From: Nitrosomicrobium frigidum (SeqCode)
GTDB taxonomy: Archaea; Thermoproteota; Nitrososphaeria; Nitrososphaerales; Nitrososphaeraceae
Assembly (NCBI GenBank): GCA_023251115.1
Contig: JAHEZK010000013.1
Coordinates: forward strand, 1-33,803
Reading direction: 5' to 3'
DNA length: 33,803 nucleotides
Below, piece by piece: positions 1 through 33,803 of the stretch; positions within the stretch are counted from its first letter, which is position 1; each line of letters opens with the position of its first letter. The notes under the pieces are model-generated. The model saw nothing but the letters and a program-made list of their open reading frames with translations, was not told where the DNA came from and ran no database searches. The position numbers and the translations under genes were made by a program.

Positions 1-175
1 TTTTTATTTTGTCATCATCTGCTTGTGAGCTTAAAGCACCTAACTCATGTCCCAAGCTGTTTATGTCGTCTTTTTGCTTTGTTGTTAAGTTTGGTAATCC
101 TAAAATATGCTTTTGTATTTTTATGAAATCCCGTATCATTGCCCTTGCGTATTCAGAATTTATATCGACCAACAT
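1..175 (-). CDS. Unknown protein, N-terminal part only (runs off left edge)
   Basis: An open frame of 58 codons starts at ATG 175 and runs off the left edge without a stop. It begins MLVDINSEYARAMIRDF and continues as a charged, probably helical segment. The plus-strand frame over the same bases is only its shadow. A TATA-like box at 203-209 lies about 30 bases upstream of the ATG, which fits a leaderless start. The frame stays open upstream to a TGA near 256 and still reads like protein, so a longer N-terminus with a non-ATG start, or an older longer gene, is possible. I do not recognise the family. Confidence 0.5.
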   Translation of the reverse strand, partial: MLVDINSEYARAMIRDFIKIQKHILGLPNLTTKQKDDINSLGHELGALSSQADDDKIK

Positions 176-202
176 TGGGAACAAACAACTGCTATAGGGC
201 TC

Positions 203-209
203 TTTATAT
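203..209 (-). promoter_or_regulatory. TATA box for the left-edge gene
   Basis: ATATAAA on the minus strand, about 28-34 bases before ATG 175. This spacing recurs at several starts in this window and supports the chosen start. Confidence 0.4.
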
Positions 210-280
210 CCGTTCCTAGAGTAATCTTTCGGCTTGTTGGTATTAAAGGCAGCATTTCATCCAGGAACTAAAGTGTATTC

Positions 281-307
281 TTAATTCATGGGTCCGGAGG
301 GATATGA
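281..307 (-). repeat. Remnant copy of a tRNA-Arg 3' end (att-like)
   Basis: This stretch resembles 1255-1279, which is the 3' end of the tRNA-Arg gene plus its flank. Both contain TTAATTC. A block reading gggtccggagggatatga here and gggcccggagggatttga in the tRNA matches at 16 of 18 positions. A 2-base indel separates the two parts. Both copies have the same orientation and lie about 970 bases apart. A duplicated tRNA 3' end is the usual scar of integration at a tRNA gene, but no integrase is visible and a decayed tRNA duplication is equally possible. Confidence 0.4.
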
Positions 308-389
308 TTGTATTGTAGCGCAGCAAATTTAATTTTTTTTCTCTATATTGATATTACCGTGTTTCCTCTCTTTATTGTTCCAATATCAT

Positions 390-397
390 TTTAAATA
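390..397 (+). promoter_or_regulatory. TATA box for the secreted-protein gene
   Basis: TTTAAATA predicts a transcription start near 420. That disfavours the most upstream TTG (413) and favours a start at 425, 458 or 485. Confidence 0.4.
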
Positions 398-457
398 CAG
401 CCATATAGTATTTTGAACAGGTACTTGTTAAATAGTGGAAGAGGTAGAATAGGTCTA

Positions 458-1138
458 ATGAATTTGCTTTCGTTAGCAGATCTGATGAAAACTTCCGTTA
501 TCTTATTTACACTTCTTTTTGTAATATCTCTTATATCAGTTCATACAAATGGAAATAAAATATTTGCAGCAAATGATACATTTAGTGCAGATGGACAGAT
601 AGGCTCACTAGTTCTTGGAATGCCGCCTTCTACGAATACTGTCAATATGAGCTCTGTGGATAAATTCGTTTTGTCTGGTTATTGGAAGTTAGTTACTGAA
701 AATGGTAAGATAGCCGATTTTACATCCGAATTTTATACAGGTCATGTAAATGGGGCCAATAATCATACGCATCAGTTAACTAATCTACGTGTTCAAGATG
801 ATAAGCCTCTTCAACTAAGTGCTGACGGAAGCATACAGATTTCAGGACTTACTGATGTGAAGACAAACGGGAAGAATGCATGGAATGATGTACCTACTAC
901 AATATCAATCTCTAAGGGAAGAACGATTAGTATCGATATAGCTGATAATAAAACGCAAAGGCATTTTATGGATCAACCAATTTATGGAATTGTTAAAGAT
1001 CTGACTATAATGAATATTGCATCTAATGACACAATGCTTAATTCTAATATGACAAACAAATCGAGTAGCCTTAACACTACAATTCCAGAACGGTTGCCTC
1101 CTCAATCTATCAATGGAAGTAATATCCCCAAAATTTGA
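458..1138 (+). CDS. Secreted hypothetical protein with signal peptide
   Basis: Predicted 226 aa from ATG 458. The frame also offers TTG 413, TTG 425 and ATG 485. The last gives a classical signal peptide: MKTS, a hydrophobic run and a possible cleavage after KIFAA. The mature part starts NDTFSADGQIGSLVLGMPPS and contains VLSGYWKLVTENG and HTHQLTNLRV, which suggest a beta-rich extracellular domain. The C-terminus is rich in Asn, Ser and Thr, with many NxS/T sites. Similar short secreted proteins are common in soil thaumarchaea, but I assign no function. It lies between the tRNA gene and the tRNA-like repeat, so it could be cargo of a small integrated segment. Confidence 0.7.
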   Translation: MNLLSLADLMKTSVILFTLLFVISLISVHTNGNKIFAANDTFSADGQIGSLVLGMPPSTNTVNMSSVDKFVLSGYWKLVTENGKIADFTSEFYTGHVNGANNHTHQLTNLRVQDDKPLQLSADGSIQISGLTDVKTNGKNAWNDVPTTISISKGRTISIDIADNKTQRHFMDQPIYGIVKDLTIMNIASNDTMLNSNMTNKSSSLNTTIPERLPPQSINGSNIPKI

Positions 1139-1260
1139 CAAGCTACCTTTAGAGAATAAAACAGCCATTCCGATTCCTAGTTCCAAACAAATGAATTTAT
1201 CATAATTAAAGTTCTATCTGCGGTCCCAGAACAGAAAATGACAATATAGTAAGATTAATT

Positions 1261-1363
1261 CGGGCCCGGAGGGATTTGAACCCTCGACCTGACGCTTAGG
1301 GGGCGTCCGCGCTATCCATTTTGCGCTCATCTCAAAACATGAAATGACCTGCGCTACGAGCCC
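1261..1363 (-). tRNA. tRNA-Arg(CCU) with a D-arm intron
   Basis: The minus strand folds as a tRNA. Acceptor stem GGGCUCG pairs with CGGGCCC, with one G-U pair. The T-arm is GAGGG-UUCAAAU-CCCUC. The anticodon stem GACGC/GCGUC encloses loop CCCCUAA, giving anticodon CCU (Arg). The gene is 103 nt long. The excess of about 28 nt lies in the D-arm, flanked by a 6-base direct repeat (AGCGCA, at 1322-1327 and 1350-1355). Removing 28 nt gives a 75-nt tRNA with D-arm GCGC-AAAAUGGAUA-GCGC. Position 33, normally U, is C. The insert can form a 7-bp hairpin (UCAUUUC/GAGAUGA). The exact splice sites are not determined. Confidence 0.85.
1322..1355 (-). other. Probable 28-nt tRNA intron (range of possible boundaries)
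   Basis: A 28-nt insertion within this range, flanked by a direct AGCGCA repeat, so its register is ambiguous by up to six bases. It can form a hairpin with a 7-bp stem and loop AUGUUUU. Archaeal introns at non-canonical tRNA positions are removed by the splicing endonuclease at bulge-helix-bulge motifs. I could not place such a motif unambiguously. Confidence 0.55.
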
Positions 1364-1462
1364 TTGCAATTTGAATATGCATGTTAATATAAAGATTCAT
1401 CCGACAATTAAGATCCATATTATTTTGCATGTAAATTGTAAATTCAAATCTTGTTACTTTAC

Positions 1463-2218
1463 TCAATTTAGATTAAAAGTATACAACTTCTTTTCATAAA
1501 TAATTCTAAAACCTAACTTTTTGTAGAATTCATCATATTTTTCTTCAGTCAGAGTCTGCATAACCAGCGTATTGTAGTCATTATCCTTTGCTATTTTTAT
1601 TGCATTTCCTATCAATTGCTTTGCTACTCCTTTTTTCCTAAAATGCTGAATAGTTCCCAAACAGTAAAGACCTATGTTATTATTTTTTTCAAATAATAAG
1701 CAACAACCCGCAGGATAGGTTCCCTGATTCAAATTGTAGCGCGCAACAAATAATGTTAATCTTCTGTAGTGTTTAGAAATTATGCTTGTTACTTCGTTTT
1801 TGATACCTAATGAATCAAAAGAGTTACAAAAAATATCAATCCACTCTTCTAAATCATGTTTGTCAACTTCTTCAATTTCAATATCTTTGATAGTGTTCAT
1901 TACATAATTGTCGACATCAAAACCCAGGATTTTCATAGTGCCGAATTTCGGTAAACTCAAATTGAAAGAATTCTTAGTATCACAAATCAAATGTATGTAA
2001 TAAGTATTAATGTCACTGGTAAGTTTACTCTTTATAGAATTTAGGATTTCAACAACGTTATTACATGGATATCTAATGTTTAATCTATTAAAAAAATAAT
2101 CATCTCCTAATTTATCGTTTGAAAATAATTCTACGCAATCTATTTTTTGGTATGCTCTACTCCAAAGATAACAAAATGATGACTCATTGTCATTAATATA
2201 TTCAATATTCAAGTCCAA
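1463..2218 (-). CDS. GNAT-family N-acetyltransferase (MshD-like context)
   Basis: 251 aa from TTG 2218. The C-terminal half (about residues 115-251) is a GNAT fold. FVARYNL and the strand around CCLLFEKNN precede the acetyl-CoA pyrophosphate loop FRKKGVAKQL (residues 193-202), and FYKKLGFRIIYEK is the usual C-terminal GNAT motif. The first 110 residues are divergent and might be a degenerate second GNAT domain, as in two-domain GNATs such as MshD. The start lies inside the end of the upstream CysRS-like gene (17-bp overlap), so the two are translationally coupled. Reaction: acetyl transfer from acetyl-CoA to an amino group; substrate unknown. The neighbour makes a cysteine-containing small molecule a reasonable candidate, but this is inference. 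Confidence 0.8.
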   Translation of the reverse strand: MDLNIEYINDNESSFCYLWSRAYQKIDCVELFSNDKLGDDYFFNRLNIRYPCNNVVEILNSIKSKLTSDINTYYIHLICDTKNSFNLSLPKFGTMKILGFDVDNYVMNTIKDIEIEEVDKHDLEEWIDIFCNSFDSLGIKNEVTSIISKHYRRLTLFVARYNLNQGTYPAGCCLLFEKNNNIGLYCLGTIQHFRKKGVAKQLIGNAIKIAKDNDYNTLVMQTLTEEKYDEFYKKLGFRIIYEKKLYTFNLN

Positions 2219-3362
2219 AAATTTTCATCATCTTACTGGCTTCATTCATCTTATTTGGATCCACTACAGTTTGCAGGAACAACGCGAGTGCATTGGGTGT
2301 ATCCAAATCATTATCAATATAATTTTTAAATTTTTTAAGTGTATATGTATCCGTTTCTAACTCTTTTGAGTCAGCAACATTATAGTTCTTGGTATCGTAA
2401 TTCTTATTTTCATGATCTGATGTAGATACTATGTTTCTAATCATGGTGTTTATTCCTTCGAACTTTATTAACTCTGAAATTTTGAAATTTATTATTTTCT
2501 TATAATCAAGCGAATAAAAATAGAGTTTCAGAGTATTTGCATCAAATTTTTTCAATAGATCCCTGACATAAATTGCATTACCAGTAGACTTTGACATCTT
2601 TGTACTCTCGATGTCTAGAATACCGATATGCATCCAGCACTTTACAGGATTCTTTTTGTGTGAAAGTGCCATAAGTATCGCACGCAGCACTTCGTGGTGT
2701 GGGTAGCATAAATCAAGACCCCCGACATGAATATCATAATTACCATTAAAATGAAACATTGCCACAGCTGTATCTTGGGTGTGCCACCAAGGGGTACCGT
2801 TTCCAAAGTTCTTATCATTGTATTGGATTCCGTAGTTGTCACTCGTATTCCATAAAAATATATCCGTAACGTTTCGTTTATTAATATCAATATCATATCT
2901 TTGATTCCATAGTTCCTTTTTGGATAAATGTGAAAGAGCTCCGTACGATTTAATTTTAGAGGTGTCCAAGTATACGTTACCATTTGAAGAATAAGCTAGT
3001 TTCCGCTTGACTAGTTTTCCAATCAAATACTTTGATTCATGTACATAATCGGTAACTCTTGCATAATTCAAGTCACCAATATCAAGTCTATTCAGATCAT
3101 CAATAAGGTTTTTAAATATAAAATCAGTATTGATGTTATTCTCGTATAACTTTGGATCTATATCAGTAATATTTACTATTACATGGGTGATATAGTTTCG
3201 TGATTGTAGTAATCTGCTTATTAGGTTTACCAATACAAAAATTCTTGCATGACCTATATGGCAATTGTCATCAAGAGTAGGACCACATACGAAAATTCTA
3301 ACAATCTTATTAGTAGGCGCTATCGAAATATTACTTTGAGTTAGTCTATCAAAAATTATCAA
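2202..3362 (-). CDS. Truncated cysteinyl-tRNA synthetase paralogue (MshC-like ligase?)
   Basis: 386 aa from TTG 3362; no ATG lies near the N-terminus. It has the CysRS catalytic core: FVCGPTLDDNCHIGHAR with Cys26 and HIGH at 35-38, NITDIDPKLYE near 64-74, DIHVGGLDLCYPHHE at 210-224 and KMSKS at 255-259. It stops shortly after NDLDTPNALALF (351-362), so most of the helical and anticodon-binding C-terminus of a roughly 460-aa CysRS is absent. From family knowledge, mycothiol ligase MshC has the same architecture and ends at an equivalent point. Two of four zinc ligands are changed: WHIEC reads WHTQD (Asp197 for Cys), and the Glu after PHHE is Leu226. It may activate cysteine for a small acceptor rather than tRNA. 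A divergent CysRS remains possible. Confidence 0.8.
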   Translation of the reverse strand: MIIFDRLTQSNISIAPTNKIVRIFVCGPTLDDNCHIGHARIFVLVNLISRLLQSRNYITHVIVNITDIDPKLYENNINTDFIFKNLIDDLNRLDIGDLNYARVTDYVHESKYLIGKLVKRKLAYSSNGNVYLDTSKIKSYGALSHLSKKELWNQRYDIDINKRNVTDIFLWNTSDNYGIQYNDKNFGNGTPWWHTQDTAVAMFHFNGNYDIHVGGLDLCYPHHEVLRAILMALSHKKNPVKCWMHIGILDIESTKMSKSTGNAIYVRDLLKKFDANTLKLYFYSLDYKKIINFKISELIKFEGINTMIRNIVSTSDHENKNYDTKNYNVADSKELETDTYTLKKFKNYIDNDLDTPNALALFLQTVVDPNKMNEASKMMKIFGLEY

Positions 3363-3384
3363 TCAGCTAAACGTTGAGACAACA

Positions 3385-3393
3385 AAATATTAA
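3385..3393 (-). promoter_or_regulatory. TATA box for the CysRS-like/GNAT operon
   Basis: A/T-rich TAATATTTT on the minus strand, about 24-31 bases upstream of TTG 3362. This is consistent with a leaderless TTG start. Confidence 0.4.
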
Positions 3394-3498
3394 TTATTAT
3401 GCAAAATAGTTAGTATACAATTGCCATTGGCATATCGACAATAACAAGTCATATAAGATTGAGTTTGATGATGGTGAACTAAAGATTTAAAAGAAGAG

Positions 3499-4953
3499 TT
3501 ATAACATAGCTGCAAGATTTAGCCTTATTAATACGTCAATGAGTAATACAACAGAACCAACCGCTAAACTGACTATCATGAAAGGAAACCCCACTTTAAG
3601 AAATTGATTAAAGGTGATTTTGTGGCCATTTATTTCGGCCAAACCTGTGGCAATAATCCCCGCACTTGAACCAATCATTGTACCGTTTCCTCCCAAACCA
3701 ACTCCAAGTGACAATGCCCACCATAATGGACTGATATCCATATTTCCAAAGACGGCAGCTAATGATTCGTTATTGTAGATTGTAAATATGAGAGGGATCA
3801 TTGTAGCAGCAAAGGGAATGTTGTCTATGAATGCACTTGCTATTGCAGATAACCAAATAATCATAAAAAATAATATCCAAGGATTTCCTCCACTAATATG
3901 CAGTACGGTGCTTGACAATAGATCTATTACTCCTGCTTTTTCTGCACCGCTAATAATAATGAAAAGGCCTGCGAAAAAGATTAAGGTTGACCAATCCACG
4001 GATTTTAAGATGTGCTCAGGTCTCGACTTTGCCAGAACCATCAATATACCTGCACCACTCAGTGCTATGATTGAAGGTTCTATCTTGATACTCCCGTGTA
4101 TAACGAAAAGAACAATAACTGCAGTTAACACTACTAATGATTTTTTTAAAACTGATCTATCCTTGATGAGGACTTTCTCATCCTGCAACAACAATTCTTC
4201 AAAATTGTGGGGCTTTTGCGAAAGTTCTTTTCTAAACAGAAATTTTAGAATAAATAATGATACCAACAGAGAAACACCAATTGTAGGACCCATATTAATA
4301 ATAAATGAAGTAAAGTCTATATTCGCAGCAGAACCGATTAATATATTGGGTGGATCTCCAATCAGTGTCGCCGTTCCTCCTACATTTGACGCAAGTACTT
4401 GAGCAATAATGAATGGAACTGGAGATATCCTGAGTGTCTTAAATACCGAGATAGTAATTGGAACTATCAACAGGATGGTGGTAACGTTATCTATAAACAT
4501 GGAAATAATTCCAGTAAATATGCAAAACATGACCAACAATTTCCACATATTTCCCTTCGATGCTTTGCTCATCCTTATACCAAGGTACTCGAAAATTCCA
4601 GTCTGACCCAATATTGCCACGATCAACATCATTCCTAACAAAAGACCAATTGTATTGAAATCGATGGCGTTGATAGCAAAGTCGAAACTCACAGATGCAT
4701 CAAATAGCCCGCTCATGATACCCATGAGTATAACAAATGCTGCTCCTACCATCGCTACAGTAGTCCTGTGAACGATTTCAAAAGAGAGTAGAACGTATAC
4801 TGATAAAAGCACTAATGATGTAAGCCGCAGAGATATTGAAATCTCCATTCCAACTAAATCTGGAATCACTAAAAATAGTACTGTTACAATTGCAAGAACA
4901 AAAAGTCCTACTATTTGTTTATTTTTTACTAATAACAGGGTTTGAGATTTCAT
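3499..4953 (-). CDS. ArsB/NhaD (ion transporter superfamily) membrane permease
   Basis: 484 aa from ATG 4953, with about 11-13 hydrophobic segments spread over the whole length. Two family signatures are repeated in the halves: FIDNVTTILLIVP (residues 153-165) and AFIDNIPFAATMIPL in the second half. SNVGGTATLIGDPPNILIG (189-207) is typical of the ArsB/NhaD/P-protein branch. These carriers move Na+/H+, arsenite or dicarboxylates; the sequence alone does not choose between them. It probably acts in the cytoplasmic membrane. It is a separate unit, 133 bases downstream of the small 84-aa gene on the same strand. Confidence 0.85.
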   Translation of the reverse strand: MKSQTLLLVKNKQIVGLFVLAIVTVLFLVIPDLVGMEISISLRLTSLVLLSVYVLLSFEIVHRTTVAMVGAAFVILMGIMSGLFDASVSFDFAINAIDFNTIGLLLGMMLIVAILGQTGIFEYLGIRMSKASKGNMWKLLVMFCIFTGIISMFIDNVTTILLIVPITISVFKTLRISPVPFIIAQVLASNVGGTATLIGDPPNILIGSAANIDFTSFIINMGPTIGVSLLVSLFILKFLFRKELSQKPHNFEELLLQDEKVLIKDRSVLKKSLVVLTAVIVLFVIHGSIKIEPSIIALSGAGILMVLAKSRPEHILKSVDWSTLIFFAGLFIIISGAEKAGVIDLLSSTVLHISGGNPWILFFMIIWLSAIASAFIDNIPFAATMIPLIFTIYNNESLAAVFGNMDISPLWWALSLGVGLGGNGTMIGSSAGIIATGLAEINGHKITFNQFLKVGFPFMIVSLAVGSVVLLIDVLIRLNLAAML

Positions 4954-5086
4954 TTTGAATGTTTATTAGTTAAGCTTGAGTAATAAGATGGCATAAGGTC
5001 AGTTTTGTTTTTAGCTGACTCAAAGTATGCCATATGGGTGTATTGGCTAAGTTCAGGATAAAATGCCAGTGGTGGTTGACTTGATA

Positions 5087-5341
5087 TTATAATGGAACCA
5101 TTGTGTCTATCAGCCTTGCATTTGTAATTTGTCCATCTTTCTCATTTATCAACAGGTCGACTGTATATTGTATACCATCAAGCAAGAAAGTTACTTGAGC
5201 GTCCCAGGCCTCTCTATTCTGTTCATTTGGATATGGAAGAAGAGTTCTGACCTTCAAATTCTCAACATTGCTACCATATAGCACCTCTGTTGCTCTTTTC
5301 GCTACTGATTCGACTTCTTTTTCATTGCGAACCGGATTCAT
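5087..5341 (-). CDS. Small conserved-looking hypothetical protein
   Basis: 84 aa from ATG 5341. The N-terminal half is an amphipathic helix (EKEVESVAKRATEVLYG). It is followed by alternating strands (VTFLLDGIQYTVDLLINEKDG), so the whole looks like a small alpha/beta domain without Cys, signal peptide or membrane segment. It has its own TATA box (5363-5370) at ideal leaderless distance, which argues for a real, separately transcribed gene. It lies 64 bases downstream of ureC on the same strand, in the place where urease accessory genes often sit, but it resembles none of UreD, E, F, G or H. Function unknown. Confidence 0.7.
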   Translation of the reverse strand: MNPVRNEKEVESVAKRATEVLYGSNVENLKVRTLLPYPNEQNREAWDAQVTFLLDGIQYTVDLLINEKDGQITNARLIDTMVPL

Positions 5342-5362
5342 GAATCAATTTGTATTTACAAA

Positions 5363-5370
5363 ATATATAA
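5363..5370 (-). promoter_or_regulatory. TATA box for the 84-aa gene
   Basis: TTATATAT on the minus strand, 22-29 bases upstream of ATG 5341, the same spacing as at 11493-11500. Confidence 0.6.
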
Positions 5371-5405
5371 GCATTATTATTCCTGTGATTTTCAATGACA
5401 GTAAA

Positions 5406-7124
5406 TTAGAACAGGTTGTACAATCGCGCCAATGAAAGCTCTTTTGCGGCTTCGACAGTCGCCAACTTTCCATCTACTTTAACAACATAAGTCTCCGGAT
5501 CGATTTCTATTTTAGGTATCAAATTATTGTACACCATACTTTTCTTGGATATATTGCGACAGTTTTTCACTGGTAAGAGTTTTTTCTGTAGACCTAATTT
5601 CTTTTGAAGACCGTTTCTTATCGCTGCTTTTGAGGTAAATGTTACTGATGTAGAATATCTGGCTTTCCCCTTGGCGCCGAACATAGGCCTGTAGTAGACA
5701 GGTTCTGGGGTTGGAATAGATGCATTTGCATCACCCATTAGAGAATATGCAATAAAACCACCTTTAATAATGAGTTTTGGTTTTATCCCAAAAAATTGTG
5801 GTGTCCAAATCACTATATCGGCTAATTTCCCAGGCTTCAGTGATCCTACATAGTCAGATATTCCATGTGTTATTGCAGGATTAATGGTGAGTTTTGCTAG
5901 ATATCTTTTTACGCGTAGGTTATCGTTATTTCCTTTTTCTAGCTTTAGTCTTCCTGACATCTTTTTCATTTTGTCAGCGGTTTGCCACGCCCTTGTTGTC
6001 ACTTCTCCCACTCTACCCATGGCTTGACTATCAGAAGAATACATGCTTATAGCTCCTATATCGTGTAATACATCTTCTGCAGCTATTGTTTCGGCCCTTA
6101 TCCTTGATTCAGCAAATGCAACATCTTCTGATATTGATGGATTAAGATGATGACAGACCATCATCATATCAAGATGCTCTTCAAGAGTGTTTACAGTAAA
6201 TGGTCTTGTTGGATTCGTTGATGAAGGTAGAACATTAATTTCGCCGGCAATTTTTAGTATATCTGGTGCATGTCCTCCGCCAGCTCCCTCTGTATGATAT
6301 GTATGAATAGTTCTACCCGAAATTGCGTCTATTGTATCATTCACATATCCACATTCATTAAGTGTGTCAGTATGTATTGCTACTTGTGTGTCTGTTTTGT
6401 CTGCAACTCTTAGGGCTGCGTCTATCGTGGCTGGAGTAGTACCCCAATCCTCGTGAAGTTTTAGGCCACAAGCCCCTTCACTTATTTGCTCTAATAGCGC
6501 CGGTTCTAATGAATCATTTCCTTTTGCCAATAATCCAAAATTTAATGGATATTCATCCAACGACTCTAGCATTCTATGAATATTCCAGGGTCCTGGACTG
6601 CAAGTTGTGGCTTTAGTACCTTCAGAAGGACCGGTGCCACCGCCTATCATGGTAGTAGTACCACTACATATTGCTTCAACTATTTGCTGGGGTGAAATAA
6701 AATGTATATGAGTATCAATCGTTCCTGGGGTACAGATGGCGTGCTCTCCTGAAATAACTTCTGTATTTGCAGATACAATGAGATTATCATGCACGCCATC
6801 CATCACATTTGGATTTCCAGCCTTACCTATGGCCAAAACCAATCCATCTTTGATGCCTATGTCTGTTTTGATAATACCAATCAAAGGATCGATAAGTATG
6901 GTATTAGTTATCACAAGATCTAGTGAAGATTTGCTCGTTACTCCACTAGCCTGTCCCATTCCGTCTCGAATACTTTTGCCCCCTCCAAAAACTAGTTCAT
7001 CTCCGTATACTAATAGATCTTTTTCGATCTCTATTATAAGATCAGTATCTCCTAGTCTAATTCTGTCGCCCTTTGTGGGTCCATAAAGCTCCACATATTG
7101 TTTCCTAGGAATCTTTAGAACCAT
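5406..7124 (-). CDS. ureC: Urease subunit alpha
   Basis: 572 aa, full length for UreC. It carries the di-nickel active site and hydrolyses urea to ammonia and carbamate. Visible ligands are His139 and His141 (DTHIHF), the carbamylated Lys222 (GLKLHEDWG), His251 (AIHTDTLNE), His277 ([13 protein letters not shown]) and Asp365 (SSDSQAMGR). The mobile flap with the catalytic histidine is VCHHLNPSI (Cys324, His325). All key residues are intact, so the enzyme should be active. It is the last gene of ureA-ureB-ureC, beginning 2 bases after ureB. In ammonia oxidisers this supplies ammonia from urea. No ureDEFGH homologue follows in this window. Confidence 0.98.
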
Positions 7125-7126
7125 GG

Positions 7127-7495
7127 CTATTTTTCCTCCTTAAACCCTTTTTTCTTAATCTTCAAAAGAGAGATTTCTTTTTGTTTTTTTGTTAGTTTAC
7201 CATTAACAAGACTATTAAAACCAAAAACGGTTTTTTTACCTCCAAATTCTGTTACTTCTACTATTCTCGAATCTCCAGGTTCGAACCTTAGTGATGTTCC
7301 CGATGGAATATTTAAATGAAATCCAAATGCCCTGCTTCTTTGAAATGATAATGCTTTATTAGTTTCAAAGAAATGTGTATGCGAGCCTACCTGAATCGGT
7401 CTGTCTCCTGTGTTTGTAACCTTAATTTTGATTGTTTTTCTCCCTACATTAGCCAATATTGGTTCCTTGGACAAAAAATATTCACCAGGAATCAT
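7127..7495 (-). CDS. ureB: Urease subunit beta
   Basis: 122 aa, slightly longer than the usual 100-110 aa. It starts [19 protein letters not shown], the typical UreB opening, and contains [19 protein letters not shown] and the [18 protein letters not shown] segment. It is a structural subunit of the (alpha-beta-gamma) urease trimer with no catalytic residues. The extra length is a Lys-rich C-terminal tail ([19 protein letters not shown]). It lies 13 bases after ureA and 2 bases before ureC, so the three are almost certainly co-transcribed from the promoter upstream of ureA. Confidence 0.97.
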
Positions 7496-7508
7496 TTCTC
7501 ACCACACC

Positions 7509-7811
7509 TCATACAATAGGATTATGAACGGTCACCAGTTTAGTACCATCGTCAAACGTGGCCTCCACTTGGACGCTCTGTACTAGATCTGGAACTCCGG
7601 GCAATACGTCGTCTTTATTCAACACATATCTCCCTGAACTCATGAGTTCAGAAACCGATTTTCCATCTCGCGCTCCTTCTAAAATGTGATCTGCTATTAG
7701 AGCCACCGATTCAGGATAATTGAGTCTTAAACCCCTTGTTTTTCTTTTTCGCGCGACCTCTGCACTCATAGAAATATATAATTTATCAATTTCTCTGGGT
7801 GATAGAAACAT
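7509..7811 (-). CDS. ureA: Urease subunit gamma
   Basis: 100 aa, the normal UreA length, from ATG 7811. It starts [24 protein letters not shown] and contains [22 protein letters not shown] and the C-terminal [20 protein letters not shown], all standard for UreA. It is the first gene of the ureABC operon. It is transcribed divergently from the chaperonin gene at 7885, with only 73 bases between the two starts. A TATA box sits at 7842-7850 and a perfect inverted repeat at 7847-7870. A divergent paralogue of this protein is encoded at 9767-10132. Confidence 0.97.
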
Positions 7812-7841
7812 CTAAGATCAAATTTTATTGTAAAGTCAGAT

Positions 7842-7850
7842 ATTTATAAT
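7842..7850 (-). promoter_or_regulatory. TATA box of the ureABC operon
   Basis: ATTATAAAT/ATA on the minus strand, about 31-39 bases upstream of ATG 7811, predicting a very short leader. Confidence 0.5.
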
Positions 7851-7870
7851 TGATCTCAAATTATCAATTA
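7847..7870. promoter_or_regulatory. Perfect 8-bp inverted repeat in the ureA/chaperonin divergent promoter
   Basis: Arms TAATTGAT (7847-7854) and ATCAATTA (7863-7870) are exact reverse complements, separated by 8 bases. The site overlaps the ureA TATA/BRE region and lies 15-38 bases before the chaperonin ATG, where that gene's TATA box would be. A dimeric repressor or activator bound here could control both directions. Some A/T-rich palindromy is expected by chance in this low-GC genome. Confidence 0.45.
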
Positions 7871-7884
7871 AAGATAAGTTTTCC

Positions 7885-9630
7885 ATGAATTATAAAAATA
7901 TGCAGTTATTTGGTAATGGTCTTAGAAGAACTTATGGAACTGAAGCAAGGAGATACAATCTTTTAGCTGCAAGATTGATTGCTGACCTTGTTAAAGGCTT
8001 TCTGGGTCCCAGAGGACTAGAAAAAATGTTTATTGACATTCTTGGTGAGATGACTGTTACTAAGGATGGTGCAACATTTCTAAGAAAGATTGACGTTGAG
8101 CATCCTGCCGCTAAGGTTATTATTGAAGCTTCCAATGCGGTGGATAATGCCGTAGGTGATGGTACAACATCAGTCGTTGTACTTGCAGGAGCCCTAGTTG
8201 AAAAAGCAGAAGAGCTATTAGAAATGGGTATATCACCAAGCAGAATTTCAGATGGTTATCATAATGCACTGCACATGGCACTTGAAATTGTCAAGAAAGT
8301 TTCCATTGAAGCATCTAATCATGATAAAAAGATAATGAGATATCTAGTCGAGACTTGTTTGAGATCAAAGGCTGTATCTCACTTTACAGAAGAAATATTG
8401 ATTCCCAGTCTTGTTGTCGACGGAGTTTGTGACATCGCCGATTTTTCAAGATGCCACCTTGATGTGGATGATATTAAGATCGAAGAAAAAATAGGGAATA
8501 GTTCTGATACCGAGCTTGTTCATGGAACTGTAATAGACAAAACAATAGATGATTCGTCAATGCCCCGAATGATCGAAAACGCAAAGATTTTGCTTCTTGA
8601 CAGCGACATTCAGGATGAACGCACAAAGACTGACGCCGAAATTAGAATTTCAGATCCTAGCCAGATGACCTCATTTATAAAGAAAAAAAGCAGCAACTTA
8701 CTTCAAAAGATTCAATGTGTAATTGAATCTGGTGCAAATGTTGTTTTTTCGCGAGGTGGTATCGATTCCCTTGCACTAAATCATTTTGCCAAGAACAAGA
8801 TGTTAACTGTTAGAAGAATTAAAGAAAATGATTTATTATGGCTGGCAAAGGCAACCGGAGCCAAAGTTGTAAGAGATCTTGAGAGCATAAATGACAATGA
8901 TCTGGGGTATGCTGCAAAGGTGTATGAAAAAACAGTTGGTGACGACAAAATGGTTTTCGTTAATGGTTGCAGAAATCCAAAGTCAATAACATTTCTTTTG
9001 CGTGCTAATTCAAAAAAAATTCTTGATGAATTTCATCGTACAATACTAGATTCTATTTATGTTTTGAGAAATTTTATTACGGAACCAAAAATTGTTCCTG
9101 GAGGAGGTGCCATAGAAGCATTTATTGCCACGCTAATAAAAGAAAGGTCATATCGATTACCTGGAAAGGAACAGATTGTGGTCCAAAAGTTTTCTGAAGC
9201 CCTCGAAGAGATCCCCCTGACAATCGCCAGAAATGCGGGATTGAACACTATTGATATAAGGGCACAACTCAGACAAAGATTTTACTCTCAATCACAATCA
9301 AAGGATAAGAAAAAAAGCAGGAAAGACATTTTCAATAATGATCGTGAATGGTATGGAATAAACGCATTGGAAAGAAAAATAGACAACATGATGGAATTGC
9401 ATGTTATAGAACCTTTAATGGTAAAGGAACAGATTCTTATAACTGCAATAGAAGTCATTATTTTGCTTATGAGAGTCGATGACGTACTAATGAAAAAACC
9501 AGTTGAAATGCACGGACACAGTCATACGCATATGGATGGCACTACACATTCACATAAAGGCGGAAGTAAACCTCATGATCATTTTGATAAACTAGGAAAA
9601 CAGCAAAGACCAATGCATCATTATTACTAA
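7885..9630 (+). CDS. Group II chaperonin (thermosome) subunit with His-rich C-terminal tail
   Basis: 581 aa from ATG 7885. Thermosome motifs are present: GPRGLEKMF (41-49), VTKDGATFLRKIDVEHPAAK (58-77), GDGTTS (91-96), Asp389 at the catalytic Asp position, VPGGGAIEAF (404-413) and ARNAGLNTIDI. An ATP-driven folding cycle is therefore plausible. It is divergent in the intermediate domain, and GID.....I.DM reads GINALERKIDNM. The usual Gly/Met-rich tail is replaced by residues 542-581, with ten His in 40 residues (HGHSHTHMDGTTHSHK and further HDH, HH), resembling metal-binding tails of UreE or HypB and of mycobacterial GroEL1. It is transcribed divergently from ureABC. A role in nickel-dependent urease or ureohydrolase folding is inference only. 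Confidence 0.93.
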   Translation: MNYKNMQLFGNGLRRTYGTEARRYNLLAARLIADLVKGFLGPRGLEKMFIDILGEMTVTKDGATFLRKIDVEHPAAKVIIEASNAVDNAVGDGTTSVVVLAGALVEKAEELLEMGISPSRISDGYHNALHMALEIVKKVSIEASNHDKKIMRYLVETCLRSKAVSHFTEEILIPSLVVDGVCDIADFSRCHLDVDDIKIEEKIGNSSDTELVHGTVIDKTIDDSSMPRMIENAKILLLDSDIQDERTKTDAEIRISDPSQMTSFIKKKSSNLLQKIQCVIESGANVVFSRGGIDSLALNHFAKNKMLTVRRIKENDLLWLAKATGAKVVRDLESINDNDLGYAAKVYEKTVGDDKMVFVNGCRNPKSITFLLRANSKKILDEFHRTILDSIYVLRNFITEPKIVPGGGAIEAFIATLIKERSYRLPGKEQIVVQKFSEALEEIPLTIARNAGLNTIDIRAQLRQRFYSQSQSKDKKKSRKDIFNNDREWYGINALERKIDNMMELHVIEPLMVKEQILITAIEVIILLMRVDDVLMKKPVEMHGHSHTHMDGTTHSHKGGSKPHDHFDKLGKQQRPMHHYY

Positions 9631-9766
9631 ACCATATCGGTGCAGATTTGTAACCTTATGTAGCCTTCTTATTAGTATGAGAGGTTTATACTATCACTTT
9701 ATTTGTGCTAAGATTATTTATATGGTTACCTATCAGTGGTATTTCTTATTCATCACGTTGTGTCTT
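9631..9766. other. Intergenic region between convergent genes
   Basis: Between the chaperonin and the UreA-like gene, which converge. It contains a TATA-like ttatttatat near 9711-9720 on the plus strand, which could drive a short transcript antisense to the UreA-like gene. I see no open frame or stable RNA here. Confidence 0.2.
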
Positions 9767-10132
9767 TCAAGGAGCTAGAATGTAGCCTGAAGTCGAAATA
9801 GGTTCTTTTATTGTGATTTTTAGCCGTTGTGAATTTGGCATTAGTACGTTGAAACTAATCTTTCGGAGGCTCTCTGGAACTCCAATCATTACCTGATCTG
9901 ATGTTAGAAGCATTGAAGCATTTGTTATCATTTCGTTTGCTTTCCTGTGCAAACGCAAATCTTTGATTATGTAATTGAGATAAATGTACAATGCTTCATT
10001 GAGGTTTATCTTCATCTCTTTTGATAATTTATCATTTATAGATTTTATCAATTTTGACAGGATGATGTAGTCAGCCTTATAGTGAAACCGAAAAATTCTT
10101 GTGAAAGGCACCGTATCAGGTTCACCCTGCAC
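9767..10132 (-). CDS. Divergent urease-gamma (UreA)-like protein
   Basis: 121 aa from GTG 10132. Residues about 15-115 align with the UreA of this window over its whole length with about one gap. LNEALYIYLNYIIKDLR matches [38 protein letters not shown] matches [32 protein letters not shown] matches [12 protein letters not shown]. It adds about 14 N-terminal residues and a short tail ending ILAP. Identity is low and basic N-terminal UreA features (AEVARKRK) are lost, so it is a paralogue and not a standard urease subunit. It starts 41 bases after the ureohydrolase stop on the same strand, suggesting co-transcription with that enzyme. Function unknown. No UreB- or UreC-like partner accompanies it. 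Confidence 0.75.
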   Translation of the reverse strand: MQGEPDTVPFTRIFRFHYKADYIILSKLIKSINDKLSKEMKINLNEALYIYLNYIIKDLRLHRKANEMITNASMLLTSDQVMIGVPESLRKISFNVLMPNSQRLKITIKEPISTSGYILAP

Positions 10133-10173
10133 AGTAACTGCGACGTCTATCAGAGTAGTAACCTATCCATGAC

Positions 10174-11322
10174 TTATTTTTTGGCATCTTTTCCATAGTC
10201 TAGTGGAGACCTTTTTGGAACTTTGGCCTTTGGTCCGTTACCAAAGTCATATGTGTTACCCAGTCCTCTATAGAATTTCGGTCGCACAGGATTTCCTTCG
10301 GCCTTGCCCTTTTTAGTTAATGATAATCCGGCCAATAGTTCTACTATTAGTCTGTTTGCTAAACCCGAGGTAATACCGCCATTATACGAATTACCATCAC
10401 TTACGTCATAATTGGGAGCAACTTCAACTAAATCAAACGCAAATCTGTCTGGATCAAACGATGTTGAAAGAAGCCTCATCAGTCTCATACCTTCCCTTGA
10501 TGTTAAACCGTTTGGTTCAGGCTCACCTGTACCAGGGGCAAACGCAGGATCAAATGTATCGATATCCCAGCTTATATAGACTGCATCGACGTTATCGTTA
10601 GCTCTATCGGCCGCCTCTTTTGCTATCTTGTCTATCCCAAGCTCTTCAACATCCAGCATTGTGAACCATTGGAAATCCTGATCTGCCATCCATTTATACA
10701 AATCAGGTCCCGGCCAATAGCCACGTGGTCCTATTAGAGTATAGTTCTTTCCTTTAAGACATCCAAGCTCCATTATTCGTCTTATATGAGCACCATGATC
10801 GTACTTGAAACCAGTCAACCCTTGTGGAGCACAATCGGCATGCGTATCAATATGGATCATTCCAATATTTTTATACTTCTTGGCAAAAGCACGAACGTTA
10901 GCAAAGGTTATCGAATGATCCCCGCCAAGCATAACTGGAATGCCATCTATGTCTAGAACTTCTTTCACCTTATCTGTCATTCTCCTATGAGACTCAACCA
11001 CGTCACCAGGAGATACATTTACGTCCCCATAGTCAATAGTTCTAAAAACACCAAATGGATCTACCCCCGTTTCAATATTGAAGTGTTCATAAGGCGGAGA
11101 TGGGACTGTTGAAGCAGCCCTTATAGCACGAGGACCGTACCTTGCCCCAGGGCGGATAGTGGTACCAAAGTCAAAAGGTTCTCCAATTATGGCAACATCA
11201 GGCTTGACACTTTTTAGCTCTTCGTGACTTCTTATCCAAGGTAGCTTCAAGAACGTAGGAATTCCAACAAAAATAGGTTCATCATTACCCTTGTAGGAAT
11301 TACCATAAAACTCCATTCCCAT
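10174..11322 (-). CDS. Ureohydrolase (agmatinase/arginase/guanidinase family)
   Basis: 382 aa from ATG 11322, longer than typical agmatinases of about 300 aa owing to N- and C-terminal extensions. The binuclear metal ligands are complete: His136 (GGDHS), Asp159, His161 and Asp163 (HIDTHAD), and Asp253 and Asp255 (WDIDTFDPAFAPGTG). The enzyme should hydrolyse a guanidino group to urea plus an amine or ammonia. The length and the IGPRGYWPGPDLYKW region suggest a branch away from classical SpeB. Nickel-dependent guanidine hydrolases are long members of this family, so guanidine is a serious candidate; agmatine and guanidino acids remain possible. It is divergent from a sodium symporter and close to urease, so its urea would feed urease. 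Confidence 0.9.
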   Translation of the reverse strand: MGMEFYGNSYKGNDEPIFVGIPTFLKLPWIRSHEELKSVKPDVAIIGEPFDFGTTIRPGARYGPRAIRAASTVPSPPYEHFNIETGVDPFGVFRTIDYGDVNVSPGDVVESHRRMTDKVKEVLDIDGIPVMLGGDHSITFANVRAFAKKYKNIGMIHIDTHADCAPQGLTGFKYDHGAHIRRIMELGCLKGKNYTLIGPRGYWPGPDLYKWMADQDFQWFTMLDVEELGIDKIAKEAADRANDNVDAVYISWDIDTFDPAFAPGTGEPEPNGLTSREGMRLMRLLSTSFDPDRFAFDLVEVAPNYDVSDGNSYNGGITSGLANRLIVELLAGLSLTKKGKAEGNPVRPKFYRGLGNTYDFGNGPKAKVPKRSPLDYGKDAKK

Positions 11323-11351
11323 GCTTAATCCATTGTTCTATGGTAGCGTAT

Positions 11352-11359
11352 TTTTTAAA
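11352..11359 (-). promoter_or_regulatory. TATA box for the ureohydrolase gene
   Basis: TTTAAAAA on the minus strand, 30-37 bases upstream of ATG 11322. Confidence 0.5.
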
Positions 11360-11492
11360 TATTGCTGAAGCAATTTGGGAGATTAGCGGGCAAATACATA
11401 CAATTCATTTTGGGTATTAACTTGTAGATATAAGATCAAGACTATCACATAGTTGAATAATTCTCAGCTAATTTTCTTATTTTCATTAAATA

Positions 11493-11500
11493 TTTATATA
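11493..11500 (+). promoter_or_regulatory. TATA box for the symporter gene
   Basis: TTTATATA, 23-30 bases upstream of ATG 11523, a clear leaderless promoter. About 130 bases separate it from the divergent ureohydrolase TATA box. Confidence 0.7.
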
Positions 11501-11522
11501 CATATTGAACTTACACTGATGG

Positions 11523-13055
11523 ATGGTATCACTTGACTGGTATGGAGTCGGTGTTATTGCATTCTTGGCTGCATCCTTAATTGTCGGAACATTAACCTCA
11601 AGATTAGTAAAAAAGAGCAGTAAAAGGTATATGGTCGCAGGTAAGAGTCTTCCGCTTTTTTTTGTAGGTACTATGCTTGCTGCTCAATCAATCGATGGAA
11701 ATTCCTCTCTTGGGAATGTTTCTCTGGTTTATCAATTCGGTTTTTGGGCCGGAGCTGTTATCCCTATTGGACTTGCCGTATGTTTAATCCTTACCGGAGC
11801 ATTTTATGGTAAAAAATTGAACAAGATGACAATGCTTACTCTTCCGGACTTTTACTATAGACGATTTGGAGCAGGAGCAGAAGGAATATCTGGTGTACTT
11901 ATGATGATTAGCTTTATAGTTCTCGTGGCTGGTAACTTCGCAGCCAGTGGTTTTATCCTTACTACCGTGTTACACATTGATTTCTTCTGGGCAATGCTAA
12001 TAGCAGCTCTAGTTGTACTTGTTTACACCTTTGCTGGTGGACTCTTTTCTTCGGCATATACAGACATCTTCCAAATTTACTTGGCTATAGCTGCATTTTG
12101 GGCTGCTTTCATATTTTTTGCTGGAGGCTTTGCGGGAATCGATTTTGGTACTATATTAGGTAATGCCCCACCCTCATATCTTGACCTTTCAGGACTAACA
12201 GATATGGGAAATGGAGCACTTGTTAATTGGGCAGGAATCATGGCATTGGGTCTAGGTGATATAGTCGCCCTAGATTTTATGGAAAGGGTTTTTGCAGCGA
12301 AAGATGGCAAGACAGCACGAAGGGGAGCATTCATGGGTGGAGGATTGACTCTACTAACAATAATTCCTACCAGCATGATGGGCATTGTTGCGTTATACTT
12401 CCTGCCAAGTCTAGCAGATCCGTTTACAGCGTATCCTGAACTAGCCATAAATCACGTACCATTTGCAATTGGAATTGCCTTACTGATGGGAGTCTTAGGA
12501 GCGTCAATGTCAACTGCAAATGGAGGATTACTTGCAATATCAAGTGTCATGTCAAGAAACATCATTCAGCGGGACATACTGAAAAAATGGTTCAAGAGAC
12601 CAGGTATGGGAGATAGAAAGCTACTGAGAACAACTAGAATATTTACTATTCCAATGATGGCTGCCGCATTTATTCTGGGTTATTTATTGCCCCAACCAGG
12701 TGTCTATCTCATCTTGGCTTTTGATATCGTTTTTGCAGGCGCATGGGCTCCTCTCACATTAGGTCTATTTTGGAGAAAAGCAAATCTTCCAGCCGCAATT
12801 ACATCCTTAATTTTAGGAACTTCCCTTAGATTGTTGTTCTTCTTCATTATTCCGCTAGAACTTGCCGGACTTGATACAATGATACCGCCAGTAGTATCCT
12901 TTGTTGCATTTGTAATAGTGGCTCTTGCAACACAGAAGAAATACCCGGGAACAGAAAGACATGGAGTTATCGAGTATGTACCACCCGAAGAAGACACAAT
13001 AGTCGGAGATGATCTTAAAGGCTATACAAGTCCAAGTGGATTGAAATTTTCATGA
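11523..13055 (+). CDS. Sodium:solute symporter (SSS family)
   Basis: 510 aa with about 13 membrane segments and the SSS/LeuT-like pattern: N-terminal WYGVGVIAFLAASLIVGT, SKRYMVAGKSLPLFF (the SSS segment after TM1), AAQSIDGNSSLGN, FAGGLFSSAYTDIFQ in the TM5-6 region, and LMGVLGASMSTANGGLLAISS, which holds the conserved Ser/Thr of the Na+ site. It imports a small organic solute with Na+ across the cytoplasmic membrane. Dur3-type urea carriers belong to this family, but here the head-to-head partner is a ureohydrolase, so a guanidino substrate or urea are both reasonable. The soluble C-terminal tail holds VPPEEDTIVGDD. Its substrate cannot be read from the sequence. Confidence 0.9.
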   Translation: MVSLDWYGVGVIAFLAASLIVGTLTSRLVKKSSKRYMVAGKSLPLFFVGTMLAAQSIDGNSSLGNVSLVYQFGFWAGAVIPIGLAVCLILTGAFYGKKLNKMTMLTLPDFYYRRFGAGAEGISGVLMMISFIVLVAGNFAASGFILTTVLHIDFFWAMLIAALVVLVYTFAGGLFSSAYTDIFQIYLAIAAFWAAFIFFAGGFAGIDFGTILGNAPPSYLDLSGLTDMGNGALVNWAGIMALGLGDIVALDFMERVFAAKDGKTARRGAFMGGGLTLLTIIPTSMMGIVALYFLPSLADPFTAYPELAINHVPFAIGIALLMGVLGASMSTANGGLLAISSVMSRNIIQRDILKKWFKRPGMGDRKLLRTTRIFTIPMMAAAFILGYLLPQPGVYLILAFDIVFAGAWAPLTLGLFWRKANLPAAITSLILGTSLRLLFFFIIPLELAGLDTMIPPVVSFVAFVIVALATQKKYPGTERHGVIEYVPPEEDTIVGDDLKGYTSPSGLKFS

Positions 13056-13154
13056 CAAAATCAGGGCCGTTAGCTTTGCCGTATTGCACCCTGGTAAATT
13101 GTTTAGTTGAGCAAGTCATGAATAATTGATTAATTTTTAGAGGTCGTCTAATGT

Positions 13155-13682
13155 ATGTTGTTACCTAATAGAAGACGGGTTGAAAATATTGAGGACGTCA
13201 AGGAGCAAATTGGTAAGATTATTTCAAATAATGCGAGAAAAATTGAATCAAATCTAAAAGTTACGGTAACAGAAATCCAAAGTCTCGTCTCTGAAATTTC
13301 AGAATTCAATGATAATTGGACCAATCATCCCAGTATCCACCGGCTTGCGTGGATAAATAATCCCAAGGAAGACACCGTCAAAAAAATCACTTTTGAAGAA
13401 AATATTGTATTACCAGACGTCAGCCATGATTTAGAACTTATCATCAAAATGTTAAATCATATGCGGGAAAGTAAGAATCTAAAGGCGACCAAAATGCCTT
13501 TGTTTATTCATCCTGATGAACTTTCGATTACATATAAAGAGGGTAAATTTCCCTATCAAAGGATAACTATTACTTCTCAAATCGCCATAGTATTTCAGAA
13601 GGGCAGAATAAAATATGTCGGAGTGGTTATTGATAGAAATTACGTCTTGCTCCAAAGTAAATTAATAGAATTATTCACATGA
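13155..13682 (+). CDS. Hypothetical protein, helical N-terminus
   Basis: 175 aa from ATG 13155, with an A/T-rich TATA-like region (attaattttta) about 20 bases upstream. Residues 1-50 look like a long amphipathic helix or coiled coil (VKEQIGKIISNNARKIESNLK). The rest is mixed alpha/beta with a C-terminal strand-rich part (YQRITITSQIAIVFQKGRIKYVGVVIDRNYVLLQ). No signal peptide, membrane segment, Cys motif or known domain is visible. It follows the symporter by about 100 bases but seems to have its own promoter. Function unknown. Confidence 0.7.
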   Translation: MLLPNRRRVENIEDVKEQIGKIISNNARKIESNLKVTVTEIQSLVSEISEFNDNWTNHPSIHRLAWINNPKEDTVKKITFEENIVLPDVSHDLELIIKMLNHMRESKNLKATKMPLFIHPDELSITYKEGKFPYQRITITSQIAIVFQKGRIKYVGVVIDRNYVLLQSKLIELFT

Positions 13683-13805
13683 TATCAACACATACGTATG
13701 AATAAATTTTATTTTACAAAAGTGGCCTCTTATCAGATCAGATCTACACTTAAATCTTGATTCAAAACTTGGGCAATAGAAGTCAGTATTAAGGCCAAGA
13801 TTAAA

Positions 13806-13813
13806 ATTTAAAG
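13806..13813 (+). promoter_or_regulatory. TATA box for the 87-aa gene
   Basis: AATTTAAA, 22-29 bases before ATG 13835. It supports the plus-strand gene over the overlapping minus-strand frame. Confidence 0.5.
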
Positions 13814-13834
13814 TCTTCAGTTTATTAGAATACA

Positions 13835-14098
13835 ATGTCTTCAACTGTATTCCTCTCAAAAAAATTATCACAAGAACTATTAAATCTGGATATTGATGAA
13901 GGAGTACGAATAGAATCAAATAAGAATATAAAGTGTAAAATGTACATAAATAAGAGAACGTCAGGTTATTTCGTTCTTGAAATCGAAGATACGAATTCAA
14001 CCAATATTAAAGAATTCAGATTCTATAGAGATATCAAACCTATTCATAGGCTTATAGACAAGATTTTTGGAAAACAATATTCCATTACCATTTATTGA
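13835..14098 (+). CDS. Small hypothetical protein
   Basis: 87 aa from ATG 13835, with a TATA box at ideal leaderless distance and a T-run after the stop. The protein is charged and appears alpha then beta (LSKKLSQELLNLDIDEG, then CKMYINKRTSGYFVLEIEDT, then EFRFYRDIKPIHRLIDKIFG). It is cytoplasmic with no recognisable motif. The competing minus-strand frame at 13671-14000 is Leu/Tyr/Phe-rich and lacks a promoter, as expected for a shadow. Function unknown. Confidence 0.65.
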   Translation: MSSTVFLSKKLSQELLNLDIDEGVRIESNKNIKCKMYINKRTSGYFVLEIEDTNSTNIKEFRFYRDIKPIHRLIDKIFGKQYSITIY

Positions 14099-14383
14099 TT
14101 CTAACATTTATTATTTTTTTTCAATTTGTTGCGATGGTCCGTAAAGGTATCAGAAAAAGAATTTGATTATAAGCGAATCAACATGTTACTGTAGAAGTGA
14201 ACAGACTAATTGTAATCAGGAGAGTATATACAGTTCTTTCCGACCTTCCAACGAACGATTGATATCCTGGTTCTTGCACAACTAAATTTCATTAGCAGTA
14301 TTTGCAACTACAAATTGAGCAACGGGAATTGAGAGTCGATTTATTGTTCTTGGTGTTTTAATAGACCTCATAAAGCTAACATA
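14099..14383. other. Intergenic region with T-run; no gene seen
   Basis: 285 bases between the 87-aa gene and the Alba gene, which converge. It starts with a T-run (14114-14121) that may end transcription. I see no tRNA, no credible small frame and no clear repeat in the rest. Confidence 0.4.
14114..14121 (+). terminator. Oligo-T terminator after the 87-aa gene
   Basis: Eight T residues 16 bases after the stop codon. Archaeal RNA polymerase terminates at such U-tracts without a required hairpin. Confidence 0.4.
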
Positions 14384-14677
14384 TCATCTAGATATTTGCA
14401 CTTCTATAGTTGAAACGTTTCGCGCTCTTCCATCTTCAGATTGAAGTGTCTGCGTTCCTATTTTTACGTGTCCAATTTTGTATCCCATATTATCCATACG
14501 CTTCACTATAATTTGGGCAACATCAACCGCGCGCGTTATGCTTTTTCCCCTGGCCTTAACAAGTACGGTAGGCTCATTTGCTAACTGTACCAGTGTTGCA
14601 GTCACATAAGTCATCAAAGGCTTCTTTCCTATCAAAACTTCATTATTCGCCCGCCTCGTGCCAGCACTTGAAGTCAT
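14384..14677 (-). CDS. albA: Alba DNA/RNA-binding protein
   Basis: 97 aa from ATG 14677. The Alba fold is recognisable from NEVLIGKKPLMTYVTATLVQL, VKARGKSITRAVDVAQIIVKR, YKIGHVKIGTQTL and the C-terminal STIEVQIS strand. GKKPLMTYV holds the Lys of the nucleic-acid-binding loop (Lys16/17 in Sulfolobus Alba). It is a small dimeric chromatin and RNA-binding protein. The frame extends to TTG 14695, but the TATA box at 14703-14710 lies too close to that codon and 26-33 bases from ATG 14677, so I chose the ATG. The next gene upstream (76 aa, same strand) ends 22 bases before the TATA box. Confidence 0.93.
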   Translation of the reverse strand: MTSSAGTRRANNEVLIGKKPLMTYVTATLVQLANEPTVLVKARGKSITRAVDVAQIIVKRMDNMGYKIGHVKIGTQTLQSEDGRARNVSTIEVQISR

Positions 14678-14702
14678 TTGTAAGTGAAGATCCAAATCCT
14701 AA

Positions 14703-14710
14703 ATATATTA
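14703..14710 (-). promoter_or_regulatory. TATA box that decides the Alba start
   Basis: TAATATAT on the minus strand, 26-33 bases upstream of ATG 14677. The alternative TTG 14695 is only 8 bases away. Confidence 0.55.
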
Positions 14711-14731
14711 GTTGTTGATAGCTTCATATTC

Positions 14732-14962
14732 TCATTCTTTAGAATGCTTTAGAAGTATGTCTTCCAAATTATTCGGGTTCTTGGCGATTTCTTGGACTAC
14801 CGTTTGATCATCTACCTCATAACAATGCGTCAGATTTTCTTCATCTTTGTAAAAAATATAGACTTTATTGTCGTAAATACAGTAATACATTTTGTCGACG
14901 ATCATTTTTTCGGGGTCGATTTTTATTCCGTCCTTTTCAACAATAACAGGGTATTCCAACAT
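14732..14962 (-). CDS. Small acidic hypothetical protein
   Basis: 76 aa from ATG 14962. It begins with short strands (YPVIVEKDGIKIDPEKMIVDKMYYCIYDNKVYIFYKD) and ends in an acidic helix (VVQEIAKNPNNLEDILLKHSKE). It has two Cys but no paired CxxC motif, no signal peptide and no membrane segment. It lies just upstream of Alba on the same strand, though Alba seems to have its own promoter. Function unknown. Confidence 0.65.
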   Translation of the reverse strand: MLEYPVIVEKDGIKIDPEKMIVDKMYYCIYDNKVYIFYKDEENLTHCYEVDDQTVVQEIAKNPNNLEDILLKHSKE

Positions 14963-15062
14963 TTTTTATGATATATTTCATAAAATAAATTCTATACGGA
15001 TTGTGCAGCCCAAACGTTCAATCTTTGGCGAACTAACCACTAACTACATCTAAGTGCAGAGT

Positions 15063-16301
15063 TCATAATGCAGCTTTTCCTAAAACGATAAGATCCGAAA
15101 TCCATTGGATCGACTCGGTAATGTCCAATTCAGTTATTTTGATAAATCGTGCTTTAATGGGACCTTCCTTTAGATCATAAATTTCAGAAGGTGAGTTGGT
15201 ACCCGTTGATGAGTAATACTCTGTTGTCGTGTATTTTTTTCCATCATTTGAAAATTCAAGCGTGAAGAATTTAATTTCGTTATTTACGTTTGCGAAACTT
15301 ACCTTAAGAGCACATATATTTTGTTCTTGGCCCAGGTCCAAAGTTGCCCACCTTGGTTTGGCATCCGAATTAGTAGAGTTCATGTCTGAATTACTGTCAT
15401 TTTTATTAGTATCGGTTTGTACATCTACTATGGGGATTTCATTATACTCACAGGTATTTGTCGATTCTTGGTCGAAATTTAAGGAATCTAGGCTTGTACT
15501 TTGTTCACTGTCCATATCGAACATTTCATTATATTGATTTACTACATGTTCCTCTGCTGGAGATGTTTTGCCAAATTCAGAGAAATCGGGATTATATGAT
15601 TGGGTAGCCGGATATGAATTATCATTACTGTTCATCATATCATTATTGTCAGAAACTAGGTTGGAATCTAAACTGACTTCTTTTACCTCAGGTTTCATTA
15701 CTTCAATCAAGCATGTATACGTCACATATTTCCCGTCAGGGTATATTACCCTAAGCTCCAAGGTATTTGGTCCATACACATCTGTAAAACTGAATTGATT
15801 CTTCCCTACTCTGTGAAGAGGAGTCATTTCTGTTGTATCTGCATCATAGTCAACAAAGAACGCATTCATTTCTCGGGGTTTTGTTAAAAAGCTAAACGAA
15901 ATATTGTCATCTGGTGATATTTGGGCTACTGGTTGGAAATCATCGGCTAATTGTGGGAAGTTAAGTCTCTTTAAATCTTCATTTTCCACAACAATGAATG
16001 GTAACATTTCATATGATTTGCTATTGTAAATCATCTTGGCTATCGGGACGCTATTCTCTTGTATCTTGCTGTTATTGACATCTGCATCGGCTCCTGCTTT
16101 CTTCTCAACGGTATCTGCTTTCTTCTCATCGGCAGATAATTTCTTGGTATCTGTAGCAAATTCGCTTTTTTCGTCAGGCTCGGCGTGAGCTGATAAAAAT
16201 AATGTGCTTTGCAAGGGAGATGCCACTATCAATAGTAAAAGTGATGAGAATAAAAGGCATTTTCTATTTTGGTATAACGAGTTTATCAAAATTAAATCCA
16301 A
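15063..16301 (-). CDS. Secreted protein with C-terminal discoidin (F5/8 type C)-like domain
   Basis: 412 aa from TTG 16301; TTG 16289 is an alternative. The N-terminus is a signal peptide (CLLFSSLLLLIVASP, possible cut after SAHA). Next come a charged Lys/Asp/Glu linker, a beta-rich middle with PFIVVENEDLKRLNFPQLAD and FSFTDVYGPNTLELRVIYPDG (Ig-like in appearance), and a low-complexity Asn/Ser/Asp linker. Residues about 320-412 resemble an F5/8 type C galactose-binding-like domain: RWATLDLGQEQNICALKVSF, FFTLEFSNDGKKYTTTEYYS, ARFIKITELD. These domains bind carbohydrates or surfaces, so a cell-surface or matrix-binding role is plausible. It appears to be a single-gene unit. Confidence 0.75.
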   Translation of the reverse strand: MDLILINSLYQNRKCLLFSSLLLLIVASPLQSTLFLSAHAEPDEKSEFATDTKKLSADEKKADTVEKKAGADADVNNSKIQENSVPIAKMIYNSKSYEMLPFIVVENEDLKRLNFPQLADDFQPVAQISPDDNISFSFLTKPREMNAFFVDYDADTTEMTPLHRVGKNQFSFTDVYGPNTLELRVIYPDGKYVTYTCLIEVMKPEVKEVSLDSNLVSDNNDMMNSNDNSYPATQSYNPDFSEFGKTSPAEEHVVNQYNEMFDMDSEQSTSLDSLNFDQESTNTCEYNEIPIVDVQTDTNKNDSNSDMNSTNSDAKPRWATLDLGQEQNICALKVSFANVNNEIKFFTLEFSNDGKKYTTTEYYSSTGTNSPSEIYDLKEGPIKARFIKITELDITESIQWISDLIVLGKAAL

Positions 16302-16488
16302 GACTAACTGGTAATCTTTTATATTTACGTAATGTCGAAAAAATTACTTAGATCAACAACAAGAAAATAAATTCATCGACTATAAGAAAATACTATAAAA
16401 TACATGAAATTCTTGCTGCCCTTTCATTTTAATACAAACACGCAAGCTGGAATAATTTTTATCCCAAGAATCATTTAAACAAGTAATA
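16302..16488. promoter_or_regulatory. Divergent promoter region, secreted protein / DNA polymerase IV
   Basis: Contains ATATAAAA on the minus strand (about 16317-16325) for the secreted-protein gene and taatttttat (about 16452-16461) on the plus strand for dinB. The first is close to TTG 16301 and would fit TTG 16289 as start about equally well. Confidence 0.35.
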
Positions 16489-17622
16489 TTGAATGATAAT
16501 ATTTCTTTAAATGAGATAGGAAAGAAAATAATATTTCATATAGATTTTGATTATTTCTATGCGCAATGTGAAGAGATAAGAAAACCAGAATTAAGAGATA
16601 TTCCTAGTGTTGTTTGTGTTTATTCCGGACGAGAGCACGATTCTGGAGTAGTCAGTACATGCAATTATGAAGCACGAAAATATGGCGTTAAGGCGGCAAT
16701 GCCAATTAGGGCGGCAAAATCAAAATTGAAAGACGTAAGAGCAGTATTCCTGCCTACTGATATACCGTATTATCAGGAAATATCCAGAAACGCTATGAAG
16801 ATTATCCAAAATTATGGAGATTTGTTCGAACAGGTTAGTGTTGATGAATGTTATGTGGATTTTACAAAGATAACCAACTCAGATTTTGATGATGCAAAGA
16901 TTTTTGCTACTTCGCTGCAAAAGAATATCAAAGAGCAAATTAATTTGACATGTTCCATTGGAGTCGGACCTAATAAGTTGATATCAAAAATAGCATCAGG
17001 TGTTAACAAGCCCAATGGAATAACAGTGGTCAATCAGGACGATGCCAAAAATTTTATCTCAAACTGCAAGATTGAAGATATTCCTGGAGTAGGTCCAAAA
17101 ACAGCATTGAAGTTGAATTCTCTTGGGATCAAGTCTATTTCCGATATATCAAAGAAAAATATTTTTGAGTTGAGAGACGCATTGGGGTACAAGACTGCTA
17201 CGTTTTTGGCAAATGCATCAAATGCAATTGATTATTCTCAGATAAAGATTCGTGGAACATCAAAGCAAATCGGTAAGATTGTTACCTTAAAGAAGGACAA
17301 ACCTGAATTTGAACAGATTAAAATGATAGCTGCCACTCTTTGTGCATCTGTATTTGAGAATCTAAAGAATAAGAGACAGGCTTTCAGGGTACTTACTGTA
17401 ATATTAATTTTAGAAAATCTCCAACACGTATCAATTTCAAAAAGCCTAAAGTTATACTCCGCATCATTAGAGGAATTAAACAAGAATTCGTTGTTAATCA
17501 TAAACGAGATGATTACCAACAATTCCATATCTCTAGATAATATTAGAAGGATGGGTGTGGTAGTTTCCGATCTTAAGGATATATCAGGACAGGACTCGTT
17601 ATTGAATTACTTTGAAAATTAA
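16489..17622 (+). CDS. dinB: Y-family DNA polymerase IV (Dbh/Dpo4 type)
   Basis: 377 aa from TTG 16489. It is a translesion polymerase. The palm motif HIDFDYFYAQCEE (17-29) gives Asp19 and the steric-gate aromatic Tyr24. VSVDECYVDF supplies the second catalytic Asp-Glu. CSIGVGPNKLISKIAS and IPGVGPKTALKLNSLGI are the thumb and helix-hairpin-helix, followed by the little-finger domain. The C-terminus QDSLLNYF (368-375) is a perfect PIP box (QxxLxxYF) for the PCNA clamp. It is a single gene convergent with the cobalamin operon. All catalytic residues are present. Confidence 0.95.
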   Translation: MNDNISLNEIGKKIIFHIDFDYFYAQCEEIRKPELRDIPSVVCVYSGREHDSGVVSTCNYEARKYGVKAAMPIRAAKSKLKDVRAVFLPTDIPYYQEISRNAMKIIQNYGDLFEQVSVDECYVDFTKITNSDFDDAKIFATSLQKNIKEQINLTCSIGVGPNKLISKIASGVNKPNGITVVNQDDAKNFISNCKIEDIPGVGPKTALKLNSLGIKSISDISKKNIFELRDALGYKTATFLANASNAIDYSQIKIRGTSKQIGKIVTLKKDKPEFEQIKMIAATLCASVFENLKNKRQAFRVLTVILILENLQHVSISKSLKLYSASLEELNKNSLLIINEMITNNSISLDNIRRMGVVVSDLKDISGQDSLLNYFEN

Positions 17623-17777
17623 TTACTCACTCAAATTAAAACGAGTTTGAAACTAGTGAAAATAAATTTTGTAGTTTTGCCTTAATGAATCAAGAGTAGT
17701 GAGGATAGCATAAAACATTGTAATGTTTTTTCTGTAGGTAGTCATGTTTGTTGAGTCATAACAATGCTAAAGTCAAC

Positions 17778-18743
17778 TCAGGAGGGTAACAATTTCAAGG
17801 ACTCCTCGGTTAGAGTTTGCAGTATTTTGTCTGACATTGGTTTAACTATTTTTGCATTAACGAAATTTGGTTTTCCACCACCTAGTCCTATTTCTTGATA
17901 CTTTCTGAGATTTTGAAAAATTTTAACACAATCCAAGTCAACGTCGGCACTCCTTGCAAATATGAGATTTGCCGTATCTCCATCATCCATATTAATTAAT
18001 ATAATGATAGTTCTTGGTTCCAGTATCTTTTCTCCAGCAAAATTTTGAATGATTCGCCAATTTGCATTGTCCAAGATTGATGATATTACAGTTACATTAT
18101 TTTTTTCAAAATGCTGGATTGGTATCTCACTTAGCATTTTATTTGTTATTTTTTTTAACTGCTCGTAATACTGTTCTCTTTCGTTGTTATGTCTTCTAAT
18201 AGTTGCCACTACGGTATTGTAATTTGCGTCTATCTGGTCACAAATCATATTAATTTTTTCTATTGCGTTGACTGCTTCATCCATCGCATTTTTACCTACC
18301 ATAAACTTGATTTCAAAATCAGAACCATTCTTTGACAAACTAGTTACCAAGAAAAATATACATTCGGATAAATTATTAACATGTTCCATAGAACATGCAG
18401 CAACATCGTGGTTTTCTATTTCGACCACTGTAATCTTGTCAGCATCAGCCAATCTTGCCTCATTGGCCCTCAAATTCGGTAACTTCATCTTGGCTTCATT
18501 CAATGAGGGAAATGAATGATGCAATATTTTTCGCCCCTCTAAAATTAACCGATTCACCTCCTTCTGTGCCATAGATATCTTTTCAAAATCTAGCTGTATT
18601 TCTGATGCATTGATAAAAGCTACATTATACGAATCCTTATGCTCTACTTTTCTTACGCTTAATGACTTGTTCAATATTTTCTGAAGCGATCCTATGAACG
18701 CATGTTCTGCAGTATGTGCGGCTTTGGTGTTCATACTCATCAA
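17778..18743 (-). CDS. AlaX-type alanyl-tRNA editing protein with DHHA1-like C-terminus
   Basis: 321 aa from ATG 18743. The N-terminal half has the zinc motif of AlaRS editing domains: HTAEH (His10, His14) and CSMEH (Cys117, His121). These domains hydrolyse Ser- or Gly-mischarged tRNA-Ala. Residues about 150-210 are a helical linker (RRHNNEREQYYEQLKKI). The C-terminal part, with INMDDGDTANLIFARSADVDLD and GLGGGKPNFVNAKI, looks like the DHHA1/C-Ala region. The CxGTH form is altered to CSMEH, so activity is likely but not certain. Its ATG overlaps the cbiC stop by 4 bases, making it the last gene of the cobalamin operon; a biochemical reason is not apparent. Confidence 0.85.
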   Translation of the reverse strand: MMSMNTKAAHTAEHAFIGSLQKILNKSLSVRKVEHKDSYNVAFINASEIQLDFEKISMAQKEVNRLILEGRKILHHSFPSLNEAKMKLPNLRANEARLADADKITVVEIENHDVAACSMEHVNNLSECIFFLVTSLSKNGSDFEIKFMVGKNAMDEAVNAIEKINMICDQIDANYNTVVATIRRHNNEREQYYEQLKKITNKMLSEIPIQHFEKNNVTVISSILDNANWRIIQNFAGEKILEPRTIIILINMDDGDTANLIFARSADVDLDCVKIFQNLRKYQEIGLGGGKPNFVNAKIVKPMSDKILQTLTEESLKLLPS

Positions 18744-19462
18744 TTCAGACTATTGATGTACATCAGCATTAGGGCATTAATTATTGATGAGGCTGCAGGA
18801 CTTCCCCCTTTTCTCCCTATATTTGTTATAAACTCCACATTGGCCTTCGATAGTTCCAGTTTTGATTCTGAAGCAGAGACAAATCCTACGGGTATTCCTA
18901 TCACAAGTGAGGGTCTTACTGCATCTTCGTTTACCATTTTGATTACTTCGTATAGCGCTGTTGGAGCATTTCCTATCACAACTATCCCACCATCAATTTC
19001 TTTTGATGAATATCTCATTGCAACTGTGGATCTAGTCTTATTCTGATTTTTTGATATTTCAACTACATCCTTGTTTGAAATGTTACATATCAAATTGGTC
19101 CCAATTCTTGCTATAGATTTTTTGTTTATTCCTGACAAAACCATATCAACATCAACAACAATATGATGTCTTTGTTTGAACGCACCAAAAGCGTTTTCAA
19201 TTGCATTGGTTGAAAAGATAATTCCATTTTTATCAGGTTTAGCAAAATCAAAATCAGCAGTAGCATGAATAACCCTCCTAACAATATTCCATTGTGCCTT
19301 AGTGTAACCATGAATTCCTATCTCAGATTCAATGATTTTCATACTATCTTCTTCGATACCAAGGGCAGCTTCTGACATGTCTCTAGATTTTGCCCTGTAT
19401 GTTCTCTTTAATTCGTCATTACCTTCAGCCAACTTTTCCCTCGGCCTCCCTTGTCCTTTCAA
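18740..19462 (-). CDS. cbiC: Cobalt-precorrin-8 methylmutase
   Basis: 240 aa from ATG 19462. It moves the C11 methyl to C12 to give cobyrinate in cobalamin synthesis. Family signatures: RRVIHATADFDFA (with the catalytic His), GGIVVIGNAPTALYEVI, IGIPVGFVSASESKLEL and GRKGGSPAASSIINALMLM. The first 28 residues overlap the end of cbiX by 38 bases. ATG 19378 (MSEAAL) would be a shorter start that still keeps the core. It is the third gene of the cbiG-cbiX-cbiC run. Confidence 0.95.
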   Translation of the reverse strand: MKGQGRPREKLAEGNDELKRTYRAKSRDMSEAALGIEEDSMKIIESEIGIHGYTKAQWNIVRRVIHATADFDFAKPDKNGIIFSTNAIENAFGAFKQRHHIVVDVDMVLSGINKKSIARIGTNLICNISNKDVVEISKNQNKTRSTVAMRYSSKEIDGGIVVIGNAPTALYEVIKMVNEDAVRPSLVIGIPVGFVSASESKLELSKANVEFITNIGRKGGSPAASSIINALMLMYINSLN

Positions 19463-20186
19463 GGACCATATTTACTAGTTTTGGATCTACTCCAAAATGT
19501 TCCGTAATATACACGGGAATTTTTTTTGGGTTACAATTTTCTAGAGCTGAATTGATATCTTTCACAACATCATTTTTTATGTGAGCTCCTTTGTGTAGGA
19601 AATAGGGAACTATAATTATTACATTTGGATTACTGGAGATTACTCCTTCTATCCCCTTTGCTATCCGTGGTTCATCCAATTCCAGAAAACAAAAAGTAAC
19701 GCTTCTAAAATTTGGTCTCAGTTCATTAACCGTGTGTATAAATGCAGTCCTAGCAGTTTTGTCACTACTTCCATGACCGATAACAAGTATGTCGCACTTG
19801 TCATCTTCAAGTACTATTCCGTTTTTTACTCTAGCATTACTTATTCTATCTCTTATGATTGAAATAAGTAGGTCATGATAGCTCAGGGGTTTTGCAATTA
19901 CTACTTTTATTCCCTTATCGTAACATATTTTGGCTGTCTTTTTTACAGAATCTTTCAATTTCATGCCAGGGTATAGGAAGTACGGCATGACTGTTATCGA
20001 ATCTACATTCTTAGAGACACATCTGCTGATACCCTCTTCAATGTAAGGCGGTATGACTTCAAGGAAGCAATGATCGACAAGGACATATCTGCTTTGTTCC
20101 TTAATCATATTACACAATTGAACTAACTCTTCTTTGGCCTCTGGTTCCCTGCTTCCCCTATCAATTAGTAATAGAGCCCTATTCAT
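19425..20186 (-). CDS. cbiX: Sirohydrochlorin cobaltochelatase (two-domain CbiX)
   Basis: 253 aa from ATG 20186. The frame runs 14 codons further upstream, but that part overlaps cbiG and this ATG lies 1 base after the cbiG stop. Two homologous chelatase halves are visible. The first begins ALLLIDRGSREPEAKEEL and contains CFLEVIPPYIEEGI. The second has ILVIGHGSSDKTARTAF, CFLELDEPRIAKGI and PYFLHKGAHIKNDV. The second half keeps the His-Gly-Ser motif and is the likely Co2+-inserting half; the first has DRGSR instead. It inserts cobalt into sirohydrochlorin at the start of the anaerobic corrin pathway. Confidence 0.93.
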   Translation of the reverse strand: MNRALLLIDRGSREPEAKEELVQLCNMIKEQSRYVLVDHCFLEVIPPYIEEGISRCVSKNVDSITVMPYFLYPGMKLKDSVKKTAKICYDKGIKVVIAKPLSYHDLLISIIRDRISNARVKNGIVLEDDKCDILVIGHGSSDKTARTAFIHTVNELRPNFRSVTFCFLELDEPRIAKGIEGVISSNPNVIIIVPYFLHKGAHIKNDVVKDINSALENCNPKKIPVYITEHFGVDPKLVNMVLERTREAEGKVG

Positions 20187-20187
20187 A

Positions 20188-21264
20188 CTAAGCACCCACC
20201 TTATTGTAATGTATCCGGGAAACTGCAACTGTGAGATTGGGCGCGAATTTTTGTTTACTGACTATAAGCTCACCGCCTGAACTGAGTATTGAGGATGCTT
20301 CCGAAACACTCGAAGTACCCTCATATTTTTTTACTAGTTCAGATGGATTTGGAACCGTCACATTACTCAATTTATCTTTATCAAAAAACTCAAGAGGAAT
20401 TCCATGTTTATCCGAAAATGCTCCCAAGGAAATAGGAGACTTGCCTCTATTTATGGTCGAGAGATTTCTAATGCTAAGAAAAGACAATCCATTTTCCTCC
20501 AACACTTTCATGATTCCTTCTTCTATATCTGCCTGGGTAGTGTCCCAGTGAAAACCTATTCCTATAACAAGGCTTTTTGGTCTATAGATTACAGATTTTC
20601 TGACTAGTATTGGATCTGCTATGATTCTATCAGAAATGATTAACCCTGCTTTGAAATCATCTGATCTTAATTCATCAATATTTTGAACTACTGTTACGTT
20701 TTTTGGTAATTCTTTATCCCACCATTTGGATTCACCAGCATCCTGGTATACGCCTATTTTTTCTTCGTTTACCATAAAAGCACTTACCTTAGTAACGTTT
20801 TCAAAATTTTCAATACGCCATTGAAAATTATTCCCCAAGAGATCTACTGCTATCGTTTCATTGACATCGGCAGCAGTGGTTATAACAGCTGTTGAATTAA
20901 GGATATCTGCAATTGATTTGGACAATGCGTTGGCACCGCCCAAGTGACCTGATAATGCACTTATGACAAAGTTAGCTTTGTCATCGATTACTATAACCGC
21001 TGGGTCTGTCTTCTTATCCACCAAAAGATTTGATATCAAACGAATAACAGCTCCTAATGAAAAAATACATATGATGCTATCATATTCTTTGAAAATCTCT
21101 TCAACCATGTTTTTTGTATTTTTCTCAAACCAGATAATCCCATCAGAAGAATCTTTATGTTTAGATTGAGAATAAATAGAAGCTGAAGGAATTTTCTCCT
21201 TTATTCTTTTTGCTATATTGATTCCATTTTTAGTAATACAAATAATAGCAACCTTGCTGCTCAT
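20188..21264 (-). CDS. cbiG: Cobalt-precorrin-5A hydrolase
   Basis: 358 aa from ATG 21264. It opens the delta-lactone of cobalt-precorrin-5A with loss of acetaldehyde. The N-domain has IICIFSLGAVIRLI and DPAVIVIDDKANFVISALSGHLGGANAL. The C-domain has LVIGIGFHWDTTQADIEEGI, SVSEASSILSSGGELI and the final KFAPNLTVAVSRI, all typical of CbiG. It is the first gene of the operon, with TATA at 21291-21298. The remaining cbi genes are not in this window, so the pathway is split across the genome. Confidence 0.95.
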   Translation of the reverse strand: MSSKVAIICITKNGINIAKRIKEKIPSASIYSQSKHKDSSDGIIWFEKNTKNMVEEIFKEYDSIICIFSLGAVIRLISNLLVDKKTDPAVIVIDDKANFVISALSGHLGGANALSKSIADILNSTAVITTAADVNETIAVDLLGNNFQWRIENFENVTKVSAFMVNEEKIGVYQDAGESKWWDKELPKNVTVVQNIDELRSDDFKAGLIISDRIIADPILVRKSVIYRPKSLVIGIGFHWDTTQADIEEGIMKVLEENGLSFLSIRNLSTINRGKSPISLGAFSDKHGIPLEFFDKDKLSNVTVPNPSELVKKYEGTSSVSEASSILSSGGELIVSKQKFAPNLTVAVSRIHYNKVGA

Positions 21265-21290
21265 GCATTAGAATATAAAATTTCTTCAAA

Positions 21291-21298
21291 TAATATAC
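21291..21298 (-). promoter_or_regulatory. TATA box of the cobalamin operon
   Basis: GTATATTA on the minus strand, 27-34 bases upstream of ATG 21264. I see no room for a cobalamin riboswitch in this short leader. Confidence 0.5.
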
Positions 21299-21371
21299 TT
21301 TATGTTATTTTTAGCCATCGTGAAACATAAATATTCAAATATTCAAACGACAGTAGTGTTGTTGGATTCAA

Positions 21372-21512
21372 ATGACATTAACCTTCTTTTGTAAAAGGAA
21401 TCGTCACACTGAATGTCCTGGTGAATGGCCTATGGGCGATGCGTGTGGGTCGGATCACGATTGCTCCTTTGATGTAAAAATGTCAAAATGTGAATGCTCA
21501 TGTCATGTTTGA
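21372..21512 (+). CDS. 46-aa Cys-rich mini-protein
   Basis: ATG 21372 to TGA, 46 aa. It has seven Cys (7, 15, 25, 31, 40, 42, 44) and three His (12, 29, 45). The C-terminus is KCECSCHV, a CxCxCH cluster, and the N-terminus FFCKRNRHTECPGEWPMGD. This is far more Cys than chance would give and suggests a small zinc or other metal-binding protein. A TATA-like ataaatatt at about 21327-21335 precedes it. It stands alone in the gap between the cobalamin operon and the CoA kinase gene. I do not recognise the family. Confidence 0.6.
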   Translation: MTLTFFCKRNRHTECPGEWPMGDACGSDHDCSFDVKMSKCECSCHV

Positions 21513-21608
21513 TGTTGACTGTCTCTGCAAATCTAGCTTTATTTTGAAATTTTGATAAAAATGATTGGTTCGGGGTCAGAAAATTATGGTTTTTCAATCA
21601 CTTGTATT

Positions 21609-22193
21609 TCAAACAGCCACCACATCATCATACCCCGTCAGTAGTTTATTATTTATTGATTTCATTAATTCTTTAGCTTTTCGCCTTATTGAATCATTGA
21701 CTCGTACTAGAACCAGCCCCTCCAATGGTTGACCATAACACACTAGTGAATTATGGGGTGCAAAGTAGCAAGTAGGAAGTGTCAAGAGATCTTCTTCGCC
21801 AATAACTTGCAAGATAAAATTCTTTTGACCTGACAGAGCAAATTTGATTTTAGTTATCGCTTCTTTTGTAATGGTTCCTGCTGGATTATTACATGAAATT
21901 TTTGTTACATCTTTATCTTTTTGATTTAGCATTCTATCGGTTAATGTGGATCTTTTTTCTTGCCTTCTCTCAACTCCATCAATTATTGCTAGGTCAGGAT
22001 AAATATCAAATGAAATTAGTCTATCAGTAGAGCGGTCTCCTACAGTTATTATTTTGGAGTTACTATTCGCAATTTCTTTTCGTATTTTCTTTTCTGTTAT
22101 ATCACTGTCTAAAATTAGCTTTCCTAATGGCTTTTTTAATACTTGAAGAATATCAGGTGGTATTGACACTTTTGGGTTCTTTTGATTGTTCAC
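21609..22193 (-). CDS. GTP-dependent dephospho-CoA kinase (DUF359 family)
   Basis: About 194 aa from GTG 22193; GTG 22169 is a second option nearer the usual length of about 177 aa. The frame extends further upstream, but only as overlap with the Mrp gene. Recognisable parts are LKKPLGKLILDSDI, KIITVGDRSTDRLISFDIYPDLAIIDG (the GDxxT...PD..IIDG motif), VKISCNNPAGTIT-like KISCNNPAGTIT, and QVIGEEDLLTLP with YGQPLEGLVLV. The family makes CoA from dephospho-CoA using GTP in archaea. It is translationally coupled to the preceding Mrp ATPase gene. Confidence 0.9.
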   Translation of the reverse strand: MNNQKNPKVSIPPDILQVLKKPLGKLILDSDITEKKIRKEIANSNSKIITVGDRSTDRLISFDIYPDLAIIDGVERRQEKRSTLTDRMLNQKDKDVTKISCNNPAGTITKEAITKIKFALSGQKNFILQVIGEEDLLTLPTCYFAPHNSLVCYGQPLEGLVLVRVNDSIRRKAKELMKSINNKLLTGYDDVVAV

Positions 22194-23259
22194 TTTCAGT
22201 CTTCTCTTGGTCCTGTAATTCAGAGGCAATGATACTAATTCTACCAGCCACAGTGCGGGCAATTTTGTCAAATAAGACTGCCGGGTTATTATTTGGCTCT
22301 GAAATTGATACCGGGTTACCACTGTCACTTGCTGACATTATCTGTTGATGCAGAGGTATTTCTCCAATAAAGGGAACATTAAACTGATCACTAACTTTCT
22401 GACCGCCTCCAGTACCGAAAATACTAATCTTATTATTACAATGTTGACATTCCAAATAACTCATATTTTCTATGACTCCTATAATAGGTACGTTCAGTTT
22501 GTTGAACATGCCTACTGCTTTTACTGCAACATTCATAGCCACATCTTGAGGAGTGGTTACTATAATTATTCCAGTTATAGGAATTGTTTGCGCTAATGTC
22601 AAAGGTGCATCTCCAGTTCCCGGAGGTAAATCAATTATCAAGTAATCAAGCTCACCCCAGTTTACATCAGTTAGGAATTGCTTTACAATTCCAGCCACGA
22701 TTGGACCTCTGTAGATTCCTGCTTGCTGTGATTGCTCATAAAAGAAGCCCATTGAAATGACTTTTACTCCCTGAGCCAAGACAGGTTCTATTTTATTATT
22801 GACTACTTCAGGTGCGTTCTTGAGTCCTAACATTAGCGGGATGCTTGGACCATAAACATCAGCATCCAGTAAACCAACCTTTGCACCAGTCTTTGATAAA
22901 GCCAACGCAAGGTTAACTGCCACTGTTGTTTTACCCACGCCCCCTTTACCGCTAGCAACAGCAAGAATATTTTTGACTCCAGGAAGTAATTCGTCCATTG
23001 AAATTGATCTACCTTCCATGACTCTCGCAGTTACTTTGAGGTCAAGCTCCTTAATCCCCAAGTCCATCATAGAATTTCGGACAGATTCTTCTATCTCGCT
23101 GTTAAACGGACAGGCAGGGGTTGTAAGTTCTAATGTAAATCCAACTTTTCCATCGTTAATCGCAAGGTCTTTTATCATGCCCATTGAAACTATATCTTTA
23201 TGCAATTCGGGATCTTCTATTGTCTGTAATTTTGCCATGATTTGCTCAATTGAGACCAT
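22153..23259 (-). CDS. Mrp/NBP35-family Fe-S cluster carrier ATPase with N-terminal MIP18 domain
   Basis: 368 aa from ATG 23259. The frame also opens at TTG 23277, but a TATA box at 23282-23289 is only 5 bases from that codon and 23-30 bases from the ATG. Residues 1-85 are a MIP18/DUF59 domain (LQTIEDPELHKDIVSMGMI, TTPACPFNSEIE). Residues from 96 form a P-loop ATPase with deviant Walker A GKGGVGKTT (104-112), DADVYGPSIPLMLG, and IDLPPGTGD. CQHC near YLECQHCNNKI is the cluster-bridging CxxC. It carries [4Fe-4S] clusters to apo-proteins in the cytoplasm. Confidence 0.95.
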   Translation of the reverse strand: MVSIEQIMAKLQTIEDPELHKDIVSMGMIKDLAINDGKVGFTLELTTPACPFNSEIEESVRNSMMDLGIKELDLKVTARVMEGRSISMDELLPGVKNILAVASGKGGVGKTTVAVNLALALSKTGAKVGLLDADVYGPSIPLMLGLKNAPEVVNNKIEPVLAQGVKVISMGFFYEQSQQAGIYRGPIVAGIVKQFLTDVNWGELDYLIIDLPPGTGDAPLTLAQTIPITGIIIVTTPQDVAMNVAVKAVGMFNKLNVPIIGVIENMSYLECQHCNNKISIFGTGGGQKVSDQFNVPFIGEIPLHQQIMSASDSGNPVSISEPNNNPAVLFDKIARTVAGRISIIASELQDQEKTESEQSKEPKSVNTT

Positions 23260-23281
23260 ATCAACGTACTCTTCCAAAGAA

Positions 23282-23289
23282 TATTTAAA
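23282..23289 (-). promoter_or_regulatory. TATA box that decides the Mrp start
   Basis: TTTAAATA on the minus strand, 23-30 bases upstream of ATG 23259, the same spacing as for the symporter gene. Confidence 0.6.
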
Positions 23290-23376
23290 TCATACAATGG
23301 CATGCGCGTTGATACTAAAATTAATAATAATGAAAAGGTTCATAAATTGATACTTTAAACAAATTGACAATAAGTA

Positions 23377-23988
23377 ATGTTTGCGATAATACACATGGAC
23401 GATGTTGTTAGGATACCACCCAGCATGATGAAAAAATCTCTCAATGAGACTACAATGGAAATTCTCAAGGAAAAATATGAGAGTATGATAAATCCAGAAT
23501 TGGGTTATGTTATTATGATTATTGATGCCAAGACAAACAAAGTTGGAAAATTGGTCTCTGGCGATGGCGCTACGTTTCACAAGGTATCTTTTAAGGCATT
23601 AACATTTTATCCTAAATTGCAAGAAATAGTGGAAGGGGAAATTGTTGAAATTACAGATTTTGGTGCATTTGTAAGAATTGGGCCAACTGATGCACTGCTG
23701 CACCTATCTCAAATAACTGATGACTATTTGAAAAGCGATGTAAAACAAGGGGTAATAGTTGCAAATCAATCCGCCAAATCTTTGAAGATTGGATCAAAGC
23801 TTAGAGCCAGAGTTACTGCCATTAGTCTGGGGAAAGGTTCTTCGATGGGCAAAATAGGAATTACCTGTAGACAGCCTTTTCTGGGAGCACTTGAGTGGAT
23901 AGAAGAAGAGATAAAGAAAGCCAAAAACCCAGCCGCAAGTGGTCAAAAAGAAAAGGAAAAGGAAAAGAAAGGAACAGTGCCAGCTTAG
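23377..23988 (+). CDS. rpo7: RNA polymerase subunit Rpo7 (RpoE1)
   Basis: 203 aa from ATG 23377. It is the stalk subunit that pairs with Rpo4. The N-terminal tip domain starts FAIIHMDDVVRIPPSMM, and LGYVIMIIDAKTNKVGKLVSGDGATFHKVSFKALTFYP is conserved. The C-terminal S1/OB domain has GEIVEITDFGAFVRIGPTDALLHLSQI. A Lys/Glu-rich tail (QKEKEKEKKGTVPA) is lineage-specific. The stop codon abuts the ATG of spt4, and nadC follows with a 4-base overlap, so all three are one operon. Confidence 0.96.
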   Translation: MFAIIHMDDVVRIPPSMMKKSLNETTMEILKEKYESMINPELGYVIMIIDAKTNKVGKLVSGDGATFHKVSFKALTFYPKLQEIVEGEIVEITDFGAFVRIGPTDALLHLSQITDDYLKSDVKQGVIVANQSAKSLKIGSKLRARVTAISLGKGSSMGKIGITCRQPFLGALEWIEEEIKKAKNPAASGQKEKEKEKKGTVPA

Positions 23989-24177
23989 ATGGCTAAAGAA
24001 CTTGCCTGTAAAAAATGTAGAGCAATTACTGTTGGAAAGGTTTGTCCTATATGCAAATCAACTGAACTTTCGTCTGATTGGTCTGGTACAATAGTAATAT
24101 TTGATTCAAAGAACTCGCTGGTAGCATCCACACTTCAAATATCAACTCCGCATAAATATGCACTAAAAGTAACTTGA
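23989..24177 (+). CDS. spt4: Transcription elongation factor Spt4 (RpoE2)
   Basis: 62 aa. A zinc ribbon with Cys7, Cys10, Cys19 and Cys22 (CKKC and CPIC), then SSDWSGTIVIFDSKNS, the Spt5-NGN-binding strand region. It partners Spt5 to increase RNA polymerase processivity. It begins at the base after the rpo7 stop, the standard archaeal gene order. Confidence 0.97.
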   Translation: MAKELACKKCRAITVGKVCPICKSTELSSDWSGTIVIFDSKNSLVASTLQISTPHKYALKVT

Positions 24178-25058
24178 CTATTAAAAGAAAATCAAGAGAT
24201 CTAAATCAATATTTTAATTTGCGAGAATCCCTTGTAAGATTTCTCAGAGAAGATATCGGGCAAGGAGATCTGACCAGTCAATACACGGTAGACGAGAACT
24301 TGAAATCATCCTCGCAGATTATTTGTAAATCCGAAATTGCGGTTGTAGCTGGCCTTGAGGAGGCTAAGATAATATTTGATATTTGCAATTGTGATTCAAA
24401 AGCTCTAGTCAATGATGGTGATATTGTAAAAAGAAGTATTGGAGTCATGAAAATAAAAGGTAATACAAGAGCAATTCTAAAAGCTGAGAGAACAGCGTTA
24501 AACTTGATAATGCGTATGAGTGGAATTGCTACTGATACAAAGAGGTTTGTAGACATCGTGAAAACTGTTTCAAAGGATATAAAAATCATGGGGACTAGAA
24601 AGACTGCGCCTGGTTTAAGATACTTTGATAAGAAATCAATAGAATTAGGCGGTGGACATTCGCATAGAAATACTCTCGATGAATTGATACTAATCAAGGA
24701 TAACCATCTTGCGGTAACTACTTCTATCCAAAGTGCCATAACAAATGCAAGACTCAAAGCTGGAAAGAATAAGATGATAGAATGTGAAGTCAGCAATACG
24801 AAATCATCAATAGAGGCCATCAAAATTGGAGCTGATATTATTATGTTAGATAATTTTACTCCCGAAATGGCTCAGAAAACCATTTCCTATTTGAGAAAAT
24901 CTGGTCTACGAGAAAAAGTTCTAATCGAAATATCCGGAGGTGTGAATATTTCAAATATCAAAGATTACGCATTGTCATTACCAGACATGATATCTATAGG
25001 ATCATTAACCCATTCCAGCAATTCTATTGATTTTTCGATGAAAATGGAGCATGATTAA
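24174..25058 (+). CDS. nadC: Nicotinate-nucleotide pyrophosphorylase (carboxylating)
   Basis: 294 aa from TTG 24174, overlapping the spt4 stop by 4 bases. It converts quinolinate and PRPP to nicotinate mononucleotide. Motifs: REDIGQGDLTSQY at the N-terminus, LKAERTALNLIMRMSGIAT, MGTRKTAPGLRYFDKKSIELGGGHSHRNTLDELILIKDNH split over the PRPP/quinolinate site, IECEVSN, ADIIMLDNF and IEISGGVN. Complete and presumably active. With nadA and nadX nearby it completes de novo NAD synthesis. Confidence 0.97.
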   Translation: MTIKRKSRDLNQYFNLRESLVRFLREDIGQGDLTSQYTVDENLKSSSQIICKSEIAVVAGLEEAKIIFDICNCDSKALVNDGDIVKRSIGVMKIKGNTRAILKAERTALNLIMRMSGIATDTKRFVDIVKTVSKDIKIMGTRKTAPGLRYFDKKSIELGGGHSHRNTLDELILIKDNHLAVTTSIQSAITNARLKAGKNKMIECEVSNTKSSIEAIKIGADIIMLDNFTPEMAQKTISYLRKSGLREKVLIEISGGVNISNIKDYALSLPDMISIGSLTHSSNSIDFSMKMEHD

Positions 25059-25136
25059 TTTATTCGCTCCTTATTATAGTTATTTTATTTCGTTACTGCT
25101 AAAGATATCCCTAAAGATATCCATTTGACTATATGA

Positions 25137-26087
25137 TTAGGAAATCTTCAACATACGCTCGATAGCAACCCTAGCCTTGTCCGCAATATGGTTTGGCACC
25201 TTTACTTCGTATTGCTTGTGTACTAGTGAGTCGACTACTTTTTCTATTGTTATCTTTTTCATATACTTACACACAGCGTTTTCCTTTACTGGGATGAACA
25301 TCTTGTCCGGATTTTCTTTTTTCATTCGATACATTATACCTGTTTCTGTCGCAACAACAAATTGGCTACTATCTGATTTTTTAGCATGCTGCATCATTCC
25401 TTCAGTAGACAGTATGTGGGCCTTCTTGGATATATCACCGGACGCTAAATTGTATAGAGTTGAAGAGGTGCAACCACATTCAGGATGAACCATGAATTCA
25501 GCACTGCTGTATTTTTGGAAAATATTATTAATGTCAGCGGCAGTGATACCTGCATGAACGTGGCATTCTCCTGGCCACACGTACAGATTTTTTCTTCCAG
25601 TGACCTGTCCTACATATGAGCCCAAAAACATGTCTGGCAAGAACAATATGTCGGTATCATAAGGTATACTGTTTACAACCTTGACTGCATTGGCTGAAGT
25701 GCAACAATAATCAGAAAGAGCTTTGACCTCTGCGCTTGTATTGACGTAACTGACGACGACAGCTTGTGGATGTTCTTCTTTCCATTTCTTTAATTCAGAT
25801 GAATTAATAGTTGACGCAAGGGAACATCCTGCATCTAGATCTGGAATCAGGACGGTCTTGTCAGGGCACAGAATTGAGGCAGTTTCTGCCATAAAATGTA
25901 CGCCACAAAAAACAATGATGTCGGCATCCGTTTTTGCAGCTTCCCGTGATAATGCCAACGAATCGCCAATAAAATCAGCGATATCCTGAACTTCGGGGAC
26001 TTGGTAATTGTGTGCCAAAATTATGGCGTTTTGTTCTTTCTTGAGCAAGTTTATCTGGTCAAAATGTATCGATTGGACTAATGTCAT
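25137..26087 (-). CDS. nadA: Quinolinate synthase
   Basis: 316 aa from ATG 26087. It condenses iminoaspartate with dihydroxyacetone phosphate to quinolinate. LAHNYQVPEVQDIADFIGDS, CGVHFMAETASIL, VVSYVNTSAEVKALSDYCCTSAN, PDMFLGSYVG and HPECGCTSS are family motifs. The [4Fe-4S] ligands are likely Cys88 (AGCSLA), Cys175 (GECHVH) and Cys273 (VCKYMK). It converges with nadC and diverges from rps30e. It probably needs a cluster carrier such as the Mrp ATPase encoded nearby. Confidence 0.97.
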   Translation of the reverse strand: MTLVQSIHFDQINLLKKEQNAIILAHNYQVPEVQDIADFIGDSLALSREAAKTDADIIVFCGVHFMAETASILCPDKTVLIPDLDAGCSLASTINSSELKKWKEEHPQAVVVSYVNTSAEVKALSDYCCTSANAVKVVNSIPYDTDILFLPDMFLGSYVGQVTGRKNLYVWPGECHVHAGITAADINNIFQKYSSAEFMVHPECGCTSSTLYNLASGDISKKAHILSTEGMMQHAKKSDSSQFVVATETGIMYRMKKENPDKMFIPVKENAVCKYMKKITIEKVVDSLVHKQYEVKVPNHIADKARVAIERMLKIS

Positions 26088-26224
26088 CTGATGCGGTTGT
26101 TTTACATAATTCTAGATTTAAAGTAGTATAATTTAGGATAACATTGCCTATTTCACATATTGTGAGGGCAATACTTGCCACTTTGATTTTAACCTGAGAA
26201 TATATGAAAAGTGCGCAGTAATAG

Positions 26225-26236
26225 ATATATTATATT
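26225..26236 (+). promoter_or_regulatory. TATA box for rps30e
   Basis: ATATATTATATT, about 21-32 bases upstream of ATG 26257. Confidence 0.5.
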
Positions 26237-26256
26237 GTAAAGCAAACAACTGTCAA

Positions 26257-26439
26257 ATGCCAACTCATGGATCGTTAACAAAGGCAGGAAAAGTTAGAGG
26301 TCAAACTCCTAAAATAGAGGGAAAAAAGAGAATCAGTCCAATATCAAAATTAAGAAACAAGATCAACTTTGTAAAGAGATTTGAAAAAAGACGTCAGCCC
26401 GGACAAAGAAAACCAGAACGTTACGGCAGAAGACGTTGA
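26257..26439 (+). CDS. rps30e: Ribosomal protein S30e
   Basis: 60 aa, very basic. It starts MPTHGSLTKAGKVRGQTPKI and ends KRRQPGQRKPERYGRRR, matching archaeal S30e, a small-subunit protein without a bacterial counterpart. It stands alone with its own promoter between nadA and nadX. Confidence 0.95.
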   Translation: MPTHGSLTKAGKVRGQTPKIEGKKRISPISKLRNKINFVKRFEKRRQPGQRKPERYGRRR

Positions 26440-26533
26440 TCTGAATTTCTAAATCATTCTTATTTATTTTGATCCATAGGCAGTATAACAAGGATGTAAA
26501 ACCAAATATTAAGAAAGTGCAAACTAGAATAAT

Positions 26534-27367
26534 ATGGAAAAAAGAGTTGGAATAATCGGTTATGGGAGTATTGGTAAAGAAATCATTGCGGCAACAAGAA
26601 GGTATGAGATTCCAAATGCTAGAGTTGTAGCGTTATTTGATAAGGAATCTACAGTTTTTAACTCAGTAGACCATGATACCGGCGAATTGCATCTATTCTC
26701 AGATTTTGATGAATTCTATAACTCAAAGATCTATTCCAACATAGATATCATAATAGAATGTGCTTCAAAAGGAGCGGTCAAAGAATATGGCAAGAAAATT
26801 ATCGAATCAAAAAAAGATCTGATAGTCTTGAGTGTAGGTGCCTTCTCTGATGAGGATTATTTGAGAGAGATGCAGAATTTATCGAATTTGAATAACACCA
26901 GAATATTGATACCAACCGGTGCCATAGCTGGTCTGGATTCCATAAGGAGTGTAAAAAAATATCTGAATACCTTAACCATTGTAACGACAAAGAATCCCAA
27001 GTCACTTGTAGGAGCACCATATTTCAAGAGCTCAAAAATAAGGATTGATGAGATTTCAAAGGAAACAGTCCTTTTCGAGGGTAATGCTATTGATGCTATA
27101 GAACTTTTTCCTGCGAATGTAAATGTGGCAGTATCAATAGCATTGGCGGGAATTGGTCTGGTAAAGACACAAGTGAAGATTGTTGCAGATCCAACGCTTT
27201 CAGTAAATAAACACGAAATTGTAGGCGAAGGCACATTCGGAAAAATACATATCGTCGTCCAAAATATACCCAGTCCTTCCAATCCCAGGACAAGTTATTT
27301 GGCATCACTGTCAGCAATTGAATGTCTAAGAGGTTTGTGTAATGAGAATTTCAGAATAGGGACTTGA
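26534..27367 (+). CDS. nadX: L-aspartate dehydrogenase
   Basis: 277 aa from ATG 26534. It oxidises aspartate to iminoaspartate with NAD(P)+, the first step of NAD synthesis and an alternative to NadB. The Rossmann motif is VGIIGYGSIGKEI (4-16). IECASKGAVKEYG, VLSVGAFSDEDYL, RILIPTGAIAGLDSI and VTTKNPKSLVGAPYF are family signatures, and ELFPANVNVAVSIALAGIG is the substrate-binding and dimer region. With nadA and nadC in the same 3.2 kb it supplies the whole route to nicotinate mononucleotide. Confidence 0.95.
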   Translation: MEKRVGIIGYGSIGKEIIAATRRYEIPNARVVALFDKESTVFNSVDHDTGELHLFSDFDEFYNSKIYSNIDIIIECASKGAVKEYGKKIIESKKDLIVLSVGAFSDEDYLREMQNLSNLNNTRILIPTGAIAGLDSIRSVKKYLNTLTIVTTKNPKSLVGAPYFKSSKIRIDEISKETVLFEGNAIDAIELFPANVNVAVSIALAGIGLVKTQVKIVADPTLSVNKHEIVGEGTFGKIHIVVQNIPSPSNPRTSYLASLSAIECLRGLCNENFRIGT

Positions 27368-27386
27368 ATTAGATAAATATTGACAG

Positions 27387-27394
27387 TTTATATG
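27387..27394 (+). promoter_or_regulatory. TATA box for the TRAM gene
   Basis: TTTATATG, 28-35 bases upstream of ATG 27422. It lies downstream of the first possible start of the frame (27380), so that start can be excluded. Confidence 0.5.
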
Positions 27395-27421
27395 TGGAAT
27401 ATTTATTTGACAAGATTAACT

Positions 27422-27724
27422 ATGAGTTATAACGGATTTAAGACAAACGATATGTTTGGTCCAAAACCAGTGGAAGTAGGAAAGGAATACGATGTTCAGA
27501 TCACGGAATTAAGCAGAAAAGGAGACGGAATAGCAAGGGTTGAACGATTTGTATGTTTCATAAAGAATGGAAAGGTCGGCCAAAATGTAAAAGTAAAGAT
27601 AACACAAGTTGGAAATAGATTTGCAACTGGAGAGATTGTAAGTGACTCTGCTGAAAGTAATCAGGGTCAGACTGAAAATGCACCGGCAAGTGCAGATGAA
27701 AGCACAAAAACCGATACAGAATAG
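27422..27724 (+). CDS. TRAM-domain RNA-binding protein
   Basis: 100 aa from ATG 27422. The TRAM domain covers about residues 20-75: VGKEYDVQITELSRKGDGIARVERFVCF, followed by GKVGQNVKVKITQVGNRFATGEIV. It is a small beta-barrel that binds RNA. Single TRAM proteins are abundant in archaea and have been proposed to act as cold-shock-like RNA chaperones. The tail is acidic and Ser/Thr/Glu-rich (ESNQGQTENAPASADEST), probably disordered. It has its own promoter inside the nadX 3' spacer. Confidence 0.92.
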   Translation: MSYNGFKTNDMFGPKPVEVGKEYDVQITELSRKGDGIARVERFVCFIKNGKVGQNVKVKITQVGNRFATGEIVSDSAESNQGQTENAPASADESTKTDTE

Positions 27725-27848
27725 CCAACCATATCGCAATTACATTCGAAACTTCTAATTATTTTATATCTTTACAACTTTTAATTTTTAGAATTATATT
27801 CATTAATTAATATATTGTTAAATGTAAATTCTAAAATAGTAAATTGAT

Positions 27849-28229
27849 TTGAACAATAACATCATTGCCATAATTGCAATTTCGTTTATTGTCGTTGGTT
27901 CGTTATGGGGAATTGGGAACATAATTTCTCAAAATAATATACAATTGTCAAAGGGTGAAGGTGTCCTATTGTTTATGAAAGATAATAAATTTAATGTTAC
28001 TAATCCGGATATTAATGTTAAAGTAAATCAACCATTAAAAATTAGTATCGCAAATCAAGATTTTAGAAAACATGATTTTATAGTTGACGAGCTGAATGTA
28101 AATACCGGATTTATTTCAAGTGGACAAGATTTTAGCACTGTAATCGCATCAGATAAAGAAGGGGTCCTCAGATATTATTGTTCGATTCATCCGGGAATCA
28201 TGGAAGGAAAAATTATAGTCAAGAATTAA
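27849..28229 (+). CDS. Membrane-anchored cupredoxin (plastocyanin-like)
   Basis: 126 aa from TTG 27849. One N-terminal hydrophobic segment (IIAIIAISFIVVGSLWGIG, 5-23) anchors it outside the cytoplasmic membrane. The rest is a beta-sandwich with a type 1 copper site: His75 (RKHDFIV), Cys111, His114 and Met118 (YYCSIHPGIMEG, pattern CxxHxxxM). It is a single-electron carrier. Thaumarchaea replace most cytochromes c with such blue copper proteins, so a role in the ammonia-oxidation electron chain is likely but not proven. It is a single gene. Confidence 0.92.
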   Translation: MNNNIIAIIAISFIVVGSLWGIGNIISQNNIQLSKGEGVLLFMKDNKFNVTNPDINVKVNQPLKISIANQDFRKHDFIVDELNVNTGFISSGQDFSTVIASDKEGVLRYYCSIHPGIMEGKIIVKN

Positions 28230-28295
28230 ACAAAAAAGCTATCAGTACAGTCAAAGTCAAATATCGGTATTACCAAAAGGTCCCTTGTAGTAATG

Positions 28296-28457
28296 TCAGC
28301 TCTTAAACGAATCAGTTAGTTTTTTGTGATATATGCTCTTACAGCCATCTTTGCGCAGGATATCCTCTGACATCACGCGTAGGTGTTTCATTTTTTTCGT
28401 ATCATATATTGTGCCCAAGAATTTGTAGCAGATTGAACACACAGATTCTGTCTCCAT
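28296..28457 (-). CDS. 53-aa putative zinc-ribbon mini-protein
   Basis: ATG 28457 to TGA, 53 aa. It begins METESVCSICYKFLGTIYDT, where CSIC (Cys7, Cys10) is a zinc knuckle. Cys39 and His44 (GCKSIYH) could complete a C3H-type site. The middle is basic and helical (KKMKHLRVMSEDILRKDG). The composition is protein-like and the frame ends shortly after a basic stretch. A clear TATA box is not visible. It is probably nucleic-acid or protein binding if real; short archaeal zinc-ribbon proteins of this type are common. Confidence 0.45.
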   Translation of the reverse strand: METESVCSICYKFLGTIYDTKKMKHLRVMSEDILRKDGCKSIYHKKLTDSFKS

Positions 28458-28576
28458 ATACTCTAATCTCTAATACCTGAACATAATCAATCTTTTATCT
28501 TCATGGATGTCTAGACATAGAAATAGAATTATGCGTACTTTTTAATTCAACTCTAAATCAGAAAATAAACCAACAC

Positions 28577-28584
28577 TTAAAATT
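28577..28584 (+). promoter_or_regulatory. TATA box for rpl39e-rpl31e
   Basis: TTAAAATT, 25-32 bases upstream of ATG 28609. Confidence 0.45.
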
Positions 28585-28608
28585 AGGCAAAAAACTCAAT
28601 CTAGAAAA

Positions 28609-28767
28609 ATGGCTGCACGAAAGAATACATCGAGGAAAAAGAGATTAATAAGGAGAGTTAAACAAAACAGACCAGTGCCAGCCTGGGTAATAATTCGAAC
28701 CCATCGTCACGTTAGAACCAATCCAAAGCGAAGAGTTTGGCGAAGATCGGATGTAAATGTAGGTTAG
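28609..28767 (+). CDS. rpl39e: Ribosomal protein L39e
   Basis: 52 aa from ATG 28609, very basic. It starts MAARKNTSRKKRLIRRVKQN and contains RPVPAWVIIRT and RTNPKRRVWRRS, the standard L39e sequence that lines the peptide exit tunnel. It is followed after 12 bases by rpl31e, the usual archaeal order. The eIF6 gene that often follows in other archaea is absent here. Confidence 0.96.
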   Translation: MAARKNTSRKKRLIRRVKQNRPVPAWVIIRTHRHVRTNPKRRVWRRSDVNVG

Positions 28768-28779
28768 GAGTGAAACAAA

Positions 28780-29217
28780 ATGTCTGAAGAAAATACAGCC
28801 AGAATATACACGGTGAACTTAGCCAAGGCGTGGGATACTCCAAAGTACAGAAGAACTGATAGAGTGATTAACATCATAAAGGAATTTACTCAACGCCATA
28901 TGCAGACTGACAAAGTCAAGATTGATCAAGATTTGAATAGACATATCTGGTCAAGAGGAAAAAAGAACCCACCAAGGAAGATAAGATTAAGAATGGTAAA
29001 AGAAGACGACGATACAGTAGTGGTCAGCTCATACATTGAAGAAAAAAGAACCGAGACAGAATCCGAAGAGACAATCTCAGAAGAACTGGTTGAAAAGCAA
29101 GTAGAAGAACAAAAAGAAGACAAAGTAGAACTCGAAGAAGAAGAACTGGTTGAAAAGCAAGTAGAAGAACAAAAAGAAGACAAAGTTCAGGCAAACCAGA
29201 AAGGAAAAAGTAAATAG
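28780..29217 (+). CDS. rpl31e: Ribosomal protein L31e with repeated acidic C-terminal extension
   Basis: 145 aa, about 55 longer than typical L31e. Residues 1-88 are the normal fold (ARIYTVNLAKAWDTPKYRRTDRVINIIKEF, DLNRHIWSRGKKNPPRKIRLRMVKED, VVVSSYIEE). Residues about 90-145 are a highly charged Glu/Lys tail, probably helical and exposed near the tunnel exit. It contains ELVEKQVEEQKEDKV twice, with a 20-residue period. The DNA is identical over 48 bases (29079-29126 and 29139-29186), so this is a recent in-frame tandem duplication of 60 bp. Confidence 0.95.
   Translation: MSEENTARIYTVNLAKAWDTPKYRRTDRVINIIKEFTQRHMQTDKVKIDQDLNRHIWSRGKKNPPRKIRLRMVKEDDDTVVVSSYIEEKRTETESEETISEELVEKQVEEQKEDKVELEEEELVEKQVEEQKEDKVQANQKGKSK
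29079..29186 (+). repeat. 60-bp-period direct repeat within rpl31e
   Basis: The 48 bases at 29079-29126 recur exactly at 29139-29186, 60 bases apart. The repeat keeps the frame. Such perfect copies can change number by slippage, so tail length may vary between strains. Confidence 0.9.
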
Positions 29218-29313
29218 AAATAAAGTTAGTTATTTAGAATATCTTTTTTATCTATTGAACTAATTTCTGAAAAATATACAAGATTGAAATTCACAAAATA
29301 AATGAATTTCTGA

Positions 29314-30282
29314 CTAGTCGATTAACGGTAATGGTAGGTCAATATTTGGATGTGATTCTGGTATATCCCAATCTAGAACGTTTTCGTCAGGTATTTGATT
29401 GAGAGGATCGTAGGAATCAAATTTTGTTCTTCCTTTTATCGTCGCAATGAGATGCATATTATTTCTAGAAGAATCAGTAACTACGAATGAGACATCATTT
29501 GTATCTCCATCCATTGAATTTTGAAAACTACTCAAAATCTCGTTTAGCCTTCCAATTGGTTCATTTCTTCCGCCATTTACATATAGAATAGATTTTGTTA
29601 TCGATGATGTTCCCAATGATGAATAAAGTTGCGCAATAAGATCTTTGATGCCATCTTCAATATTGTTCTCTTTCAATGTTCCGGAAACTAGATTCGTTCC
29701 TAAATTCATCTCTATCTCAGGAATTAAATTGATTGTGTTGAGGACTATTTCATCGGATACTTTGGAGCATTCTTCTACTGTCAGTTGAGGATTTATTTCT
29801 ATATATGCGTCATTGTCAACAACAAAGTTGATGTCAGAATTTAGCGAAATTCTTTTTAATGATATGCTTGCGTGAAACAATTTGTCCTTCTCATGTCCAA
29901 ACGGCATGGTGACAAGTGAAATTACTCTTTTGCCAAGTATAGATTTTGCAATATGCGAAACTACCGGTGCAATGGCAATACCTGATTTATCGGACAAACT
30001 AGCTACCAAAATGATGGTCTTGTAACCTGATAATTTTGAGCAAATCTCTTCTTTATGAGACTCTACAAATGACCGGATTTTGTAGCTTGAAGGATTTATC
30101 CAAGTGTCGCAATCAATATGAACTGAATTGAAGTCATTTAGCTCTTCTTGATTGTTACTAATTAGTACAAAATCATGTTCCCCATTGCTTAATTTTGATA
30201 CGACATTCCTACCGATTTTACCTATTCCGACTAATAACGAAGGCTTTCGTAATTCAATACAATCATCTGACACGCCAATCAA
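29314..30282 (-). CDS. FtsZ/tubulin-superfamily protein with degenerate GTP-binding motif
   Basis: 322 aa from TTG 30282. The order of segments follows FtsZ: LLVGIGKIGRNVVSKL (17-31) for the GGxGxN loop, IILVASLSDKSGIAIAPVVSHIAK (90-113) in place of GGGTGTGAAPVVAEIAK, VISLVTMPFGHEKDKLFHASISLKRI (120-145) for the T4-region strand and helix, and FVVDNDAYIE. The tubulin signature GGGTGSG is lost (ASLSDKSG), and I find no NxDxxD catalytic loop, so GTP binding or hydrolysis is doubtful. Thaumarchaea divide mainly with Cdv/ESCRT proteins but keep an FtsZ-like gene; its role is unknown. Single gene. Confidence 0.75.
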   Translation of the reverse strand: MIGVSDDCIELRKPSLLVGIGKIGRNVVSKLSNGEHDFVLISNNQEELNDFNSVHIDCDTWINPSSYKIRSFVESHKEEICSKLSGYKTIILVASLSDKSGIAIAPVVSHIAKSILGKRVISLVTMPFGHEKDKLFHASISLKRISLNSDINFVVDNDAYIEINPQLTVEECSKVSDEIVLNTINLIPEIEMNLGTNLVSGTLKENNIEDGIKDLIAQLYSSLGTSSITKSILYVNGGRNEPIGRLNEILSSFQNSMDGDTNDVSFVVTDSSRNNMHLIATIKGRTKFDSYDPLNQIPDENVLDWDIPESHPNIDLPLPLID

Positions 30283-30366
30283 CCCCTAATCAGAACATTG
30301 ACTATTGGAATAAAAATTTAGTTGATTAAATCTAGTATCTTATTTGGTACAAAAATGTTGATAAGA

Positions 30367-31755
30367 TTATGGGAATTGGGAAATTAATTCCCCTATTAAG
30401 GAATAATTTGAAATTTCTATCACTTTTATTGATAGATACTGCCCTAACAATTGCTTCGGATCAAATTTTTTTGATCCTGGAATTTCTATTATTACTGGCC
30501 TATATGCAGAATTTCTGCCCTGTATTTTCCTCTCATCTAACAGTTCATCTATCAAAATCTGGCCCTTCCAACCGTACCAAATTCGATTTCGTCTCATTGT
30601 GGTTTTCCTGATTATTGTATGAAGTCTTGTACTTCTTTCTTTAACAATCTTTGTACTCAGTCTTGGATATTTTGCCGCAAGCGTTCCAGGACGAGGACTA
30701 TATCTTGAAGAATTGATGACATCCGGCTGACTTTCTTCGATAAGGCTTAAGGTCTCTTCAAAATCTCTCTCAGATTCGGATGGGAATCCTGTAATAATAT
30801 CCGTAGCAATTGTTATCTCTGGTATTTTTTTCCGAAGTTCTTTTACCACATCGAGAAATATTTTAGCAGTATGCCCCCTTTTCATCTTGCGCAGAATTCT
30901 TTCGCTACCGCTTTGCACAGGCATATGTAAAAACTTGAAGACCCTGTCATTATTGCGATAAAGTGAAATCAATCTGTCTAGAAATCTCGGAACATACATT
31001 GGATTCATCATACCAACGCGGATTTTATAATCGCCCTCAATGTTAGAACAGTTTTCCAATAGGTCAACTAGATCAGTTTTCAAATCCAACCCGTAGCACC
31101 CATTATCGGTAGAAGTTAACCAAATTTCCTTACAATTTGATGCTACGTCATCTTTAACCTGTCGTAGTATGTCACCTATTCTATAACTTGTTAGAGTACC
31201 CTTTGCCAGTTTCGTTTGACAAAAGCTACATTCACTAAGACATCCGCTGGAAATTTGAATAATGCTGACTACTGGATTTAGTCTCATTTTCGGTAGGTTT
31301 AACTTTGTTGACATTGAATCATCTAACGCCACAATTTTCTGGCCATTCAAAGATCCGTCTACGACTTGTACCGTTCTATTCAACGACTGTGGTCCCAAGA
31401 GAGATGAGTTGGGCGAAAATGATTCGACTAATTCTTTGCTTGTTTTTGCCAGACATCCGGCTACAACTAATGGTTTTTCCTTTGAGTATTTTTTTATCTT
31501 TGAAATCATCCTGTGTTCAGTAGCATCTTTTACAGCGCATGTTACTATGATGTTAAGATCCGAGTTCTTTCTACTGGCAGTCAATTCATAGCCGCTATTG
31601 TAAAGCATACCTTTGATCATCTCTGCATCCGCTACATTAGCCGAACATCCAAATGCTTCTACCCAGACTTTTCTTTTATCGTGGGATTTAGAATCTTGAA
31701 AGTCAAGTGTAGTTTTATTGCTTGAAAAAGTTGAGAAAGGATTATCTTTATTCAA
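30367..31755 (-). CDS. tRNA-t6A37 methylthiotransferase (MtaB/CDKAL1 type)
   Basis: 462 aa from TTG 31755. It adds a methylthio group to t6A at position 37 of ANN-decoding tRNAs. The N-terminal UPF0004 domain holds cluster ligands Cys37 (AFGCSANVAD), Cys73 and Cys101 (VVAGCLAKT). The radical-SAM motif is Cys172, Cys176 and Cys179 (SSGCLSECSFC). FLHMPVQSGSERILRKMKRGH and ATDIITGFPSESERDFEET are core signatures. The C-terminus (about 395-462) is the TRAM domain that binds tRNA. It is a single gene with a possible TATA box at about 31788-31797. Confidence 0.95.
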   Translation of the reverse strand: MNKDNPFSTFSSNKTTLDFQDSKSHDKRKVWVEAFGCSANVADAEMIKGMLYNSGYELTASRKNSDLNIIVTCAVKDATEHRMISKIKKYSKEKPLVVAGCLAKTSKELVESFSPNSSLLGPQSLNRTVQVVDGSLNGQKIVALDDSMSTKLNLPKMRLNPVVSIIQISSGCLSECSFCQTKLAKGTLTSYRIGDILRQVKDDVASNCKEIWLTSTDNGCYGLDLKTDLVDLLENCSNIEGDYKIRVGMMNPMYVPRFLDRLISLYRNNDRVFKFLHMPVQSGSERILRKMKRGHTAKIFLDVVKELRKKIPEITIATDIITGFPSESERDFEETLSLIEESQPDVINSSRYSPRPGTLAAKYPRLSTKIVKERSTRLHTIIRKTTMRRNRIWYGWKGQILIDELLDERKIQGRNSAYRPVIIEIPGSKKFDPKQLLGQYLSIKVIEISNYSLIGELISQFP

Positions 31756-31894
31756 ATATCGTCAACTATAACTGAAATTGTTGGTACTATATCAATTAAT
31801 TTGTATCAGCCAATTTGTCGACACGTCACCGCATCGCAACCTTCATGATTCAACCTTCGTGATGCAGGCTTCGTGTTCAAACTACTTTAGCTTT
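31756..31894. other. Intergenic region with short imperfect repeats
   Basis: Contains near-repeats around 31838-31876 (caaccttcatgat, caaccttcgtgat, caggcttcgtg). No gene is seen. It may hold the terminator of the aminotransferase gene and the promoter of the methylthiotransferase gene. Confidence 0.3.
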
Positions 31895-33247
31895 CTAGGT
31901 TTTGATTTTCAGAAAGATATCTGATTTAATTATTTTTTCAGTGGCATTAAGCAGATTCTTTATATCCTTTACATCGTGAACAGTTGAGATCGCGCCCATT
32001 TTGCGAGGCAGGAAAAATATTCCGTGCTTGGCCATCAACGCGAAGTGGTATCGCGTAAGACCCTGAATATCAGATAATGCTACATCACTGGCGTTTGTTA
32101 TTTCGTTTACCTTATCTGTAAGAAAATGTGTGAGAAAAAGGGAACCAATACCAGTAACTTGTGTTCTCAATCCATAATCTGAAAATAATTTTCTCAAGCC
32201 ATTTCTTGCCATATCCCCTAACCTATTGATTTTATTATAAATCGACTTACGATTTTGACTGAGATAGTCTAAAGTTGCGTAACCTGCAGTCATTGTCAGC
32301 GGATTCGAAGAAAAGGTCCCACCGCCGATATAACATATCTGTTCCTTATTCGTGTTTTCTACTGGATTTGCTACTTTCATTATTTCTTTTTTGCCACACA
32401 ATACTCCTATCGGAAGCCCACCGCCAACAATTTTGCCAAGCGTAATCATGTCTGGATCCAGATGATAGAAAGACGAATAGCTTCCAAAATTAAATCTAAA
32501 CCCAGTTACAATTTCATCCAAGACAAACAGTATATCATTCCTTTTACAGTACTCTTCTAAACCTCTAAGGTAATTGATATCTGCAGGAATACAACCTCCA
32601 CCACCCAGTATCGGTTCAAGAATAACGCACGCTAGGTCATCTTTTACACTGTCTAGTAATTTGATTGATCGGTCAAGATCATTGTATGGAATTGATTCGA
32701 CAAAATCACCTTCCCTTCCCGTCATACCTACTCCTTCATCAATTTCAAATGGATAATTGACAGACTGCATCAAGTCAGTATTAAATCCATGCCACCCGCC
32801 TATTGTTTTACAAATAATCCTTTTTTTGGTTACAGCTCTAGCAATTCTAATAGCATACATTGTAGCTTCTGACCCAGTAGTACAGAATCTTAAAAGTTCG
32901 CTGGTAGGGATCGATTTCTTAATGGTTTCTCCCAAATTGACGCTGATATCATTTGCAGTACCATATAGTGTGCCCTGACGTATTTGTCGAGCAAGCTTCT
33001 TAACAACAATAGTGGGAGAATGGCCAAGGACTAATGCCCAGTGTCCCATCCAGTAGTCAACAAACTTATTCCCGTCAACGTCAAAAAGATGCTTATCTTT
33101 TGCCTTATTCACAAAAAATGGATAAGGTTTGAAAAATCGAATGTTATGACTAATGCCTCCTGGGAAGATATTTACAGAATTATCATAAGCTTTTTTTGAG
33201 TTGTGAGTTTTTTTTTCATACAGACTGTTTAGACTGTCGCGTGTCAC
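31895..33247 (-). CDS. Glutamate-1-semialdehyde 2,1-aminomutase-family PLP enzyme
   Basis: 450 aa from GTG 33247, with A/T-rich AATAAATA about 28 bases upstream. Class III aminotransferase features: FPGGISHNIRFFKP (28-41), LFDVDGNKFVDYWMGHWALVLGHS (54-77), FCTTGSEATMYAIRIAR, VLDEIVTGFR with Asp244 and Lys272 (TLGKIVGGGLPIG) as Schiff-base lysine, and GGTFSSNPLTMTAG. The pattern is that of GSA aminomutase (HemL), which makes 5-aminolevulinate for haem and corrins. The PPG.NSPVR region is divergent (GGISHNIRF) and the length is slightly greater, so it could be a HemL paralogue acting on another amino acid. The gene lies next to the rRNA gene. Confidence 0.85.
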   Translation of the reverse strand: MTRDSLNSLYEKKTHNSKKAYDNSVNIFPGGISHNIRFFKPYPFFVNKAKDKHLFDVDGNKFVDYWMGHWALVLGHSPTIVVKKLARQIRQGTLYGTANDISVNLGETIKKSIPTSELLRFCTTGSEATMYAIRIARAVTKKRIICKTIGGWHGFNTDLMQSVNYPFEIDEGVGMTGREGDFVESIPYNDLDRSIKLLDSVKDDLACVILEPILGGGGCIPADINYLRGLEEYCKRNDILFVLDEIVTGFRFNFGSYSSFYHLDPDMITLGKIVGGGLPIGVLCGKKEIMKVANPVENTNKEQICYIGGGTFSSNPLTMTAGYATLDYLSQNRKSIYNKINRLGDMARNGLRKLFSDYGLRTQVTGIGSLFLTHFLTDKVNEITNASDVALSDIQGLTRYHFALMAKHGIFFLPRKMGAISTVHDVKDIKNLLNATEKIIKSDIFLKIKT

Positions 33248-33405
33248 TACACCAATCCTTTACAAGACCTATTTATTACGATTATGAAATTTCAAAAAAA
33301 TAAAAAAAGATTGTCATACAAAAGAACAATTGACATTGAGCAAACTGAACTTTATAGTGAATTCTATCGTATTGAATGATATTGAATCCATCATCTAGTT
33401 AGTTT
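33248..33405. other. Spacer between 23S rRNA and the aminotransferase gene
   Basis: A/T-rich, with an A-run at about 33293-33307 that reads as T-rich on the minus strand and could end rRNA transcription. The GSAM-like gene's TATA (about 33268-33277, minus strand) is also here. No 5S rRNA or tRNA is visible after the 23S end. Confidence 0.4.

Positions 33406-33803
<398 letters not shown>

Follow-up and report, generated by a model that had tools for sequence, protein, structure and literature searches.

The locus examined here raises the question of why an archaeon should carry, directly beside a gene for a GNAT acetyltransferase, a gene for a cysteinyl-tRNA synthetase (CysRS) that ends shortly after its catalytic core. 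The window, the whole stretch of 33,803 nucleotides that was analysed, comes from Nitrosomicrobium frigidum, the genome of which is a 1.8-Mb draft in 137 contigs, 91% complete. The urease genes of the window, together with the relatives of this genome, suggest a Nitrososphaeria archaeon of the ammonia-oxidiser type. The two genes and their overlap are placed as follows.

2202..3362, minus strand: short CysRS-like ligase gene, 386 aa, TTG start, intact, catalytic core only
1463..2218, minus strand: GNAT acetyltransferase gene, 251 aa, TTG start
2202..2218, minus strand: overlap of the ligase and GNAT genes, 17 bp, an overlap found in 8 of 25 loci

The preliminary description read these genes as a pair resembling MshC and MshD of mycothiol synthesis, and the truncation, the three-ligand type of metal site, the cysteine-binding residues and the invariable presence of the GNAT are in keeping with such a division of work; kinship to these enzymes and the upstream steps of the mycothiol pathway are not supported. 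The explanation that we favour, at slightly better than an even chance, is that the pair is a tRNA-independent cysteine ligase and an N-acetyltransferase, similar to MshC and MshD in chemistry, evolved independently of them and acting on a different acceptor, with a small protein encoded elsewhere in the window as third component.

The catalytic domain of CysRS (PF01406) is matched by the ligase at 1e-63, and both synthetase signatures are retained, whilst the anticodon-binding C-terminal domain CysS_C is absent, as had been deduced when the locus was first described.

3249..3260, minus strand: HIGH signature, residues 35–38 of the ligase, intact
2586..2600, minus strand: KMSKS signature, residues 255–259 of the ligase, intact

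The general CysRS model TIGR00435 scores 248 bits over model positions 2–379 of 466, below its cut-off of 340, and the MshC model TIGR03447 gives 142 bits where its cut-off demands 485. Across the family of such enzymes, hereafter the short family, CysS_C is matched by 3 of 36 aligned members, and the tail that follows KMSKS measures 108–155 aa, compared with 123–134 aa in MshC and 182–228 aa in most full CysRSs (158 aa in one full-length row of the Asp-type lineage described below). The cut point agrees with that of MshC, and the claim of an MshC-like truncation therefore stands. An AlphaFold model of the ligase (pLDDT 92) gives TM-scores of 0.82–0.86 to CysRS and MshC alike, and does not discriminate between them.

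The coupling of the two genes is evident from their distribution over 61 genomes (60 relatives and the window's own), mostly drafts in which absence may reflect incomplete assembly. Scored from frame lengths and motifs, 30 of the 61 carry the short CysRS-like gene, and the GNAT family is found in all 30 of these and in none of the remaining 31 (Fisher p = 4e-18, kinship ignored). Kinship inflates independence in this p-value, however the repeated joint gains and losses of the pair do not rest on it, with presence and absence both seen within the window's genus, genera g2 and g10, and families f9 (which we take to be Nitrosopumilaceae) and f10, the genes always co-varying. Ligase and GNAT are adjacent on one strand in 25 loci, separated by -65 to +108 bp, and where they lie on separate contigs (G015, G017, G025, G031, and G036) both are retained. 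Among 250 sampled Thermoproteota the GNAT family is present in 10, five of them from f9 and one from outside the order, and in these six a CysRS-like gene lies beside it; in two more distant genomes of this sample, G285 and G293, the GNAT match is weak and a CysRS-like gene was not seen nearby. The adjacent same-strand loci, together with the complete co-occurrence, place the pair far beyond chance, as an old, conserved and strictly coupled unit. Furthermore, both genes and that of the small protein are under purifying selection, with dN/dS of about 0.2: NG86 values against congeners span about 0.1–0.37 over all pairs compared, with 0.19 for the ligase and 0.20 for the GNAT between the window and L027, about 0.17–0.19 for the window ligase against its congeners, and 0.20 for the small protein between the window and L243. 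At one locus of G031 (L057, contig C331) a ligase remnant with in-frame stops lies beside an intact GNAT, and an intact ligase is found on another contig; here the ligase gene has relocated and the old copy has decayed. In G071, a member of the Nitrososphaerales, the full neighbourhood of small protein, ligase, GNAT and metallopeptidase is present twice in similar form (L187 and L120), through either a true duplication or a mixture of strains in the assembly.

That the GNAT gene follows the ligase gene with a 17-bp overlap was confirmed from the open reading frame coordinates. The 251-aa protein matches PF00583 (4e-8), and its acetyl-CoA motif (R/Q-x-x-G-x-G/A in general form) and fold match place it in the GNAT class.

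1622..1639, minus strand: acetyl-CoA motif R-x-x-G-x-A, residues 194–199 of the GNAT, with R194 and G197 invariant

The model (pLDDT 93) has a double-GNAT fold, composed of an active C-terminal domain, in which the invariant motif is located, and a degenerate GNAT-like N-terminal half. MshD (mycothiol synthase, a tandem GNAT; TIGR03448) shares this double architecture, the acetyl-CoA motif and a CysRS-like ligase as partner, however the folds nearest to the window protein are those of VipF, 3frm and other double GNATs rather than MshD. TIGR03448 does not match the window protein and matches 3 of 27 family members, with an E value of 3e-4 at best, such that the kinship to MshD proposed at the outset is not upheld. 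Weak database matches of the GNAT include acetyltransferases of alpha-amines such as N-acetylglutamate synthase, RimI, and MshD. Just 3' of the GNAT gene (1263–1366, minus strand) lies a tRNA-like gene (Rfam tRNA, 35 bits) that was missed by ARAGORN; a D-loop with an apparent intron, the anticodon loop CCCCTAA and an unusual C at position 33 can be discerned, and its sequence suggests tRNA-Arg(CCT).

A second, full-length CysRS, for which the preliminary description proposed a search, is present in the window's genome (G000:C74:2574-3950, 498 bits against TIGR00435), and the short ligase is thus an extra copy. SepCysS was not found over the cut-off in this genome, and a SepRS/SepCysS route was accordingly rejected as an explanation of the spare CysRS. 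In a tree of 55 proteins (IQ-TREE, LG+C20+F+G4 PMSF) the short family forms a single clade (100/99) that lies within a set of full-length CysRSs, from archaea and candidate-phyla bacteria, in which the second cysteine ligand of the metal is Asp. This Asp-type lineage is split by a 100/100 branch from all ordinary CysRSs and from MshC, which groups with actinobacterial CysRS (100/98). A topology that unites the short family with MshC is worse by 60 log-likelihood units and is rejected for this protein set (p-AU 0.005); a quick tree built earlier from more rows had given p = 0.061 for the joint clade. The phylogeny therefore sets the window ligase apart from the tRNA-charging CysRS of its genome, and with the second CysRS found, the preliminary description passes both of its own refutation checks that can be made in silico. 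Kinship to MshC is not supported, and since the joint clade is rejected any likeness to MshC is convergent. MshC (cysteine:GlcN-Ins ligase) is also derived from CysRS, equally truncated, provided with the same cysteine-holding residues and partnered by a GNAT; the differences are its independent origin and the Asp that all members of the short family have in place of the second Cys ligand. The full-length Asp-type CysRSs, the nearest lineage, have the HIEDTAI and HHEAE motifs in common with the short family, but keep the anticodon-binding end and, in G048 and G050, are without a GNAT partner. The simplest history that the tree suggests is that an Asp-type CysRS was duplicated and shortened once, in a forebear of the archaea considered here, and independently of MshC. 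Our searches of the literature on archaeal CysRS paralogues, thaumarchaeal thiols and truncated CysRS found no report of this family.

Other paralogues of CysRS were also observed. Four actinobacterial loci (L220, L231, L232, and L233) hold an extra short paralogue with the motif HAECAAM...PHHAY, which is sister to MshC and occurs alongside both CysRS and MshC. A Streptomyces locus (L121:8019-9380) encodes a third CysRS, Asp-type and full-length, with neighbours that by eye resemble ATP-grasp and nucleotidyltransferase genes, and may be a copy that serves self-resistance or biosynthesis. One genome of the Methanomassiliicoccales (G063, L183) encodes a second, divergent CysRS-like protein with the motif HTSCFVM...PHHES and a shortened C-terminus.

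Mycothiol and its genes were reported absent from archaea in a 2020 review (PMC7278568). MshA is found over the cut-off in none of 16 genomes with the pair, and the genome of the window yields no match even with the threshold set at 1e-20, whilst the PIG-L/MshB deacetylase does not track the pair (19/30 genomes with it vs 13/31 without, p = 0.13) and is missing from G034, a single-contig, 99% complete carrier. With MshA, MshB and the kinship tests all failing, mycothiol proper was rejected. INO1 adjoins the GNAT gene in several loci of Nitrososphaeraceae type and lies one gene further away in those of Nitrosopumilaceae type, however it is near-universal with or without the pair (27/30 pair genomes vs 27/31 others) and not adjacent in the deeper families; a link to inositol was therefore set aside in favour of conserved synteny. 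The absence of MshA, the uncorrelated PIG-L, the near-universal INO1 and the VipF-type rather than MshD-type fold of the GNAT all count against our preferred reading. A putative metallopeptidase with a HELVH motif adjoins the pair in deep-branching lineages, and lies a few genes away in f9.

L120:9927-10418, L091:2664-3179, L204:3423-3902, L200:604-1086: putative HELVH metallopeptidase, conserved

Its association with the pair is weak (9 of 30 pair genomes vs 2 of 31 others), and it was rejected as a fourth part. The window also contains, at 31895–33247 on the minus strand, a class-III aminotransferase related to glutamate-1-semialdehyde aminomutase, which reaches 334 bits of a 527-bit cut-off.

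Under the explanation that we favour, the ligase would descend from CysRS but no longer take part in protein synthesis; its HIGH/KMSKS core would still make Cys-AMP, and the cysteinyl group would be passed to an amine other than that of tRNA. The candidate acceptors are the small protein that is inherited with the pair, and small molecules such as an amine. The GNAT would then acetylate the exposed alpha-amine of the cysteine, yielding an N-acetyl-cysteinyl conjugate, whilst the small protein, of some 90 aa and with an invariant C-terminal Tyr, may serve as acceptor or scaffold, or as an accessory of the ligase.

This small protein, best read as the third component of the system, is a new finding.

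13835..14098, plus strand: co-inherited small orphan protein, 87 aa, motif LDIDEGVRI, 10.5 kb from the ligase gene

Of the 30 pair genomes, 29 have a member of its family (about 80–120 aa), compared with 3 of the 31 others; two of these three are incomplete (75% and 84%), and the third gives a weak match. Wherever it and the ligase gene were fetched within one stretch it is divergent from, and upstream of, the ligase gene (27/27 loci), usually at 73–400 bp, at about 1 kb in f9, and at 10.5 kb in the window. Some of the loci that went into the search profile have it adjacent, and the profile so favours adjacency, however the protein is also kept where it is unlinked (G014, G022, G029, G034, and the window), which is independent of this bias. 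Searches of Pfam and the PDB found no relatives. Asp and Gly are invariant in the LDxDEGIR motif, and the last residue is Tyr in all 41 distinct sequences at a median pairwise identity of 26%; conservation as extreme as this at the C-terminus suggests a partner that binds or modifies the tail. The N-acetyl-cysteinyl group might accordingly be built on the small protein itself, as a carrier, cofactor precursor or regulatory mark, a special case of the preferred explanation whose probability overlaps with it, and which we regard as unlikely, though deserving of some weight. Its co-inheritance, retention when unlinked, fixed orientation and invariant Tyr all argue for such a role, and truncated synthetase paralogues such as EpmA/PoxA and the amino acid:carrier-protein ligases provide a precedent for a synthetase remnant acting on a protein. 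Those enzymes, unlike the ligase, derive from class II synthetases, and their known target, a Lys or a phosphopantetheine site, is not conserved in the small protein. No Lys, Cys or Ser is invariant in the 41 aligned sequences, so the modified amine would have to be the N-terminus or a non-conserved residue, and the protein might just as well have a regulatory role or act as a stabilising subunit. A more elaborate form, in which the three proteins make up a protein-scaffolded thiol cofactor pathway independent of mycothiol, with the C-terminal Tyr lying in the former tRNA-acceptor site, we consider distinctly improbable.

A function still linked to tRNA appears quite unlikely to us, with the short enzyme charging tRNA-Cys or a special tRNA, or modifying a tRNA base, and the GNAT acetylating or transferring the aminoacyl group. 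Truncated GluRS (GluQ-RS) does modify a tRNA base, and in the window ligase the KMSKS loop is intact and the fold is very near that of the tRNA-bound CysRS 1u0b. The GNAT, however, keeps its acetyl-CoA motif, unlike the Fem-type tRNA-dependent ligases. The full-length CysRS already present in the genome also argues against a charging role, as do the loss of Lys185 (present in 24 of 25 CysRSs) from the short family, a loss shared with MshC, and the scan of 38 sequences, in which no tRNA-Cys gene was found beside the pair. A parallel is CysRS* of Desulfobacterales, likewise a truncated CysRS paralogue, which without an anticodon domain still charges a special tRNA (PMC9437257), and which as a precedent also weighs against our preferred reading. 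A SelB homologue and a SelC-like tRNA are coupled to it genetically, and neither was seen here.

Whether the substrate would be cysteine turns on the metal site, in which, as first described, two of the four zinc ligands are replaced in the alignment to E. coli numbering.

3285..3287, minus strand: Cys26, first metal ligand (E. coli C28, MshC C43), invariant in the family
2772..2774, minus strand: Asp197, replacing Zn ligand Cys209 (E. coli numbering), invariant in the short family
2697..2699, minus strand: His222, metal ligand (E. coli H234, MshC H256), invariant
2685..2687, minus strand: Leu226, replacing Zn ligand Glu238 (E. coli numbering), the state in the window

The exchange of Cys for Asp is not a private loss of the window ligase, as the preliminary description might imply, with Asp invariant throughout the short family and also present in the full-length Asp-type enzymes that are the sole CysRS of Zestosphaera, three candidate-phyla genomes and G050. 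None of these genomes has SepCysS over the cut-off, and Asp at this position is therefore compatible with cysteine activation. The Glu238 position is Glu in deep-branching lineages, His in many members of the ammonia-oxidiser type and Leu in the window, leaving Cys26, Asp197, and His222 as the only possible metal ligands in the window's genus. MshC itself binds zinc through three protein ligands only (C43, C231, and H256) and holds the cysteine amine via T46, T83, and G44 (PMC9736012), so that the loss of the Glu ligand in ammonia-oxidiser members parallels MshC. Leu in this fourth position could nevertheless relax cysteine selectivity, and counts against our explanation in the window's genus; a site remodelled by these exchanges, with Asp for Cys and His or Leu for Glu, might select another small amino acid. 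We hold such a substrate to be quite improbable, given that the Asp-type site serves sole CysRSs and that the remaining residues of the cysteine pocket, equivalents of those that hold cysteine in MshC and CysRS, are invariant (C26, T29, T66, and H222) or nearly so (W193) across the short family. That the ligase is an ordinary redundant or decaying CysRS duplicate with a GNAT neighbour by chance is very improbable indeed, as the decayed remnant in G031 and the loss of the gene in several lineages are set against purifying selection, complete co-occurrence, an ancient single origin and the intact copy that G031 retains elsewhere.

For most archaea, little is known of the low-molecular-weight thiols. 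If the pair does make an N-acetyl-cysteinyl compound, CysRS would have been recruited to such chemistry at least twice, and the product would be a candidate thiol or metal-handling cofactor for the ammonia-oxidising archaea, which are important in nitrification. The patchy yet strictly coupled distribution of the genes makes a comparison of strains with and without them directly possible.
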